From contig OX638316.1 in assembly GCA_951812525.1 (NCBI GenBank), positions 1,956,630 through 2,020,629 of the forward strand: a stretch of 64,000 nucleotides of DNA, in the 5' to 3' direction. This stretch comes from an uncultured Poribacteria bacterium. Its GTDB lineage: Bacteria; Poribacteria; WGA-4E; WGA-3G. The notes beneath the pieces were generated by a model. It searched no databases and was not told where the DNA came from. It saw nothing but the letters and a program-made list of their open reading frames with translations. A program made the translations under genes and the position numbers. Positions 1-64,000 of this stretch are shown one piece after another (position 1 is the stretch's first letter; every line of letters starts with the position of its first letter).

Positions 1-997
1 TCTCGTTCTGGAAATTGCTGACTGTGATATCTAACTTGCCGTCGTTGTCGTAGTCTGCGAGAACGACACCCATACCGGCTTCTGCTTTCCCCATATCGCT
101 ACAACTGACACCGGAGAGTAGTCCGATTTCTTCAAAGGTGCCGTCGCCCTGGTTTTCAAAAAGGTAGTTGAAATCCTGATCGTTGGCAACGTAGATGTCA
201 ATATCGCCGTCGTTATCGGTGTCTCCGACCGCAACACCGAGACCGTGCGCAGCCGGAACGCTCAGCAGACCGCTTTGTTCGGTTAGATTCGTAAAAGTGC
301 CGTCGCCATTGTTATGATAGAGCAGATCTGGCTGAGGCGGATAAGAACTTGGACCGCAATAGACAGGGATGTCGTGTCGATAACACGTTTTGTGTGCGTC
401 GAGGGTGTAGTTTGCGTAATTGGTTACATAGAGTTCAAGAAATCCATCGTTATCAAAATCAGCGAATGCACAACTCGTTCCCCATCCGGCATCTGCGACC
501 TGTGCGGCTTCAGCGACATCGGTGAAAGTGCCATCTCCGTTGTTCTGATAAAGAACGTTGGGTCCAAAGTTGGTTAAGTAGAGATCCAGATCGCCATCAT
601 TATCGTAATCGCCAGTCGTCGCACCGACACCGTAGCCGGTATCTCCAATCCCTGCGACACGGGTGACATCCGTAAATGATCCGTCTCCATTGTTATGATA
701 GAGCACATTCGTAGGTGGTGCAGTGCCTGCCTGTTCTTCCTGTGGACGGGCATTGATAAGGTAGATATCGAGGTGTCCGTCGTTATCGTAATCAAAGAAG
801 CCACCGCCCGATCCGTATTGCTCGTTAAAGAGACGTTTACCGCTCTCACCATCAGTATGCTTAAAGTCAATTCCAGACGCTTCAGAGACTTCAACAAACG
901 TGACAGCCTGTCCCGCCAATGGACTGAGCGTTAGGCATATCAGAAGAAAAAAGAGGAACAACTGGAGTTTGTTAGGACGTAGGACGAAGGCTCTCAT
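1..997 (-). CDS. FG-GAP/VCBS repeat secreted protein (3' part outside window)
   Basis: The reading frame is open from an ATG at 997 to the left edge (332 codons seen). It starts with a signal peptide of about 30 residues (basic start, then an FLFFLLICLTL core). At least five repeats follow with the calcium-loop pattern DYDNDGxLDIY or DxDNDGDIDIY, each followed by LYxNNGDGTFTDV. These are the hallmarks of FG-GAP/VCBS propellers of the CRTAC/ASPIC-UnbV type, usually secreted or surface proteins. The ATG overlaps the TAA of the upstream TPR gene by one base (TAATG), so the two are probably translationally coupled. The C-terminal part is not visible, so an ASPIC/UnbV domain cannot be confirmed. 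The substrate or role is unknown. Confidence 0.85.
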   Translation of the reverse strand, partial: MRAFVLRPNKLQLFLFFLLICLTLSPLAGQAVTFVEVSEASGIDFKHTDGESGKRLFNEQYGSGGGFFDYDNDGHLDIYLINARPQEEQAGTAPPTNVLYHNNGDGSFTDVTRVAGIGDTGYGVGATTGDYDNDGDLDLYLTNFGPNVLYQNNGDGTFTDVAEAAQVADAGWGTSCAFADFDNDGFLELYVTNYANYTLDAHKTCYRHDIPVYCGPSSYPPQPDLLYHNNGDGTFTNLTEQSGLLSVPAAHGLGVAVGDTDNDGDIDIYVANDQDFNYLFENQGDGTFEEIGLLSGVSCSDMGKAEAGMGVVLADYDNDGKLDITVSNFQNE

Positions 998-2586
998 TAT
1001 TTTTTCGTGTTCTCCATCGCCGCTCGGATCTCATCCAAGCGTTCTTTGTAGGCAGCATTGTCGGGTGCCAAGGTAATCGCGCGTAAGATGGTCTGTTCCG
1101 CTTCAGGATACGCACCGTGGCGATAATATGCGTAGGCGAGCGTGTCCAAGCGAGAGGCGTTCGCGTCTAAAGCAACGGCGCGTTCTGCTAATTCAACGGC
1201 ACGCGCAAGTTCTTTGCCCTGATTTGCGTAAAGCCACGCCAGGTTGTTATGCGCATCTGCTGAGTTTTCATCAACCGCAATCGCTTTCGTGAAAGCGGTG
1301 ACAGCGTCCGAAATCTGTTGTTGGTTGAGATGTAGCACACCTAATCGCACCCACGGCTTCGCATCATCAGGATGTGCCTCTGTTAACTGCTGATAAACGG
1401 CAATTGCCTCCCCAAGTTGGCGTTGTTGCACATAAACTTCTGCGAGTCCATAATAGGCAGGGGTTAGCGTCCTCTCTCTCTGAATTGCGGTTTGTAGGTA
1501 GGTCTCAGCGTCGGTAAATTTACGTAGACGGGCATGCAACCAACCGAGGTGGAAGTACGCCTCAGCGTCGGTATCGTCGAGTTGCGTGAGACGTTGAAAC
1601 GCAGCAATCGCTTCGTTTAACTGCCCCATTTGCATGTGAAGACCACCTAAATTGTGGTAAAGCACAGGGACATCTGGGTGCAACGCCGTTGCGGTTTGAT
1701 AGACATGTATCGCTGCTTGATGGTTGCCAATTTCAAGGTGTACCGCTGCTAACTTGACGAGTGGCTCTAGCGCTGTTGGTTCGTCCAATAGGTTTCTGCG
1801 ATACCGGTTTGTCTGTTCGTTATAGGTTTTCACCCGTTGGAAGGATGCCATCAGGTTTTTTGCTTCTGTTATGTGCTGTGTCGCCGCATTCCCTTGCGTG
1901 TTTCCTCCCAAACGCCGATGCACAAGCGCAAGGTTATAGTGGGTTTCGGCGTGATACGGTGCGAGGGTGAGTGCTTTCTGGTAATACTGCACGGCTTCCT
2001 CCAACCTGTTCTGGAGGAACGCCACCTTTCCCAATCCTTGATAGGCTGGGGCAAGGTTGGTATCAAGGGTCAGTGCCTGTTGATACCCCTGCTCGGCTAA
2101 ATCCAACTTTCCACGTTGTACGTACGTGTCTGCAAGTCGGAAAGAGGCTTCGGCGTTCTTGGGTAACATGGTGACGGCGTGTTGTCCGTGGTTTTCGGCG
2201 TCTGCGAACCTACCCTGCGAATGATAGAGGCGTGCCAAACAGATATGTGCAACACCGTGGGTCTGTGGGGATGCAGGCAATTCTAGGGCGCGAAGGTATG
2301 CCGCCAAAGCATCGTCATTTTTTTCCTTGAGCCTGTAAGTTGCACCGAGTTCACAGTGTGCTTCTGCATTTTGTGGATTTAATCGCAAGACCTCCTGAAA
2401 GGCGTTGACTGCTTCATCGTAAAGCCCTAACTGCAATGCGCGCATCCCGCGTGCGTAATGCACCGACTGTTCGTCGTGGGTTTGCTGTGCCGCAAGCGGA
2501 ACCACGAAGCAGAAAAGCAAAATACCTCCTACGACCCAGACCTGTTTTATAGGCGTGCTTATATAAAGCGTTGACCTTTGCGTCAT
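997..2586 (-). CDS. Secreted TPR-repeat protein
   Basis: A 529-residue protein with an N-terminal signal sequence (hydrophobic VWVVGGILLFCFVV, then a likely cleavage site after LAAQQ). Nearly the whole mature chain is made of tetratricopeptide repeats, visible as repeated A-x-x-x-L-x-x-x-P-x-x-A-x-A-x-x-x-L-G units from about residue 40 to 515. TPR arrays mediate protein-protein contacts; the partner is unknown. The ATG overlaps the nagA stop (ATGA) and the TAA overlaps the next gene's ATG, so the gene sits in a tightly coupled three-gene unit. The FG-GAP neighbour suggests a joint periplasmic or surface role, which is inference. Confidence 0.85.
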   Translation of the reverse strand: MTQRSTLYISTPIKQVWVVGGILLFCFVVPLAAQQTHDEQSVHYARGMRALQLGLYDEAVNAFQEVLRLNPQNAEAHCELGATYRLKEKNDDALAAYLRALELPASPQTHGVAHICLARLYHSQGRFADAENHGQHAVTMLPKNAEASFRLADTYVQRGKLDLAEQGYQQALTLDTNLAPAYQGLGKVAFLQNRLEEAVQYYQKALTLAPYHAETHYNLALVHRRLGGNTQGNAATQHITEAKNLMASFQRVKTYNEQTNRYRRNLLDEPTALEPLVKLAAVHLEIGNHQAAIHVYQTATALHPDVPVLYHNLGGLHMQMGQLNEAIAAFQRLTQLDDTDAEAYFHLGWLHARLRKFTDAETYLQTAIQRERTLTPAYYGLAEVYVQQRQLGEAIAVYQQLTEAHPDDAKPWVRLGVLHLNQQQISDAVTAFTKAIAVDENSADAHNNLAWLYANQGKELARAVELAERAVALDANASRLDTLAYAYYRHGAYPEAEQTILRAITLAPDNAAYKERLDEIRAAMENTKK

Positions 2587-3800
2587 TGCCGTGCCTCCGC
2601 GTGGTAAACCAACTCGTCGCCGACAATTGTCGCTATCAAATCGATTTTACACGCCGCTGCATCCCATTCAAAGAGAATCAGGTTCGTCTGTGCTTCTACG
2701 TGTGCTTTCGTGTTCAGTAGGCGCATCGGTTGTAGCGTGGCGAGTGAAACGGCTTCTTCAAGAGAGATGCCTGCGAATTGGACACTATTTTCTATGCCGC
2801 GTGCCAATTCAATCGCGGAACCGGCGAGATATTCAGTTCCGACCAAACGGACACATCGATCCGCTGTCAACTCTACGGATTTTTCAGCAAACTCATAGAT
2901 GCCGGGTTTCATGCCTGCCAAAGCCACAGCGTCGCTGACGAGGACGCATCGGTCAAGCGTTTTTGCGCGTATCATTGACTTGGCGACTGAGGGTGGTAGG
3001 TGATGTCCATCGACGATGAGACTTGCCCAGAGTTCGTCTGCACCGAGTTGCTCCCAGATATAGTTGGGATGGCGCCGAATTAAAGCGTGTGCACCGTTAC
3101 CGAGGTGTGTGGAGAGTTTCGCGCCGGCATCAATCGCCGCTTGAATGTCGTTTAAGGAGGCGTTTGTATGTCCTAACGCCACAACAATCCCATCAGCAAC
3201 CAATTTTTCAATGAACGGGATAGCACCCTTTTTCTCAGGCGCGAGGGTCACGATCGCTATTTCCCCTTCGGCAACGTCCTGCCATCGTTGGAATTCGTCC
3301 CAATCTGGGTTTCTGACGTGTTCCAACGGATGTGCGCCGCGCGGTCCGTCCTCCGCCGAGATATAGGGTCCCTCAAGATGGATTCCGAGCATTGCGTGGG
3401 CAACTAACGGATCTGCTTTAGATGCTTCTACGATGGCATGCAGGGAAGCGCAAATCCGCTCGAAAGAGCCGGTCACAACCGTTGGGCATAAGAATCCGGT
3501 GCCGACTTTCCAGAGTTCGTGAACCATCGCACACACATCTTCTGGCGTAACGGTGGTGACATTAAGGTCGAAGCCAGCGAATCCGTTCACCTGAATATCT
3601 ATCAGGGCAGGGGCGATCCATGTTGTGCTATCGGTGGAGGGAACTTCGCGTATTTCTTGAACGCGAGTATCAGCAAGGACGATTTCGGCAGCGGTGTTAT
3701 TAAGAACGGTGTGTCCCCTATACACATGCCGCCCCTCTGGGGCTAAGTCGGTGATGGTCTCCGGACTTTTTTCTCGCAAGGGACGACTCTTGGTCATCAA
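2583..3800 (-). CDS. nagA: N-acetylglucosamine-6-phosphate deacetylase family protein
   Basis: A 405-residue amidohydrolase. The family reaction removes acetate from GlcNAc-6-phosphate in amino-sugar catabolism or wall recycling, in the cytoplasm. Visible NagA motifs are the DIQVNGFAGFD segment after the first strand, HLEGPY (metal ligand Glu), the GHTNA His, STHLGNGAH, DGHH, and the VSDA catalytic Asp. Length is close to the usual 380-400. The first ~20 residues are polar and non-homologous-looking, and the second Met is an equally possible start. It is the first gene of the nagA-TPR-FG-GAP unit, and a promoter-like sequence lies about 35-60 bases upstream. No nagB or transporter is seen nearby, so the exact substrate is unproven. 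Confidence 0.85.
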   Translation of the reverse strand: MMTKSRPLREKSPETITDLAPEGRHVYRGHTVLNNTAAEIVLADTRVQEIREVPSTDSTTWIAPALIDIQVNGFAGFDLNVTTVTPEDVCAMVHELWKVGTGFLCPTVVTGSFERICASLHAIVEASKADPLVAHAMLGIHLEGPYISAEDGPRGAHPLEHVRNPDWDEFQRWQDVAEGEIAIVTLAPEKKGAIPFIEKLVADGIVVALGHTNASLNDIQAAIDAGAKLSTHLGNGAHALIRRHPNYIWEQLGADELWASLIVDGHHLPPSVAKSMIRAKTLDRCVLVSDAVALAGMKPGIYEFAEKSVELTADRCVRLVGTEYLAGSAIELARGIENSVQFAGISLEEAVSLATLQPMRLLNTKAHVEAQTNLILFEWDAAACKIDLIATIVGDELVYHAEARQ

Positions 3801-3833
3801 TAATACCTCCGTAACGTTCGGGTGCTATTCTTA

Positions 3834-3862
3834 ATGATACCTGAAAATAGATTTGTTGCCAA
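3834..3862 (-). promoter_or_regulatory. Sigma70-type promoter for the nagA unit
   Basis: Reading the minus strand, TTGGCA (3862-3857) is followed after exactly 17 bases by TATCAT (3839-3834), placing a start site near 3827, some 27 bases before the nagA ATG. This matches the bacterial consensus spacing. It is sequence-only evidence. Confidence 0.55.
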
Positions 3863-3979
3863 GAAAAAAGGGTTGCATTTTTCACTGGAAATCGGTTAGA
3901 GTACATCAAGAGAGATTTGAACCAGTTTGTAGAATCGTAGTCGTACTTTTTTGGATTACATCTGGACGTGGAGGACAAA

Positions 3980-4756
3980 ATGGAATATTTAGCATACGGA
4001 AGAACGGGTTTAGAGATCTCACGCCTCTGCTTCGGTGCAGGGCATCTCAACAACACTTGCGATAGTTACGAAGCCGGCGGCAAATTGATGTTGAAGGCAC
4101 TTGACGAAGGGATTACCTTCTGGGATACCGCTGAGGGATATGGGAGCCAACCCCACCTTGGAGAGGCAGTCCGTCAGATTTCACGCGACGAAGTCGTCAT
4201 CCAAACGAAGACCGGCGCGAAGGATTATGAAGGTGCCAATGCGAGTATTACACGTTCCCTACAGGAGATGCAAACGGATTATTTAGATGTTTTATTGTTA
4301 CACGGCATCTCTTCCCCTGAAGACTTGGTATCGCGAGAGGGCGCGCTGGAGGCGTTTCGTGAGGCAAGGACTGCTGGTAAAATCCGAGTCATCGGCTGTT
4401 CGACGCACATCTACACAGGTCCCGTCATGGATGCTGTAATAGATCACCCTGAACTTGAGGTTATCCTGACGACAGCGAACAGAGAAGGCAGAATGTTAGA
4501 GGGCGGTCCTATTGATCGGCATCTGGAGTACATTCAACGAGCGTATGATCTTGGGAAGGGTATTAGTATTATGAAGGTTATCGTTGCCGGTAATATTCCA
4601 GAGACAGAGATGCCGGAATGGATTGAGTGGGGCTTCAACCTCGAAACGGCGCATGCGATCAACCTCGGTATTACCGATTACAACCATATTGGGTTAGATG
4701 TCGGATTGGCACGGGCAAGTGCGAGACGCCGTCTCATACAGAGCAGAGCGGCATAA
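3980..4756 (+). CDS. Aldo/keto reductase family protein
   Basis: A 258-residue protein that begins with the family signature LAYGRTGLEISRLCFGAG. It carries the catalytic tetrad pattern: Asp and Tyr in FWDTAEGYG, Lys in IQTKTG and His in VLLLHG. It is an NAD(P)H-type oxidoreductase of the AKR fold, somewhat shorter than the usual 280-330 residues, with the C-terminal cofactor-binding region abbreviated. The ATG at 3980 is chosen over an upstream in-frame GTG at 3968 because GGAGGAC lies five bases before the ATG and overlaps the GTG. The substrate is unknown. It is divergent from nagA and followed after 45 bases by a SpoU methyltransferase. Confidence 0.85.
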   Translation: MEYLAYGRTGLEISRLCFGAGHLNNTCDSYEAGGKLMLKALDEGITFWDTAEGYGSQPHLGEAVRQISRDEVVIQTKTGAKDYEGANASITRSLQEMQTDYLDVLLLHGISSPEDLVSREGALEAFREARTAGKIRVIGCSTHIYTGPVMDAVIDHPELEVILTTANREGRMLEGGPIDRHLEYIQRAYDLGKGISIMKVIVAGNIPETEMPEWIEWGFNLETAHAINLGITDYNHIGLDVGLARASARRRLIQSRAA

Positions 4757-4801
4757 CCCTACCTCTATGGGAAAGGTTTGTAACTTCGATTTTGATCGGA
4801 T

Positions 4802-5314
4802 ATGAAGCAATTACGCCGCAAACCGCTTAAAGACTTTCTGAAGCAGGTGAAACCGCCAGAGAGGGAACTGGTTTTCATTCTCCAAGACGTGCAAGATCCG
4901 GTTAATGTCGGTTCTGCGTTTAGGATAGCGGATGCGTGCCGTGTGAAAGAACTCGTCTTGACGGGTATCAGTGCCCAACCGTCTCACCGACTTGTCCGTA
5001 AAGTCGCGCGCGGAAAGCACCGGCGCGTGAAATGGCGATATACGGAACAGGCAGCAGACGCAATTGTATCCCTCAAAGCAGATGGTTATACGAGTTGTGC
5101 TTTGGAGGTTACGGCGCAATCCATCCGTTACGATGAAGTGGATTACCCCGAAAAAATCTGCCTCATCGTAGGACACGAGGACCACGGGGTGACGAAACGG
5201 ACGCTTGCTGCCTGTGATATGGTAATTTTTCTGCCGATGTACGGGGCGGGTGCATCGCTGAACGTTCATGTCTCGCTGGGTATCGCCGCCTACCACATCT
5301 TGCACCATCCTTAG
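4802..5314 (+). CDS. SpoU/TrmH-family RNA 2'-O-methyltransferase
   Basis: A 170-residue protein consisting of the SPOUT catalytic domain only. The three family motifs are present: DPVNVGSAFRIADA (Asn35 and Arg41), IVGHEDHGV, and LPMYGAGASLNVHVSLGIAAY at the trefoil-knot end. The family transfers a methyl group from S-adenosylmethionine to a ribose 2'-OH in tRNA or rRNA. The N-terminal substrate-binding extension of RlmB is missing and the length resembles TrmH/TrmL-type enzymes, but the target nucleotide cannot be assigned. It lies between the aldo/keto reductase and the dehydrogenase on the same strand. Confidence 0.9.
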   Translation: MKQLRRKPLKDFLKQVKPPERELVFILQDVQDPVNVGSAFRIADACRVKELVLTGISAQPSHRLVRKVARGKHRRVKWRYTEQAADAIVSLKADGYTSCALEVTAQSIRYDEVDYPEKICLIVGHEDHGVTKRTLAACDMVIFLPMYGAGASLNVHVSLGIAAYHILHHP

Positions 5315-5361
5315 CCATGTCTTTCATAAACACATCTGTAAAATCCGTAAGGAGAGTTTAA

Positions 5362-6435
5362 ATGTCCAAAACGATGCGGGCGATTATGTGTCGCGAACCC
5401 TGGGATTACCGTCTTGAAGAGGTTCCGATGCCGGAGGCAGGTCCCGGCGAAGTCGTTATTAAGGTGAACGCTTGCGGGGTCTGCGCCAGCGACATCAAAT
5501 GCTATACAGGCGCGCCGCTTTTTTGGGGCGATGAGCATCGTAAGCCGTATGTAGAGGCACCCGTTATTGCTGGACACGAATTCGTTGGTGAGGTAGTGGA
5601 ACTCGGTTCAGGGGCAGGTGAGAAGTATGGTCTCCAAATTGGCGATACTGCTATCGCTGAACAGATAGTGCCGTGTTGGGAGTGTCGCTACTGCCGAACG
5701 GGGAAGTATTGGCTCTGTCAAGTTCACAATATCTACGGATTTCAACCCGTTGTCAACGGCGGTATGGCGGACTATATGAAGTTTCCGGCGCGTTCGCTCG
5801 TTTACAAAGTGCCTGCTGACATTCCGACGGCGAATGCAGCGGTAATTGAACCGCTCGCCTGCTCGATTCACGCTGTGCAACGGGGCAACATTGAGTTCGG
5901 GGATGTCGTCGTAGTTGCGGGGGCAGGCACGCTCGGACTCGGTATGATCGGTGCTGCGAGATTGAAAAACCCGGGTGTGCTTATCGCCATTGACCTGATG
6001 CCGAAACGGTTAGAGGTTGCCAAGAAGTTAGGAGCAGATATTGCGATCAATCCGTCGGAAACGGATGCAGTGCAAGAGGTGTTGGATCTCACGGAAGGCT
6101 ATGGGTGTGATGTCTATATTGAGGCTACGGGACATCCGAAGGCGGTTGAACAAGGACTCCACATGATTCGGAAGGCGGGAACCTTTGTTGAGTTCAGTGT
6201 TATGCGGGAACCGGTAACTGTGGACTGGACTATCATCGGGGATACGAAAGAGTTGAATATCCACGGCTCACATTTGGGTCCGCATGCGTATCCGCTGGCG
6301 ATTGATTATATCCACCGCGGTTTAATAGAGGTTGAGCATATTGTGACACATCAATTGCCGTTGACGGACTATCTCACGGGATTTGAGATGGTTCAAAAGG
6401 GGTCGGATTCGATTAAGGTGCAGCTGGTGCCGTAG
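5362..6435 (+). CDS. Zinc-dependent alcohol/polyol dehydrogenase (MDR family)
   Basis: A 357-residue medium-chain dehydrogenase/reductase. It has catalytic-zinc residues in CGVCASD (Cys41) and AGHEF (His72, Glu73), and a structural zinc set at Cys105, 108, 111 and 119 with Cx2Cx2Cx7C spacing. A Rossmann GAGTLGLG motif follows near residue 190, then an acidic IAID that favours NAD. The overall pattern resembles threonine-, threitol- or sorbitol-dehydrogenase-like enzymes. A GGAGAG ribosome-binding site precedes the ATG. A strong terminator follows, so this is the last gene of the aldo/keto reductase-SpoU-dehydrogenase set. A role in sugar or polyol oxidation is inferred. Confidence 0.88.
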   Translation: MSKTMRAIMCREPWDYRLEEVPMPEAGPGEVVIKVNACGVCASDIKCYTGAPLFWGDEHRKPYVEAPVIAGHEFVGEVVELGSGAGEKYGLQIGDTAIAEQIVPCWECRYCRTGKYWLCQVHNIYGFQPVVNGGMADYMKFPARSLVYKVPADIPTANAAVIEPLACSIHAVQRGNIEFGDVVVVAGAGTLGLGMIGAARLKNPGVLIAIDLMPKRLEVAKKLGADIAINPSETDAVQEVLDLTEGYGCDVYIEATGHPKAVEQGLHMIRKAGTFVEFSVMREPVTVDWTIIGDTKELNIHGSHLGPHAYPLAIDYIHRGLIEVEHIVTHQLPLTDYLTGFEMVQKGSDSIKVQLVP

Positions 6436-6512
6436 GTCGCCACTTTTCCTATATCACTTCAAGGGTCTCGGTGCGAGAACAGTTTTTTAGGATTGGCTAC
6501 TATCAAAAGCAG

Positions 6513-6566
6513 AGGGCAAAGCCGGTGTCAAAAGGTGAAAGAGACACTGACTTTGCCCTTGTTTTT
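6513..6566 (+). terminator. Rho-independent terminator after the dehydrogenase
   Basis: Nine-base arms AGGGCAAAG (6513-6521) and CTTTGCCCT (6551-6559), with an inner TGTC/GACA pairing, followed by TGTTTTTGG on the plus strand. It also separates the convergent lipoprotein gene at 6582. Confidence 0.8.
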
Positions 6567-6581
6567 GGAATCTGTTCTTAG

Positions 6582-6875
6582 CTATTTTTGAACTGATACT
6601 GTGCGGCAATTGATTGAGACTTGACCGAGGATAGCATTGATAACGAAATCGAGTGGGGTGACTGAAGTCGTGATTTCATAATCGGCTGCTCCCTCTGCGA
6701 TGGCGTTTGTATCAACGTCGTTGATTGGAACTATACCCCATAGGACATACCATTGCCGGGCCATTGTAATATCGTTACCTTGTGCACCTTTTCCGACTTT
6801 GTGGACGTGTGCTGCGCAGCCGATGACAAACAACATTGCCACGATGAGGAAGACCACGGAAAATTTTCTGAACAT
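6582..6875 (-). CDS. Small Bor-like lipoprotein
   Basis: A 97-residue protein with a lipoprotein signal peptide: MFRKFSVVFLIVAMLFVIGC with the lipobox Cys at residue 20. The mature part contains RQWYVLWGIVPIND, an Asp/Ala-rich stretch, then DFVINAILGQVSINCRTVSV. That order (aromatic 'WxLWGxVPxN', then an 'xINxxxGxxTIxxRTV' tail) resembles Bor/Iss-type small outer-membrane lipoproteins, though this was judged by eye. The function is unknown. It is convergent with the dehydrogenase and lies 45 bases downstream of another lipoprotein gene on the same strand. Confidence 0.75.
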   Translation of the reverse strand: MFRKFSVVFLIVAMLFVIGCAAHVHKVGKGAQGNDITMARQWYVLWGIVPINDVDTNAIAEGAADYEITTSVTPLDFVINAILGQVSINCRTVSVQK

Positions 6876-6920
6876 AAGTTTCTCCTTGCGTTGTGCGCTT
6901 TGCAGCGCCGTTATCGTTGT

Positions 6921-7535
6921 TTATGGATTGGGTTTTATAGAACCGATTGATGACTCGATGGATCGCAGTTCCGTTTGGTAAACATCTCTGGGGACACGGT
7001 AATCTACCTCAAAAACGAGGGTTTCTGGCGCGGCACATACCAGTTTGATGAGCACGAAGTCGGCAGCGATAACCATTAATTGATGGACGCGAAATGCGTC
7101 TTTCATAAAAATTGTCTGTTGGACCGTTGCGTTTGGAAATTGGTTTCGGTAAGCAGTTGTGAGGGTTTCTAATAAGGTCTCGTCTGGCGCGATCTCCACA
7201 CCGTTTAACGCTGACACGACACACATCGACCGCGAACCTTCATTCAGGAATATCCAGCGTGGCACTATCCGTAAGTCCTGCGGAGTGGGTTGAGCCTCCA
7301 GTGTTTTGACGACTTGCGAGAACATTGCATCGTCTATCTTTTTCCAATTCTTCGGTGCCGCTATTGCGATTTTGAGTACTGTATCTGTTACTACGGGTTC
7401 AAGCTGGGTTTCATCAACATTAAAAACAAGCGTTTCGTACGGCTGTTTTCTGGCGTTAGGTGGATCGCACCCGACGAAGCTACTAATTACGATGCAGCAC
7501 AAGAGAAATTGGAGGAGTCCTGAACGATTTTTCAA
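6921..7535 (-). CDS. Hypothetical lipoprotein (204 aa)
   Basis: A 204-residue protein starting with a lipoprotein signal (LLQFLLCCIVISSFVGC, lipobox Cys at residue 23). The mature domain has alternating strands and contains APKNWKKIDD and a late AAPETLVFEVDYRVPRDVY. This gives it the look of a single-domain periplasmic protein that presents a membrane-damage or stress-type fold, but no family was recognised. The ATG follows a rich purine stretch on the minus strand. Its neighbour downstream is the Bor-like lipoprotein. Function unknown. Confidence 0.7.
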   Translation of the reverse strand: MKNRSGLLQFLLCCIVISSFVGCDPPNARKQPYETLVFNVDETQLEPVVTDTVLKIAIAAPKNWKKIDDAMFSQVVKTLEAQPTPQDLRIVPRWIFLNEGSRSMCVVSALNGVEIAPDETLLETLTTAYRNQFPNATVQQTIFMKDAFRVHQLMVIAADFVLIKLVCAAPETLVFEVDYRVPRDVYQTELRSIESSIGSIKPNP

Positions 7536-7968
7536 TAGCTACTCCGCGACGGTGGTGATTAAAGTCTGATTTGTGGTTTATCAGTTTAATTGAGACGTAA
7601 GTTCGACCTTGCATCCAAGTATAAACTGAATTGAATGGTGGGAACAACTTAAATCACTTAAAATTCATATTAATCCATCAATATATATAATAATATATTC
7701 CTATACTAGTGGCTCAATATGGTTTAAGTATATAAAATTCTAATCTATAAGTCAAATTAAATTTGTGAAAAAATGCATTTATCGCATGCTGTCGCAACGG
7801 TAATTTGATACTTGCAGTACTTTGGGTTTGATTGTTTTTTTATCTGTTGATAAAATAGCCAAGGAACATGAAAAAGAATAGGGATACCACAAAGCAATCT
7901 GCCAGATATACAGGGAGGTAGGCAATCTCCACTAACCGTAGAGACTTGAAGGCTTGCCTAATTTTTCA
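7536..7968. other. AT-rich intergenic region with a plus-strand promoter
   Basis: This is a 433-base gap between a leftward lipoprotein gene and a rightward enolase-superfamily gene. It is markedly AT-rich from about 7640 to 7860. TTGATT (7828-7833), 17 bases, then TAAAAT (7851-7856) forms a plausible promoter for the rightward gene. This leaves a ~105-base leader in which TAGGCAA (7919-7925) can pair with TTGCCTA (7954-7960). No credible ORF or RNA gene was recognised. Confidence 0.4.
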
Positions 7969-9234
7969 ATGAAGATTACCGAGATTGAAGCAATTCCGTT
8001 GCGGGTGCCTTACGAAGAACGGATTCGCAAAAAATACTACCACTTTGCGATGACCGAGTTGGTCACGGTCTACAAATTTTATACCGATACGGGTCTCGTC
8101 GGTCTCGGTGAGAACCCAGGACCGCCGTTTGATCAAGCGGTGTTGGATACCTATCTCGGTACAAATCCGTTCGATCATGTCATGGGTGAGGGACGTTTTA
8201 ATCTCGACATGGCGTGTTATGACCTGATGGGAAAACACCTCGGCTTACCGGCGTGGAAACTGATGGGACAACAGGTTCGACAGTGGGTTGCGATGGGGTG
8301 GTGGATGCCGTGTATGTCCCCTGAAGACACTGCCGCCGAGATTCAGGTTGCCGCTGAACGGGGATACCGCGGTCTCAAGTGCAAAGCACGCGCCTTCTAC
8401 GATGTTGTTGAACAATCGCAGGCAATTCAGGAGATTGCGCCACCCGACTTTCGCGTGGAATTCGACTTCAACGGTTCGCTGATCAATGTTGAGACCGCAC
8501 TGCCTATCTTACGGGAACTGGAGAAGTTTCCGGTTGTCAAGGGGCTTGAGGAACCGATTTTTGCTTATGATGTAGAGGGCTGGCGGCGGCTGCATCAGGA
8601 GATTCGGATTCCATTTTATCTGCACGGTGTTGGTGTTATCCGAGAGGGAGCGTCACGCCAACCTTCTGGTCCTTGGATTGGACTGCGAGCCGGTGATTTT
8701 GATGGTGCGCTGTGTAGCCACGAGAGCGTCAAGAGTGCGCTGGCATCGGGTTGGGCTTTTGCTGCCGCGAACACACCCATCTTGCTACAGTACGTCGGCA
8801 CCGGCATCACGGCAGCGTTCGCGTGTCATCTCGGAGCCGTTATGCCGACTGCTACACTGCCGGGTGTTACAGCCAGTCATACTTACGAAGACGACTTGAT
8901 TGTCTCACCCCACAAGGTCCAACGCGGGTTCATGCAAGTACCAGAAGGGGATGGTCTGGGTGTTGTCTTAGACGAAGATGCTGTGAAACGCTATTCCCAA
9001 ACGCCTGAGCCAAAGTGGGAGCGGCATATCTCTGTTGTCACACTCCCTGGTGGTGTAAAGCACTACTATCGGAACCTACAACAGGCAGAACGCCTCATGA
9101 AGCAAGGCGTGGACGAATCTTATGCTCCTGGCGTACGTCTGGACGAATGGGAAGATGACGGTAGTGAAGCCTTTGATGGGCTATTCAAACGGCTACAGGA
9201 ACAAGACTGGCCCGTGTGGGAAACATCGGCTTAG
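7969..9234 (+). CDS. Enolase-superfamily (mandelate racemase/muconate lactonizing type) enzyme
   Basis: A 421-residue protein with the enolase-superfamily layout: an N-terminal capping domain (KITEIEAIPLRVP, then GLVGLGE) and a barrel. In the barrel are the base motif GLKCKAR (Lys137 and Lys139, a KxK motif), a metal ligand in EFDFNG (Asp166), and GLEEP (Glu194). A long C-terminal tail (about residues 340-421) extends beyond the typical barrel. Such enzymes abstract a proton alpha to a carboxylate; the substrate is not predictable here. The ATG at 7969 was chosen. An in-frame TTG 15 bases upstream is possible but has no well-placed ribosome-binding site. A PhyH gene follows on the same strand. 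Confidence 0.8.
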   Translation: MKITEIEAIPLRVPYEERIRKKYYHFAMTELVTVYKFYTDTGLVGLGENPGPPFDQAVLDTYLGTNPFDHVMGEGRFNLDMACYDLMGKHLGLPAWKLMGQQVRQWVAMGWWMPCMSPEDTAAEIQVAAERGYRGLKCKARAFYDVVEQSQAIQEIAPPDFRVEFDFNGSLINVETALPILRELEKFPVVKGLEEPIFAYDVEGWRRLHQEIRIPFYLHGVGVIREGASRQPSGPWIGLRAGDFDGALCSHESVKSALASGWAFAAANTPILLQYVGTGITAAFACHLGAVMPTATLPGVTASHTYEDDLIVSPHKVQRGFMQVPEGDGLGVVLDEDAVKRYSQTPEPKWERHISVVTLPGGVKHYYRNLQQAERLMKQGVDESYAPGVRLDEWEDDGSEAFDGLFKRLQEQDWPVWETSA

Positions 9235-9251
9235 TGACCAGTTGGGTTTCA

Positions 9252-9292
9252 CAATGTAAAGCAAAGACAAATTGTGCTTTATAGCACAATTT
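9252..9292 (+). repeat. Dispersed hairpin repeat, copy 1
   Basis: The unit contains AATGTAAAGCAAAGA followed by a perfect inverted repeat: AAATTGTGCT (9269-9278), a 4-base loop, and AGCACAATTT (9283-9292). A second copy with the same leader lies at 31171-31211 and a diverged hairpin at 36844-36867. Confidence 0.75.
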
Positions 9293-9344
9293 CAGTTCAA
9301 CCCTACCCACGTTCAATTGTATAAATCCGAAAGGAGAAAATACT

Positions 9345-10154
9345 ATGATGACCCCTGAACAACGTTATCTCTTCGATGTCACCGGGTACCTCCACTTGGA
9401 GAATGTTATGAGTGATGAAGAGTTGAAGGCAGCGCAAGACGCAGCAAATGAATACATTAACACACCCGCCGAAGACCTCCCACCCGGATTTGATTCCAGC
9501 AATAAAAACCTCCCAAACGGTTTCGCCTATGCTAAGCCCTTAGAAGCACTCACGATGCACCGATCCACTTGGCCCATCATCAAGGAGTTGACGAATAACC
9601 GACCACAACTGTTCCGTGGCACGATGATTGCGGATCGGGCGGGTGTGTCAGAGTCGGAGGAGGGACTGCGCTTGCATTGTGCACGCGAGGATTTTGGATG
9701 GCACTGCAACCGTTATGAGGTCAGAAACGGTCGTATTTTCTGTGACGATTTTGTTATTTTTCCGTATCTGTACGATGTGAACCCCGGAGATGGTGGGTTG
9801 CTGGTCGTTCCCGGCACACACAAAACTTTATTCGATCGTCCCGAACACCTCTATCACAACGGGAGGATTGCGGATGCCGATGATATTCCACAAGGGGTCG
9901 TTAACGTCACGCCAAAAGCAGGGGATTTTGTGATTATCTCTGAACTTCTAACCCACGGTGCGCTGCCTTGGAAGCCAAAAGACCGGTATCGTTGTGTCCT
10001 AACCTTACGGTACAGACCGCAACACCGTGGCGAGAGTCGGGTATCTGAAGAGGTCAGAGGACGGCTCTCGCCAGAAACGTTGGAACTTATCTCCCAAGCT
10101 GGTCACTACGACACGAAAGAGATTGTTAAAAAGGACGTTATCACCTTGACGTAG
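9345..10154 (+). CDS. Phytanoyl-CoA dioxygenase (PhyH) family protein
   Basis: A 269-residue protein with a PhyH-type start (YLFDVTGYLHLENVMSDEEL) and the late jelly-roll segment DGGLLVVPGTHK. It also has the distal His of SELLTHGALPW (His204) and a following Arg (Arg222) that would bind 2-oxoglutarate. The usual HxD iron motif is not obvious: candidates are HCAREDFGWHCN (His111 or His120), where the residue two after His120 is Asn. The family is Fe(II)/2-oxoglutarate-dependent hydroxylases; the substrate is unknown. AAAGGAG sits eight bases before the ATG. The gene is convergent with the PhyH pair at 10160-11942. Confidence 0.82.
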   Translation: MMTPEQRYLFDVTGYLHLENVMSDEELKAAQDAANEYINTPAEDLPPGFDSSNKNLPNGFAYAKPLEALTMHRSTWPIIKELTNNRPQLFRGTMIADRAGVSESEEGLRLHCAREDFGWHCNRYEVRNGRIFCDDFVIFPYLYDVNPGDGGLLVVPGTHKTLFDRPEHLYHNGRIADADDIPQGVVNVTPKAGDFVIISELLTHGALPWKPKDRYRCVLTLRYRPQHRGESRVSEEVRGRLSPETLELISQAGHYDTKEIVKKDVITLT

Positions 10155-10159
10155 ATAAG

Positions 10160-11035
10160 CTAAGAAACCGGTCTGACTGCTGGCGCGCCGTGTTGTTCAC
10201 ACCACGATGCGAGCGGATTTTCACCGCCACCCGGAAGAAATTCCTGCGTTTTCACGAAGGGTTCTCCAACCAGATACTGTTCAAGTGGTGACAACTTATC
10301 CAATACCGCTTGTTCCTGCGTTCGATAGTCCATCGGCACCACCCATCGGTAACCGTAACCAAACATCACAGCTTTTCGGATTTGATCGGTTAAATTCGTT
10401 GCACCCGCATGAAAAATACGATTCTCAAACAGTAAGCAATCACCCGGTTGTAGACTCGGTTCGAGCGCACCTTCTGGATCTGCCTGCCCTTTTGGAATGG
10501 GAATCCGTTCGAGAAGATGATTGCTACCGGGGGCGACAAGCGTTGCACCGGAATTGGGTTCACTCAGGTCGGTGAAGTAGTAAGCGCATTTCAGCAAAAT
10601 GCGTGGTAACTTGTTACCGTGTGTTTTTGTTGCTATGGCGTAGTCGCGGTGCCAACCGGGTAGGCGCTTGGTATCGGGTGTTCCGGGTGGGTCGGGGTAT
10701 TTATATATCAGGTGGGAGGTCATGAGTTGTAGATCCGCACCGAGCAGCTGCACGACAACGGGTAGGATGGTTTTCTGTGTGAGTAGCGGAATAAAGGCAT
10801 CGTCAATAGAAATGCAATTTCGGAAGCTATCGTATAAGTTGTTGGTGCTGTGTTGGCGGTTCTCGCGCCGATCGCTTGCCATGAGCCGGTCGCTGGCTTC
10901 AATCAGTTCGTCAATGGTATCCGAATCCAACACATTCCGGACAATAAGATAGCCGTTGTCGTCAAAGTGGCGTATATCTTCCTTGGAGAGTGGATGCCAG
11001 TCTATATCAATTGCTGCTTCGTTTGTGTGTGCCAT
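10160..11035 (-). CDS. PhyH family dioxygenase, tandem paralogue A
   Basis: A 291-residue protein with the complete PhyH iron centre: GWHRDYA (His and Asp), the distal His in ENRIFHAGATN, and the Arg in QIRKAVMFGYGYRW for 2-oxoglutarate. The N-terminus (FDDNGYLIVRNVLDSDTIDELIE) is typical of the family. It is followed upstream by a near-copy of the same length (11067-11942), so the two arose by tandem duplication. The substrate is unknown; many environmental bacteria carry large PhyH families. Its stop lies five bases from the stop of the convergent PhyH at 9345-10154. Confidence 0.88.
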   Translation of the reverse strand: MAHTNEAAIDIDWHPLSKEDIRHFDDNGYLIVRNVLDSDTIDELIEASDRLMASDRRENRQHSTNNLYDSFRNCISIDDAFIPLLTQKTILPVVVQLLGADLQLMTSHLIYKYPDPPGTPDTKRLPGWHRDYAIATKTHGNKLPRILLKCAYYFTDLSEPNSGATLVAPGSNHLLERIPIPKGQADPEGALEPSLQPGDCLLFENRIFHAGATNLTDQIRKAVMFGYGYRWVVPMDYRTQEQAVLDKLSPLEQYLVGEPFVKTQEFLPGGGENPLASWCEQHGAPAVRPVS

Positions 11036-11066
11036 TGCTTTTCCTCATTACGCTGACGTAGATCGG

Positions 11067-11942
11067 TTAATGGATCGGTCTTATCGCTGGAACACCGTGC
11101 TCTTCACACCATGCGGCGAGCGGGCTTTCACCACCACCGGCATAATATTCTTGCGTCTTCTTGAAGGGTTCCCCAACCAGATACTGACCGAGTGGCGATA
11201 GTTTATCCAACAAGATCTGTTCCTGCGTTCGATAGTCTATCGGCATCAGCCATCGGTAACCGTAGCCGAACATCACAGCCTTACGAATTTGATCGGTTAA
11301 GTTCGCACCTCCTGCGTGCAAGATACGGTTCTCAAACAGCAGGCAATCCCCAGGACGTAAATTCGGCTCGACTGCTCCCTCTGGATCTGCCTTTCCTTCG
11401 GCGAAGGGAATCGGATCAGGAAGATTATTGCTTCCGGGTGCGACGAGTGTCGCGCCAGAATTGGGTTCACTCAGATCGGTCAGATAGTAGGCACATTTTA
11501 ACAAAATACGTGGGAGTTTATCGCCGAGGACCTTCGTCGCGGTACCGTAGTCGCGATGCCAACCTGGGACGCGAGCGGTATCGGGTGTTCCCGGTGGATC
11601 GGGGTATTTGTATATTAGGTGTGAGACCACCAGTTGCAAGTGCGCGCCGAGAAGTTGCGTTACAACGGAGAGCATCGTCTTGTGCGCGAGTAGCGGGATG
11701 AAGGCATCGTCAATGGAAACGCAATTCCGAAAACCGTCGTATAAGCCGTTGGGGTATGTTTGGCGTTTCTCGCGGAGATCACTCGCTATGAGTTGGTCGC
11801 TCACTTCAATCAGTTTGTCAACCGTCTCGGAGTCCAGCACATTCCGGACAATAAGATAACCGTTGTCGTCAAAGTGGAGTATTTCTTCCTTGGAGAGTGG
11901 ATGCCAATCTAAGTCAGTTAATCCTTCGCTTGTGTGTGTCAT
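11067..11942 (-). CDS. PhyH family dioxygenase, tandem paralogue B
   Basis: A 291-residue protein collinear with the downstream gene at 10160-11035. It shares the same start region, the GWHRDYG iron motif, the ENRILHAGGAN distal His and the QIRKAVMFGYGYRW oxoglutarate Arg, and both proteins have the same length with no visible gaps. Differences cluster in the helix around residues 45-75 and in the loop after the iron motif (TATKVLGD versus IATKTHGN). This suggests related but possibly diverged substrates. The 31-base gap implies co-transcription. A GGAGG-type site precedes the ATG. Confidence 0.88.
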   Translation of the reverse strand: MTHTSEGLTDLDWHPLSKEEILHFDDNGYLIVRNVLDSETVDKLIEVSDQLIASDLREKRQTYPNGLYDGFRNCVSIDDAFIPLLAHKTMLSVVTQLLGAHLQLVVSHLIYKYPDPPGTPDTARVPGWHRDYGTATKVLGDKLPRILLKCAYYLTDLSEPNSGATLVAPGSNNLPDPIPFAEGKADPEGAVEPNLRPGDCLLFENRILHAGGANLTDQIRKAVMFGYGYRWLMPIDYRTQEQILLDKLSPLGQYLVGEPFKKTQEYYAGGGESPLAAWCEEHGVPAIRPIH

Positions 11943-12092
11943 TGCTTTTCCTCCCGTGCTGTGTTAGAAATTCAAAGATGCATTCGTCCATTGCTTCAAG
12001 TTCGTCCTCAAAATCCGTGAAAGTCTTCTTGATAAGAGGATTTAGGAGTTTTATCGCAGATACCCATTTTTCATGGCTGCATTATACCAAAG

Positions 12093-12167
12093 AGAAATTA
12101 AAACTGCAAGTCTGGGAGGGCGTGCTTAAGGCGAGGTTTTCTAACCTCGCCAGCAGTGGACTTGCAG
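12093..12167 (-). terminator. Nested-hairpin terminator downstream of the YyaL gene
   Basis: The outer arms are CTGCAAGTC (12104-12112) and GACTTGCAG (12159-12167). Inside them is a second perfect hairpin, GGCGAGGTT (12130-12138) with a 4-base loop and AACCTCGCC (12143-12151). On the minus strand the outer stem is followed by TTTTAATTT, consistent with termination just after the YyaL stop at 12182. Confidence 0.6.
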
Positions 12168-12181
12168 GAGCGTGTGGTGTG

Positions 12182-14245
12182 TTATCGTAGCAGTTCCACG
12201 AGTGCTTCAACATCCGTTGTGGGGGCTTGGCAGACGTAGTTTTCGCAGACGTAAGCCGTCGCTGTGTTATCAACCTGGGTTTTACCTGCGAGAAGTGGTA
12301 ACGTCTGTCCATCAGCGGATTCACTCAGGCCGACGATTTTGTTCGGCTGGTACGTCCTGTGTAACGCCGCTAACATCGCTTCTGTCTTCGTATCGCCTTT
12401 TTCACCAACAATAGCAATCTCTTTTGGTGTCGAAAGCAGGAACGCTAACTCACAGAGCAGTTGCCCAGACCCGGATGGCATCCCCTCCATCTGATGGAAA
12501 TAAAGCAACAAAGTCTCAACGGCTTTGTCGTGGAATTCGGGTTTGTCGAGATGCTTGGCGAGCCGCACAAGGCTGTGAATCGCCATGGATGCACCAGATG
12601 GCGTGGCACCGTCATAGGCAGATTTAGATTGAACGATAAGCGTCTCGTGCGCTTTGCCGGTGAAGAAGAATCCGTCGCCCGCGTCGTCTCCAAATTGGTC
12701 AATCATAAGATGTGCGAGACGTTCGGCTTCCGTAAGCCATTTCGTTTCAAAACTGGCTTCGTAGAGTGCTATTAACCCAGCGATGAAATAGGCGTAATCC
12801 TCAAGATAGGCGTTGAGGTGGCTCTTGCCTGAACGGTAGGTGCGTAAGAGAAGACCGTCATCTTGGGATAACGTCGTCAAGACGAATTCAGCGGACTTTT
12901 CGCACGCCTCAAGATATTCAGGTTTTCCTGTCAGTTGATACCCCATCGCCATGCCGCGGATCATAATGCCGTTCCAACTGGTTAGGATTTTGTCGTCCAG
13001 CCCAGGTTTAATCCGTTTTTCTCTCTCTTCAAACAGCTTCTGTCTTCCGTCTGCGAGGAGTGCCTCCAGTTCTTCTACCTCTATCCGTAATTTTCTCGCA
13101 AACATGTCGGGTGGCACTTGGACTTGGAGGATGTTTTCTCCCTCAAAATTGCCTTGTGGGGTGATGTCGTAATACTCACAGAAGATTTCGGCGTTCTCTT
13201 CGCCGATGATGTCTTCCACATCGTTCGGCTCCCAGACGAAGAACTTACCCTCTACGCCTTCACTATCCGCATCTTGCGTGGAATAGAAACCGCCATTCTC
13301 TGCGTCGTACATCTCACGAAGGACATAATCGAGCGTATCAGTGGCGATGTCGCGATAGAACGGTTTTTGGGTGGCTTGATACGCCTCAAAGTAGGCGACA
13401 ACGAGTTGGGCGTTGTCATAAAGCATCTTCTCGAAGTGTGGTACGAGCCAGTGTGCATCTGTGGAGTATCGGTGGAAACCGCCACCGAGTTGGTCATACA
13501 GACCGCCACGCGCCATCTTCTCCAGCGTGAGTTCGACCATCTCTAAAGCATTGGCATTACCGCTGTGGTGCCAGTAGCGCAGTAGGAAAGGCAGTCCCAT
13601 GCTGGGCGGGAATTTAGGCGCATTGCCGAATCCACCGTGGTGTGAATCGAATTGGGAGCGATAGTGTTGGAAGGCGTTGGTCATGAGTTCTTCTGTGAGT
13701 TCGTGATGGTGCGGATCAACGATGTTGCTTACTTGCTCAAGGTGGGTGGTAATTTGTTCTGCCTGCTCCAGGACCTGCGCATTCTGACCGCTAAAAGCTT
13801 CCGCGACGGCATGCATCACCTTCGGGAATCCGGGTCTACCGTACCGATCAGTAGGAGGATAATAGGTCCCACCGTAGAAGGGTTTGAGATCAGGTGTAAG
13901 AAAGACGGTCATGGGCCAGCCGCCTTGACGGGTCATGACTTGGACGGCGTTCATGTAGATTTCATCTAAATCGGGACGTTCTTCTCTATCAACCTTGATG
14001 TTGATGAAAAGATCGTTCATGACGGCGGCGATCTCCTCGTTTTCAAAGGATTCGCGTTCCATGACGTGGCACCAGTGGCACGCCGAGTAGCCGATGCTCA
14101 GGAGGATAGGTTTCTGCTCTTGCTTGGAACGTGTCAGTGCTTCTTCACCCCACGGATACCAGTCAACGGGGTTATGTGCGTGCTGGAGCAGATAGGGGCT
14201 TGTTTCGTGGATAAGGCGGTTGGTATGCTTGGGTGTCTCGTGCAT
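12182..14245 (-). CDS. Thioredoxin-domain protein, YyaL/DUF255 (SSP411) family
   Basis: A 687-residue protein, the usual length of this family. It opens with the family block [24 protein letters not shown], then a thioredoxin-like domain with SACHWCHVM (Cys56 and Cys59) and [12 protein letters not shown]. After this comes a large (alpha/alpha)6-barrel region resembling glycosidase/AGE-type folds ([10 protein letters not shown] and LLRTYRSG motifs). The biochemical role is unsettled in the literature. The ATG at 14245 is preferred over TTG 14260 because GGAGAAAG lies nine bases upstream of the ATG. It sits alone between the PhyH genes and the tRNAs. Confidence 0.9.
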
Positions 14246-14305
14246 GCGTACTTTCTCCAATGTGTGGGATTCTGACTCAGAAGGTGTTCACGCGCTTAAA
14301 ACAAT

Positions 14306-14329
14306 GGGCGGGTAGTATAAACCCCGCCC
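14306..14329. repeat. Intergenic GC-rich hairpin
   Basis: GGGCGGG (14306-14312) and CCCGCCC (14323-14329) form a 7-base stem between the YyaL gene and the tRNAs. A very similar hairpin occurs at 43934-43955. It is probably one of the dispersed small palindromes of this genome. Confidence 0.5.
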
Positions 14330-14344
14330 TTACAGATGAAGAGA

Positions 14345-14416
14345 TACCGCTACGGGGATTCGAACCCCGGTTTGATGGCTGAGAACCATCTGTCCTGACC
14401 CCTAGACGATAGCGGC
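14345..14416 (-). tRNA. tRNA-Glu(CTC)
   Basis: The minus strand folds as a cloverleaf. The acceptor is GCCGCTA/TAGCGGT (the first pair is a G-U wobble). The D arm lies around CGTCTAGGGGTCAGGAC. The anticodon stem GATGG/CCATC has the loop TTCTCAG (anticodon CTC, reads GAG), and the T arm is CCGGGGTTCGAATCCCCG. The CCA end is not encoded. It is followed on the same strand, 24 bases away, by tRNA-Gln. Confidence 0.93.
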
Positions 14417-14440
14417 ACATTAATAATATAATGAAGATGA

Positions 14441-14511
14441 CTGCCCGGGAAGGACTCGAACCTTCGCTACGTGGTCCAGAGCCACGTGTCCTACCATTAG
14501 ACGACCGGGCA
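14441..14511 (-). tRNA. tRNA-Gln(CTG)
   Basis: The acceptor is TGCCCGG/CCGGGCA, starting with U1 and with a discriminator G, both typical identity features of tRNA-Gln. The anticodon stem CGTGG/CCACG has the loop CTCTGGA, giving anticodon CTG (reads CAG), and the T arm is GAAGGTTCGAGTCCTTC. No CCA is encoded. It probably shares a transcript with the tRNA-Glu gene downstream. Confidence 0.93.
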
Positions 14512-14732
14512 TCGACACGCGTTTATTATAGACACGCTGTGCTTCTTAAGTATAACTTGAATAGATCATATTTGTCAATTTTTCCACGGGTAAATAGATT
14601 TAACTTTTTTTGGCGTGTCTTATAGCGTCGTGCCATATTGCCCTATCATTATAGGCTACGAAAAATAGCCTATCTATGGGTATTATACCTAAAACTAGAG
14701 TTTCATACAAGGCAAAACGTAGTGGTGGAAAT

Positions 14733-16223
14733 TTACTGCATGGGTATAACCGAGACTGAGATATTGGAGAAGGTATAAAAAATATTAATGAACCCAATGA
14801 GGATTGTTGGGATTACGAAGACACTCAAGAGGGCAAAAGTGCCAGTAGAGAAGGAGGCAGGTGTTGTTTCTTCGTCAGCACTTTCGAGATACATCGCTTT
14901 CACAATGCGAGCATAGTAGTAGAGCGAAACCACGCTGTTCAGCAAACCGACAAATGCCAACCAGTAATACCCCTGTTCAAGGACAGCAGCAAAGAGGAGC
15001 CATTTTCCGAAGAAACCCGCAAACGGCGGAATTCCAGTCAGCGAGAAGAGAAAAATAGCCATCGCTCCAGCGACCAACGGTGCCCGCGAGGCGAGTCCTC
15101 GGTATCCTTCGACCATCTCACTTCCCTCCTCATTTGCAATGAGAACAACGACATAGAACGCTCCCAAGTTCATAAAGAGGTAGACAACAAGGTAGAAGAG
15201 GATCGCGCCGATACCTTCAGATGTGAGCAGGACACCTCCCATCAACAGATAACCGCCGTGGGCAATACTTGAATACGCCAGTAAACGTTTCACATTCTGT
15301 TGGGGCAGTGCCGCGAGGTTCCCGACAGTCATCGTCAAGGCGGAGACGATCGCTAACATAAGCGTCCAATCGACGGATTGCATGACTTCAGAACTGCCAA
15401 ACCCTGAATAAAAGAACCTGATGAATAGGGCGAATCCTGCGGATTTTGAGGCAACAGATAAGAACGCAGTTATCGGGATAGGTGCACCTTCGTAAACGTC
15501 GGGTGACCACATGTGGAAGGGGACGGAGGCTATTTTGTAGCCGACCCCCGCCAAGACGAATATTATCGCAATCAACACGGTGAGGGAATAGATTTCGCCT
15601 GATGCCAGTAGTTCAGTGAGTGCTGTGCTGATTTGTCCGAGGTCACCGGTCCCCGTCATTCCGAATAGTAAGGAGAGACCGAATAGCATGGTTCCAGAGG
15701 CGACCGCACCATACGTGATGTATTTGAACGCCGCTTCACTTGAGCGCGGGTTGTGCGTCAAGAATCCGGCGAGAATGTAGGAGGTCAGACTCACCGTTTC
15801 CAGCGAAATAAATATCATCAACAAATTGGTTGAGGATGCCATCAGGAACATTCCGAGGGTGATGGCTAAGAGAAGCGCATAGTATTCACCCTTCAACCGT
15901 GCGTCGAGTTCCTCAGAACGGAGGGAGAAAAGGATCGTTGCGGCGGTTGCGAGCAGCAGCAAGATCTTGAAAAAGATGGAGAATGCGTCGAGCCGAATCA
16001 TTCCCAAGAAGAGGGAGATAGAATCTTTGTCACCAAGCTGTCCGTGCGTGAGAAGGACGGCAACGAATACGCAGCCGACCCCGATAAGGGAGAGGTACGC
16101 GACTGTGGCACTCTCTCTATTTTTTACACCGAGATCAACAAGGATAACAGCGACGGCAAAAATAACTAATAGGAGTTCCGGGCTGAAATAGAGAAGGCTT
16201 TCGATGTTACTTAAGGGTTGCAT
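14733..16223 (-). CDS. nuoN: NADH-quinone oxidoreductase subunit N
   Basis: A 496-residue antiporter-like membrane subunit of complex I with about 14 transmembrane helices. It shows the conserved lysine helices and signatures seen in NuoN: SLETVSLTSYILAGF, FKYITYGAVASGTMLFG, KIASVPFHMWSPDVYEGAP and LLAYSSIAHGGYLLMG. The usual length is 480-500. It is the last gene of the nuo operon, 16 bases after nuoM, with AGGAGG upstream. About 220 AT-rich bases with no gene separate it from the tRNAs. It contributes one of the proton channels of the membrane arm. Confidence 0.95.
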   Translation of the reverse strand: MQPLSNIESLLYFSPELLLVIFAVAVILVDLGVKNRESATVAYLSLIGVGCVFVAVLLTHGQLGDKDSISLFLGMIRLDAFSIFFKILLLLATAATILFSLRSEELDARLKGEYYALLLAITLGMFLMASSTNLLMIFISLETVSLTSYILAGFLTHNPRSSEAAFKYITYGAVASGTMLFGLSLLFGMTGTGDLGQISTALTELLASGEIYSLTVLIAIIFVLAGVGYKIASVPFHMWSPDVYEGAPIPITAFLSVASKSAGFALFIRFFYSGFGSSEVMQSVDWTLMLAIVSALTMTVGNLAALPQQNVKRLLAYSSIAHGGYLLMGGVLLTSEGIGAILFYLVVYLFMNLGAFYVVVLIANEEGSEMVEGYRGLASRAPLVAGAMAIFLFSLTGIPPFAGFFGKWLLFAAVLEQGYYWLAFVGLLNSVVSLYYYARIVKAMYLESADEETTPASFSTGTFALLSVFVIPTILIGFINIFYTFSNISVSVIPMQ

Positions 16224-16239
16224 TCCTTACAAAAACCTC

Positions 16240-17751
16240 CTATATCGCCTCTAGAACGCTGATAAGGTTCGTAACAGATTCTCTGAACATATCAATAGCG
16301 AAGTTGGGCCAAATACCGAGCACAATCGTTAGGATTCCGAGCGGTGCCAACGTCAGGATTTCGCGTCCATTGATTTCGGGGAGTGCTTCATATTTCGGAT
16401 TGAGTGTCCCTAAGAAAACACGTTGGAGCGTCCAGAGGAAATAGGCTGCACCAACGACAATGCCTATCGTGGACAAGATAGTTAGCATTTTGAATTTGTC
16501 GTAAGCACCGAGTAAGGAGAGTGCTTCTCCGACGAATCCACTCAAGCCGGGTAGTCCCAAGGATGCCATGAATGCGAGCGTGGTAATGCCGGTATAGATT
16601 GGCATTTTTGCGCCGAGACCACCAAATCCATTGATCTCACGATGGTGTGCTCTGTCGTAGAGAACGCCTACGAGCAGGAAGAGCATCCCACTGATGACAC
16701 CGTGGTTGAACATCTGGAGAAGCGCACCGGTGACGCCCTCTGTATTTCGAGCGGCGAGTCCCAAGATAACGAATCCCATGTGTCCAATACTGGAGTAAGC
16801 GACCAGCTTCTTGAAATCGGTTTGTGCCAACGCGCAGAAAGAGCCGTAGACGATATTAATGAAACCGAGTATAGCTAAGCTATTGCCCCAAGTGCCAGTT
16901 CCGTTGCAGAAAAAGTCCATGCCTTGTGGAAACATTGCCATGTTAACCCGTACCAGTCCGTATGTTCCCATTTTTAGCAGGATACCTGCAAGAATAACGC
17001 TGATGGCAGTCGGTGCTTCAACGTGTGCGTCGGGGAGCCAAGTATGGAACGGGAAGATTGGCACCTTAACCGCGAATCCGATAAAGAAACCGAGGAAGAC
17101 CCAGATCTGGAAGTTTAGATCGTTGAGTGCATGTCCTTCTGTAGCGGCTAAAGTAATAAGGGTCGGGATGTCAAATGTCCGCGCGCCGGATGCACCGCTG
17201 TTGAGATAGACTGCAATCATCGCAACCAGCATCAGCACACTCCCGAAGAGGGTGTAGAGAAAGAACTTAATCGCAGCGTATTCACGCCGCGGTCCGCCCC
17301 ATACACCGATGAGGAAATACATCGGCAATAGTGTGAGTTCAAAAAAGACGTAAAAGAGGAACAGATCCAGAGCGGCGAAGAAGCCCAGCATCCCAGTCTC
17401 AAGCAGTAGGAACAGTGCCATGTACGCCTTGATGCCTTTTTCAATGTTGCGCCACGAGGCGATGACACAGATAGGACCTAAGAGGGCGGTGAGGAGCAGA
17501 AGTGTTACACTGAGACCGTCAATACCGATGTGATATTGGATGTTAAACGCCTCAATCCAAGGAACATTAACAACGTACTGCGTTCCTGCAATCGAACGGT
17601 CGTAAGATACGAATAGGGCAACTGCGAGTGCGAGTGGAATGAGTGTAAAAAGAAGTGCGACGCGTTTAACCAGTTCCTCCGACTCGCGCGGCAGCAATAA
17701 AACAGTAATCATCCCAAGCAACGGGATAAAAATCATTAGCGACAGTAACAT
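16240..17751 (-). CDS. nuoM: NADH-quinone oxidoreductase subunit M
   Basis: A 503-residue antiporter-like subunit. Diagnostic segments include FFELTLLPMYFLIGVWGG (the key Glu in helix 5), KFFLYTLFGSVLMLVAM, KVPIFPFHTWLPDAHVEAPT, VAYSSIGHMGFVILGL and FNHGVISGMLFLLVGVLYDR. These match NuoM rather than NuoL or NuoN. It forms a proton-translocating channel in the complex I membrane arm. Its start has AAGGAGG eleven bases upstream, within the gap after orf58. Confidence 0.95.
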   Translation of the reverse strand: MLLSLMIFIPLLGMITVLLLPRESEELVKRVALLFTLIPLALAVALFVSYDRSIAGTQYVVNVPWIEAFNIQYHIGIDGLSVTLLLLTALLGPICVIASWRNIEKGIKAYMALFLLLETGMLGFFAALDLFLFYVFFELTLLPMYFLIGVWGGPRREYAAIKFFLYTLFGSVLMLVAMIAVYLNSGASGARTFDIPTLITLAATEGHALNDLNFQIWVFLGFFIGFAVKVPIFPFHTWLPDAHVEAPTAISVILAGILLKMGTYGLVRVNMAMFPQGMDFFCNGTGTWGNSLAILGFINIVYGSFCALAQTDFKKLVAYSSIGHMGFVILGLAARNTEGVTGALLQMFNHGVISGMLFLLVGVLYDRAHHREINGFGGLGAKMPIYTGITTLAFMASLGLPGLSGFVGEALSLLGAYDKFKMLTILSTIGIVVGAAYFLWTLQRVFLGTLNPKYEALPEINGREILTLAPLGILTIVLGIWPNFAIDMFRESVTNLISVLEAI

Positions 17752-17775
17752 CTAGTGGGGATCCTCCTTATCCCG

Positions 17776-17952
17776 TTATCGGGAAATCAAATAGACTACA
17801 TACAGAAGTGCTGGGAACATGATTGGAGCGAGTACAAGCAAGATCGTTGCTCTCTTGCGCCGCGTTTCGAGGTTCGTATGACGCACGAAAAGCCAACCGA
17901 TAGCAAACCCAAACAGCGGTCCAAAAAACGGGAGCAGTTTAAACAATTCCAT
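17776..17952 (-). CDS. 58-residue two-helix membrane protein between nuoL and nuoM
   Basis: An intact small ORF lies exactly between nuoL and nuoM. An ATG at 17952 runs to TAA at 17776, and AAGGATGG (overlapping the nuoL stop) acts as a likely ribosome-binding site. The product starts MELFKLLPFFGPLFGFAIGW, has a basic loop (RHTNLETRRKRA) and a second hydrophobic helix ending VYLISR. It therefore has two transmembrane helices with a positively charged hairpin. The nuoM ribosome-binding site begins eight bases after its stop, so it looks translated as part of the operon. No family was recognised. It may be an accessory or assembly subunit, which is inference. Confidence 0.7.
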   Translation of the reverse strand: MELFKLLPFFGPLFGFAIGWLFVRHTNLETRRKRATILLVLAPIMFPALLYVVYLISR

Positions 17953-17965
17953 GACAATCCCATCC

Positions 17966-20194
17966 TTACAAAGCCCGGAAAATTAAGATTAACAACACAA
18001 TTCCCGCCAGCACGACGAAAAGGTAAGTCTGAATCGCACCAGTCTGAATTCGACGGACTCTACCACCGATTGACCACGTGACTTGAGCAACCTGATTGAC
18101 AAGACCATCAACAATGCGGTTATCAAAAACCCCAACGAAGACAGCGAGGAAGTCTCGCGTCACCTTACCAACACCGTTGACGATACCGTCAACAATAGTC
18201 CCGTCAAATTGGGCGAAGAGCCGCGATTTCCATACTGTCAAAGCGACTAAGACCCCATCGTAAAACTCGTCGAAGTAGTATTTGTGCCACAGCACGTTAT
18301 AGATTGGTCGGAAAGTCGTTGCCACAGATGCCGCGGAGAGCGATCGTTTATGGTAGAACAGCCATGAGAGGAGTATGCCTAATCCTGCAACAATGATGGA
18401 TAACACCATCGCAATAGTGTGTGCTGGTCCGTGGTGTCCATGATGTGCGTCATCTGCGTGTGCGCCGTGTGTATCGTGTCCGGCTTCTTCCGCTGCAACG
18501 GCTTCGGAAATCCCGAAGAGTGAAAATGGAAGTCCTGCCTCACCGACTTTGCTATCAGGTGAGACATAGGCATGTTCCGGTGCATGAAGATGTGCTTGTT
18601 CTGGCGGCGTAACATAGTCTGCATTGAACCAGAGCGTATTGACGACTGGAAAACTCAGGACAGCCAAAACGATGAGCGGTACAGTCATCGTCTTAGGGGA
18701 TTCGTGTGCCATGTCGTGCATCTCTTGATTCCGCGGTTCACCGAAAAAGGTCATGAAGATGAGGCGGAACATATAGAACGCCGTAATGCCTGCGGCAAAG
18801 AGTGCGATGCCAAACAAGAGATAGTGATGTACGGAGTTCCATTCCATTGCGCGCCCCAACACACCACCTAAGATTGCGTCCTTACTCCAGAAGCCAGAGA
18901 AAATAAACGGAACGCCAGAGATAGAGAGCGTCGCGATGAGCATCGTCAGGAAAGTAATCGGCATCTTGTGACGCAATCCACCCATGTTACGCATATCTTG
19001 GTCTGGTGGAATCTCGGAGCCGATCACATGTTCTGAGGCGTGATTTCCGTCGTGTTCATGTGCGTGTGCGTCGTCGTCGCCGTGCCCGTGTTCGTCATCA
19101 TGTGCATGCGCATGCATTGCGTGGAAGGCGTGGATAACACTACCGGAACCGAGGAAGAGCAACGCTTTGAAGAAAGCGTGTGTTGTGAGGTGAAAGAGTC
19201 CAGCCACATAACTGCCAGCCCCGATCCCCAGCATCATATATCCAAGTTGGCTGACCGTAGAGTATGCCAAAACCCGCTTAATGTCAAAACGGACGATAGC
19301 GATAGTCGCCGCAACGATTGCGGTGATACCACCGACGTAGGCGATTACGAGCGATGAGGTTTCTGTCAAAATTGGGAACATTCGAGCCGTGAGATAGACA
19401 CCAGCGGCAACCATCGTCGCAGCGTGGATTAGGGCACTGACGGGTGTCGGACCTTCCATCGCATCGGGCAACCATGTATGTAGCGGAACCTGTGCGGATT
19501 TACCGACAGCACCACAGAAAATGAGGACACCCGCAACAGAAAGCCATACCATATCACCTGTGTTTAATTGGGATGCGGCTTGCGCGAAAATACCGCCTTC
19601 TCCGTAGAGCGAAAGCGTATCGAATTTGGTGAAGAGCATCATCATGCCGATGAACATACCGACATCGCCGACGCGCGTCGTCAAGAACGCTTTTTTACAG
19701 GCGTTCGCAGCCGAATCCTTTTCAAACCAGAATCCGATAAGCAGGTAGGAGCAGAGACCGACGAGTTCCCAACCGATGTAGATGCCGAGTAGGTTATCCG
19801 ACACGACCAAGAAAAGCATCGAAAACGAGAAGAGCGAGAGGAAGGCGAAAAAGCGTGGATACCTTGGATCTCCGTGCATGTAGCCCATAGAGAAGATATG
19901 GACAAGGCTGCTGACGAGTGTGACGACAATCAGCATGATCGCAGTGACGCTGTCCAAGTAAAAGCCCATCGAGAAAGTGACACTCCCGAGCGAGAGCCAC
20001 TTAAGGGTATGTGGTTCTGGATCGGGGACCACCTCTTGCAAAAGCAAGAGCGAACAGCCGAGTGCAATGAGCATTGCGGCTGTGGATAGATAGTCCTGTC
20101 GCGGGAAACTCCGTTTCGCTAAGCCCAAAAGCCCAAAAATTGCGAAAGCAGCAAGTGGGCAGAGCAAGATGAGACTGATTAACGGGATAACCAT
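17966..20194 (-). CDS. nuoL: NADH-quinone oxidoreductase subunit L with His-rich insertions
   Basis: A 742-residue subunit; NuoL is usually 600-680. The core is intact: IYIGWELVGLCSYLLIGFW, TTRVGDVGMFIG, SAQVPLHTWLPDAMEGPTPVSALIHAATMV, LAYSTVSQLGYMMLG, and a C-terminal transverse-helix region. Two histidine/aspartate-rich segments are inserted. One lies around residues 355-390, in the loop after GSVIHA and before RNMGGLRHKMP, with about 12 His. The other lies roughly at residues 560-585, with about 8 His. These look like metal-binding loops. NuoL is the distal proton pump of complex I. A 114-base non-coding gap with repeats separates it from nuoK. Confidence 0.95.
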   Translation of the reverse strand: MVIPLISLILLCPLAAFAIFGLLGLAKRSFPRQDYLSTAAMLIALGCSLLLLQEVVPDPEPHTLKWLSLGSVTFSMGFYLDSVTAIMLIVVTLVSSLVHIFSMGYMHGDPRYPRFFAFLSLFSFSMLFLVVSDNLLGIYIGWELVGLCSYLLIGFWFEKDSAANACKKAFLTTRVGDVGMFIGMMMLFTKFDTLSLYGEGGIFAQAASQLNTGDMVWLSVAGVLIFCGAVGKSAQVPLHTWLPDAMEGPTPVSALIHAATMVAAGVYLTARMFPILTETSSLVIAYVGGITAIVAATIAIVRFDIKRVLAYSTVSQLGYMMLGIGAGSYVAGLFHLTTHAFFKALLFLGSGSVIHAFHAMHAHAHDDEHGHGDDDAHAHEHDGNHASEHVIGSEIPPDQDMRNMGGLRHKMPITFLTMLIATLSISGVPFIFSGFWSKDAILGGVLGRAMEWNSVHHYLLFGIALFAAGITAFYMFRLIFMTFFGEPRNQEMHDMAHESPKTMTVPLIVLAVLSFPVVNTLWFNADYVTPPEQAHLHAPEHAYVSPDSKVGEAGLPFSLFGISEAVAAEEAGHDTHGAHADDAHHGHHGPAHTIAMVLSIIVAGLGILLSWLFYHKRSLSAASVATTFRPIYNVLWHKYYFDEFYDGVLVALTVWKSRLFAQFDGTIVDGIVNGVGKVTRDFLAVFVGVFDNRIVDGLVNQVAQVTWSIGGRVRRIQTGAIQTYLFVVLAGIVLLILIFRAL

Positions 20195-20217
20195 ACTTTC
20201 TGTTTTTAAGCCTTTCC

Positions 20218-20305
20218 TTTTATGGGTTTTCGGTTATCAGTTCTTGGTTAAGAGGGGTTGGCATCTCGGAAACCTCTTGTAACTGTTAACTGACAGCTGA
20301 CGACT
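20218..20305. repeat. Palindromic intergenic element inside the nuo operon
   Basis: The gap between nuoK and nuoL contains overlapping imperfect inverted repeats: AAGAGG with CCTCTT, and GGTTATCAGTT with AACTGTTAAC. It ends in a CAGCTGAC-type phrase. A related phrase (CTGCTGATAGCTGATTGC) occurs at 50962-50979, suggesting a repeat family. Its effect on operon expression is unknown. Confidence 0.4.
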
Positions 20306-20308
20306 ATT

Positions 20309-20617
20309 TTAACCTTTTAGGGTGTCCACTTCGTTGGGACGTATGCTACCGAATTCGCGGTAGATAGCGAGAATAATCGCTAAAAAGACAGCGGCTTCCG
20401 CTGCAGCGAGCACAATTCCGAAAATCGCGATAACCTGTCCACTGATGTCCTCTGGTGGTGTCATAAAACGCGAAAATGCGGCAAAGTTAAGATTGCATGA
20501 ATTGAGAATAAGTTCAATACCCATCAAAATACTAATGGCATTCCGTCGGGTCAAGACTGCGAAGATGCCGAGCGTGAACAGAATCGCGCTGATGACGAGA
20601 TAGTGCTGTAAGGTCAT
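20309..20617 (-). CDS. nuoK: NADH-quinone oxidoreductase subunit K
   Basis: A 102-residue protein with three transmembrane helices. It carries the family signature RRNAISILMGIELILNSCNLNFAAF, including the conserved Glu of helix 2, and the late AAAEAAVFLAIILAIYRE with the second conserved Glu. Length and topology are canonical. NuoK is part of the proton path between the quinone site and the antiporter subunits. It lies 16 bases after nuoJ. Confidence 0.95.
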   Translation of the reverse strand: MTLQHYLVISAILFTLGIFAVLTRRNAISILMGIELILNSCNLNFAAFSRFMTPPEDISGQVIAIFGIVLAAAEAAVFLAIILAIYREFGSIRPNEVDTLKG

Positions 20618-20633
20618 TTTCGTTGTAAGGGAT

Positions 20634-21152
20634 TTAGTCCCTAACCTCCTTTCGGGAAATCAGGGCGGCTCCGATTAAAGCGACTAACAGCAGCACGGAG
20701 ACAACCTCAAACGGAAGGAGAAATGGCCCGTTCAGAATCAGTTCGCCAATGCGTTCGGTCGTCGGTGGAAGTGCAGTGCCATCATCGGTGAGATTTTTCC
20801 ATATCGGTGTATTCGCAATAACGGTCAAGAGCAGCATAAGGAGTGCCAGGGTAATCACGCCACCGAGTAGGAGTTGTCCGCGTTCAATATGGATGCGCAT
20901 CTCCAAACGTCCGCTTGTCATCATGACCCCGAATAGGATAAGGACAAGTATACCACCGACATAGACAATTACTTGCGTTGCGGCAAGAAAATCAGCCTGT
21001 AGAAAAACGTAAAGTCCGGCAACACCAAAAAGTGTCACCATGAGCGAAAACGCCGCGTGGACAATGTTTCGCACCGTGACTACAACGAGTGCCGAGGCAA
21101 CTGTCAGAAGCGCGAAGCCGTAAAAAATAAGATTTGTGAGTGTAATTTCCAT
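20634..21152 (-). CDS. nuoJ: NADH-quinone oxidoreductase subunit J
   Basis: A 172-residue protein with about five transmembrane helices and the typical NuoJ pattern: VVTVRNIVHAAFSLMVTLFGVAGLYVFLQADFLAATQVIVYVGGILVLILFGVMM across helices 2 and 3. The C-terminus (PFEVVSVLLLVALIGAALISRKE) is also typical. The ATG lies 42 bases after the nuoI stop. It is a membrane-arm subunit next to NuoK. Confidence 0.95.
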   Translation of the reverse strand: MEITLTNLIFYGFALLTVASALVVVTVRNIVHAAFSLMVTLFGVAGLYVFLQADFLAATQVIVYVGGILVLILFGVMMTSGRLEMRIHIERGQLLLGGVITLALLMLLLTVIANTPIWKNLTDDGTALPPTTERIGELILNGPFLLPFEVVSVLLLVALIGAALISRKEVRD

Positions 21153-21194
21153 TTTCTAATAATTCGGTTTTCGCTCCGAAGTGCTGTGAGCATA

Positions 21195-21914
21195 TTAATC
21201 CGCAGCTTCTATGTCTTCGGTACCACTTTTATTGTACATCTCCTGCTTGTCAAAACGAAAAATTAGATCTGACCGGTCAAACTTGGAGTACTCAACCCCG
21301 GCGAGTGTATCCTTCATGGTGAGGCATTCTGTCGGACAGACCTCGGTACAAAGTCCACAATACATACAGAGGGACATGTCAATATCGAACTGGTCAAGAT
21401 AAAAAACAACAGGGTTTCGTGTGACGATCCGCGATATTTCATCACTGGAAAAGGTCTGGATTCGACCCGCATCACCCGATGGCTCAAGCCGGTCTATGAC
21501 TTCTTGCGGACCTTGGCGTGAGGTGATATTTGTGAGGGTCACTGAATCTTCCGACTTTGCCTTTTTGTCGTCGCCTTCGATGATACCGATGGCTTCTCGT
21601 CCGTCCTTGAGATGTACGATGTTCATGCTATCCCACAACTGTTCGCCTTTGGGAAGTTTGGTGCCTGTAATCGTAATGCAATCGACTGGGCAAATCATCT
21701 CACACTTTTTGCATCCGATGCAATCCTCCATTCGATTATAAAGCTGCCCGCGATACCCTTTGGGAATCTCTCGAACGTTCCGTTTCTTTTCGTAGTCGTG
21801 TTCATACGGATATTGGTGTGTAACATTCGGTTCAAAGAACTGCTTGATTGTTACCCGCATACCGACGAGGACGGTATAAACGCCTCTGTAGATGTTTCGT
21901 ATGTATTTGTCCAT
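21195..21914 (-). CDS. nuoI: NADH-quinone oxidoreductase subunit I (enlarged)
   Basis: A 239-residue 2x[4Fe-4S] ferredoxin-like subunit. Both cluster motifs are complete: CIGCKKCEMICPVDC (Cys65, 68, 71, 75) and CMYCGLCTEVCPTEC (Cys183, 186, 189, 193). The stretch between motifs is about 107 residues, whereas typical NuoI has roughly 30-40. The insert is charged (GIIEGDDKKAKSEDS and later QTFSSDEISRI). NuoI carries electrons from the peripheral arm to NuoB. In an operon without NuoEFG it could be the electron entry side, perhaps facing a ferredoxin or another donor. Function is assigned from the motifs and operon. Confidence 0.93.
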   Translation of the reverse strand: MDKYIRNIYRGVYTVLVGMRVTIKQFFEPNVTHQYPYEHDYEKKRNVREIPKGYRGQLYNRMEDCIGCKKCEMICPVDCITITGTKLPKGEQLWDSMNIVHLKDGREAIGIIEGDDKKAKSEDSVTLTNITSRQGPQEVIDRLEPSGDAGRIQTFSSDEISRIVTRNPVVFYLDQFDIDMSLCMYCGLCTEVCPTECLTMKDTLAGVEYSKFDRSDLIFRFDKQEMYNKSGTEDIEAAD

Positions 21915-21955
21915 TTAGATGTTCCCTCCAACAATTAGCGGATACCAACGCCGCC

Positions 21956-23221
21956 CTAACTCGGTTGTGGTGCTGGTCTCTGCGCGAGACTCCGTCCGGC
22001 AACTTTATACGCCGCGATAAGCCCGATGTAAATAATCGCGCAGCTAATACTGGTACTAATTAGGGTATCCTCTGGGAAGATGAGTCCCCAGATGCCAGTG
22101 CCTAAGATGTTAAAGAAAGCGATCGGGATGAAGTACTTCCAACAGAGATTCATGAGCTGGTCTACCCGTAAGCGCGGCAGCGTCCATCTCAACCACATCA
22201 TCAAGAAGACGAGTGCCAACGTTTTTATAACGAAGCCGGGCAATCCACCGAGGATATCGTAACCCGGCAATACACCTTCCCAGCCACCGAGAAAAAGCGT
22301 CACAGCAATCGCGCTCACGGCGAACATATTGGCATATTCGGCGATAAAGAAGAGTGCGAAACGCATTCCGCTATACTCTGTGTGAAAACCCGCAACAATT
22401 TCAGACTCGGCTTCAGGTAAATCAAATGGTGTCCGGTTTACCTCGGCAATCGCGGATATAAAAAAGATGAAGAATGCAATAAACGTAAACGGACTTCTGA
22501 AGATCAGCCAGCTGAAAATGCCGTTGGATTGGGTTGCCACAATTTCCTGCATGCTCAAACTTTCTACGAGCATGACGATCGTCAAGATGGAGAGTCCGAG
22601 CGGAATTTCATAACTGACGATCTGGGCAGCGGAGCGGAGTGAACCCAACAGCGACCATTTGCTATTTGAGGACCAACCTGCCATAATTACGCCCATGACT
22701 ATTACGGAGGAGATCGCCATGATATAGAAGATGCCGATATTAAAATCACTAACCAATATGTTTTGACCGAACGGAATAGCAGCGAAAACAGCGAACGAGC
22801 AGGCAAAAATGATGTAGGGGGCGAGCAGGAAAAGGAATTTATCGCCTTGTGGTGGGATAAAGTCCTCTTTGAAAATGAGTTTGACACCGTCGGCTAACGT
22901 TTGGAGGGTGCCCCAGGGACCAACACGCATGGGACCGGTTCGGTTCTGAAAACGGGCGGCGACTTTTCGCTCTGCAAGCACCAAAAACAGTGGAAGTAAC
23001 GGGAAGACTCCGACGAAAATGCCAGCACACCCGAACATAACGAGAACCGTGCCTAACTCCACAGGGAAGTGCGCAGCAACCGCTTCCGGCAATCGCGGAA
23101 TTACGACGTTCTGTATAAATTCCTCTGCCCAATTGAGGCCATCTTGCAAGTTTATATTAGGAAAGAAACCTTCAGATACGTTGAAATATGGGCTTGCAAG
23201 CATCGCCCTAAAATCCGACAT
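21956..23221 (-). CDS. nuoH: NADH-quinone oxidoreductase subunit H
   Basis: A 421-residue quinone-site membrane subunit. Signatures are AERKVAARFQNRTGPMRVGPWG, LADGVKLIFKEDFIPP, AEVNRTPFDLPEAESEIVAGFHTEYSG and WLRWTLPRLRVDQLM. It has an N-terminal extension of about 50 residues before the first core helix compared with typical 330-350 residue homologues. NuoH lines the quinone chamber with NuoB and NuoD. It lies 41 bases upstream of nuoI, after a 105-base gap following nuoD. Confidence 0.95.
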   Translation of the reverse strand: MSDFRAMLASPYFNVSEGFFPNINLQDGLNWAEEFIQNVVIPRLPEAVAAHFPVELGTVLVMFGCAGIFVGVFPLLPLFLVLAERKVAARFQNRTGPMRVGPWGTLQTLADGVKLIFKEDFIPPQGDKFLFLLAPYIIFACSFAVFAAIPFGQNILVSDFNIGIFYIMAISSVIVMGVIMAGWSSNSKWSLLGSLRSAAQIVSYEIPLGLSILTIVMLVESLSMQEIVATQSNGIFSWLIFRSPFTFIAFFIFFISAIAEVNRTPFDLPEAESEIVAGFHTEYSGMRFALFFIAEYANMFAVSAIAVTLFLGGWEGVLPGYDILGGLPGFVIKTLALVFLMMWLRWTLPRLRVDQLMNLCWKYFIPIAFFNILGTGIWGLIFPEDTLISTSISCAIIYIGLIAAYKVAGRSLAQRPAPQPS

Positions 23222-23326
23222 CTGACCTCCTTATCTGATTCGGAAACCTGTCGTCCACAAAAATTAGCACTGAATCCTTCTAAGGTAATGGACAGGCTAC
23301 GTGCGTCACTCCACCATCAAGTGCGT

Positions 23327-24532
23327 TTACCGATCAACCTCTCCCATCACAATATCGATACTGCCGATAATGGCGATAATATCTGCTACCATCAAACCTT
23401 GACTGAGTTCCTGTAATGCGCTCAAAGCACTAAAGCAAGGTGAGCGTCCTTTCAAACGCACGGGTTTGGGGGTGCCATCGCTGACAATATAGAATCCGAG
23501 TTCGCCGCGCGGCGCTTCGCTACGGAAATAGATCTCACCTTTTGGTGGACGGACGGCTTTTAAATCTGCCATGACAGGACCGCTTGGGAGTCCTTCCGCT
23601 AAAATCTGCCGAACAATCCGGACAGACTCCTTCATCTCGTCCATACGTATTTTGTATCGACTCCAGCAGTCACCGACAACCGAACCTAATTCTGGAACAT
23701 CCACGGCAACAGGGACATCGAAGTCAAACCTGTCATAAATGGAATAGGGTTCATCTCGTCGAAGATCCCAATCTACACCCGAACCGCGCAGGTTAGGACC
23801 CGTAGCACCGTAGTTGAGTGCCATCTCCGCCGACATGACGGCGACACCTGTGGTGCGTTCAGCGAAGATGCTATTTTTTGTCAGGAGTTCGTTATACACG
23901 TCAATGAGCGGTTCAAAATAATCTAAAAACGCTTCTATCTCGTCCAAAAAGTTCTGTTCGGTAATCGAACCGGGCTCCAGCGGTATGATTTCGGAGACAC
24001 CGCCGATACGGATGTAGTTATAGGTGAGGCGTGCGCCACACACCTTCTCGAAAAGGAGAAGGAGCCGCTCGCGGTCGCGAAAAGCATAAAGGAAAGGCGT
24101 GAATGCGCCGATATCCATCCCGTAGGTTCCAAAAGAGAGGAGATGACTCGCAATACGATTCAATTCACAGATAAGCACCCGCAGGTATTCCGCCCGTTCC
24201 GGCACCTCGAAGTCTCGACTTTCATCCGCTTCCAATAACTTCTCAACAGCAAGACAAAATCCCCAATTCTGGTTCATCGCCGCCACGTAATCCATCCGGT
24301 CGGTAAACGGAATGATTTGGGGATAAGAGAGGTTTTCGGAATGTTTCTCGAAACAGCGATGCAAGTAACCGATATGGGGAATCGCTTCCCGGACTACCTC
24401 ACCATCCAGTTTCAATTCCAAGCGTAAGACACCGTGTGTACTTGGATGCTGAGGTCCCATGTTCACGACCATCTCATCGGCGAAGGGTTTTAATTCGATA
24501 ATTTTGCTTTCAGTCTGTTGTGTGTTTTCCAT
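23327..24532 (-). CDS. nuoD: NADH-quinone oxidoreductase subunit D
   Basis: A 401-residue subunit related to the large subunit of NiFe hydrogenases. Key segments are MGPQHPSTHGVLRLELKLDGE, PHIGYLHRCFEKHSE, TDRMDYVAAMNQNWGF, and the C-terminal IIGSIDIVMGEVDR. The quinone-site His and Tyr regions are intact. NuoC is encoded separately, so this is not a fused NuoCD. A 301-base gap with a palindrome lies between it and nuoC upstream. Confidence 0.96.
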   Translation of the reverse strand: MENTQQTESKIIELKPFADEMVVNMGPQHPSTHGVLRLELKLDGEVVREAIPHIGYLHRCFEKHSENLSYPQIIPFTDRMDYVAAMNQNWGFCLAVEKLLEADESRDFEVPERAEYLRVLICELNRIASHLLSFGTYGMDIGAFTPFLYAFRDRERLLLLFEKVCGARLTYNYIRIGGVSEIIPLEPGSITEQNFLDEIEAFLDYFEPLIDVYNELLTKNSIFAERTTGVAVMSAEMALNYGATGPNLRGSGVDWDLRRDEPYSIYDRFDFDVPVAVDVPELGSVVGDCWSRYKIRMDEMKESVRIVRQILAEGLPSGPVMADLKAVRPPKGEIYFRSEAPRGELGFYIVSDGTPKPVRLKGRSPCFSALSALQELSQGLMVADIIAIIGSIDIVMGEVDR

Positions 24533-24833
24533 AATGCGGGTTTTTCAAAACGCAAAGTTGTTATCAATACTTATCTATTTGCCCTATATATGATACCATT
24601 TTTGTCGTCCAATGTCAAATCTTAACCTGTTTTCTCAGAGAGGATTTGTGTTGCAATTTCGGATGTCGCTTTTATAGAAAAATGTTACACCAGTGTAACA
24701 TTTTTGTTTAGCCTTCACGTCTAACAAACCCGCACGCCACCTGAGTTCCGAAGCATTTTAAGTTTTAATGTTCCACTACGAAAAAAGTCAAAAGTGTAAC
24801 ACCACAGAAACGAAGATTCAATATCCGTGCTAC
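24533..24833. other. Non-coding gap between nuoC and nuoD
   Basis: This is a 301-base gap within an otherwise compact operon. It contains the 28-base palindrome at 24678-24705, a half-site-like AAGTGTAACACC near 24793, and AT-rich sequence near nuoD (24550-24610) that could hold an internal promoter for nuoD onward. No ORF was credited. Confidence 0.5.
24678..24705. promoter_or_regulatory. Perfect 13-bp inverted repeat (operator or attenuator)
   Basis: AAAAATGTTACAC (24678-24690), a 2-base centre CA, and GTGTAACATTTTT (24693-24705). The core reads TGTTACAC-2-GTGTAACA. A T-tract follows on either strand, so a bidirectional terminator/attenuator and a repressor operator are both possible. Confidence 0.6.
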
Positions 24834-25319
24834 CTAATACGGCACGCGCATACCGCGATAGAATTCAGGTTCCTTGTAATCTTTACGCAGGGGGTATCCC
24901 TCCCAGTCGTCGGGAAGTAAGATACGACGGAGGTCTGTGTGTCCTTCAAAGAAGATTCCGTAAAGATCATAAGCTTCGCGTTCGTGCCAATCCGCGGTTT
25001 TCCAGATGTGCGAGACACTTGGAAGGTGCGGATTCGTCTTCGGCATCATGGCTTTGAGGACTACGCTGTGCCGATGTCGCATGGCGTAGATATGATAGAC
25101 GACAGCAAATTCTTCGTCATTGGCATTCAGATCAACGCCACTGAGACACAGCAAAGAATCGAACGCCAATGAATCGGTTTCGGCGAGATATTGACACACA
25201 TCTGCGGTTGCTGAGGGGGTAATACGGATGCTCGGGTCACCTGCGAGTTCGGTGTCAAGACCGAGGATGGCTTCACCAAACTGCTTGGTTAGGACTTCAT
25301 AGATTTCTTCGGGTTTCAC
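24834..25319 (-). CDS. nuoC: NADH-quinone oxidoreductase subunit C
   Basis: A 161-residue peripheral-arm subunit of the 30-kDa family. The family signature is present as HLPSVSHIWKTADWHEREAYDLYGIFFEGHTDLRRILLPDDWEGYPLRKDY. Length fits a stand-alone NuoC. It has no cofactor of its own and packs against NuoD. It follows nuoB after a 60-base gap and precedes the long gap with the palindrome. Confidence 0.95.
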   Translation of the reverse strand: MKPEEIYEVLTKQFGEAILGLDTELAGDPSIRITPSATADVCQYLAETDSLAFDSLLCLSGVDLNANDEEFAVVYHIYAMRHRHSVVLKAMMPKTNPHLPSVSHIWKTADWHEREAYDLYGIFFEGHTDLRRILLPDDWEGYPLRKDYKEPEFYRGMRVPY

Positions 25320-25379
25320 GTAATTCCTACTCCGTGTTCGTGATTACAAATCGCTTCTACCGTCAGAGGCGTTGGTATT

Positions 25380-25979
25380 CTAAGCTGTATTTTCAGTGCT
25401 TTCTGGGTTGTCGCCTTCTGTCTCAATTTCGGCTTCAGTTCCCTCAAGTTCATACCACTCCGTTTTGGTGAAGAGTCTTTTCAAGAACGGAACATGTTCA
25501 CGTTTGGCGACGGTTTGGGATCTAATCTTCTCTTGTAGTTTCAGCAACCCTTCAATGAGTGCTTCTGGACGTGGCGGACATCCCGGTACATAGACATCAA
25601 CAGGTATAATGCGATCGACGCCTTTGAGGACGTGATATCCGTGTTGCCAATAGGGACCCCCACTCGTTGCGCAGCTGCCCATGGAAATGACGTATTTAGG
25701 TTCTGGCATCTGTTCATAAAGTCGCCGGATCCGTGTTGCCATTTTGAGCGTCACTGTACCAGAGATAACCATCAGATCGGATTGGCGCGGGGTCGCCCGC
25801 GGGACACCGGCACCGAAACGATCCAAGTCGTAGTTGGAAGCGGCTGTCGCCATAAATTCAATAGCGCAACAAGCGAGTCCAAACGTCATGGGCCAGAGTG
25901 CCGAGGAACGCGCCCAGTTGGCGACGGCATCAATTGAGGTAACAATAATATTTTTATCTAATTTCTCATCAATTATCAT
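25380..25979 (-). CDS. nuoB: NADH-quinone oxidoreductase subunit B
   Basis: A 199-residue subunit with the N2 cluster ligands: GLACCAIEF (two adjacent Cys), [10 protein letters not shown] and VPGCPPRPE. The ATG at 25979 ([10 protein letters not shown]) is chosen; the frame stays open further upstream, but that region is nuoA coding sequence. The start overlaps the last 11 bases of nuoA, consistent with coupling. The C-terminus carries an acidic tail ([14 protein letters not shown]) longer than usual. NuoB passes electrons to quinone. Confidence 0.95.
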
Positions 25980-26379
25980 AACTTTCTTCCCTCCGGAGCG
26001 ATTGGACCTCCAGCTGCGTGGAACGGATCCACTCCAGATCGCCTTTTGCCCAGACGTAGGCAAGCCCGACTAAAAGGATAACGATGAAGACGAGCATCTC
26101 CAAGAACGCAAAGAGCCCAAAGTCTCGGAAAACGACTGCCCACGGGAAAAGGAACACGGTTTCCACGTCAAAGATGAGAAAGATAAGCGCGATAACGTAA
26201 AAACGGGTGTTAAACTTAATCCGCGTGTCGCCGATCGGATCTTCACCGCATTCATAGGGGATATACTTTTCGCCTGAGAATACCTTGGTATGCAGGAGAC
26301 GAGAGACTGTCAGATTTAGGACAACAAATAGACTGCCGACAATCAAGAAGATTAGCACATTTGCAAAGTTAAAAAGCAT
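25969..26379 (-). CDS. nuoA: NADH-quinone oxidoreductase subunit A
   Basis: A 136-residue subunit with three transmembrane helices. The conserved motifs are [45 protein letters not shown], including the quinone-loop Cys and the acidic residues of helix 2. It is the first gene of the operon, about 60 bases downstream of the predicted start site, and overlaps nuoB by 11 bases. Confidence 0.96.
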
Positions 26380-26445
26380 TCTGGATTATCCTTGAGAACC
26401 GCTATGTCGCGAAAACTTTTGTGGATGGACGATTTCATTGTTAAA

Positions 26446-26474
26446 ATTATATCTCATTTTGCCCTAATTTGCAA
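26446..26474 (-). promoter_or_regulatory. Sigma70-type promoter of the nuo operon
   Basis: On the minus strand TTGCAA (26474-26469) is separated by 17 bases from a perfect TATAAT (26451-26446). The predicted start is near 26439, 60 bases before nuoA. The same -35/-10 pair precedes argG (47724-47752). Confidence 0.75.
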
Positions 26475-26550
26475 GTAAAATTTTTTGACCGACGCACGAA
26501 CATTATGTTCACATCTATTTTTCGTGAGAATACCTCTTCGAGATATAGAT

Positions 26551-27537
26551 TTAGTCCCGATTCTTAATTTTACTCCATGTTGTTATAAACGCGGATGCCG
26601 AAGGTTCAACAGGTACAACTGCCGCCGGATCAAACCAGATTGCTTCTGTGCTGGGCAGTTTATCCGTAAATTGTTGGATACGCCGATCTTGCAAACTGAC
26701 TTTGAAGAGATGTGCGGTGTTTACCATTACCTTCCCATAAATAAGTTCATCCCCAGACGGTGACCACGTTATGGATAAGATTCTTGATGTGCTTGGCGGC
26801 ACAGCCTCTTCAAGTCCAGTTCCGTCTCGGTTGATAACATAAATACCTATGCCCGACTTCTCCGGTGACCAAGTGAAAGCGATCTGCTCACCGTCAGGCG
26901 ACCAAGTAGGACGTTCCATCCACGGGTTCTTATCCAAAGACAGTTGTCTTTGGGTGTACGCCTCAATGTTCAGAATATAAATTTCTCGGCGACCTTGAGA
27001 TGCCACGACAAAGGCTATCTCTGTTCCATCAGGTGACCAATCAGGCTGTCCACCGTTATGACCTACCTGAACGATGGGTGTACCCGATTGTCCAGTTGTC
27101 GGTGCGATATAGAGACTTCGACCCACAAGTGGTGACGAAGCGATATAGGCAATCGATTTGCCGTCCGGTGACCAAGTCGGTTCTCTTCTATATCTCCGTT
27201 CAGTGAACATCGGTTTCGCATCCGTTCCATCGGCGTTCATGATATAGATGTCATGAACACCATGGGTATCATGAGCAGTAAGGCGATTGGAACAGAAAAG
27301 GATTCGCGCGCCCGTCGGTTCCCAAGCGATTTGGTTGATACCACGCGTCCGGCTAATGAGGTTGACTAAATCGCTCCCATCTGGATTTGTCATATAGATG
27401 TCAGACTGGTAGCGTCCCATTGGGTTTATACCACTTGATACAAAAGCGATCTTTGCCATTGTGGGTGCTTGGGCAAGAATCGAAGTACATAACAACACAC
27501 CGAGGCTGCATAGTAAAAAGAAACGAATTGTCCGCAT
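26551..27537 (-). CDS. TolB-like beta-propeller protein (secreted)
   Basis: A 328-residue protein with a signal peptide (FFLLCSLGVLLCTSILAQA). At least six WD40-like/PD40 repeats carry the signature TWSPDGxxIAF, alternating with DIYIMNADGT or EIYILN blades. This is the TolB-type propeller found in many secreted or periplasmic proteins. TolB itself has an additional N-terminal domain that is absent here, so this is not TolB proper. A truncated relative lies immediately upstream (27563-27790), suggesting a duplication. The role is unknown. Confidence 0.85.
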   Translation of the reverse strand: MRTIRFFLLCSLGVLLCTSILAQAPTMAKIAFVSSGINPMGRYQSDIYMTNPDGSDLVNLISRTRGINQIAWEPTGARILFCSNRLTAHDTHGVHDIYIMNADGTDAKPMFTERRYRREPTWSPDGKSIAYIASSPLVGRSLYIAPTTGQSGTPIVQVGHNGGQPDWSPDGTEIAFVVASQGRREIYILNIEAYTQRQLSLDKNPWMERPTWSPDGEQIAFTWSPEKSGIGIYVINRDGTGLEEAVPPSTSRILSITWSPSGDELIYGKVMVNTAHLFKVSLQDRRIQQFTDKLPSTEAIWFDPAAVVPVEPSASAFITTWSKIKNRD

Positions 27538-27562
27538 CAGAACACCTCCGAAGCTTAGAAAC

Positions 27563-27790
27563 TCAATCGGTTGTTTTCATTGTGGGATCAAAATCGTCTC
27601 CCGGATGGTTGGTTAATCGCACCTCTTCACTCCCGTCGGTATTCATCATATAGATCTCGGCGTTGCCGGCACGAGTGGCGGTAAACACGATTTTAGCACG
27701 CATGGGTGGTTCTGCTCGGACACTGAAAAGGTTTGAAAATACCAGTATCAGACTGAGGCTGAAGAAAAAGGTAAGTCTCATATTTTTCAT
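27563..27790 (-). pseudogene. Truncated TolB-like propeller remnant (75 aa)
   Basis: The ORF encodes a signal peptide (LTFFFSLSLILVFSNLFSVRA) followed by a single propeller strand set: KIVFTATRAGNAEIYMMNTDGSEEVRLTNHPGDDFDPT. It then stops after MKTTD, exactly where a further 'WSPDGxxIAF' strand would normally follow. It looks like the 5' end of a TolB-like gene whose remainder was deleted. A secreted single-blade peptide is possible but less likely. It lies 25 bases upstream of the full-length relative on the same strand. The ATG at 27790 is chosen over an earlier one because the signal peptide then begins normally. Confidence 0.6.
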
Positions 27791-27817
27791 GGTCAGTTCT
27801 CTGAAGAGGTGCATTGC

Positions 27818-28555
27818 CTACTCTATTGTTAGCATAAGCGCGTTGGATGTGATTGATGCCTCGCCAAGCAACGATTTGACGGGGAGATAGAGATACTTGT
27901 GTTTCTTTTCAAGGGACTCAATCTGTTGCTGCAGATCGTTAACTGCAGAACGCTTATCCGCAGCAGAGACATGCGCGTCTGCTACCTTCTTAATCCGTTT
28001 GATTTCTTCTTCCAATTCTATAATCTCTGGATGTCGCTTTTTCAAAGAATCGCGATAAATCGGTACGGTTATTGTAAGTGTGACTGCGTAGCTACCCTTC
28101 TGAAGTTCATAATATTTCCGCAAATTTTCCAGTGAAATCTCATGGGTACTCTCAGCTTTCAATTCGAGTCCTTGGATACACTGAACGGATTTACCATTTC
28201 TTTCAATAAAAATATCTTCGGAAATTGGGACTCTAATCGGACGTTCTGGCTCAGTAATATTGCCGTCAGTATCCTTAACCTTTAATCGTTTAAACGCACC
28301 GGGTGTTGCAACGTTGACAGACGGAACAAGAAGATTAAACTGTCCGTTCTGAATGCTGAGGTTAAGTTTTATACTATCTCCAACTGTGTAGACCGTCTTC
28401 GGGGTTGAAAGAGAAAGTACTATCTCAGAGGTGGCAGTAACCGCATCGGTTGGTGAAGATTGTATTTTCAAACCGCCAACGCATCCTGTCATACAAAATA
28501 TCAAAAGTATATTCAAAAGTATATAAGGTAAGGTAAGGTTTTTAAATGCTTTCAT
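27818..28555 (-). CDS. Hypothetical lipoprotein, paralogue 1
   Basis: A 245-residue lipoprotein (signal ILLNILLIFCMTGC, lipobox Cys at about residue 25). The mature protein begins with a linker. A beta-rich domain follows: LSLSTPKTVYTVGDSIKLNLSIQNGQFNLLVPSVNVATPGAF, then a KGSYAVTLTITVPIYRDS strand. Near the C-terminus is a charged helical segment (about residues 170-220, coiled-coil-like), ending in ITSNALMLTIE. It is a clear paralogue of the adjacent gene at 28567-29352. The N-terminal part resembles 'intracellular proteinase inhibitor'-type immunoglobulin-like folds only loosely. Function unknown. Confidence 0.75.
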   Translation of the reverse strand: MKAFKNLTLPYILLNILLIFCMTGCVGGLKIQSSPTDAVTATSEIVLSLSTPKTVYTVGDSIKLNLSIQNGQFNLLVPSVNVATPGAFKRLKVKDTDGNITEPERPIRVPISEDIFIERNGKSVQCIQGLELKAESTHEISLENLRKYYELQKGSYAVTLTITVPIYRDSLKKRHPEIIELEEEIKRIKKVADAHVSAADKRSAVNDLQQQIESLEKKHKYLYLPVKSLLGEASITSNALMLTIE

Positions 28556-28566
28556 GGGAAGAGTTT

Positions 28567-29352
28567 CTATTCTATTGTTAGTGTAATCTCATTGGATACA
28601 AGCGGTGCCTTCCCACGTCGCGATTTGACAGGTAAATAGATGTCCAGTTTTTCATCCTTGTTTCTCTCTTGAATGAATTTAATCTGTTCCAGATAGTAGT
28701 TCATTGCGTCCTGCTTTGCAGCGGCTTGAAGATTCGGGTCCTTCTGAAGCCGTGCCAAATCTCGTCTTAACTCCATTATTTCGGGGTGTTCCTCGGTTAT
28801 AGATTCCCGATATACTTCTAAGTCTATAGCAAGTGTTACGGTATAAGTGCCGGGTTGTAACTGATAGTATCTCTGTATGTCTTTCAGCGTCAACTCCTGA
28901 TTCGCGGATGCTTTGAAGTCGAACCCGTGAATACTACGGACCGATTTTCCGTCGCGCATTACATATTTTTGTGGGTTCTCTTGTGTAATCGCCCGCTTCG
29001 ATTCAACGATTTGCCCGTTCGCCCCCTTTACTGTTACTTGTGTGAAGGCACCCTTTGTGGCAACACTGAAAAAAGGGACAAGGAGATCAAATTTACCATT
29101 CTGAATGTTGAGTTGAAGCGGGATCTCTTCCTTCGCCGTGTAATTTGTTTTAGGGGTCGAAAGTAGGAGTTCTGCGAGCGGGACGGATGATTTTTCTGTC
29201 TCTGTAGCGGTGGCTGTCTCATCGGTTTTCGTGATTTCTGCTTGCATCGTCTGCAGGCTGTTGACGCATCCGGCAAGGGTCGCAACGAGTAAGAAAAGAT
29301 AAAGAGGAATCAATTTTGGTGCAACTCTCAAGTTACTATTGCGAAGTATCAT
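28567..29352 (-). CDS. Hypothetical lipoprotein, paralogue 2
   Basis: A 261-residue lipoprotein (signal LYLFLLVATLAGC) collinear with its downstream neighbour. It shares LSTPKTNYTAKEEIPLQLNIQNGKFDLLVP, VATKGAF, the GKSVRSIHGFDFKA block, a PGTYTVTLAIDLEVYRES strand, a charged helix, and the SNEITLTIE end. The two genes are 11 bases apart and arose by tandem duplication. Paralogue 2 has a longer Thr/Glu-rich linker after the lipid anchor. The function is unknown. An outer-membrane-tethered extracytoplasmic domain is inferred. Confidence 0.75.
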   Translation of the reverse strand: MILRNSNLRVAPKLIPLYLFLLVATLAGCVNSLQTMQAEITKTDETATATETEKSSVPLAELLLSTPKTNYTAKEEIPLQLNIQNGKFDLLVPFFSVATKGAFTQVTVKGANGQIVESKRAITQENPQKYVMRDGKSVRSIHGFDFKASANQELTLKDIQRYYQLQPGTYTVTLAIDLEVYRESITEEHPEIMELRRDLARLQKDPNLQAAAKQDAMNYYLEQIKFIQERNKDEKLDIYLPVKSRRGKAPLVSNEITLTIE

Positions 29353-29380
29353 TTTTTACTCCTGATATTTATTTTATTTT

Positions 29381-30460
29381 TTAAAGTGTGATACCTAGTC
29401 CTGGTCGGTCAGGTACTTCGATGAATCCGTCGGTGATCTTCTCTGGTGGTGACACGAGGGAGGCACGCCAATCTACCTCTCCCCAAGCGTATTCAAGGAT
29501 TGCAAAATTCGGCACACTCGCCATGCATTGCACGCTCGCAGCCGTTGCAACGGGACCGCTCGGATTGTGAGGTGTTACCATAACATTACGTGCGGCGGCA
29601 AGCGTAGCGATCTTTTTTAACCCTGTAATTCCACCGACATGTTTGACGTCAGGTAAGATGTAATCAACTTCTGTTTGTCTGAGCAATCTATCAAAGTCTG
29701 TGAGGGTTCGTAAGCGTTCACCGGTTGCAATTGGGATACCGATAGAGCGGCTCATGTGAGCAAACGCATCAAGATTATCCAGTGAAACTGCGTCTTCAAT
29801 CCAGAAGAGGTGCAAGTCCTCGAGTTCTTTTGCGACTTGGATAAGGATACCGGGGTTAAAACGACTGTGGCAGTCTACCATCAAATCGATGTCTCCGCCG
29901 ATCGCTGCACGAATTGTTCGGATGCGATCGATGCCTAAACAGATAGCGGCGGTGAGACTCCCTCTCGATATGTTTGCCGTTGAGACATCATCAAAGGGGG
30001 CACATTTTATAGCGGTAAACCCTTCGGCAACAGCGCGCTCGGCGTTGCTGGCGAATCCGGACGGACTGCGATCAACTGTGGCGCGGTTGATATTCGCATA
30101 GAGGCGGATCTTTTCTCGACATTTGCCACCTAAGAGTTGATAGCTTGGCGTGTCTAACGCCTTGCCTATCAGGTCGCACATCGCCTGTTCAATCCCACTG
30201 AGGGCAGTGTGATAGGTGTGGCTTTCAGTATCACGATAGAAACGCTGCCGAAATGTCTCTAGTTGAAACGGATTCCATCCGACAAGTTCGGGTTTGAGTG
30301 TATCAATGATGTGTCGAATACTGGTGTCATCTCTGCCGTGTGAAGCCTCTCCTACACCCACTGTGCCGTCATCGGCATACACCTTAACGAAGAGCCAATT
30401 GCCCCGATGATTTACCTCAACGACTTCGGTTGTTATGGTTTTGATTTTTAGTGTGGACAT
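29381..30460 (-). CDS. Enolase-superfamily sugar-acid dehydratase-like enzyme
   Basis: A 359-residue member of the mandelate racemase subgroup. It shows TAIKCAPFD (Lys152; the second Lys of a KxK motif is Ala), MVDCHSRF (Asp196 and His198), WIEDAV (Glu222), ATGERL (Glu248) and TPHNPSGP (His298). The DxH-E-E-H order resembles acid-sugar dehydratases such as galactonate/gluconate-type enzymes, but the substrate is not assigned. It shares an apparent operon with the upstream ThuA-domain gene (53-base gap containing a hairpin). A role in carbohydrate breakdown is inferred. Confidence 0.83.
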   Translation of the reverse strand: MSTLKIKTITTEVVEVNHRGNWLFVKVYADDGTVGVGEASHGRDDTSIRHIIDTLKPELVGWNPFQLETFRQRFYRDTESHTYHTALSGIEQAMCDLIGKALDTPSYQLLGGKCREKIRLYANINRATVDRSPSGFASNAERAVAEGFTAIKCAPFDDVSTANISRGSLTAAICLGIDRIRTIRAAIGGDIDLMVDCHSRFNPGILIQVAKELEDLHLFWIEDAVSLDNLDAFAHMSRSIGIPIATGERLRTLTDFDRLLRQTEVDYILPDVKHVGGITGLKKIATLAAARNVMVTPHNPSGPVATAASVQCMASVPNFAILEYAWGEVDWRASLVSPPEKITDGFIEVPDRPGLGITL

Positions 30461-30481
30461 TTATGTTTCAAGCAGTAGTAT

Positions 30482-30503
30482 GGCGAGGCAGTTGTGCCTC
30501 GCC
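30482..30503. repeat. Intergenic hairpin GGCGAGGCA/TGCCTCGCC
   Basis: Perfect 9-base arms with a 4-base loop lie between the ThuA and enolase-superfamily genes. It is similar in design to the hairpins at 12130-12151 and 55958-55981. No T-run follows on either strand, so it is more likely a repeat than a terminator. Confidence 0.6.
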
Positions 30504-30513
30504 GTGCATAGTC

Positions 30514-31161
30514 CTATGATGCCGCAGCCCATTTTACCCCTTGGGTGAGGAATTTTTGCATGCCTGCGCGTTCAAATGTCCCCGGTCCGTGTCCTAAAGT
30601 GGTGTAAAAGACCCGTCCGGAACCGTAAGATCTTACCCACGCCATGGGGTGCGCTTTGCCGTACCATTCAGCGGATGCCAAGACATGAATGTGCGGATCG
30701 TGTGCAGAGATATAGATTTCATCTTCTACATCGAAGTCTTCAATGCCTTGGGTTGTAGGATGCTCGTTATCCTCAATATGGACAGTAAAGGTAGAACCAG
30801 GGGGATGCCAATTAGAAGCACCACCGATGAGATCCATTGCCTGACCGCTGATCCACCAGGCAGTCCCGTGAATTCCGACTAACCCTTTACCCTCGCTGAC
30901 AAATTGGAACAGACCTTCTTCTTCGGCTGGAGCTAAATCGGAGACACGTGCAACGGATCCGTCTTCCTTACGTTCAGTACGGGTAAAGCCGGTGCCAAAG
31001 ACGCACGCATCGTAGGTATTCAAGTCAGAAGATGCTAAAACCCCTTTATCGTCGGTTAGTGTTGCTGTAATACCAGCATCTTCGGAGAGGAAATCGTGAA
31101 TAACGCTGGCACTCGCATCAAAGCGGTGATTTTCACCTGATAGCACGAGAATTTTCGACAT
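30514..31161 (-). CDS. ThuA-like domain protein
   Basis: A 215-residue protein built from the ThuA fold, a class I glutamine-amidotransferase-like domain. It starts SKILVLSGENHRFD. It contains GLVGIHGTAWWISG, SNWHPPGSTFTVHI, EDEIYISAHDP and YTTLGHGPGTFER, all recurring in ThuA-like proteins linked to trehalose or other sugar use. The ATG at 31161 (GGAGGC upstream) is preferred over a longer reading. It is the first gene of the ThuA/enolase-superfamily operon, with a consensus promoter upstream. The biochemical activity of the family is not established. Confidence 0.85.
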   Translation of the reverse strand: MSKILVLSGENHRFDASASVIHDFLSEDAGITATLTDDKGVLASSDLNTYDACVFGTGFTRTERKEDGSVARVSDLAPAEEEGLFQFVSEGKGLVGIHGTAWWISGQAMDLIGGASNWHPPGSTFTVHIEDNEHPTTQGIEDFDVEDEIYISAHDPHIHVLASAEWYGKAHPMAWVRSYGSGRVFYTTLGHGPGTFERAGMQKFLTQGVKWAAAS

Positions 31162-31170
31162 AAGAGCCTC

Positions 31171-31211
31171 CAATGTAAAGCAAAGAAAATTGTGCTTCAA
31201 TGGCACAATTT
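31171..31211. repeat. Dispersed hairpin repeat, copy 2
   Basis: The leader AATGTAAAGCAAAGA is identical to copy 1 at 9252, followed by AAATTGTGCT and a GCACAATTT arm. It lies just upstream of the ThuA ATG, so it is transcribed in that gene's leader. Confidence 0.7.
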
Positions 31212-31277
31212 AGAAACGGCACTGAATCCGCCGCTTATGGTGAAAAATTGAACATGAGAACTCTACTTTGCTGACAT

Positions 31278-31306
31278 AGTGTAACGCAAAATCAAAATTG
31301 TGTCAA
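31278..31306 (-). promoter_or_regulatory. Sigma70-type promoter for the ThuA operon
   Basis: On the minus strand, a perfect TTGACA (31306-31301), 17 bases, then TACACT (31283-31278). It lies back to back with the promoter at 31336-31364. Confidence 0.7.
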
Positions 31307-31335
31307 ACCAATTCTCTGCGAGAAAAAAGATTTTT

Positions 31336-31364
31336 TTGACAATATTGTTGCATCGTGGTACAAT
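31336..31364 (+). promoter_or_regulatory. Sigma70-type promoter for the purF-purM operon
   Basis: TTGACA (31336-31341), a 17-base spacer, then TACAAT (31359-31364). The start would lie near 31371, 26 bases before the ATG at 31397. It is the best consensus promoter in the window. Confidence 0.8.
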
Positions 31365-31396
31365 AGACTTAAATTTAAATAAAGAGTCCGGAGTGT

Positions 31397-31939
31397 ATGA
31401 AAAAAAGTAGTGTCACACTAACCCTTGGGCAAATTGCTGCGGGAGGCATCGTCGGGCTGGTAGGCAGTTGGATCTGCCTGTTGGTATTTGACTATTTCAT
31501 TTGGCAGGTGCTTCTCGGGGATCGGATCTATCACGGTTTCTGGGTGGGTTTACTGCTCCTCATTTCGTTGGGTGTCTCTTATGGAGTCGTGGTTGTAGGT
31601 GCTAGTGAAGGTATCCGCTTTGTGAGTCGGAAATTCGGTGCCGATATTCCCCTAAGACCGCTTTGCTCAGGGGCATTTTTGGGTCCGCCTGCTGTTGTCG
31701 GTTTGCTTGCCCTACTTAACGTTCCGTGGGAAATATTTGGTAGACCGAACCTTATTCTGGCGTTGCTTCTGCCGGTGCTTAAAACGCTTGCATTCGTTGT
31801 TTCGTTGCCGATGCGCGGGTGGGTATCCGTCAATTTGCCAGTCGAGGTTTGGTATATTCTTTCTATTCCTATCGGTGCGATATTGGGGTACAGATTCGCA
31901 GCAGTAGAAGATACCGAAGTAAGTGCAGAACACGGATAG
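31397..31939 (+). CDS. Hypothetical integral membrane protein (180 aa)
   Basis: A 180-residue protein with about four or five hydrophobic segments: residues ~10-32 (a Gly-rich IAAGGIVGLVGSWICLLVFDYF), ~48-68, ~96-110, ~115-135, and a last helix near 152-168. No family was recognised. It has GGAG six bases before the ATG and is the first gene of a plus-strand operon continuing into purF. Whether it acts in purine synthesis is not suggested by the sequence. Confidence 0.7.
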   Translation: MKKSSVTLTLGQIAAGGIVGLVGSWICLLVFDYFIWQVLLGDRIYHGFWVGLLLLISLGVSYGVVVVGASEGIRFVSRKFGADIPLRPLCSGAFLGPPAVVGLLALLNVPWEIFGRPNLILALLLPVLKTLAFVVSLPMRGWVSVNLPVEVWYILSIPIGAILGYRFAAVEDTEVSAEHG

Positions 31940-31957
31940 ATTTGGAAAGGCCATTTT

Positions 31958-32008
31958 ATGAACGATTGGGAAAATCTAAAAGCGTATGCTGGAGGTTTCA
32001 CCCGTTAA
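31958..32008 (+). CDS. 16-residue leader ORF coupled to purF
   Basis: ATG at 31958, preceded by GGAAAGG, encodes MNDWENLKAYAGGFTR and ends at TAA (32006-32008), one base before the purF ATG (TAAAATG). The arrangement suggests translational coupling or a leader peptide. purF's own GGAGG lies inside it, 14 bases from the ATG. It is too short for homology judgement. Confidence 0.45.
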   Translation: MNDWENLKAYAGGFTR

Positions 32009-32009
32009 A

Positions 32010-33419
32010 ATGCAATATGATGATAAACCAAAGGACGAGTGCGGTGTATTCGGCGTTTTCGGTCATCCAAGGGCAGTAGAGTTAACCTATTTGGGGTTGC
32101 GTGCCCTGCAGCATCGGGGACAAGAGAGCAGCGGGATTGTCGCATCAGATGGGGAAGAGTTTACCTATCACCACGGCATGGGGCTCGTTCATTCTGTGTT
32201 TACGACTGAGGTTTTAGCGAAACTGCAAGGGAATATCGCTATTGGGCACAACCGGTATTCAACCGCAGGGGAAAGCACGCTGGAGAACGCACAGCCTTTG
32301 GTTCGGAATTATAAGCAAGGTCCCTTGGGGCTTGGTCATAATGGCAATCTTGTCAATGCCTTGCAAATTCGGAACCATCTGGAAAACGCCGGTTCAATCT
32401 TCAGCACGAGTCTGGATACCGAGGTCATTTTCCATCTGATAGCGCATTCACGGAAACGTATTTTGCAGGATAGAATCATTGATGCGCTTCGGAGTATCGA
32501 AGGTGCTTATTCGTTCGTATGTATGGATAAAAATACACTCATAGGTGCTCGCGATGCCCACGGGTTCCGGCCTCTCTGGCTTGGTAAGTTGGATGATGCC
32601 TACGTTTTGGCATCCGAAACGTGTGCCCTTGATGTGATTGAGGCGGAACCGATACGCGAGGTAGAACCAGGTGAATTAATATTTATACGTTCATCACATC
32701 GCGGCATAGAATCCCTCCGTTTTCGTCAGAGACAACAGAGATTATCACAGTGTATCTTTGAATATATCTACCTTGCGCGACAGGATAGCATGATGTTCGG
32801 GCAGGGCGTGAATAGCACACGCCGTGAGTTTGGAAGGCAGCTCGCCCGTGAGCACCCCGTTAAAGCAGATGTCGTTATCCCGGTGCCCGATTCCGCAACG
32901 ATTGCTGCCCTCGGATATGCTGAAGAATCTGGCATTCCGTTTGATTTAGGGCTGTCGCGGAACAGTTTCGTTGGACGCTCTTTTATGAATCCCACACAGG
33001 ATATCAGAGAGCTTATGGTGAAAGTGAAATTAAACCCGGTCCGCGATGTCCTACGCGGCAAACGGGTCGTGCTTGTAGATGATTCGATTATGCGTGGGAC
33101 AAATAGTAGGAAACTCATCAAGATCGTTCGGCAAGGCGGCGCGACAGCCGTACACCTCCGTATTGCATCCCCTCCGAATAAATTCTCGTGTTTCTATGGC
33201 GTAGACACACCCACACGTGGTGAGTTAATTGCCAGTTCACACACAATCGAAGAAATCCGAAAATATATCCGCGCCGACAGTCTCGGTTATCTGAGTATTG
33301 ATGGCATGCTCAACTCGGTACAAGCATCAGAAGATTTTTGTACCACCTGTTTTGATGGAAAGTATCCGATCCCGTTTGTGGAACAGCCTTCAGAGCAGCT
33401 CCCCTTAATTGTAGATTAA
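32010..33419 (+). CDS. purF: Amidophosphoribosyltransferase
   Basis: A 469-residue enzyme of the first committed step of purine synthesis (PRPP plus glutamine to phosphoribosylamine). The start at 32010 gives a short propeptide before the catalytic CGVFG Cys (residue 11), as in self-processed PurF; an upstream in-frame ATG at 31986 would add eight residues. Also visible are LRALQHRGQESSGI, IGHNRYST, the PRPP motif VVLVDDSIMRGT, and C-terminal cysteines (FSCFYGVDTP, FCTTC) consistent with the [4Fe-4S] Bacillus-type enzyme. It lies in an operon with purM. Confidence 0.96.
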   Translation: MQYDDKPKDECGVFGVFGHPRAVELTYLGLRALQHRGQESSGIVASDGEEFTYHHGMGLVHSVFTTEVLAKLQGNIAIGHNRYSTAGESTLENAQPLVRNYKQGPLGLGHNGNLVNALQIRNHLENAGSIFSTSLDTEVIFHLIAHSRKRILQDRIIDALRSIEGAYSFVCMDKNTLIGARDAHGFRPLWLGKLDDAYVLASETCALDVIEAEPIREVEPGELIFIRSSHRGIESLRFRQRQQRLSQCIFEYIYLARQDSMMFGQGVNSTRREFGRQLAREHPVKADVVIPVPDSATIAALGYAEESGIPFDLGLSRNSFVGRSFMNPTQDIRELMVKVKLNPVRDVLRGKRVVLVDDSIMRGTNSRKLIKIVRQGGATAVHLRIASPPNKFSCFYGVDTPTRGELIASSHTIEEIRKYIRADSLGYLSIDGMLNSVQASEDFCTTCFDGKYPIPFVEQPSEQLPLIVD

Positions 33420-33470
33420 TCCCGCGTTTTGATGTGTATTGGCTAACGATGTAATCCAAGGAAAATTTTT

Positions 33471-33779
33471 ATGCAGTACAGACAGCGTGGTAAGCAGAAA
33501 AGACCGAATCCGATTGGCACAACGCAAGGACGGCACACGCTCATCTCGTTACTTGGATGTGCGATCCTCGGGATGGTTCTGAGCAGAATTCTCCCGTTCG
33601 TGGTTGGGAAATTGCGACCTAACATGAGTGCTCCTGAAGCGGAAGAGATTGGTGTACTCATCGCTTTAGGCATTAGCGGAATCGTGTTGGTCATTAGCCT
33701 ATTAAGACCGAGGAGGGAGAAGGTATCTTCTCTTCGCCAACAATTATTGAAGGAACAAGAAAAATCAGATGGCAGATAA
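33471..33779 (+). CDS. Small two-helix membrane protein
   Basis: A 102-residue protein with a basic N-terminus (MQYRQRGKQKRPNPIG). Two hydrophobic helices follow (HTLISLLGCAILGMVLSRILPFVV and IGVLIALGISGIVLVISLL), and a charged C-terminal tail. AAGGAAAA precedes the ATG. Its last 11 bases overlap the purM start, so it is translated with purM. No family was recognised and no function is proposed. Confidence 0.7.
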   Translation: MQYRQRGKQKRPNPIGTTQGRHTLISLLGCAILGMVLSRILPFVVGKLRPNMSAPEAEEIGVLIALGISGIVLVISLLRPRREKVSSLRQQLLKEQEKSDGR

Positions 33780-34809
33780 AAAGCCGTTGACTTATGCCGA
33801 TGCCGGTGTCTCGTTTGAAGCCGAAGCCGAGGCGATAAAGCGGTTAAAAGGACTGGTGCAAACGACCTATCGTCCAGAAGTACTCAGCGATGTAGGGAGT
33901 TTTGGTGGACTTTTCGCGCTCAAAACATACGACGAACCCGTCCTCGTCTCCAGTACGGATAGCGTTGGGACGAAATTGAAGGTTGCATTTAAAGCGGCGC
34001 GACACAATACTGTTGGTTTTGATATAGTGGCGCATTGTGGAAACGACATAGTTGTGCAGGGTGCTGAACCCCTCTTCTTTTTAGATTACATCGGCATTAA
34101 CAAAGTCGTGCCAGCGGTTATTGAGCAGGTTATTGAAGGGTTGGCATCGGGGTGTCGAGAAATCGGATGCGCCTTAATCGGCGGTGAGATCGCAGAGCTT
34201 CCCGATTTCTATTCTGTCGGTGAGTACGACTTGGTCGGCACAATCGTCGGTGTTGTGGAGAGAAAAGACGTGATTACTGGGCGGACAATTACGCCTGGAG
34301 ATATTCTCATCGGGTTAGGCTCGGTGGGTTTGCATACCAACGGCTTTTCGTTGGCGCGACGTATTGTGTTTGAACGGTGTGACTATAATGTTGACACTTA
34401 CCTGCCAGAACTTTCGGAGACAGTCGGAGACGCGCTGTTGGCATCTCACAAGAGTTACGTGAAATCTGTGTTGTCACTTCGCGAGGTATGCGAGATTAAA
34501 GGACTGGCACACATCACGGGTGGTGGATTGCCTGCGAACGTGCTGCGGATCCTACCGGACGGGTGCATAGCACATATCCGAAAAGGGTCGTGGGAGATTC
34601 CATCTATTTTTCCGTTTTTACAGGCGAAAGGGGACGTTGAAGAGGAAGAGATGTACAGAGTTTTCAATATGGGAGTCGGAATGGTAGTAGTAGTCGCGCC
34701 TGATGATGTTGATGCGGCGCTATCGTCTCTCAATGCCTCTGGAGAATCTGCTTACCTCATCGGAGAGGTGGTTGCAGGCGAAAAGGGGGTGCAAGTTGTC
34801 ACTTCCTGA
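33769..34809 (+). CDS. purM: Phosphoribosylformylglycinamidine cyclo-ligase (AIR synthetase)
   Basis: A 346-residue enzyme that closes the imidazole ring in purine synthesis with ATP. Family markers are LTYADAGVSFEAEAEAIKRLK, SSTDSVGTKLKVAF, FDIVAHCGNDIVVQGAEPLFFLDYI, IGGEIAELPDFY, GLHTNGFSLAR and AHITGGGLPANVLRILP. Canonical length. It overlaps the small membrane protein upstream. The FliG-like gene appears to start inside its last 14 bases. Confidence 0.96.
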   Translation: MADKKPLTYADAGVSFEAEAEAIKRLKGLVQTTYRPEVLSDVGSFGGLFALKTYDEPVLVSSTDSVGTKLKVAFKAARHNTVGFDIVAHCGNDIVVQGAEPLFFLDYIGINKVVPAVIEQVIEGLASGCREIGCALIGGEIAELPDFYSVGEYDLVGTIVGVVERKDVITGRTITPGDILIGLGSVGLHTNGFSLARRIVFERCDYNVDTYLPELSETVGDALLASHKSYVKSVLSLREVCEIKGLAHITGGGLPANVLRILPDGCIAHIRKGSWEIPSIFPFLQAKGDVEEEEMYRVFNMGVGMVVVVAPDDVDAALSSLNASGESAYLIGEVVAGEKGVQVVTS

Positions 34810-35557
34810 TACGGACTCGCAGGCGATGTCTTCTTTTTTAGATGAAACTGCCCTGAAAGAGTTGGCGGTTTTGCTCGATGAAACACATCCACAAGTTGTT
34901 TTGGCAGCGTTCCAAAATATAGACGACAACGACGCTGCTGTATTTTTTGTGATGTGTGCGCATTTGAAAAGTGAACTCATAGAGGATACGCTCGCTGCGC
35001 ACGCCGGTAGACTTTTCGCGCAATTGCCCTTTGACAGAAAAATAAGTATCGCTGAGAAGATAACTGCGACAGAGGTTATTGATGCTGAACGTGCAGCACA
35101 AATCTGGCACGAGCATGTCGTTAAAATTAAGGAGACGCTCCAGAAAACCACCTTCTTGGGTGAAGGTACGTCTAATCTTGCCAAACTCTTATCGTATATG
35201 GATGTAGGGGAACAAAATCAGTTGTTGGAGGCGTTAGCAGAACAGCATCCAGAGATGGTCAATAGCATCTCTGAACAATTGTTTAACTTTGAGGACTTGG
35301 TTGGTCTGGAAAGCGAAGCGATTAAAACGATCCTGAAAGTGCTGGACAAACAGACCTTAGCCATTGCCCTACACAACGCGCCACCTGCCATACGCGACCG
35401 ATTCTTTGAAGACATGTCTGCATCGCAGGCAGAGGCAGTTGAGACAGAAGCGGCGCAGCTAACGTTTGAACAGACCCAAATAGCCGATACGGCGCGTCAA
35501 TCTGTTGTCAATTTGGTGCGCAATTTTGCAGCAAAAGGTTTGCTGAAAATCGGGTAA
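34796..35557 (+). CDS. FliG-like protein (FliG middle/C-terminal domain homologue)
   Basis: A 253-residue helical protein. From about residue 125 it follows FliG: an ARM-like repeat (LLSYMDVGEQNQLLEALAEQHPEMVNSISEQLF), then NFEDLVGLESEAIKTILKVLDKQTLAIALHNAPPAIRDRFFEDMS, and a C-terminal RQSVVNLVRNFAAKGLLKIG helix. FliG is the flagellar rotor torque protein. By eye, several torque-helix charges of E. coli FliG are replaced (Lys264 by His193, the Asp288/289 pair by Glu/Thr). The start is taken as TTG 34796 because AAGGGGGTG lies five bases before it; ATG 34826 is an alternative. No flagellar genes are nearby, so the role is open. Confidence 0.72.
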   Translation: MSLPDTDSQAMSSFLDETALKELAVLLDETHPQVVLAAFQNIDDNDAAVFFVMCAHLKSELIEDTLAAHAGRLFAQLPFDRKISIAEKITATEVIDAERAAQIWHEHVVKIKETLQKTTFLGEGTSNLAKLLSYMDVGEQNQLLEALAEQHPEMVNSISEQLFNFEDLVGLESEAIKTILKVLDKQTLAIALHNAPPAIRDRFFEDMSASQAEAVETEAAQLTFEQTQIADTARQSVVNLVRNFAAKGLLKIG

Positions 35558-35562
35558 TACCG

Positions 35563-36516
35563 TTAATTGTCCTTGAGCGTAAACTTGTAAGGTATGGCAA
35601 CCTGCTTACTGATGGGTTCGCCACCCTTCATGGCAGGGCGAAAAGTCGTCTTCTTCAACGCCTCAATAGCAGCTTCCTCAAATCCAAATCCGAGATTTGT
35701 AAGTGCTACAATGTCCTGTGGTACACCGTTCTCATCAATAGTTGCCTGTAAAACAACCTCGCCTTCCTTCTCTGCCTTCTTTGCGCTATCAGGATACTTC
35801 GGCTCTACTCTGTACTTGTACTGGGGATTGGTAACGCCAGGTTCAGACTCGAAGTCAACACCACCCAGTCCGGGACCGTCTTCTAAGATATCAGTATCAA
35901 GTTTGTTCATCAATGATGGTGCTTCGCGAGCTATCTCAAAGCCTGGTGCCTTTGTCTCCGGTTCCATTGAAGGTGTGAGTTGTACAGCATTTCGCTCAAC
36001 TTCTATGAGTTGTGGACCTGCATCACCACTCGGTTCAGTAAGATCAATCCCGGTATCCGTACCGTCGGGAATTACGAACCCATCACTTGCTAAGGATTGG
36101 GAAGCGGTAGTCTTTATCGGTCTCTTGATAAGAAGTTCCTGCTGCTCTTGCTGTTGTGTCTCAAACTTAGGGGTCTCCCTACGGCGGAAACGGCGCTTAG
36201 TTTTCGATTCTTCTGTGACGATGCTAATATCGAACGATTCTCGTTCCTGTTCAATATGGTCTGCGATATAGAAAACACTAATGATAAACCCGATAATTAC
36301 ATGAAATACTACTGCGACAGAAAACGCCGTGGAACTCCTTCCTACGTGGTTTTGCGTAATGGGGTGCTTCACTAGGTTCGCTTGCGCAGCAGAAATACTG
36401 CTCTGCTGGCTGGTATCAAGTGAAACTTTCTTCAGCGGAACAAAGCGCTTCGGTTTTTTACGCGCTACCCTACGTTGCCGCATTTCACTAAGCATACCGG
36501 AAGATCTGCTACTCAT
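35563..36516 (-). CDS. TonB family energy transducer
   Basis: A 317-residue protein with a basic cytoplasmic N-terminus and one transmembrane anchor at about 63-85 (TAFSVAVVFHVIIGFIISVFYIA). A periplasmic spacer rich in Gln/Pro/Glu/Thr follows, then a C-terminal TonB domain (~230-317: YRVEPKYPDSAKKAEKEGEVVLQATIDENGVPQDI and EEAAIEALKKTTFRPAMKGG). It would carry proton-motive energy to outer-membrane receptors. No ExbB/ExbD genes are adjacent. Its stop is five bases from the convergent FliG-like gene. The two receptors and the DUF5916 protein lie upstream on the same strand. Confidence 0.88.
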   Translation of the reverse strand: MSSRSSGMLSEMRQRRVARKKPKRFVPLKKVSLDTSQQSSISAAQANLVKHPITQNHVGRSSTAFSVAVVFHVIIGFIISVFYIADHIEQERESFDISIVTEESKTKRRFRRRETPKFETQQQEQQELLIKRPIKTTASQSLASDGFVIPDGTDTGIDLTEPSGDAGPQLIEVERNAVQLTPSMEPETKAPGFEIAREAPSLMNKLDTDILEDGPGLGGVDFESEPGVTNPQYKYRVEPKYPDSAKKAEKEGEVVLQATIDENGVPQDIVALTNLGFGFEEAAIEALKKTTFRPAMKGGEPISKQVAIPYKFTLKDN

Positions 36517-36949
36517 TCGCTTTTCCTCCTATAAAGACCTACTAAAAAAAGAGGGATAATTGGGCATCAGTACCTATTTTGATGTGGCACCTGACGGAAA
36601 CCAACATTGTAAAAAAATACTTTAAAAACTATTCACAAGTACCTATTTATGACGTTAAGTACTATCAGAACGTTTAAGGGGTCCCGTAGAATATGATGAA
36701 CATTTTCAATTTTCGTGTAAAGATGCTTTAATTTTAACACATTTCTATTTCTATGTCAACTTTTTAGCACTGAAAAGTCACAATTTGTAGGTCGTTAAGC
36801 AGAAAATGTAAATGCAGGGGTCCCAATAGTGATTAGCGTGGACAAATTGTACTTAATAGCACAATTTGGAGATTCCCACTTCCTGTGGTTCCGTTCCCAG
36901 GAATGGGAGGAAAACTGAACGACCCTAATTGAGTGGTATGTCTTTCACG
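36517..36949. other. Intergenic region upstream of tonB with repeats
   Basis: This is a 433-base AT-rich gap. It holds two copies of AGTACCTATTT (36569-36579 and 36638-36648, same orientation), two GGGGTCCC boxes (near 36678 and 36819), and hairpin repeat copy 3 (36844-36867). The tonB ATG has AGGAGG upstream. No confident ORF or promoter was recognised. Confidence 0.4.
36844..36867. repeat. Dispersed hairpin repeat, copy 3 (diverged)
   Basis: AAATTGT and ACAATTT arms with a partly mismatched stem, clearly related to the hairpins at 9269-9292 and 31187-31211. The AATGTAAAGC leader is missing. Confidence 0.6.
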
Positions 36950-39208
36950 CTACGGGTTCCACCAATAGGTCATTTTTCCGACAACGGTCGAATCTAACAG
37001 CGTAGATTTCGTGGTGCCGTCGGTATCGTAAGTCTGATTGAAGACGAAATAGAAATCGCTGCCGGGACGATAAATGTAATTAATCAGGAAGTTCATAGAC
37101 ACAACGTTCGCATCCGTATTCCATTGTGCAAAGATTTTTGCGAAGAGTTCCGTAGAAAAAGAGTAGTCAAGCCTACCTCGGAAAAGATTGACATAAACAG
37201 GACGAGGTTGTCCGTCGGTAAAGTAAGTTACCGGGAGGTCAACGATCTGATTAAATTGGTATTCTGCCCTTATACTGATATTCCCATTCGGTTTAAGGAC
37301 GGTTTCTACAGATGCTCTGCGAACTTCGCCGCTGTAGAAATCCTCAATGCCCACATCAAAAGTCCCACCAATCAAGCGGCTATCATTACTCGAGAGACGG
37401 ATACTGTAGGTGTTAGCATAGTAGCTGCCTATCGGAATTTCTACACCGTCCCTAAAATCGAAAATCTCGTTCAACTGCTCAAAACGGCGCCTACCCCTGA
37501 AAAGGATATAGTCCCCAGTGTTGAACTCAAACCAACTGAGATAGGAGATGTCCCATTCTGCTACTTCGTTGTCATGATTTAAAAAATAGTTCATTTCTGG
37601 GCCTGTCCAGATCTGCCGGATGCCAAATTTGTGGGGCCTTGGTGTCCAACGCATCTCGCTTCGGAGATGACGAATACCAGTACGCCGTACATATCCGACG
37701 GCGGGATTAAAATCCTCATCAATGTCGGTATATGAACCCTCAGCACGGAACTGATTGCTCTGCCATTGTGAACCAAGGTACCAAGCGTTATTTTGCCCCG
37801 ACATACCAGGTTCAAAAGTCCGCGACCACATACCTCGAACATTTAAACGATCGCTGGGTCGATATTCAAAGTCAAGACCACCGGCGCGATTGTAATCCCC
37901 GAATTCGTCTTTATTGACTGCCATCACACCCACACGGGAACCCGCGGAAATGTCTTTCGTAAGCCGCAGCACGGAAAAGTTCGTCCGTGGTACATTGACC
38001 GGATCATCATCGGTAAGGTCATCATGAAATTCATCGGTAAGGACATTGAGAAGCCCGACGCCATAAGACCCAATTTTACCCGTCGTTTTTCCGCCGAAAA
38101 TAATAGGAACGGCGTTACCTTCTGCCAGTCCAATCCGTCGGCTATAGAAAAGGAGCATCGGTGGTGGACGGCGGAAGCTCGTACGGGGTACACCGAAATC
38201 AAAGAGTCCCGCACCTTCGAGAAAGAACGGACGCTTTTCGGGGAAAAAGAGACTAAATCGTGTAAGATTTACCTGTTCGTCATCTGCTTCAACCTGCGCG
38301 AAGTCTGTATTATAGGTAACATCAGCGGTGAGATTTGAGGTGATTCCATATTTTGCGTCAAAGCCGAGCTTAAATTCCCGCGTCGTCTGGAGTTCTGCGT
38401 TGTCGTCGCTGACCTGGGCAATTCCAGGCAAAATATAAGGGAGAACTTCTAAGTTTCTCGAGGGCGCGATGCCTTCTAATCCGACGAGGCTCCCGACGTG
38501 TGCAGTACGATATTTGGCTCTACCCCCGTAAGAGGAGGGAACCGGGTTCCATATCGCTTCTTCGCGCGAACGCGCAATCCCACGTCCAGCATTGATTCCC
38601 CATGTCATCGGATCGTTCTTTTCAAAGCGGAGTTGACCAAACGGGACACTAAGTTCCGCCGTCCAGTAAGAATCATTGATTTTCGACTTGCATACGACTA
38701 CAGCATCCCAATCCGAGTTAAATGTGTCACCGCTGTTCGTAATAGCTCTGTCCTGCACCGCACCGAGGGGGTTCATCCGAAAGAAAAAACCGCTCCGTTT
38801 GTCGTTATATGTATCCAATAGCACAAAAACGTTGTCGTTTTCGTGTAGGTCGCGTGAATCCCGACGCATTTCGTTCGCAATAAGTTTCGACATCTCCGAA
38901 TCGTAACAGGTGAAACCGAAGTAGATGTTCTCATCATCGTAGAGAATCCGAAGCTCCATCGGTTCCGAAAGGTCTTCGCCTTCATACGGTTCGACTTGGA
39001 CAAATCGGTCCATGACCTCTGCGTGCTGCCAATCCTCCTCCGTTAAATCACCATCAATCTCAATACTCTGGTAGGTTCGGTATGCTTTAATCTGCTTGTT
39101 GTGCGGTTCAGCATGTACGCTAACAATACCGTTCAATAGCGTAATAATGAGCAAAGGAATTACGATTCTCCGGAATCTCAGCAGCAAAATAAATAAATAG
39201 TCGTCCAC
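36950..39208 (-). CDS. DUF5916 outer-membrane protein with N-terminal CBM9-like domain
   Basis: A 752-residue protein with an N-terminal hydrophobic signal/anchor (IVIPLLIITLLNGIVSVHA). A carbohydrate-binding family 9-like domain follows (~40-240: IEIDGDLTEEDWQHAE, ILYDDENIYFGFTCYD, AELSVPFGQLRF, WGINAGR). The large DUF5916 region after it is marked by LTADVTYNTDFAQVEADDEQVNLTRFSLFFPEKRPFFLEG. Many alternating strands run to the end (MTYWWNP), as expected of an outer-membrane barrel. The family often sits with TonB receptors. It lies 94 bases downstream of the receptor at 39303 on the same strand. Transport or glycan binding is inferred only. Confidence 0.85.
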   Translation of the reverse strand: MDDYLFILLLRFRRIVIPLLIITLLNGIVSVHAEPHNKQIKAYRTYQSIEIDGDLTEEDWQHAEVMDRFVQVEPYEGEDLSEPMELRILYDDENIYFGFTCYDSEMSKLIANEMRRDSRDLHENDNVFVLLDTYNDKRSGFFFRMNPLGAVQDRAITNSGDTFNSDWDAVVVCKSKINDSYWTAELSVPFGQLRFEKNDPMTWGINAGRGIARSREEAIWNPVPSSYGGRAKYRTAHVGSLVGLEGIAPSRNLEVLPYILPGIAQVSDDNAELQTTREFKLGFDAKYGITSNLTADVTYNTDFAQVEADDEQVNLTRFSLFFPEKRPFFLEGAGLFDFGVPRTSFRRPPPMLLFYSRRIGLAEGNAVPIIFGGKTTGKIGSYGVGLLNVLTDEFHDDLTDDDPVNVPRTNFSVLRLTKDISAGSRVGVMAVNKDEFGDYNRAGGLDFEYRPSDRLNVRGMWSRTFEPGMSGQNNAWYLGSQWQSNQFRAEGSYTDIDEDFNPAVGYVRRTGIRHLRSEMRWTPRPHKFGIRQIWTGPEMNYFLNHDNEVAEWDISYLSWFEFNTGDYILFRGRRRFEQLNEIFDFRDGVEIPIGSYYANTYSIRLSSNDSRLIGGTFDVGIEDFYSGEVRRASVETVLKPNGNISIRAEYQFNQIVDLPVTYFTDGQPRPVYVNLFRGRLDYSFSTELFAKIFAQWNTDANVVSMNFLINYIYRPGSDFYFVFNQTYDTDGTTKSTLLDSTVVGKMTYWWNP

Positions 39209-39302
39209 AAACGTCCCTCCTTATAAAAATTAATCTAATTATTATTATTAAAGACGTAAAAGGAGGCAAATTGGACTATATAAATTTCACTTACAGGGAT
39301 AA

Positions 39303-41420
39303 TCAAAATTCGAGCGTTAGTGCTAGGAAAGGCACTATGGGTAATTGAGCGATGGGGACCTCTTTTGTGAAATTCGAGTTGTAGCGAACTTGGAGGGAAT
39401 TAGTGCGGTTGTAAGCGTTCCACAGTTCTGCGGTAAACCCACCTTTCCAGTTGTTGATCTGAATAATGGACCAGTGGAATCGCAAATCTAAGCGGTGATA
39501 TGCTGCTGTCCGCTCGGGTTCACCATAGATTGGTAGCCACGTTTTGTTTTTCGTAAACGGATTGGTATACGGTTCTCGATCTACCAAAGGCGAATACAAA
39601 ACACCGCTCTTGTATTGCCAATTCGCGCCAAATTCCAAGGATTCTAATCGGTAATTCAGACCGATTGACAAAACATGCGGTGTATTATACATATAAAAAC
39701 GCTCGTCGTCCCTTGGGGAATCCTGACGTTTGGAAATGGTGTAAGCGTACGAAAGCCAACCCCGAAACGCTTCGCCGATTTCATGCTCCAATGAAATCTC
39801 AACGCCTTTCACGTATCCAGTCCGTTGGTTCTGATAACGGCTTTCGGATTCGTTGTAGGTGATCATATCGCGAAGGTCCTTATAATAGCCAGCGACTTCG
39901 ATCCTTGTCTGTGAAGGCACCCGTTTTTGTGTTATTTCTGAGGTCAGTTCTTTTGTCAATGCTATAACATAATGTTGTGCTAGACTCGCGGAAATCTCTG
40001 GATTATCGTTCCCAAGTACGACTTGGTAGGGCTGTGGGTTTTGAATGTAAGTGCCGTACATGAAGCGGAGGTCTACTGGGAAGAGAGATAGTGCATCATC
40101 GTTTGCGGATGTGGGTCCGAATGTTACACCGAGGAGCCCGCGCGGTTGGAGTGAAAAAGTATCTATCAGATTAAAGTAACTCGTCCGTATCCCGACGGTA
40201 GCATAAAGGTCGGCATAACGGAACGTACTTAAATCCTGCGTCCCTTGTATATATCCTTCAAGACGATGCCAGAGTTTAGATGTAGAGGTGAGAATTTTTG
40301 TCCCATCCCGTTTGAGCCTGAAATCATAGTCTGGATCACCTTCTTCAAACGGGCGCGCCCCGTCGCTAACCAGTGTTGAGGGGAGACTCGAAAGGAGGAA
40401 CCCCGATTCCAATAGCGTCTTTGGGAATTTAGCCCAGTACTCAAGGTCGCCTCGCAGTGCATAGACACTTTCTGCGCTCCGATAGAAGTACCCTTCACCG
40501 AAATTAAGTTCCGTGCGAGAAAACGAACGCGTCAGCGATACAACCGAACTAAACAGATGCTCTTTCTCGGAATAGAGATGGATGCCTTGTGAATCAAAAG
40601 GATTATCCGACCTCAGTGGGCCTTGCAGGTCGCTTGTGGAGACTTCATCCGATCCGAAGTTAAATTCAGCCGAGTCGTCTGCCGCGATAGCGTTGATAAC
40701 CAACTTATGAACACTACTTAATTGGTAGACCGCTTTTCCTTGATAGCTCCAGAATCTTGGGACCTCGGTGACTAAATCATTTTCAATTTCCAACAAGCGG
40801 GGCAACAATTCAAAGAGAGGTCCCATATAACTCCGCCGTCCGAAAGCATACCAATACCCGCGTTCTCCTAAGTTTCCTTCGAGAAAGGCTTGAGAATATA
40901 CCGGATTGAGGTTGACTGTTCCTCCAAAAGCGGTATCGGTCTTCGTGCGGGAGTGGATGTCAATCACAGCTTGTGAATCGGAACCAAATTCTGCTCCATA
41001 TCCACCCGGATAGACTTCAACACTTTCAATCACCTCGGCGTTGACTGTTGAGACAATTCCTTGGAGGTGATATGGGTAACCTAACGGCAGTCGGTCGAAG
41101 TAGTAGAGATTGTCCTCAGGTCCACCGCCTCGAACAGAGAGGACACCGACGAAATCGTTTAAGACCCCAATACTGGGGAGAGTATTTAGGACGCGAAGCG
41201 GATCTCCACCGCTCCCTGTCGCACTTCGGAGGGTTCTGCCTTTGAAAGTGTACCGCGGTTTTATCTCTAACCGTTGCGTTTCAACCTTGATTGTTTCTAG
41301 GGTGGTAATGTCTTCTGAACCGTCCCTCTCCACTGGGTCTGACTTAACACTATCATCGTCGGTTTGCGCGAAGGCACTTAAAGGTCCTATAAAAATCAAA
41401 AAGATCAATATCTGTCTCAA
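39303..41420 (-). CDS. TonB-dependent receptor (paralogue 1)
   Basis: A 705-residue outer-membrane receptor with a signal peptide (LIFLIFIGPLSAFAQ) and a plug domain: GDPLRVLNTLPSIGVLNDFVGVLSVRGGGPEDNLYYFDRLPLGYPYHLQG, then VEVYPGGYGAEFGSDSQAVIDIHS. A 22-strand-type barrel ends in FLALTLEF with the terminal Phe. It lacks the N-terminal carboxypeptidase-regulatory-like domain of its neighbour. It lies 25 bases after paralogue 2 and shares motifs throughout, so the pair arose by duplication. The substrate is not predictable. Confidence 0.9.
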   Translation of the reverse strand: MRQILIFLIFIGPLSAFAQTDDDSVKSDPVERDGSEDITTLETIKVETQRLEIKPRYTFKGRTLRSATGSGGDPLRVLNTLPSIGVLNDFVGVLSVRGGGPEDNLYYFDRLPLGYPYHLQGIVSTVNAEVIESVEVYPGGYGAEFGSDSQAVIDIHSRTKTDTAFGGTVNLNPVYSQAFLEGNLGERGYWYAFGRRSYMGPLFELLPRLLEIENDLVTEVPRFWSYQGKAVYQLSSVHKLVINAIAADDSAEFNFGSDEVSTSDLQGPLRSDNPFDSQGIHLYSEKEHLFSSVVSLTRSFSRTELNFGEGYFYRSAESVYALRGDLEYWAKFPKTLLESGFLLSSLPSTLVSDGARPFEEGDPDYDFRLKRDGTKILTSTSKLWHRLEGYIQGTQDLSTFRYADLYATVGIRTSYFNLIDTFSLQPRGLLGVTFGPTSANDDALSLFPVDLRFMYGTYIQNPQPYQVVLGNDNPEISASLAQHYVIALTKELTSEITQKRVPSQTRIEVAGYYKDLRDMITYNESESRYQNQRTGYVKGVEISLEHEIGEAFRGWLSYAYTISKRQDSPRDDERFYMYNTPHVLSIGLNYRLESLEFGANWQYKSGVLYSPLVDREPYTNPFTKNKTWLPIYGEPERTAAYHRLDLRFHWSIIQINNWKGGFTAELWNAYNRTNSLQVRYNSNFTKEVPIAQLPIVPFLALTLEF

Positions 41421-41445
41421 GTTTCTATTCCTTGAGGAACCAAAA

Positions 41446-43689
41446 TTAAAATTCCGCTGTGATCCCTAAATAGGGAATGATGGGTAACTGATTGATGTCA
41501 TTTCGTCTTTCAAGGCAATCTTCGGGTGTTCGACAATCCTCAGGATAATTGAAATCGAGCAAATTTGCGCGGTTATAGGCATTCAGGAGTTCGAGGAAAG
41601 TGCCGAGTTTCCAGTTGCCGAGTTGAAAGGTTTTACTGACACGTAGATCCAACCTATGGTATGGTGGCAAACGGTCTGAATTAGTTTCTGCGAAAATAGG
41701 GATGAAGATAGGATTTCCGTTTCTCGGATCGAATTGGACTGTTGCGCCTTCACGAGGAGTATAGGGATTACCGCTGCGGTACTGCCACTTCGCACCGAAC
41801 TCCAAAGTAGGGGTGAGTTTGTAACTGGCAGCGAGTGTCGCAACATGCGTCTGGTCAAACGAATAAAGGCGGTAGGGTTCACTGGGACGATCGCGACGTT
41901 GAGATAGCGCATACGCATAAGAAATCCAACCGAAAAACCGATCTCCACTCTGGTGCCGTAGAAAAATTTCGGTGCCTTGTGCGTAACCCGTGCCTTGATT
42001 GAGATAAGCGGCTTCCTCGTCAACAGTTGCTATGCCTGTCAAGTCTTTGTAATAAGCCGCCATTTTGATTTCCGTGTCTTGCGAGAGTGGTCGTTTAAGT
42101 TCGAGAATATAGTGGCTTGCACGACTTGACTTTAAATCTGGGTTCCCTATGGTCGGCGAGAGTAGTGCTGGTATCGGGGTTTGATTGTAAATTCCATAAG
42201 CAAATTGGAGTTCAGAACTGTTAGGAAGTTCTAGGAGTAGAGTGCCGCGTGGTTGTATAGAGAGTTGGTCAATGCGGTTGAAATAATCAAAACGGAGTCC
42301 ATAGACAACGGATAGATATGGCAGTAGTGCGTACCTATCTTGAAAATAGCCTTCAATGCGTTGTCCGCGTACGTATTCGTCTAACTCGACCTTTTCCTCA
42401 AGTCGGATGTCAAAGTTGACTTCACCCTCATCAGGTATCCGTGTGAAGGTACCGCTAACCTGTCCGGGTTCGAGTCCGAGAATTAACCCGGATTCCAAAC
42501 GGTGTCTCGGGTTTAGTTCGTATGTAATATCTTCGCGGAGGGTGTAGTTCGGGGCATCAACTTTCAGTGCGAGTGCCGGACCAAAATTAACATCAAACAG
42601 GAAATTCGAACGGGTTAGCGATAGATAAGAGGTAAGTCGATCTGTGAGGATGGAACGGAGATGAAAACCTGCACCCTCGAAACCGCTCTCAAAACTAACA
42701 TTTCCTCTAAAATCTTGATCTACATCTTCACCATCTAACTTCAAGGCAAACCGATCACCTGAAGCAAAGAGATTAAAAGAGAATTGATGTTTTTCACTCA
42801 GGTCGTATCCTGTCTTCAGTTGGTAATCCCAGAAGCGAGGAAAAGCAGTGATGGCGCCAGCGTCAAACGCCAGCGATCCGACGAACAGATCTATATAACT
42901 TCTACGTCCGGCGGCGTACCAGAAACCTTTATCACCTATTTTGCCTTGAAGGAGTCCCTCTGAGTAGAGAAGATTAAGATTAAACTTTCCACCCAAATTT
43001 CCTCGGCTATTGTCCTGTGAGTAAATGTCAATTACGGCTTGAGAGTCCACGCCATACTCGACACCATAGCCACCGGCGTAAACATCAATTCGTTCAATAA
43101 TTTCAGAGCTTAAGGACGAGACGAGTCCACCGAAGTGATACGGGTAACCGACGGGGACTCTGTCGAAGTAGTAGAGATTATCCTCGTCGGAACCACCACG
43201 TATATAGAGTGCCCCACTAAAATCGTTTGCTACACCGATGCCAGGAATAGCGGGGAGGGCGCGAAGGGCATCACCACCTGTGCCGGGCAGGCGTGTAAAT
43301 TCTTCTGATTGAAGACTCTTTTTGCTGATGGTTTTGGGATCACGTTCACCGGTTACTTCGACTTCTTCAAGACGGTACTGTGCTGTGCTGACATAAATTT
43401 CCGGCTTTAGGATCTCCCCTGCTACAACTGTAACCGAGATCTGTTGTGTTAATTCGGAATCGGGTGCTGTTATGGCTAAGGTGTACGTGCCTTCAGGGAT
43501 GGCACTGAAAGCGAATTTTCCATTTTCATCGGTTTTCTGGCGTTTGTCAGTTTGAGCAATCTGGACTTCCGCACCCGCTAACGATTCCTGTGTACTATTG
43601 TCATAGACAGTGCCTTCAATTGCCCCTGTTTGGGAAAAGGCGATTGCCGGGACTAAAAGGAACGTTAGCAGGCAGAGAGATATTTTCAT
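41446..43689 (-). CDS. TonB-dependent receptor with N-terminal regulatory-like domain (paralogue 2)
   Basis: A 747-residue receptor. The signal peptide is LCLLTFLLVPAIAFSQ. A carboxypeptidase-regulatory-like domain covers ~20-100 (GAIEGTVYDNSTQESLAGAEVQI, KFAFSAIPEGTYTLAI). The plug domain has GDALRALPAIPGIGVANDFSGALYIRGGSDEDNLYYFDRVPVGYPYHFGG and IDVYAGGYGVEYGVDSQAVIDIYS. The barrel ends in YLGITAEF. The regulatory-like domain is common in SusC-like and oligosaccharide or peptide receptors. It is the first gene of the receptor pair and may share a transcript with paralogue 1. Confidence 0.9.
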   Translation of the reverse strand: MKISLCLLTFLLVPAIAFSQTGAIEGTVYDNSTQESLAGAEVQIAQTDKRQKTDENGKFAFSAIPEGTYTLAITAPDSELTQQISVTVVAGEILKPEIYVSTAQYRLEEVEVTGERDPKTISKKSLQSEEFTRLPGTGGDALRALPAIPGIGVANDFSGALYIRGGSDEDNLYYFDRVPVGYPYHFGGLVSSLSSEIIERIDVYAGGYGVEYGVDSQAVIDIYSQDNSRGNLGGKFNLNLLYSEGLLQGKIGDKGFWYAAGRRSYIDLFVGSLAFDAGAITAFPRFWDYQLKTGYDLSEKHQFSFNLFASGDRFALKLDGEDVDQDFRGNVSFESGFEGAGFHLRSILTDRLTSYLSLTRSNFLFDVNFGPALALKVDAPNYTLREDITYELNPRHRLESGLILGLEPGQVSGTFTRIPDEGEVNFDIRLEEKVELDEYVRGQRIEGYFQDRYALLPYLSVVYGLRFDYFNRIDQLSIQPRGTLLLELPNSSELQFAYGIYNQTPIPALLSPTIGNPDLKSSRASHYILELKRPLSQDTEIKMAAYYKDLTGIATVDEEAAYLNQGTGYAQGTEIFLRHQSGDRFFGWISYAYALSQRRDRPSEPYRLYSFDQTHVATLAASYKLTPTLEFGAKWQYRSGNPYTPREGATVQFDPRNGNPIFIPIFAETNSDRLPPYHRLDLRVSKTFQLGNWKLGTFLELLNAYNRANLLDFNYPEDCRTPEDCLERRNDINQLPIIPYLGITAEF

Positions 43690-43933
43690 GACGGTTGTAA
43701 CCCTTCTTCTCGATGTCTCAAAAATAGTATCTGCGTATGCAAACGTTAGCAGCCTTCAAAATGTTTACGTGCTAGTTCGCGACTGCTCTCCTTGGTATTT
43801 TGTGAAATTGTGCGTGAATATCCAATAGAAAGTATACAATTTTCTTTTTCGGAATTGCCAAAGGAATGGAAAGTGGAGGCTTTAATTTCTCAGAGGTCTC
43901 GATTTCGGTAGGTTGGAGCTTGGTTGTATATGT

Positions 43934-43955
43934 GGGCGGGTTTTGGGACCCGCCC
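43934..43955. repeat. Intergenic GC-rich hairpin
   Basis: GGGCGGGT and ACCCGCCC arms (8 bases) lie 14 bases beyond the PhyH stop at 43969. It resembles 14306-14329. It could act as a weak terminator, but no T-run follows on the minus strand. Confidence 0.5.
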
Positions 43956-43968
43956 ATTGCTTTTAGAG

Positions 43969-44817
43969 CTAACGCGCAACTGCTTCAGGACCGAGGTTTT
44001 CCTGAATCCATGTGCGAAGCGGAACATCTTTTTCACCAGGAGATGTAAAGCCGTGCCCTCCCGTGCTTTTACCCATAATCTGCTGACGGATTGGATCAGA
44101 ACTTTCCATCCAGTGTTCCACGGTCATATCGTCGCGAGGTTGCAGCCAGCGGTAGCTGTAGCCGTAGAACAACACCTTTCGGGTGATGTCGGAGCTGTTG
44201 CGTCCCGCAGCATGCCAGAGTCTCCGATCGAAAAAGACAGCGGTTCCCGGCTTAGCGAAAACAGGGGTAGCCTTATCAGGGTCCACCGTTTTTTCCTCGG
44301 GCAGTTCCAATGTATTTGATTTGTGGCTACCTGGGATCACCGAGAAATTTCCACGCCCTGGAACAGAAGTATCGGTGAGGAAAAATGCGACCTTCAACGA
44401 TATTCGGGGGCGCGGGTTACCCTCCAACTCAAAGTTGAGTCTACCGCTATCCTGGTGCCAGCCGAGGCGTTGCGGTTTGTCGCGTTCTTCCGACGGAAGC
44501 GGCGGCATCACGATCAGATGCGAATGGTAAAGCTTGATGTTCCACCCCAAAATTCCCCAGACTTTCGGGAAAGTTGTGTGCCAGTCGAGCAATTCGATAA
44601 AGGCTTCGTCTCTGCCGACGAAATCAAGGAGATTGAAGCGCGCATCGGTTGGAAGTTCTTCTTTACCTAAATGCTCCGCTCCGACCCGGTCGACAGCGGC
44701 GATTAGTTTGTCAACCATCTCCAGCGGGATGGCATCCTCAACCGCAAAAAAACCGTTCTCGTCGAATTGCTGTTTTTCTGATTCAGTCAAACAGTGTTCT
44801 AAACATAGCGGGTTCAT
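43969..44817 (-). CDS. PhyH family dioxygenase
   Basis: A 282-residue protein with the complete Fe(II)/2-oxoglutarate site: GWHQDSGR (His and Asp), the distal His in DRRLWHAAGRN, and the Arg in ITRKVLFYGYSYRW. The N-terminus (FDENGFFAVEDAIPLEMVDKLI) is typical. It is more distant from the tandem pair at 10160-11942 than those are from each other. It is a single gene divergent from the TonB receptors. The substrate is unknown. Confidence 0.87.
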   Translation of the reverse strand: MNPLCLEHCLTESEKQQFDENGFFAVEDAIPLEMVDKLIAAVDRVGAEHLGKEELPTDARFNLLDFVGRDEAFIELLDWHTTFPKVWGILGWNIKLYHSHLIVMPPLPSEERDKPQRLGWHQDSGRLNFELEGNPRPRISLKVAFFLTDTSVPGRGNFSVIPGSHKSNTLELPEEKTVDPDKATPVFAKPGTAVFFDRRLWHAAGRNSSDITRKVLFYGYSYRWLQPRDDMTVEHWMESSDPIRQQIMGKSTGGHGFTSPGEKDVPLRTWIQENLGPEAVAR

Positions 44818-44930
44818 TGTCTTCCCCTCATTGAAGCGACCTTAGGTCGCGATGCGTTAATTTGCGAAAAGTTTACACCGAATACAAATTATCGTCAATA
44901 TCAAAAATGTACCTGTTCCCAACTTCTTCC

Positions 44931-44980
44931 TGTAGGAGCGATCTCCCGATCGCGAATCTCTTTGTGTAGGAGCGATCTCC
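44931..44980. repeat. Direct repeat TGTAGGAGCGATCTCC (two copies)
   Basis: Two exact 16-base copies lie at 44931-44946 and 44965-44980. The first extends into a GCGATC/GATCGC hairpin (44938-44953). They lie in the gap between the SUMF1-type gene and the PhyH gene and are probably a genome-wide small repeat. Confidence 0.65.
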
Positions 44981-45000
44981 TGGGACTTCAGCCAGTGTGC

Positions 45001-46080
45001 CTAATGAGAAAGTAAGAGATCTTCAGATGCTACCTGCTTTGCCCGCTTCACGGCGCACCATCTCCGCCAAAAATTGACACCAGCACTGGCAAGAAACCCG
45101 ATGCCGATGATCCCTGCGGTTATTCCGCCCAGTACTAACTCAGGTTTCATTGTAATGCTGTAGACTGCGCCACCTATGAGGCAAACAGCAATCACTGTAT
45201 CTTTGAAGCTGTTTTTCTCTGTCCGCTTTTGAAGCAGACGCAGGTTAGCGAGTTTGCGTTGCTTTACGTAGTCGGTAAGCGTTTCTATCGAAACATGCAC
45301 CGCCCCAGTTTGCCCTGGCGGTGCATCCAGGACGCAGCGGAATCCGATGTTTCCAGCGGTGTAGTCTGGTGGGGCGTGTAGGCGATTGGCACACCGAAAA
45401 TAGCGTTTCGCTGTCCCGTCACGGACTTCCAACCACGAGCCGCCGCGTAGGGTTTTATGTTTATCGTCCAAATTGCGTTCATCTTTTTGACGATTTGTGT
45501 CGGAATATGGCTGATACCAATCCGCCGTCCATTCCCAGACATTTCCGACTGCCTCACCGATCCCGTAAGGACTAACTATGGCGGTGCGAACACCTATAGG
45601 GGTGAGTTGCGCTGTCAAAATCTCTGAACTTTCTGGCAAGGTTTCTGTAGATTCAGATTCATCGGAAGCAAAGATGTTGCCCCATGGATAAATCCGTCCG
45701 TCGGGACCTCTACAGGCTTTTTCCCATTCTGCCTCTGTCGGTAGACGTTTGCCTGCCCATTGTGCGTATGCGTTACTATCATGCCAACTCACATGAATGA
45801 CCGGGAGATTTGCATCCTCAGGTGCGAAGTTACCATTTTTCCAGTGTGGTGGTGGCGGATGATTCGTTTCCTGCACGAAAACGGCATATTCGGCATTTGT
45901 TACCGGATATTCTTCGATGAGATATGCGTCCAGAAAGCGGACGTGCATCGGTGCTTCGTCGAGTTTGGCATGTTCCGAATTCGCTAAGGCAGTGCCATAA
46001 AAGGCTTCGATATCGGTGCCCATGATAAACGCGCCGGTTGGAATTAACACGGTGTTAGTGGGTTTTGACTCTTGATGCAT
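45001..46080 (-). CDS. SUMF1/FGE-like domain protein with C-terminal membrane helices
   Basis: A 359-residue protein. Residues ~8-262 form a formylglycine-generating-enzyme-like domain: IPTGAFIMGTD, YPVTNAEYAVFV, PVIHVSWHDSNAYAQWAGKRLPTEAEWEKACRG, GNVWEWTADWY, LRGGSWLEV and GNIGFRCVL. In true FGE two cysteines five residues apart act on sulfatases. Here only the second is present (RYFRC) and the first position is Lys, so FGE activity is doubtful. Two hydrophobic helices near the C-terminus (~296-315 and 320-336) anchor it in a membrane, an unusual fusion. A regulatory or binding role is inferred. Confidence 0.82.
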   Translation of the reverse strand: MHQESKPTNTVLIPTGAFIMGTDIEAFYGTALANSEHAKLDEAPMHVRFLDAYLIEEYPVTNAEYAVFVQETNHPPPPHWKNGNFAPEDANLPVIHVSWHDSNAYAQWAGKRLPTEAEWEKACRGPDGRIYPWGNIFASDESESTETLPESSEILTAQLTPIGVRTAIVSPYGIGEAVGNVWEWTADWYQPYSDTNRQKDERNLDDKHKTLRGGSWLEVRDGTAKRYFRCANRLHAPPDYTAGNIGFRCVLDAPPGQTGAVHVSIETLTDYVKQRKLANLRLLQKRTEKNSFKDTVIAVCLIGGAVYSITMKPELVLGGITAGIIGIGFLASAGVNFWRRWCAVKRAKQVASEDLLLSH

Positions 46081-46119
46081 TGCGCTTTTCCGTGTGGCAA
46101 GTTTTCGGAAACTTACAAA

Positions 46120-46929
46120 CTACTCGGAGAAGTTCCACTCCGTTGTGGCATACTTGGTTTCGGCTAAGGCTTCTGCCTGTGCGCGCTCTGCTGATGACAA
46201 TTTACCTAAATGGAACGCAATGCCGATATTAAATGTTTCAGATATTGCTTCGATGAGTGCATCTTTGCTTATGGAACGTCCGTCTGTATTGATGGCAGTC
46301 GATTTCTCGATCAGTATCTGCTGGACTTCGGTGTCCCTTGAGACGCGCTTGAGAATAGACAAAGGCGGCATATCTAACGAAATATACCCTTGAAACAGTA
46401 TCCCGTTTCGGTTTCGTCTAACAGAGACGCCTGCCAACTTTTTGCTATTACACATAACATCGTAGTCAGCGGGGTTTGTCAGGCAGATATTAGCCTCCAC
46501 CTTGTCGGTGCTGTTTGTAACCGCATTGGAGACATCGGTATCTACAGCGTGGCACTCGGCAGGAATGCCGAGTTTTTTGAATGCCGTAACGAGGCTCTGT
46601 CCTATACATTGATACGCTTCGGAGATACTCTTTTCACCGGTGTGACGCGGGAGAATGAGCGTGTAGGTTAGATCCCACCCATGTACGACGGTGCCGCCAC
46701 CCGTCATCCGCTTCACCAATCCGATGCCATCTGCACGGCACATCTCCACGTCAACTTCCGAGGCGATGTCTTGAAAATAGCCGAAACTGAATGCTGGGAA
46801 TGACCATGTGTAAAATCGCAGTGTCGGATTCGGTTGTCCCTTTTGTGAAAGCAGCATCGCTTCGTCAACTGCCATATTCATTGCGGCAGGATTTGCCGCC
46901 ATGGTCAATAGCCGTCCGGTTGTTTGCAT
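46120..46929 (-). CDS. Lipoate-protein ligase A family protein
   Basis: A 269-residue BPL/LplA/LipB-fold protein. It has MNMAVDEAMLL, LRFYTWSFPAFSFGYFQ, the substrate-binding motif KRMTGGGTVVHGWDLTYTLILP, and DVMCNSKKLAGVSVRRNRNGILFQGYISLD with the catalytic Lys. The family transfers lipoate or octanoate to apo-enzymes; LplA- and LipM-type members cannot be separated here. The ATG at 46929 overlaps the stop of the upstream propeller gene (TAATG) and is preferred over a longer reading into that gene. Confidence 0.87.
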   Translation of the reverse strand: MQTTGRLLTMAANPAAMNMAVDEAMLLSQKGQPNPTLRFYTWSFPAFSFGYFQDIASEVDVEMCRADGIGLVKRMTGGGTVVHGWDLTYTLILPRHTGEKSISEAYQCIGQSLVTAFKKLGIPAECHAVDTDVSNAVTNSTDKVEANICLTNPADYDVMCNSKKLAGVSVRRNRNGILFQGYISLDMPPLSILKRVSRDTEVQQILIEKSTAINTDGRSISKDALIEAISETFNIGIAFHLGKLSSAERAQAEALAETKYATTEWNFSE

Positions 46930-47561
46930 TATGATAGTGCTACACGGCACACCGCTGTGGTATGTGCGTCGCAGTACCAGAAATACCCATCCCAATACGT
47001 CATTCCGTGCGGTTCCGGATGTGGCTCCGGTATCTCAATTTTATTCAGATGACTGCCGTCCTCTGGATTGAGATGGAAGATTGCGCGATGGTTCGTTTCA
47101 ACGCACCAGAGGTCGTCGCCTATCCATGCGATACCGTGCGGTCGATCGCCGGGCGCGGGGAGCGTGTGAATCACTTTGAATCCATCTTCTACATCGATCT
47201 GATAGATGGTCGCAGACGGTGGCACTGCGATCCAGAGTTTGTTGTCGCGCCATTCTAAGCCGTGCGCCCCGGTCTGTTCTGCGCCGGGTGTTTCATAAGA
47301 GGCAAGTGTTTTGCCGCTTTCTGGATCGGTTGAGAGGATTTCACAACTATAGGTGGACGCCAACCAGAGTGTGTCGCCTGTATCTGTGATACCGCTGCCT
47401 TTGTCGGAGTCGGTGGCGAGTGTCTTTTTCACATCGCCGTCATAGGAGACGAGATGTACCTCGTTGGTCTGCTGATCGAGAATCCAGAGACCTTCTTCTG
47501 TCGCTTGCATTCCGTTGGGTTGTGGACCTGGGGAGTCAAAAAGTTTTTCGATTGTGGGCAT
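46929..47561 (-). CDS. SMP-30/NHL-like beta-propeller protein
   Basis: A 210-residue protein without a signal peptide. Repeating blades have the patterns GMQATEEGLWILDQQTNEV, GITDTGDTLWLAS, GLEWRDNKLWIAV, GIAWIGDDLWCVET and GMTYWDGYFWYCD. It is a compact propeller of the SMP-30/virginiamycin-B-lyase/NHL type; no specific enzyme motif was recognised. The ATG at 47561 follows GGAGG with a good spacing. It is translationally coupled to the lipoate ligase family gene, though a functional link is unclear. Confidence 0.75.
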   Translation of the reverse strand: MPTIEKLFDSPGPQPNGMQATEEGLWILDQQTNEVHLVSYDGDVKKTLATDSDKGSGITDTGDTLWLASTYSCEILSTDPESGKTLASYETPGAEQTGAHGLEWRDNKLWIAVPPSATIYQIDVEDGFKVIHTLPAPGDRPHGIAWIGDDLWCVETNHRAIFHLNPEDGSHLNKIEIPEPHPEPHGMTYWDGYFWYCDAHTTAVCRVALS

Positions 47562-47723
47562 GGGAAACCTCCGCATACGATATGTTTACTTGAGATTTTA
47601 TTTTATGCAGTTATGGAAAGGATGTCAAGGTTTTTTTAATAGAACTGTGCAGATAAATTAAGGACTAAATCTTGTCCTTCAATTGAGAGTAAATCTCTGA
47701 AACACCAAACCTGATATATTGGT

Positions 47724-47752
47724 TTGCAAGCTACGCCAAAAAGTGCTATAAT
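47724..47752 (+). promoter_or_regulatory. Sigma70-type promoter for argG
   Basis: TTGCAA (47724-47729), 17 bases, and a perfect TATAAT (47747-47752), the same hexamer pair as at the nuo operon. The start would lie near 47759, about 30 bases before the argG start. Confidence 0.75.
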
Positions 47753-47788
47753 TCCGTCATATCTAAACACAATACCTTGGAGACTGAT

Positions 47789-49036
47789 TTGAATATTGAT
47801 TCACTAAAAGGAAAAACAGTAGGAGCCGCTGTTTCAGGTGGCTTAGATAGCTGTACCATCACCAAATGGTTGGTTGATAACGGTGTCAACGTCGTCTGCT
47901 ATACAGCGGATCTCGGTCAACCCGATGAACGGGACGTATCTGAAATCCGGGAACGGATGTTAGCATGCGGTGCCGAGGACGCTATTATTATAGACGCGAA
48001 AGACGCGCTTGCGGAGGCGGGTATACGTCTCGTTCAGTGCCAAGCGATGTATGAAGGCGGTTATTGGAATACAACCGGCATTGCACGGCATGTCACGGTG
48101 AAAGCACTTTTGCCGGAGATGGAAAAGCGAGACATCTCTATTTTAACGCACGGTGCAACCGGTAGAGGCAATGATCAGGTACGATTTCAACTCGCTACCA
48201 ATATGCTCAATCCACGCTTTTCTGTCTACGCACCGTGGCGAGATCCAGAGTTTCTCAAGAATTTCGGTGGTAGAAAAGAGATGATAGATTTCTGCCAAGC
48301 GCATAACCTCCCGATTACTGCCACACACGAAAAGCCTTATTCAACAGATGCCAACCTTCTGGGGCTGACGCATGAAGCCGGACGGCTTGAATCCCTGAAA
48401 ACGCCTGCTGGATTTATTAGTCCGGGTATGGGTGTCCATCCGAAAGACGCGCCTGACGATGTAGAACACTTTACTGTTACTTTTGCGCGAGGAATACCCG
48501 TTGAGGTCAACGGAAGTCCCGTCACACCACTCCAGAGTCTGCTGGAGGCAAACCGTATCGGCGGACGGAACGCTATCGGTATCGGCATTCATACCGTTGA
48601 AAACCGGTTCGTCGGGATTAAGAGTCGTGGGGTCTATGAGTCTCCGGGGATGGAATTGCTTGGGAAGTGTTATGAATATCTGCTCCAACTGATTTTAGAT
48701 AGACGCGCTCGCCGACATTTTGACGACGTTGCTGCTACAATCGCTGAGCAGGTGTATGAGGGCTATTGGTTTGATGCTGCCACGCAGGCGCTGTTGGCTT
48801 CTATTGAACCGCTAACGCACTTGGCAAGTGGGTCTATCACGGTGGCACTCTACAAAGGGAATGTCGCATTCCACGCCTCAGGCGGTGCACCGCATTCACT
48901 CTACTCCGAGGAGACGGCGTCTATGGAAGCGATTGGCGACTTCGATCATGCGGATTCAGAAGGGTTTTTAGCGGTGCTTGGGGTTGGTGCGCGTGCCTCG
49001 GCTGTTGCCGGACAAAGCCAGACAGAAACAACGTAG
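47789..49036 (+). CDS. argG: Argininosuccinate synthase
   Basis: A 415-residue enzyme joining citrulline and aspartate with ATP in arginine synthesis. It has the PP-loop AVSGGLDSCTITKWL, YTADLGQPDE, HGATGRGNDQVRF, PWRDPEF, KPYSTDANLLG and IGIHTVENRFVGIKSRGVYE. It starts with TTG at 47789, with GGAG six bases upstream; an in-frame TTG at 47777 has no such site. The C-terminus (QSQTETT) is polar. It is a single-gene unit with its own promoter and terminator. Confidence 0.95.
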   Translation: MNIDSLKGKTVGAAVSGGLDSCTITKWLVDNGVNVVCYTADLGQPDERDVSEIRERMLACGAEDAIIIDAKDALAEAGIRLVQCQAMYEGGYWNTTGIARHVTVKALLPEMEKRDISILTHGATGRGNDQVRFQLATNMLNPRFSVYAPWRDPEFLKNFGGRKEMIDFCQAHNLPITATHEKPYSTDANLLGLTHEAGRLESLKTPAGFISPGMGVHPKDAPDDVEHFTVTFARGIPVEVNGSPVTPLQSLLEANRIGGRNAIGIGIHTVENRFVGIKSRGVYESPGMELLGKCYEYLLQLILDRRARRHFDDVAATIAEQVYEGYWFDAATQALLASIEPLTHLASGSITVALYKGNVAFHASGGAPHSLYSEETASMEAIGDFDHADSEGFLAVLGVGARASAVAGQSQTETT

Positions 49037-49070
49037 GGAAAACCAAGGTTTCTGGAATAATCAGCAAAGT

Positions 49071-49116
49071 ACAAGTCTGGGCAGCTAACTGTTAGATTTC
49101 ATGCGACTTGTTTTTC
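49071..49116 (+). terminator. Terminator after argG
   Basis: The outer arms are ACAAGTC (49071-49077) and GACTTGT (49105-49111), with an inner CTAA/TTAG pairing, followed by a run of T (49111-49115). The outer stem core matches the YyaL terminator at 12104-12167. Confidence 0.55.
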
Positions 49117-49132
49117 ACAAAATTTAAAAACC

Positions 49133-49760
49133 TTAGTTTTTGCGGTCTTCCCAATCGATGTCATCAAGTGTTTGGGCAGTTACTGCTTTTTCAAAGAGCG
49201 AATCAAGACGAGAGAGACTCCGTATTGAAGTGATTCTATTGGTGATGGACTCTGGGACAGAGTGAAACCGAAGATGTAGCAGTTTCAGAACTGCCTCACG
49301 TTTTGCTTGTGTTTCACCACGTTTTTCGCCTTGTTCAATTAAGTGCTCAGCCATTGTTTGTGCCATTGCTGCTTCTTCCTCCCTGCGCGAAGTTTCTTGA
49401 ATTTGCTGTTGAACCAATGTTTGCAATTCGTCGTGTTCTTCAACTGGACGCCGATGCAGAATCAATAAATACAAATAGAAAATAGCCCGTCGCCACTGTT
49501 GTATTTTTTCTTCATCAAGGGTATTGATATGTGCTACAGCTTCTATCAGTGCTGTACGCATCTCTTCTTTGTTTGATTGTTCTTTCTGAAGAACACTAAG
49601 CAGCCACCCAAAGGTGGTTAACCAAGTTGTCTGCAACAATTTCCAGCAATCCACGGACGTTCTCCCTATCTTCAAGCAACCACCGGACACTCCGATCCGA
49701 GAATTGTTCGATTGGAAAATCGAAAAAAGTAAGTATTTCTTCTCTGTTAGTTTCCATAGC
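49133..49760 (-). pseudogene. Internally deleted Rpn/YhgA-like (DUF4351-type) nuclease remnant
   Basis: Two fragments in different frames are joined without the expected middle. Reading from ATG 49760, the first 50 codons encode METNREEEILTFFDFP, QFSDRSVRWLLEDRENVRG and LLEIVADNLVNHL, then run to a stop at 49596. A second frame picks up directly with GWLLSVLQKEQ, ALIEAVAHINTLDEEKIQQWRRAIFYLYLLILHRR, and a C-terminal KLLHLRFHSVPESITNRI domain ending at 49133. Rpn-family proteins carry their nuclease core between such ends, so this copy has lost it. The 185-residue ORF of the second frame has no good start. Confidence 0.65.
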
Positions 49761-49875
49761 CTACGACGTATCTATAACTGTGGATCCTTTCATAAAATCG
49801 GTTATCTTAATCATACGGGTCAAACAAAAGCTAAAACACCGAGATTCGGAACAATCTCTTACTGACTCGACTAAC

Positions 49876-50868
49876 TTAAGGTACTTCAATCTTGGCAAAC
49901 ACCTGATCAATAATGCTCTCAGCATCGCGACCGTCTGCCTCCGCTTCATAACTAATAATAACCCTGTGCCTTAGCACATCCATACCGACTGCTTGGACAT
50001 CTTCAGGGGTGACGTAGCCGCGTTGAGATAGGAATGCCCGTGCGCGTGCTGCAAGCGCAAGGAAGATGGTCGCACGTGGTGACGCTCCGTATTCAATCAG
50101 TGTGCTGAGTTCTTCTAACTGATATGCTTCCGGTGTACGCGTCGCATACACAAGATCCACGATGTAGTTTTCCAACTGTTCTGCCATGTAGATATTGCGG
50201 ACGACCTCTCGGAATCTGACAATATCTTCCGGGGAAATTACTCGCTGAATTGTGGCAATCTCTTCGGTTGTCATTCTTCGAAGGATTTGCAACTCCTCTG
50301 CATGCGAAGGATAATCAACCTTAATTTTTAGCATGAACCTATCCACCTGCGCCTCTGGTAGCGGATAAGTGCCTTCGTGCTCAATTGGGTTTTGGGTTGC
50401 CAGGACGAGGAACGGATCGTCGAGTGGATAGGTCGTTCCACCAATAGTAACCTGTCGTTCCTGCATGGCTTCGAGGAGGGCACTTTGGACTTTGGCGGGT
50501 GCGCGGTTTATCTCATCAGCAAGGATAACGTTGGCGAAAATAGGTCCCTTTTTCGTATAAAAATCGCCCTTCTGTTGGTCGTAGATAAGTGTGCCGACGA
50601 GGTCTGCTGGGAGTAAGTCGGGTGTGAACTGCAGACGGTTGAAGGAAGCGTCGATCGTTTGGGCAAGTGCGCTCACAGCGGTTGTCTTTGCCAGTCCGGG
50701 TACACCCTCAAGTAGAATATGCCCATTGCAGAGCAGTCCGATAACCAGTCCTTCCAATAATTCACTTTGCCCGACGATAACTTTCCCCGTCTCTGTAAGA
50801 ATTTGTTGTATGCGCCCACTGTCCGCTTGGATACGGGCATTCATTGCTTCTAAATCGTAGTTTTGCAT
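49876..50868 (-). CDS. MoxR-family AAA+ ATPase
   Basis: A 330-residue ATPase with Walker A GVPGLAKT, Walker B VILADEINRAP, sensor NPIEHEGTYPLPEAQVDRF and the C-terminal lid (EYGASPRATIFLALAARARAFL). Both length and motifs are canonical for MoxR. MoxR proteins act as chaperone-like ATPases, usually with VWA-domain partners. A VWA membrane protein is encoded nearby (52367-54742), separated by a sulfatase gene. The pseudogene at 49133 lies downstream. Confidence 0.93.
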   Translation of the reverse strand: MQNYDLEAMNARIQADSGRIQQILTETGKVIVGQSELLEGLVIGLLCNGHILLEGVPGLAKTTAVSALAQTIDASFNRLQFTPDLLPADLVGTLIYDQQKGDFYTKKGPIFANVILADEINRAPAKVQSALLEAMQERQVTIGGTTYPLDDPFLVLATQNPIEHEGTYPLPEAQVDRFMLKIKVDYPSHAEELQILRRMTTEEIATIQRVISPEDIVRFREVVRNIYMAEQLENYIVDLVYATRTPEAYQLEELSTLIEYGASPRATIFLALAARARAFLSQRGYVTPEDVQAVGMDVLRHRVIISYEAEADGRDAESIIDQVFAKIEVP

Positions 50869-50982
50869 GTTTTAATGGCAATTGGCTGTGGTCGGGCTTA
50901 CAAAGCCCTCCTACAATCCCTCCTACAATTCCTACCAACTGCTAAGGCTATTCCATGACTGCTGATAGCTGATTGCTATTAA

Positions 50983-52332
50983 TTAAAAAAATGGTTGTGT
51001 TTCGCCTTCTTGGAAAGACTGCTCAAGCCACGGATCCTCGGTTCTCTGCCTGAAGTCGATCACCTTTTGGCGCATCTCGTTGGCGATGTTTTGTAGTTCC
51101 GGTACGTCGATAAGGTTTCGCGATTCTGCCGAATCGTTTTCTATATCAAACAGTGCTTCACGACCTTGCTGGAGGAAGTCGGTCCGTTGCCGATCACCGA
51201 GTTGCTGAACATTGTCGTTCCGAACGGCTGTCCACGAAATGGATCGGAACAGATCGCTGGGAAGCGGAGTCTCCAATTGGTACGCCAGATTGCGGACGTA
51301 CTTATACCGCCTACCGCGCAACACGCGATATGGATAGTAGTTGGTTACTTCGTGGAAACAGTGGGAGAAATAAGTTTCTTCCCATTCACCGTTGCCGGGT
51401 TGTGCGCTGTCATCTTCAAGGATAGAGAGGATTGAGTTGCCCGGAAGCGCATCCGCGCCATCAGGGTGCGCAACGCCACACCAGTCTAACATCGTTGGAC
51501 AGAAATCTACCCAGTTGACGAGTGCTTGATTGTGAAAGCCACGTTTTTGTTGTGTAGGGCTGGCGATAAGCAGCGGGCAGTGGTGTCCGCTGTCAAAACT
51601 GGACGCCTTCGCACCCGGAAATGGCATCGCGTGGTCTGTTGTAACAAAAACAAGAGTTTCATCTGCCCGTCCAGAAGCGTCAAGTGCGTCCAACACTGCG
51701 CCCACTACGGCATCCCATCGCGAAACGCTTTCATAATAATCGGCAAGGTCTTCACGGACAGCGGGTACATCCGGTAAAAAATTGGGCACAATTATTTCAT
51801 CGGGGCTATAAGCGTTGGGTTGGATACCGGCATGCGTCCGGTCATTTCCGAAACCTTTGCCTGCACGATGTGGATAGCTGCTACCGATATGGAGATAGAA
51901 GGGATTATCTGCGTTCTCAGTGAGAAATTGATTCACCTTTGCTGCCACGTCTACAGGGCTTCTGGCGTCAACCTTCGGTTCAAAATCAAACGGATAGACG
52001 GTAGCCGGTTCAACGTGTTTCTTTCCGATACAAGCCGTAGCAAATCCGTGTGCTTTCAGAATTTTCGGCACCGATTGCATGTGTTCGTGCGTCCGGAATC
52101 CGTGAATCCCGTGGCAGTGTCCGTATTGTCCGTGTGTGTGGCTGTGTTGCCCTGTGAGGATACACGCCCGGCTCACAGCACAGGACGGACTCGTACAGAA
52201 CGCGTGATCAAACACAACACCGCGTTCTGCGAAGGCATCTATGTGCGGTGTTCGGATAATATCGTTCCCATAGCACTTCGCGATGCGGCTCCAGTCATCA
52301 GCAATGACAAACATGACGCTTTTATAGCTCAT
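50983..52332 (-). CDS. Sulfatase family protein
   Basis: A 449-residue alkaline-phosphatase-superfamily sulfatase. Metal residues are in VIADDWS. The modification motif appears as SPSCAVSRACILTGQ: Cys51 would become formylglycine, with Val in place of the usual Pro of CxPSR. HIGSSYPHR and TTDHAMPFPG follow in the usual order. The set resembles N-sulfoglucosamine (heparan) sulfohydrolase-type enzymes. No signal peptide is seen, so a cytoplasmic location is inferred. It lies between the MoxR and VWA genes; the SUMF1-type protein at 45001 lacks a canonical FGE site. Confidence 0.88.
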   Translation of the reverse strand: MSYKSVMFVIADDWSRIAKCYGNDIIRTPHIDAFAERGVVFDHAFCTSPSCAVSRACILTGQHSHTHGQYGHCHGIHGFRTHEHMQSVPKILKAHGFATACIGKKHVEPATVYPFDFEPKVDARSPVDVAAKVNQFLTENADNPFYLHIGSSYPHRAGKGFGNDRTHAGIQPNAYSPDEIIVPNFLPDVPAVREDLADYYESVSRWDAVVGAVLDALDASGRADETLVFVTTDHAMPFPGAKASSFDSGHHCPLLIASPTQQKRGFHNQALVNWVDFCPTMLDWCGVAHPDGADALPGNSILSILEDDSAQPGNGEWEETYFSHCFHEVTNYYPYRVLRGRRYKYVRNLAYQLETPLPSDLFRSISWTAVRNDNVQQLGDRQRTDFLQQGREALFDIENDSAESRNLIDVPELQNIANEMRQKVIDFRQRTEDPWLEQSFQEGETQPFF

Positions 52333-52366
52333 AAATCTCCTTTTTTATCTTAGTTTCGGGTTTCTG

Positions 52367-54742
52367 TTACACGAGTCCGCCGCGTTTTCTTAGGAACCAC
52401 TCTAACCCAAGCAGCATGATAACGGCACCAAAAATCAAAGGCATATCCCAAATATCTACGTCCGTGATTTTTGATGTCGCACTCTCGACAAGCGGAATTT
52501 GGTTTACAAGCTGAGGTGCCTTCTCAATACTATAATATTCCCCTCCGCTGCCTTCAGCAAGTGTCTGGAGGAAAGGCACATTAAGTTCAGCATTGCTAAA
52601 TTCGGCGTAAGAGGTTTTTACCTCAAACAGGCTCTGTTGTTCCCCCAGATTTTCACCGTCAAGCGTGCCAGTAGCGGTGACGGTGTATTCACCGTATCGA
52701 TTTGGGATGAAACGCGCTGTATAGTATCCGTCTTTACCAAGGATCTGCTCAAGTCTCATCTCCTTACGCTTTCCTGCTTCATCAACCACAATCGCGCGGA
52801 GTTTTGCGTTATTTGTCAATTCAAACCGCGGATCTGTAGCGGTAACCTCAATTATCACTGGCTCTTTCAGGGAATAGGCGGTTTTTGCAATATCGAGTTT
52901 AATGTGTTCCTTCGGTGCCGTTGTTAGCCATTTGGCAACTTGTCGCCAGAATCTTTCATGACTATCGTCCTCATGTGGCATGCGCATCTGCCACCGCCAC
53001 GAACTGTGAGGCGTAAACACCATGACGCGTCCGGCATTGTAATTCTGCGTTGCGATAAGAATTCGATTGCCAAATTCATTCCGATCCGTCGGATGTTCAG
53101 CGAGAACGAGTGCCCCTGCCTTCGCACGCTTTACTTTGCTGTAGCCCATGAGCGACGGAAGCGCGCGCCAGCGTTCCACATTTTCCGTAGAACTGGTTGC
53201 CAACGCCATCAGCGTCTCGATTTTTCCGTCTGGTGTCAGTCGCAATTTGTATCCGTTGTTTTCACCAGCCTGCGAACTGCGTCGTCTTGGCGGTAACGGT
53301 GCTGGTGGTGAGCCGAGTTCCAATTCTACCGGAAGGCATTTGGCAATGGGTGTATTGATATAAGATTCGGAGAGTTCGTGGTTGCCTAAAGAGTTGGAGC
53401 CGCCTAACATAAGCAAGCCACCGCCTCGGGTGCGTACAAACTCAAGGGTATTCTCCAACTGCGTTTGGGTGAATTGGGACGCATCAACGTTGCCTAAAAT
53501 GATGGCATCAAAGTCAAAAAGCAGATCCTTCTGGTCGGGGTAAAAATTAAAGTCGTGTGCTGCTTCGGAGCGTGTGCCGCCGTAAAACCGTTTAGCGGTA
53601 GTGATGCTTGTCAAAAATCGGTCGGTGAGTTGAATGTTCGGGTCATTCTTAAGTGCACGTTTTATAAAGCCAAGCTCGGCGCGCGGTTCACCATCAACGA
53701 ATAAAATTTTTACGCGTTTGGTAGGTGCTACCTTCAGTAAAAATGTCTTCATATTGTTTTGTGGCACCGCTTCCACTTCTCCCAACTCCGCATGGACCTC
53801 AAATCTTTGTGTGCCTGCTTGTCGGGGTGTGAACTCAAGCAACATACGTTCTGTTTTTGTGTCAGACGCATCGTCAGTTACGCGCAATTGACCCATCCAA
53901 GAGGTATCTCTGTCCATATCAACGGATTCTGTTTTCAATACCTGTCCGTTGTTTGTTAATTGGACGTTGACTTTCTTTCCGTTAAAACCTTTCCGTTGCA
54001 GTGTCACCCACATCTCTACCGGGTAATCTTCCTCTGCGGTTCGAGGAATATCCACTTTGACAATTTCCAAATCAGAATTACCTGCTTCTGCGCCGATGCC
54101 GACGGTGTGAATAGGAAGTTTCTGTTCTCGAATTTGCATCGCAAATTTTGCGATGTCAGTACCGCTTCTGTCCGCACCATCCGTTAGCAGCACAGCTCCA
54201 GAAAGTGGAATCCCTTGTAAGTCATCGAGTGCTTCGTTGACCGCCTGTGGGATATCCGTACTTTCGCCATCGGCGTTCTTCAAAGGGTCGTTCGGAATCC
54301 GTTTTGCTGTTGTATCGAAGCCAAAAAATCGTACCTTGAACTTGGCATTTAATTTTTCGAGTAGTCCGTTTCCTTCTCCGAAAAGCAGTTCGTTGGCGCG
54401 GTGCAATCGGGTCGTAGCCTCTGCCGAATCGGTAATTTGCATGCTCTTGGACTGATCAACCATTACCAACAGATAGGAATCATCGGGGCTTGTCTGATAA
54501 ATTGTGAGAAAGGGTTTAAGCAGGCAAAATGCGAGCAGACAGAGCACAACGGCGCGAAAAAAAATAAGAATACCCCGGAAACCGCGACCCGTACGCCCCC
54601 GTGTGCTTCGGTATGCCCATATCGTAGCCACGAAAAGTGCGACGAGAGCCACCGCTATCAGGAGTCCCGGCAGAGGTATACCGAACGAGAAATTTCCTTC
54701 TCGGAACACCTCAATGGGATACTTCATCATTTTTTCAAACAT
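52367..54742 (-). CDS. Membrane protein with VWA domain (BatA/B-like, GATase-like core)
   Basis: A 791-residue protein with two N-terminal transmembrane helices (~24-44 and ~60-80), then a VWA domain with MIDAS motif DQSKSM (~96-101) and SGAVLLTDGADRSG. A middle domain resembles a class I glutamine-amidotransferase-like fold (ILFVDGEPRAELGFIKRAL, RTRGGGLLMLGGSNSLG). A beta-rich part follows, and a C-terminal helix ends LLGLEWFLRKRGGLV. This layout is typical of large VWA membrane proteins that partner MoxR ATPases. The sulfatase gene sits between them here, so a functional pair is inferred. Confidence 0.85.
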   Translation of the reverse strand: MFEKMMKYPIEVFREGNFSFGIPLPGLLIAVALVALFVATIWAYRSTRGRTGRGFRGILIFFRAVVLCLLAFCLLKPFLTIYQTSPDDSYLLVMVDQSKSMQITDSAEATTRLHRANELLFGEGNGLLEKLNAKFKVRFFGFDTTAKRIPNDPLKNADGESTDIPQAVNEALDDLQGIPLSGAVLLTDGADRSGTDIAKFAMQIREQKLPIHTVGIGAEAGNSDLEIVKVDIPRTAEEDYPVEMWVTLQRKGFNGKKVNVQLTNNGQVLKTESVDMDRDTSWMGQLRVTDDASDTKTERMLLEFTPRQAGTQRFEVHAELGEVEAVPQNNMKTFLLKVAPTKRVKILFVDGEPRAELGFIKRALKNDPNIQLTDRFLTSITTAKRFYGGTRSEAAHDFNFYPDQKDLLFDFDAIILGNVDASQFTQTQLENTLEFVRTRGGGLLMLGGSNSLGNHELSESYINTPIAKCLPVELELGSPPAPLPPRRRSSQAGENNGYKLRLTPDGKIETLMALATSSTENVERWRALPSLMGYSKVKRAKAGALVLAEHPTDRNEFGNRILIATQNYNAGRVMVFTPHSSWRWQMRMPHEDDSHERFWRQVAKWLTTAPKEHIKLDIAKTAYSLKEPVIIEVTATDPRFELTNNAKLRAIVVDEAGKRKEMRLEQILGKDGYYTARFIPNRYGEYTVTATGTLDGENLGEQQSLFEVKTSYAEFSNAELNVPFLQTLAEGSGGEYYSIEKAPQLVNQIPLVESATSKITDVDIWDMPLIFGAVIMLLGLEWFLRKRGGLV

Positions 54743-54827
54743 AATTTTTTGGTCCTTGCACTGGGACGAGGATAGGTCTTATCAATTTTCGCACCAAGAC
54801 CGTATGCTTTGGTTTCGGGCGCGTGTG

Positions 54828-55841
54828 TCAATCCGATTTCGTAGTACGACAGGTAATTCGTTGACCGGTGTGTGCGGATTCATGCAACGCATCAATAGTC
54901 TGCATATTGCCGAGCGCATCGGTTATCGGTAAGCGCGTTGGCGTGCCAGTTTCCACTGCTCGACACAGATCCAAGATCTCAGCGGCGTATGGATTCACCC
55001 CGCTCACACTAAAGGTTTCGCCATCCACTGTAAAATGCGACGCGCCTTCTGAGTTGCCCCACGCACTTTCAACAAAGAGTGTGCCATCTGTACCAGCAAC
55101 CTCATAGCACTCGCGCCATGTCCAACCGAAGCTACAGTCTAATTGTCCAGTAACGCCTTCGCCAAAGTCTAAGGTTCCGATTAGGGTTTCCCAAACATGA
55201 TTAATCGGTTCAAACTTGCCTGTTGCCCAGACCGACTGTGGTTCTCTGCCTACAAGGTAACGCATGATGTTAATACAGTAACACCCTAAATCCATAACAG
55301 CACCGCCACCGAGGTCGCCTCTTAATCGCCAATTCTGACGGTCTGTGAGTCCTGTTGAGAAACTGGAACGCGCATAGCGGACCTCTCCGATTGCGCCGTC
55401 TTCAATCTTCTGTTTCACGGCGAGCGTCAACGGATGATGTCGGTACATGAACGCTTCCATCAATAGAATGTTGGCACCTTCCGTAACCTGAATCATCTGT
55501 TCCAACTGTGTGGCGTTAACAGCAATCGGTTTTTCGACAAGGATACCTTTGACACCACACCGTACTGCCTCGAGTACATTTTTGAGGTGACTTGAGGGCC
55601 ACGTCGCAACCACTAAGATATCGGGTTGCTGTTTCTCCAACATTTGCCGAAGGTCGTTGTAGGTGTTCTGGACATTATATTCGGTGGCGAAATTCGCAAG
55701 CGATTCAAACTTCTCATCACAGGCACCAACAATTTCAATCTCTGGCACATTTCGCCAGGCGTTACCATGGGCGCGAGATATACCGCCGCACCCGACGATT
55801 GCTACGCGATATTTTGGTGAGACATTAGTATCTTGGGACAT
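54828..55841 (-). CDS. Gfo/Idh/MocA family oxidoreductase 1
   Basis: A 337-residue NAD(P)-dependent oxidoreductase. It has a Rossmann start VAIVGCGGISRAHG, the conserved ILVEKPIAVNATQLEQM (catalytic Lys of EKP), the GGGAVMDLGCYCINIMRYLVG block, and a C-terminal sheet. The family oxidises sugars or related alcohols. The ATG at 55841 (MSQDTN) is chosen because AAAGGAGC precedes it. It is one of three such genes here with a DapA-like gene, suggesting a common pathway. Confidence 0.88.
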   Translation of the reverse strand: MSQDTNVSPKYRVAIVGCGGISRAHGNAWRNVPEIEIVGACDEKFESLANFATEYNVQNTYNDLRQMLEKQQPDILVVATWPSSHLKNVLEAVRCGVKGILVEKPIAVNATQLEQMIQVTEGANILLMEAFMYRHHPLTLAVKQKIEDGAIGEVRYARSSFSTGLTDRQNWRLRGDLGGGAVMDLGCYCINIMRYLVGREPQSVWATGKFEPINHVWETLIGTLDFGEGVTGQLDCSFGWTWRECYEVAGTDGTLFVESAWGNSEGASHFTVDGETFSVSGVNPYAAEILDLCRAVETGTPTRLPITDALGNMQTIDALHESAHTGQRITCRTTKSD

Positions 55842-55957
55842 AGATGCTCCTTTTTGAACTGCTTGGAACATATACTTACGTCAGTTCGACTTATGGTAAA
55901 TTATGAACGTAATTGAATATTTTAACCAACTTTAGGCACCAAAATGACTGACACGGT

Positions 55958-55981
55958 AGGCACGGTTTCCTAACCGTGCCT
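55958..55981. repeat. Intergenic hairpin AGGCACGGTT/AACCGTGCCT
   Basis: Perfect 10-base arms and a TCCT loop lie between two Gfo/Idh/MocA genes, with the loop-proximal GGTT/AACC also seen at 12130-12151. It is not followed by a clear T-run. Confidence 0.6.
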
Positions 55982-56002
55982 ATTATCGAACTTACGTTAT
56001 AC

Positions 56003-56977
56003 TTATAGAATAGAGGCGATGTCTACAGGTCTGTTCTCCTGTGCGGATCGATTCGCTGCAAGTGATATTGCGAGCGTTTTAACCGCATCACTGTAAGGAC
56101 TCAAGATTGAGGAGGCATCACCACTCCGCACTGCGTCCACGAAAACATCATCAATTGTCGGGCTCGGTTCTGTCTTATCCACCCATTCGCCATCTTCCTG
56201 TACTAAGACCCTTGATGGATTCCAATTCAACAACTCTCCCTCATACAGCAAATCCAGAATATTAGCGTTCGACCAGTCACCTGCATAAGCCCAAGTGGCA
56301 GTCAGCGAACCTACAGCACCACTCGCAAATTGGAGTGTAACGCTATTAACATCCGGGCAATCCGTCTCTTTGAGAAGCCGATTTGCCTGCATCGCATAGA
56401 CACTCTCCACTTCTCCGCCCATGTAACGCATCATATCGATGGTATGTGTCGCTTGTTCGACAAGTTGACCGCCGGATTTGTTCATTTGTCGGAGCCATGC
56501 ACTCGGGTCACCGTGTCCGGTGCTGCACCAGTACTTACCAACGAGCATGTTAATTGTTCTTCCCTGCAGGATCTGCTGCGTTATTTGGGTCGAACCGAGG
56601 TAACGGAGTTGATAGCCGACACATGTTATTAACCCAGCTTTTGTTACCGCTGCTTCAATCTCGTGTGCGATATCCATAGAGATGGCAACGGGCTTCTCAG
56701 CGAAAAATGGCAAGCCGCGCGCAATAACGTCAAGTTCTGGCTGCCCGTGGACAAAAACCGGCAGACTCAGGTAGACTGCATCCAAGTCATCACGTTCGAG
56801 TAGGGCTTGATGTGCGGTATAGGCATCCGCATTATTTTTCTCGGCTGCGCTTTGTGCGCGTTCGGCTTGAACATCACATACAGCCACGACGCGCGCGCCT
56901 TCGATTTCAGCTAGCCGATTCATGTGTCCGTTGGCGTTGCCGCCACATCCGATAAATCCGATTTTAACTTCGTTCAT
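56003..56977 (-). CDS. Gfo/Idh/MocA family oxidoreductase 2
   Basis: A 324-residue protein with Rossmann start IGFIGCGGNANGHMNR, the catalytic block LPFFAEKPVAISMDIA (EKP intact), and SGGQLVEQATHTIDMMRYMGG. The rest follows the family. It is probably NAD(P)-dependent on a sugar or sugar acid; the substrate is unknown. It lies 45 bases downstream of Gfo/Idh/MocA 3. Co-transcription is likely. Confidence 0.88.
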   Translation of the reverse strand: MNEVKIGFIGCGGNANGHMNRLAEIEGARVVAVCDVQAERAQSAAEKNNADAYTAHQALLERDDLDAVYLSLPVFVHGQPELDVIARGLPFFAEKPVAISMDIAHEIEAAVTKAGLITCVGYQLRYLGSTQITQQILQGRTINMLVGKYWCSTGHGDPSAWLRQMNKSGGQLVEQATHTIDMMRYMGGEVESVYAMQANRLLKETDCPDVNSVTLQFASGAVGSLTATWAYAGDWSNANILDLLYEGELLNWNPSRVLVQEDGEWVDKTEPSPTIDDVFVDAVRSGDASSILSPYSDAVKTLAISLAANRSAQENRPVDIASIL

Positions 56978-57021
56978 TTTTCCTCTATAAGGGTTTGAAA
57001 TTGTTATAGTTTTCGCGCTGA

Positions 57022-58236
57022 CTAACGCGCTTTGAAATTGACCTGCAACGCCTTTTCGATATTTTCGCGTGGATGAACACCGAATTGTGCTTCAAAATCT
57101 CGGTCAAATGCGTCCTCTTCGGCGGAATCTGGCGTAAGCGGAAGTTGGATGGGTTGCCGATTCGTTCGGATGGATCGGTGTGCAGCGATAACCATCTCCT
57201 GATCTGCCCTGCCCATTTCTCCTGTCCAAAGCGGTTGTGTATCTTCTCGTACTGCGCGAGCGATACCGTCAAGCATCGTTGCCAATGAGATACCGTTCTC
57301 CGGTAATGTTGTATGTTCATAAGGGTTCACCCACTCAACAGTGCCACCTAATGATGGCGGAAGTTCCACATAGATACGACGTAGCGTCCCACTCTCGCTG
57401 TACGTTCTCTGAAATTCGTATGTTTGTGCCTTCCCGTCGCGCAGGGCAATGTCCTCATCTGTGCAAACGTTGACCGTTTCACCGCCTGACGCGCTCTGGT
57501 TCCCATTGGTGATAATCGTGCCCCGCTCACCGCACGTCTCAAAACCGACGAGTTTGTTCCGTCCAAGGCACCCGTTCTTATTTCCGACCATAGCGATGCC
57601 GAGTCCGCCATTTTCAAAATCGACGGCGTAAAATTCAAGGTTTTCTCGATTGAAGTCCCGTTTTGCCCTATCGACGTAAGGCGTAACTGGCATTGTATGC
57701 CCTATGCTACTGACCGCCTTCGGGGCAGCGTTCATCCGACACCGTATTGCAGCGAGTCCGTGGTATCCGGTCGTAGAAAAGAGTCGATGGCACTTGTGGA
57801 CTTCCCCAATTACCCCTTCCTCAATGAGCTTGCACACAAACTGCTCTACAGGAACGAACGGAAAGTTTTCTGATGTCTGAAGTTTCACTCCATTTTCGGC
57901 GGCATCGGCAATCATCATGTCCATTAAACCGAGTGTCGGTGCGAGACCTGTCTCCACGTTATGTGGGATACCGCGTCGGGAGAGGTAACAAGAAACGACA
58001 TGATGCAGTGGCGCAGGCACGACAACATCACAGACATCCGGGGATATTTCGTCAACAAGTTTTCGGACATCGGTGTAGGCTTTAACGCCGAGTTTCGCTG
58101 CACCTGCCGCTGCGGATTCTGGATGCGCGTCGCACACGGCGACAATGTCGAAGGTGTCCTTTAGTGTAGCGGCTGTTGACAGATGCGCAGCTCCACGTCT
58201 ACCGTGACCAATTAAAGCGTATTTTAGACGGGACAT
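57022..58236 (-). CDS. Gfo/Idh/MocA family protein 3 (catalytic motif altered)
   Basis: A 404-residue member with Rossmann start ALIGHGRRGAAHL and the family layout. Where related enzymes have the EKP catalytic Lys motif, this protein reads HNVETGLAPTLGLMDMMI (E-T-G). The Lys is therefore missing. The length is greater than the other two, with an extended C-terminus (SAEEDAFDRDFEAQFGVHPRENIEKAL). It may have lost dehydrogenase activity or use another residue. Same strand and operon as the neighbours. Confidence 0.82.
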   Translation of the reverse strand: MSRLKYALIGHGRRGAAHLSTAATLKDTFDIVAVCDAHPESAAAGAAKLGVKAYTDVRKLVDEISPDVCDVVVPAPLHHVVSCYLSRRGIPHNVETGLAPTLGLMDMMIADAAENGVKLQTSENFPFVPVEQFVCKLIEEGVIGEVHKCHRLFSTTGYHGLAAIRCRMNAAPKAVSSIGHTMPVTPYVDRAKRDFNRENLEFYAVDFENGGLGIAMVGNKNGCLGRNKLVGFETCGERGTIITNGNQSASGGETVNVCTDEDIALRDGKAQTYEFQRTYSESGTLRRIYVELPPSLGGTVEWVNPYEHTTLPENGISLATMLDGIARAVREDTQPLWTGEMGRADQEMVIAAHRSIRTNRQPIQLPLTPDSAEEDAFDRDFEAQFGVHPRENIEKALQVNFKAR

Positions 58237-58295
58237 TCTACCTCCCCAATTCCGAACAGTATTGTCTCAAATAGTGGACGTGCTTCTAAACGAAT

Positions 58296-59243
58296 CTAAT
58301 TGACGCACTGATAGCCGGTTGCCTCAAGCCGAGTTCGGATTTTATCTATTTCGGCGTTGGACAATTGACGGAGGGGTCGGCGCATAGTCATTGAGGGAAA
58401 TCTGCCCATCAACCAGCGGGCACATTTCATGCGTTGGTGTGCGTCACTGCTCGGTTCACCGAAGTTGTAAACGATGCGTGCCAACGCGTCTACTTGACTG
58501 CGTGCCTTGCGAGCACCAAGCAGATCGTTATTGAGTGCCGCATGAACCACATCTACCATCAATTCCGGCACGAAGCCAGCAAACCCGATGAGTGCGCCGT
58601 CGCTGCCCTCAAGCAGCGAAGCGAGTAGATATTCGTCATGACAGGTCAAGATGGGGACATCCGGCGCAGCTGCCTTCAGCTGTTCATAATCCCATCGCCA
58701 ACGTGCCATGTCGCGGGTCCCCATTTTAATACAGATAACCTGTGGAATCTTCACCATTTCCAACATCTCTTCAAGGGTGTATCCTGCTTTTGTCCATGCC
58801 GGATATTGGTGAACAATAATGGGTATATCCGCACCTTCGGCGACATCTTGGAAGTAACCCACTGCCGTTTCTGGCGTTCTCCCGAAACGCAGCCAGTGGT
58901 GCGCCGGCATTAAAAGGATAGCATCTGCGCCGGCTTCCTTCGCCGCAAGTGCATCGTCAATTGCGGGGAGACTCCCTTCGGCGCTCACGCCTGAAACTAC
59001 TTTAACTTCGTCACCGACAGCCTCAGCGGTAATCTGTGTAACCCGTTGTCTTTCATGCAGGCGGAGAGACATGATTTCGCCGGTGTGTCCATTACAGACA
59101 ACGCCTTTTATGCCAGGGACGCTCGCGAGTTCCTGCATGTACTGGTGCAGTCCGGTTTCGTCAATTGATTCATCTTCATGAAAGGGGCAGAGCGTCGCCG
59201 GAAATACACCTGCCCAAGGGTGGTGTTGCCAATTAAATTTCAT
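58296..59243 (-). CDS. Dihydrodipicolinate synthase (DapA)/N-acetylneuraminate lyase family protein
   Basis: A 315-residue TIM-barrel class I aldolase/lyase. It has CNGHTGEIMSL (the GxxGE phosphate-loop analogue), HQYPAWTKAGY (catalytic Tyr), and ICIKMGTRD with the Schiff-base Lys. Substrates in this family range from aspartate semialdehyde to keto-sugar acids. The context of three Gfo/Idh/MocA genes favours a sugar-acid lyase over lysine synthesis, which is inference. It is the first gene of the cluster. Confidence 0.87.
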   Translation of the reverse strand: MKFNWQHHPWAGVFPATLCPFHEDESIDETGLHQYMQELASVPGIKGVVCNGHTGEIMSLRLHERQRVTQITAEAVGDEVKVVSGVSAEGSLPAIDDALAAKEAGADAILLMPAHHWLRFGRTPETAVGYFQDVAEGADIPIIVHQYPAWTKAGYTLEEMLEMVKIPQVICIKMGTRDMARWRWDYEQLKAAAPDVPILTCHDEYLLASLLEGSDGALIGFAGFVPELMVDVVHAALNNDLLGARKARSQVDALARIVYNFGEPSSDAHQRMKCARWLMGRFPSMTMRRPLRQLSNAEIDKIRTRLEATGYQCVN

Positions 59244-59553
59244 TTTTTATCCTAAAGGCATTTATGAAAATGGTTGTTCAGGGAATTATGTAGCTCAGAT
59301 TTAAAAATAGCATTCGCCAGCAGGCGAATGTAGATAACATAATGTAATAACGGATAAATTTCTGATTTCCAGTTTTGAAGAACGGTGGATTTGACTATTT
59401 TTTGCGTGGAATTCTGCACATATTTCTAATTTCGTTTTATTTTAACTTGATTTTGAATGTAAAATCAAGTATTATTTTAAGGAAGCGGATTTGCTCCGTC
59501 TGTATAGTTAAAAATCGCGATGTCTGACTCGTGTTAATTGGAGGGTATGACAG
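59244..59553. promoter_or_regulatory. Intergenic region with the ccm promoter and a hairpin
   Basis: A 310-base divergent gap. CATTCGCC/GGCGAATG (59311-59330) forms a hairpin. On the plus strand TTGATT (59447-59452), 17 bases, then TATTAT (59470-59475) forms a promoter, overlapping an inverted repeat CTTGATTTT/AAAATCAAG that could be an operator. Start near 59482, about 70 bases before ccmE. No ORF was credited. Confidence 0.5.
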
Positions 59554-60000
59554 GTGCAAAAAAAGAAAAGACTTAAAATCGCCGCCGCCGGTATCATCTT
59601 GCTAGGTGCTATGGTATTTCTGGTGGTAGATGGGATTAAAGGCACCGGTGTACGGCATTTCACACCTGCTTTGCTTGTCGCAGATAACGACCAAGTGGAT
59701 AATCAACTCGTCCAAGTTGATGGACTCATTTCAGAGGGTAGTTCCAAATGGGATGCCGTCAATTTTGAACTCACCTTTGCCGTCCGCGATCGCGAAAGTG
59801 AGGCGACCGTTAATGTTATTTATAAAGACCGACTTAAACCGGATAACTTTATCGATGGCGGTAGCGTTTTCGTTGAAGGTAGATACAATGCAACCGAGAA
59901 CCTCATTGTCGCTTCTAAGCTCATGACGAAGTGTGCCTCAAAATACGAAGGTGCAGAGAGTGCTATACCTACGGATGAAACTTCTTACATCTCTCAGTAA
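59554..60000 (+). CDS. ccmE: Cytochrome c maturation protein CcmE
   Basis: A 148-residue heme chaperone of the CcmE OB-fold family. It has one N-terminal transmembrane helix (IAAAGIILLGAMVFLVV), and strands with VQVDGLISEGS, TFAVRD and VFVEGRYNATENLIVASKL. The covalent heme site is MTKCASKYEG, a CxxxY type, rather than the HxxxY of E. coli CcmE. The start is GTG 59554, behind GGAGG; an overlapping ATG at 59548 gives a frame that stops after nine codons. It is first in the ccm operon. Confidence 0.9.
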   Translation: MQKKKRLKIAAAGIILLGAMVFLVVDGIKGTGVRHFTPALLVADNDQVDNQLVQVDGLISEGSSKWDAVNFELTFAVRDRESEATVNVIYKDRLKPDNFIDGGSVFVEGRYNATENLIVASKLMTKCASKYEGAESAIPTDETSYISQ

Positions 60001-60068
60001 CAGATACACAACCCTTTAAAACAATATGTTTAATATCATCTCTTTAATTTAAGGAGGCGCAGAAACGC

Positions 60069-62102
60069 ATGACTGCGGAAATTGGACAAGCCGCCATATA
60101 TCTCTCTGTGCTTTCTGGCTTGTGGGCGATCGTTTTCCTTGGCATCGGACTACGCACGCGAAATCAAAACGCTCTACGAAGCGGTAGAAACGCTGTTGTT
60201 GCCACATTTATCCTCATTAGTATTGCAACTGGCGCATTGATATACGGTTTTGTAACTGACGATTTTTCGATGCGCTACGTTGTTGAGGTATCAAGCGCAG
60301 CACAACCCCTCCTCTATAAAATCACGGCACTCTGGGGACGGATGTCCGGTTCGCTCTTGTTCTGGCTCTGGCTACTTACTGTTGCTAGTACGATTGTCGT
60401 CTGGCAAAACCACCGATACAATAAACAAACACATGACACCCTCGCCGACTATGCCCTGATTCCTATTGTTATTGTACAACTCTTCTTCATTTTGCTCGTC
60501 ACCGGTTTAATCGAAGGCGTTTACAACCCTCTCGTTCGATTCCCTAATGGACAGATGGCACCCGACGGTGACGGTATGAATCCACTCCTTCAAACCCCAA
60601 GTATGGCATTTCATCCGCCGACGTTATATATCGGCTGGATTAGTCTGACAGTGCCGTTCGCGTTTGCTGTGGGTGCCTTGGCTTCCGGTAGAATCGGCAG
60701 CGATTGGATACTGCGTTCGCGCAGATGGACACTCTTCTCTTGGATTGTTTTGACTGTCGGTATCACGCTTGGTGGCAATTGGGCGTATCGCGAACTCGGT
60801 TGGGGCGGCTACTGGGCGTGGGATCCTGTTGAAAATGCTTCGTTTATGCCGTGGCTCCTCGGCACCGCTTATCTACACTCCGTGATGATACAAGAAAAGC
60901 GGAGTATGCTTAAATTGTGGAACATCCTCCTTATTACCCTCGCTTTCCAATTTACATTACTTGGAACTTTTATCACCCGGAGCGGAATTATTTCGTCTGT
61001 ACATGCTTTCGCACAGTCTGACATTGGCGGGTATTTCCTCGGTTTCATCTTAGCTTCTACAACCGGGGTTATTGGACTTATCATTTATCGTTGGAAGCGA
61101 CTCAAAAGTGCGAATCGTCTCGAATCTCTTCTCTCCCGTGAAAGTGCCTTTGTGCTGAACAATTGGCTCCTCGTTGGGTTAACACTAATTATCCTCTGGG
61201 GTACCTTGTGGCCGATTATCTCCGAGGCGATTAATGGTCAGAAGGCATCTGTTCCTGAAGCGTTTTTCAATCAAGTGGTTATTATTCCGGGATTGTTGCT
61301 CCTCTTCCTGACGGGTGCGGGACCCATTATATCGTGGAAAAAGATTACCCCTAATAATTTTCGACGTATGTTTTTCCTGCCGCTTGTTATCGGGTTAGTC
61401 TGTGGTGGATTGAGCTGGGGAATCCTCGCCTTAAACGGCAATACCTCGCCTATCTATTCGGTACTCTGTGTTGCTGTTGGTGTCTTTGTGCTTGTGGCAA
61501 TCTCTGCGGAATTTTATCGCGGTGCGAAACTCCGAGCAAAACGACAGGAGACCTCCTTCTTCAACGGTTTGGGTCTACTCATCCAACGCAATAAAAGACG
61601 GTATGGCGGATATATCATACATGTCGGCATTGTGATCCTCTATATAGGCATTATGGGATCGAAAGGCTATTCGCTGCTTGAATCTAAAAGTTTGACGCTT
61701 GGAGAATCAATGAAGGTAGGCGCGTTTGAACTCACAATGAAGGACTCCTTTGAGAGAGAGTATGAAAACTATCGCCGAAGTGGTGTTGTTTTTGATGTCG
61801 CAAGGAACGGTAGACAGATTGGGGTAATGGAGCCGGCGCGCAACTTCTATTACAAAGCCGGGCAGGGAGAACAGGATACAATTGAATCTGCTATTCGACA
61901 CTTCGGTGTGAACGATCTCTACATCGCTCTCGGTGAGTTACCACCGAATATTAAAGGTGGAGGCGTTGTGAACGTTCAGGTCTACCACAATCCGCTGGTA
62001 GGGGTCGTTTGGATTGGTGTCGCTATCATGGTGGTGGGTGGAATTATCGCTATCGCTGAGAAGTCTCAGCGCAGTAAAGAAGATGATGGGATACGGACAT
62101 GA
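60069..62102 (+). CDS. ccmF: Cytochrome c-type biogenesis protein CcmF
   Basis: A 677-residue heme-handling membrane protein with about 15 transmembrane helices. It has the WWD-type motif WGGYWAWDPVENASFMPWL, plus MNPLLQTPSMAFHPPTLYIGW, TFITRSGIISSVHAFAQSDIG and LRSRRW. Both length and order are canonical. It would be the heme-lyase core of a system I-type pathway. GGAGG sits before the ATG. Its stop overlaps the ccmH start (ATGA). Confidence 0.94.
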   Translation: MTAEIGQAAIYLSVLSGLWAIVFLGIGLRTRNQNALRSGRNAVVATFILISIATGALIYGFVTDDFSMRYVVEVSSAAQPLLYKITALWGRMSGSLLFWLWLLTVASTIVVWQNHRYNKQTHDTLADYALIPIVIVQLFFILLVTGLIEGVYNPLVRFPNGQMAPDGDGMNPLLQTPSMAFHPPTLYIGWISLTVPFAFAVGALASGRIGSDWILRSRRWTLFSWIVLTVGITLGGNWAYRELGWGGYWAWDPVENASFMPWLLGTAYLHSVMIQEKRSMLKLWNILLITLAFQFTLLGTFITRSGIISSVHAFAQSDIGGYFLGFILASTTGVIGLIIYRWKRLKSANRLESLLSRESAFVLNNWLLVGLTLIILWGTLWPIISEAINGQKASVPEAFFNQVVIIPGLLLLFLTGAGPIISWKKITPNNFRRMFFLPLVIGLVCGGLSWGILALNGNTSPIYSVLCVAVGVFVLVAISAEFYRGAKLRAKRQETSFFNGLGLLIQRNKRRYGGYIIHVGIVILYIGIMGSKGYSLLESKSLTLGESMKVGAFELTMKDSFEREYENYRRSGVVFDVARNGRQIGVMEPARNFYYKAGQGEQDTIESAIRHFGVNDLYIALGELPPNIKGGGVVNVQVYHNPLVGVVWIGVAIMVVGGIIAIAEKSQRSKEDDGIRT

Positions 62103-62674
62103 CTATGATTATGAAGCTGCGGACAGGAAAATTGGAACACGTTGCGCTCAAGTTTGCAATTTTTAATTCTGCGCAAATCGTTACGCTTCTCATTGTCTGT
62201 AGTCTTTTTATTTCCTTGTGCGCGCCGACAGAAACCGCTGCCGAATCGCTAGCTAAATTAGCCGAATTGGAATCCGAATTAAAAGAATTGCTTACCACGG
62301 TCTACTGTTACTGTGGTTGTGAGCGGGAAACAATCGAAGCCTGCGTGTGTGGTACAGCAGCGCAGATTGAAGACGATTTCCGCAATCGCTTATTGGCTGG
62401 ACAAATGGTCGAGCAGATTCGCACCAATTACCTTGATACCTACGGGCCTCAGTTTTACGCCGTTATGCCAGCAGAAGGCATTAATCTGATTGCCTACATT
62501 ATGCCAGTCGTTATTCTCGCCCTTATTGGTGGTGTTGCTTTTACTGTGCTCCGAAAGTCTAAGCAACAGCCAGCCACAACCACGGATGGCGGTGGTGGGT
62601 CAAGCCAACAGGTTACTGATACAACCCTGAAGCAGGTCGAGGCGGAACTCGAAAGGTACAAACAAGAGAAATAA
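62099..62674 (+). CDS. CcmH-like protein with unusual Cys cluster
   Basis: A 191-residue protein. It has an N-terminal hydrophobic helix, then a CcmH-like domain (LTTVYCYCGCERETIEACVCGTAAQIEDDFRNRLLAGQMVEQIRTNYLDTYGPQFYAVMP), a transmembrane helix (LIAYIMPVVILALIGGVAFTVLR), and a polar tail. Usual CcmH has a LRCxxC motif with QxxS. This one has CYCGC and CVC instead. Its start overlaps ccmF, and the first few codons could be trimmed to the second Met. Thioreductase function for apocytochrome is inferred from the operon. Confidence 0.85.
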   Translation: MTMIMKLRTGKLEHVALKFAIFNSAQIVTLLIVCSLFISLCAPTETAAESLAKLAELESELKELLTTVYCYCGCERETIEACVCGTAAQIEDDFRNRLLAGQMVEQIRTNYLDTYGPQFYAVMPAEGINLIAYIMPVVILALIGGVAFTVLRKSKQQPATTTDGGGGSSQQVTDTTLKQVEAELERYKQEK

Positions 62675-62722
62675 ACGGATCGGTCTTTCGCACGAAATAG
62701 CGCACTTTGAAAAGGGTTTTTT

Positions 62723-63067
62723 ATGTCTTCTCTTCTTTTTTTATGGATACTGATTCTCGGCATTGCCTTGCTTATTTATCTTGGACTCCCGATTTTCTCG
62801 AAAACCGGTTCGCAACACAATACAATGTCTGAGAACATAATCAAAGAACGACGGCAGACCCTCTTTCAGGAACGTGAACGCAGCTACGCCGCTCTGGCAG
62901 AGCTTGATGAGGATTACGAAATAGGGAAACTCTCGGAAGCCGATTACCAAGAATTACGCGAATCACTCTTACAAGAAACCGCAAGCGTTATCATGCAGCT
63001 TGAAGAGGAATCGCTGTCAGATGTAGAAGCAGAAATTGAGAGATTTAAACAACAACGCGGAACGTAA
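62723..63067 (+). CDS. CcmI-like N-terminal domain protein
   Basis: A 114-residue protein with an N-terminal transmembrane helix (LFLWILILGIALLIYLGLPIF). A charged helical region follows, containing ALAELDEDYEIGKLSEADYQELRESLLQETASVI, the 'L.DLD.D...GKL...D...L...L' motif of CcmI N-termini. The TPR part of full CcmI is absent. It fits the ccm operon after ccmH, and such short proteins occur in several bacteria with this locus. Assignment is from pattern and position. Confidence 0.72.
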   Translation: MSSLLFLWILILGIALLIYLGLPIFSKTGSQHNTMSENIIKERRQTLFQERERSYAALAELDEDYEIGKLSEADYQELRESLLQETASVIMQLEEESLSDVEAEIERFKQQRGT

Positions 63068-63068
63068 T

Positions 63069-64000
63069 ATGCACATTAACCTATTTTCATACAACAATTT
63101 GAAGGGCAACTTGCAGGTTCGATATGTCGCAGCGGCGTGCATCGGTAGCCTGTTAGCAGTTGCCTTGATTTTTTTCTCGCTGCCTATATCTCAGGCACAA
63201 ACAACAAATCCCGGCGACATTCAGGGTAAAGTTATAGACAGAAAGCGCGAGAAGCCGCTTGTCGCCCAACTTATGATCCTCACTGTTCATAAAGCAGATG
63301 CTGTTGAGACCCAAGAAACAACAACGGATGAAGATGGGAACTACAGTTTTGGTGATTTGCCGCTCGATCCGAGTGTCCATTATACCGTCTCTACCGTTTA
63401 TGAAGGCACTGATTATACCGAGAAAGATCTGGTGTTATCAACTTGGGCTCCGAATATAACGCTCGACTTCGACATTGGAGCGTTTACAGATGACAAAGCG
63501 CAGGTTCAGGTTAAAACGCATACATTTATCATTGGACCGCCACCTGCCGACCACCCACCAGATGGAGCTGTCACAATTATTGAAGCAATCGGCGTTGAAA
63601 ACCAGAGCGATCTGTCTTTTCAAACCAATCACGGCACGCAAACGGTTGGATTGCATTTGGCACTCCCGATAGGGACTGAGGGTTTTCAACCACATTCACC
63701 AACAGCGCTCACGATGGATCCTGCCACCAATGCAGTTATCCTCACAACACCACTACCCCCTGGCGAATCACAATTAGGCTATACTTATATCTTTCACGTT
63801 GTGAAAAACAGACTGGATTTATCCCGGCGCTTGGACTTTGATACCGCAGAATTCTTGTTCTTTGTCCCTGAGGGTATCGGCTTTGCGCCGCGCGCCAAGT
63901 TCTTCGGTGCACCGAGGCGCGAACAAATTCATAACAGTGTTTATCTTATATATCAGAGTACTGCGCCAAAGGCGTTCGAGGCGGGTGAAACAGTTGACTT
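63069..64000 (+). CDS. Membrane/secreted protein with carboxypeptidase-regulatory-like domain (3' part outside window)
   Basis: A 310-codon stretch is visible, running off the right edge. It has an N-terminal hydrophobic segment (YVAAACIGSLLAVALIFFSLPISQAQ), likely a signal peptide. A carboxypeptidase-regulatory-like fold follows: GDIQGKVIDRKREKPLVAQL, TTTDEDGNYSFGDLPLDPSVHYTVS. A second part has VKNRLDLSRRLDFDTAEFLFFVPEGIGFAP. The start overlaps nothing but comes one base after the CcmI-like stop (TAATATG). Together these point to an extracytoplasmic protein of the ccm operon, role unknown. Confidence 0.75.
   Translation, partial: MHINLFSYNNLKGNLQVRYVAAACIGSLLAVALIFFSLPISQAQTTNPGDIQGKVIDRKREKPLVAQLMILTVHKADAVETQETTTDEDGNYSFGDLPLDPSVHYTVSTVYEGTDYTEKDLVLSTWAPNITLDFDIGAFTDDKAQVQVKTHTFIIGPPPADHPPDGAVTIIEAIGVENQSDLSFQTNHGTQTVGLHLALPIGTEGFQPHSPTALTMDPATNAVILTTPLPPGESQLGYTYIFHVVKNRLDLSRRLDFDTAEFLFFVPEGIGFAPRAKFFGAPRREQIHNSVYLIYQSTAPKAFEAGETVD

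Follow-up and report, generated by a model that had tools for sequence, protein, structure and literature searches.

Does the short open reading frame between nuoL and nuoM in this uncultured Poribacteria bacterium encode a protein, where did such a protein come from, and does it belong to complex I? The window, which is the whole 64,000-nucleotide stretch of DNA analysed here, lies in a genome assembled as a single contig of 5.06 Mb. A sequence-only reading of the window had pointed to the ORF as a possible accessory or assembly subunit of this type of complex I. We compared the nuoL-nuoM junctions of 59 genomes of the family and 15 more distant genomes, most of them metagenome-assembled, and analysed the sequence, ancestry and selection of the small protein.

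The small ORF and its surroundings

The small ORF is located on the minus strand (17952..17776), a strand that the sequence-only reading had not given, starts with ATG and has 58 codons followed by TAA. It is flanked by nuoL upstream (17966..20194, minus strand; 742 aa, NCBIfam TIGR01974) and nuoM downstream (16240..17751, minus strand; 503 aa, NCBIfam TIGR01972). Only 13 bp separate the nuoL stop from its ATG, and the 24 bp between its TAA and the nuoM ATG contain AAGGAGG (17763..17769, minus strand), the Shine-Dalgarno sequence of nuoM. The intact frame with a ribosome-binding site overlapping the nuoL stop, as described earlier, was confirmed: the Shine-Dalgarno-like AAGGATGG (17967-17960, minus strand) runs over the nuoL TAA (17966-17968), and the GGATG within it was invariant in 10 genomes. 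The 58-aa product is MELFKLLPFFGPLFGFAIGWLFVRHTNLETRRKRATILLVLAPIMFPALLYVVYLISR, which includes the stretch ATILLVLAPIMFPALLYVVYLISR. Two hydrophobic stretches flank a basic loop, RHTNLETRRKR (residues 24-34; 17851..17883, minus strand), and AlphaFold2 with the family alignment predicted helices at residues 3-23 and 28-57 with a mean pLDDT of 78, so the expected pair of hydrophobic helices joined by a basic loop was also borne out.

An intact small ORF of 58-59 codons was found at the nuoL-nuoM junction in 10 of the 38 genomes of the window's genus, and one genome of a second genus (G038) had a 54-codon ORF at the same junction with 44-46% identity. All 11 genomes having the full-length segment carried the ORF between nuoL and nuoM, with conserved start, length and ribosome-binding site, which supported the earlier claim of a small membrane-protein gene in the nuo operon. 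Searches of Pfam and NCBIfam with the small protein matched no family, and the only PHROGs hit was a weak one (E 0.049), to a family without assigned function. The PDB sequence search gave nothing significant and matched no small subunit of complex I. The fold search of the PDB with the structure model also gave no match, which is to be expected because the model is a bare hairpin.

By ORF reading, the nuo cluster of the window comprises nuoA, B, C, D, H, I, J, K, L, M and N, and no NuoEFG was seen beside it. A second NuoM (49% identical) is found a few kb from a second NuoF (G000:C1:61542-70278 and G000:C1:2120076), and the other NuoF is about 120 kb from the window's nuo cluster; the gap upstream of the second NuoM contains no such small ORF. 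Elsewhere in the cluster, the gap between nuoD and nuoC (approximately 24534-24833, minus strand) is 300 bp without evident gene and contains the palindrome AAAAATGTTACACTGGTGTAACATTTTT; it looks like an operator or internal promoter region. NuoL has a histidine/aspartate-rich insertion, HAFHAMHAHAHDDEHGHGDDDAHAHEHDGNHASEH, after residue ~357 (approximately 19010-19140, minus strand), and a second His-rich stretch further on, HDTHGAHADDAHHGHHGPAH, both resembling metal-binding loops.

Similarity to the N-terminus of NuoM

A profile of the 11 small proteins was searched against 85 whole genomes of the phylum. The family members came first, followed by N-termini of the adjacent NuoM from about 40 genomes (E 3e-7 to 3e-4), and everything beyond these two groups had E of 0.002 or worse; the second NuoM, NuoL and NuoN gave no match below E 0.01. 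Among the frames of the window, the profile matched NuoM with E 3e-4, and the next best frame had E 0.39. Against 74 NuoM N-termini the profile scored 25.1 bits on average. When its columns were shuffled inside the first helix, the loop and the second helix, the score fell to -0.5 +/- 2.2 bits, and none of 1000 shuffles scored as high as the real order. The copy of G038 could be aligned to NuoM from Met to Met without gap over 54 residues, 17 of them identical. The score of this alignment was 62 (63 against the window's NuoM), and the next best of 2201 offsets over seven Nuo membrane subunits scored 18; none of 100,000 shuffles was as good. In addition, the G038 copy and NuoM both lack two loop residues that are found in the window's genus.

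Similarity of this kind could also arise by convergence of two membrane hairpins instead of descent. The identity to NuoM is only about 31-36%, the window's copy, taken by itself, gives no significant match to NuoM without gaps, and the leader of the small ORF is no closer to the nuoM leader than the leaders of other genes are, with G038 as a marginal exception; all of this would suit convergence. It is nevertheless very unlikely, considering that the profile is specific to the neighbouring gene across the 85 genomes, that shuffles preserving the helix-loop-helix layout score far lower, and that the G038 copy aligns gaplessly, start to start.

Judging from these alignments, the small protein is in all likelihood derived from NuoM as a diverged copy of its N-terminal hairpin (TM1-2), with the first 54 codons of nuoM (17590-17751, minus strand) as the probable paralogous source. 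We read this most naturally as the outcome of a partial tandem duplication at the 5' end of nuoM that predates the split of the two genera and was followed by fast divergence; about 54 codons covering TM helices 1 and 2, perhaps together with the nuoM leader, would have been copied start to start before the copy diverged. The small protein shows homology to the N-terminus of NuoM / ND4 (Proton_antipo_M) and has neither a Pfam Proton_antipo_M domain nor the TM4-8 / TM9-13 core. With 58 aa and no Pfam match, it is therefore to be regarded as a NuoM-derived fragment and not as a NuoM. The origin as a copy of nuoM is the point that the sequence-only reading had missed, and in the literature searched we found no description of a small protein derived from NuoM, nor of nuo genes from Poribacteria.

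Selection, loss and possible exchange at the junction

Codon analysis of the 7 genomes of the window's clade with a one-ratio model gave an omega of 0.42 (LRT 15.2, p = 1e-4) for the small ORF, and the same DNA read in frames +1/+2 gave 1.16. None of 60 neutral simulations reached 0.42. The last 240 codons of nuoL and the first 66 codons of nuoM had omega values of 0.077 and 0.10, which means that selection on the small protein in this clade was approximately 4-5 times weaker than on NuoL and NuoM. All 11 full-length copies were free of stops and frameshifts; for the ten copies from the window's genus, neutral evolution predicts 4.4 stops (P = 0.012). In three scattered genomes (G027, G032 and G011; L048, L051 and L061), by contrast, omega was 1.8-1.9 with the frame still open, and a two-ratio model was preferred over one ratio (LRT 16.9, p = 4e-5). 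The dN/dS check proposed earlier thus favoured the gene in the window's clade and gave no value below 1 in these three genomes. In the window's clade the protein is under genuine, if moderate, purifying selection; in G027, G032 and G011 selection is either relaxed or of another kind, for example diversifying.

We also considered whether the segment is a conserved RNA or DNA element whose frame is open by chance. Its synonymous divergence is somewhat below that of nuoL, which would fit such an element, but the purifying selection is specific to one frame and the product has homology to NuoM at the protein level. An RNA element was tried and rejected, with no match in the Rfam search and almost no covariation. 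A non-coding explanation is accordingly extremely improbable, and we are highly confident that the small ORF is a real protein-coding gene.

The small ORF was absent from 28 of the 38 genomes of the genus. Fourteen of these 28 junctions had a near-identical gap of 36 bp, 11 had gaps of 108-421 bp with repeats, and the remaining ones were single cases with 252 bp (G002), about 54 bp (G013) and 16 bp (G012). No ORF was found at the junction in a third and a fourth genus or in the remainder of the order, neither the 36-bp gaps nor the third genus gave any signal of remnants, and no other copies of the 214-bp segment occur elsewhere in any genome of the phylum. Both nuoL and nuoM were intact around the ORF-less junctions; therefore, the small protein is dispensable and cannot be essential. 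The equivalent ORF looked for in related operons is hence found at this position in 10 of the genus's 38 genomes plus G038, and missing from the other 28, including the sister genome G012.

G012 sits within the ORF-bearing clade of seven, has no ORF, and its nuoL and nuoM are intact. The sequence TAAGGA occurs as a direct repeat on both sides of the small ORF (17963..17968 and 17765..17770, minus strand; 198 bp apart), and a deletion between the two copies predicts exactly the 16-bp junction of G012. G019 retains the first codons of the small ORF and G041 the last codons, and each of these remnants beat 300 of 300 shuffles. Because of this precise deletion and the two remnants, losses in at least three lineages are near-certain. 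A tree built from about 1 kb of nuoL and nuoM DNA on either side requires at least 6 changes of state for the small ORF.

These losses bear on the main rival explanation, according to which the small ORF is a relic of the partial duplication, without molecular partner, weakly maintained and on its way out, and its open frame carries ribosomes from nuoL to nuoM by translational coupling and so avoids polarity. The stop of the small ORF just 5' of the nuoM ribosome-binding site would fit coupling; the repeated loss, including the precise deletion in G012, and the omega not below 1 behind an open frame in three genomes would fit decay. But many relatives cope with a gap of 100-420 bp that is non-coding, and selection against amino-acid replacements in the window's clade is confined to the ORF frame. 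Furthermore, the small protein family has an invariant Trp20 and a conserved TRRK loop, both of which are missing from NuoM. The relic explanation fits the relaxed genomes better and the window's clade worse than an accessory hairpin does, and overall we consider it rather unlikely.

The repeat at many of the ORF-less junctions is a dispersed one (GTAGCCCGTAACGAAGTGGAGG ... CACTTCATTACTCCGCAAGGTATAATTAAAA, with inverted GAAGTGG/CCACTTC), and it occupies the gap up to the nuoM ATG in the junctions L039, L040, L041, L043, L044, L045, L049, L050, L064, L065 and L067, where its own GCAAGG substitutes for the usual nuoM ribosome-binding site. Some relatives have many matches to it, up to 38 in one genome; the window's genome has no match, and G016, G019 and G020 contain hardly any copy other than the one at the junction. 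This near-restriction to the junction in three genomes and the patchy occurrence of the ORF across the tree suggest that the junction alleles (ORF, 36-bp gap and repeat) were exchanged between species by recombination, although direct evidence of recombination in the flanks is weak. A history of losses only was not adopted, given the 36-bp gap common to many genomes and the near-unique junction repeat in G016, G019 and G020.

Possible role and comparison with known systems

Bacterial complex I has 14 core subunits. The small ORF has a conserved place in the nuo operon, as an accessory subunit would, and is not kept in close relatives with the same complex (absent in 28 of 38). Because of this absence, which includes G012, and because omega is not below 1 in three genomes, the small protein does not qualify as a general subunit of this complex I. 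The part of the earlier proposal that stands is that the nuo operon contains a true gene for a small membrane protein. Taking all results together, we think it fairly probable that this protein exists, was copied start to start from about 54 codons of nuoM, has since diverged, and acts as an optional accessory or assembly hairpin.

As a copy of NuoM TM1-2, the small protein could plausibly have its place in or near the membrane arm. Its translation would take place on the nuo mRNA, between those of NuoL and NuoM, and the product would insert into the membrane as a hairpin in the orientation of NuoM TM1-2, with both ends periplasmic and the basic loop cytoplasmic. NuoM has 14 helices, and its N-terminus should therefore lie on the P-side if its C-terminus does. 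The C-terminus of Nqo13 (NuoM) was placed on the P-side by GFP fusion (PMC11496545). Applying the positive-inside rule to the basic loop, we infer that the small protein is compatible with this orientation as well. The hairpin might then bind to the distal membrane arm (NuoM/NuoL) and adopt the packing of TM1-2 of NuoM itself. In antiporter-like subunits the proton-conducting repeats are TM4-8 and TM9-13 (PMC8357420, PMC11496545); the small protein has none of these helices and therefore cannot pump.

By analogy with NdhP and NdhQ, which are described below, the small protein may have a functional role in complex I, located at the distal membrane arm as an optional hairpin that is either accessory or helps assembly; we propose this tentatively. 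Alternatively, the hairpin may regulate the assembly or amount of complex I: by mimicking the N-terminus of NuoM it would compete with nascent NuoM for NuoL or an insertase, and so tune the distal module in a microprotein-like manner. The small protein is a copy of exactly the hairpin of NuoM that is inserted first and is encoded directly before NuoM, but the same facts fit an ordinary accessory subunit, and regulation seems unlikely to us. Returning to the accessory hairpin, a somewhat more tentative view is that partial duplication of its own pump subunit NuoM has given complex I a lineage-specific optional membrane subunit, encoded between NuoL and NuoM: a free hairpin of TM1-2 would dock on the distal arm, modulate its assembly or stability, and be exchanged and lost among close sponge-associated bacteria.

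The small protein of these sponge-associated Poribacteria looks like an optional extra part of a respiratory machine, which is kept by selection in one species group and lost in close relatives. This bears on how complex I acquires extra subunits: a recently arisen protein of two helices, copied from a core subunit and naturally deleted in close relatives, would directly exemplify the birth of a supernumerary subunit. It is also a warning that a small ORF conserved in an operon of one clade may be a dispensable duplicate of a neighbouring gene.

Several known systems resemble the small protein in part. CydX, KdpF and AcrZ are tiny hydrophobic proteins that associate with a large membrane enzyme or transporter (PMC4325964, PMC7267776). 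Unlike the small protein, they are single helices in the well-studied cases. We know of no protein of this type that is a copy of a subunit of its complex. NdhL is a small two-helix membrane subunit of NDH-1 (PMC7021789). It shares with the small protein the two helices and the setting in a complex I relative, but is located at NdhA and the quinone cavity. As far as we know, its origin is unrelated. NdhP and NdhQ are tiny helices at the NdhD1/NdhF1 module (equivalent to NuoM/NuoL) of cyanobacterial NDH-1L, and NdhP is required for NDH-1L formation (PMC7021789, PMC4131877). They, too, are membrane proteins of very small size in a relative of complex I, and the placement proposed above for the product of the small ORF follows this analogy; in contrast to it, they have one helix each and are demonstrated subunits. 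To our knowledge, neither is a derivative of NdhD. Comparison with Pfam and PDB sequences showed no sequence relation of the small protein to NdhP, NdhQ or NdhL. Compared with NuoM / Nqo13 / ND4, the small protein corresponds to 54-58 of about 503 residues, lacks both five-helix proton-path repeats and has a dN/dS about 4 times higher, but it shares with TM1-2 of that subunit homology over 54 residues from start to start, the same helix-loop-helix layout and the adjoining gene.
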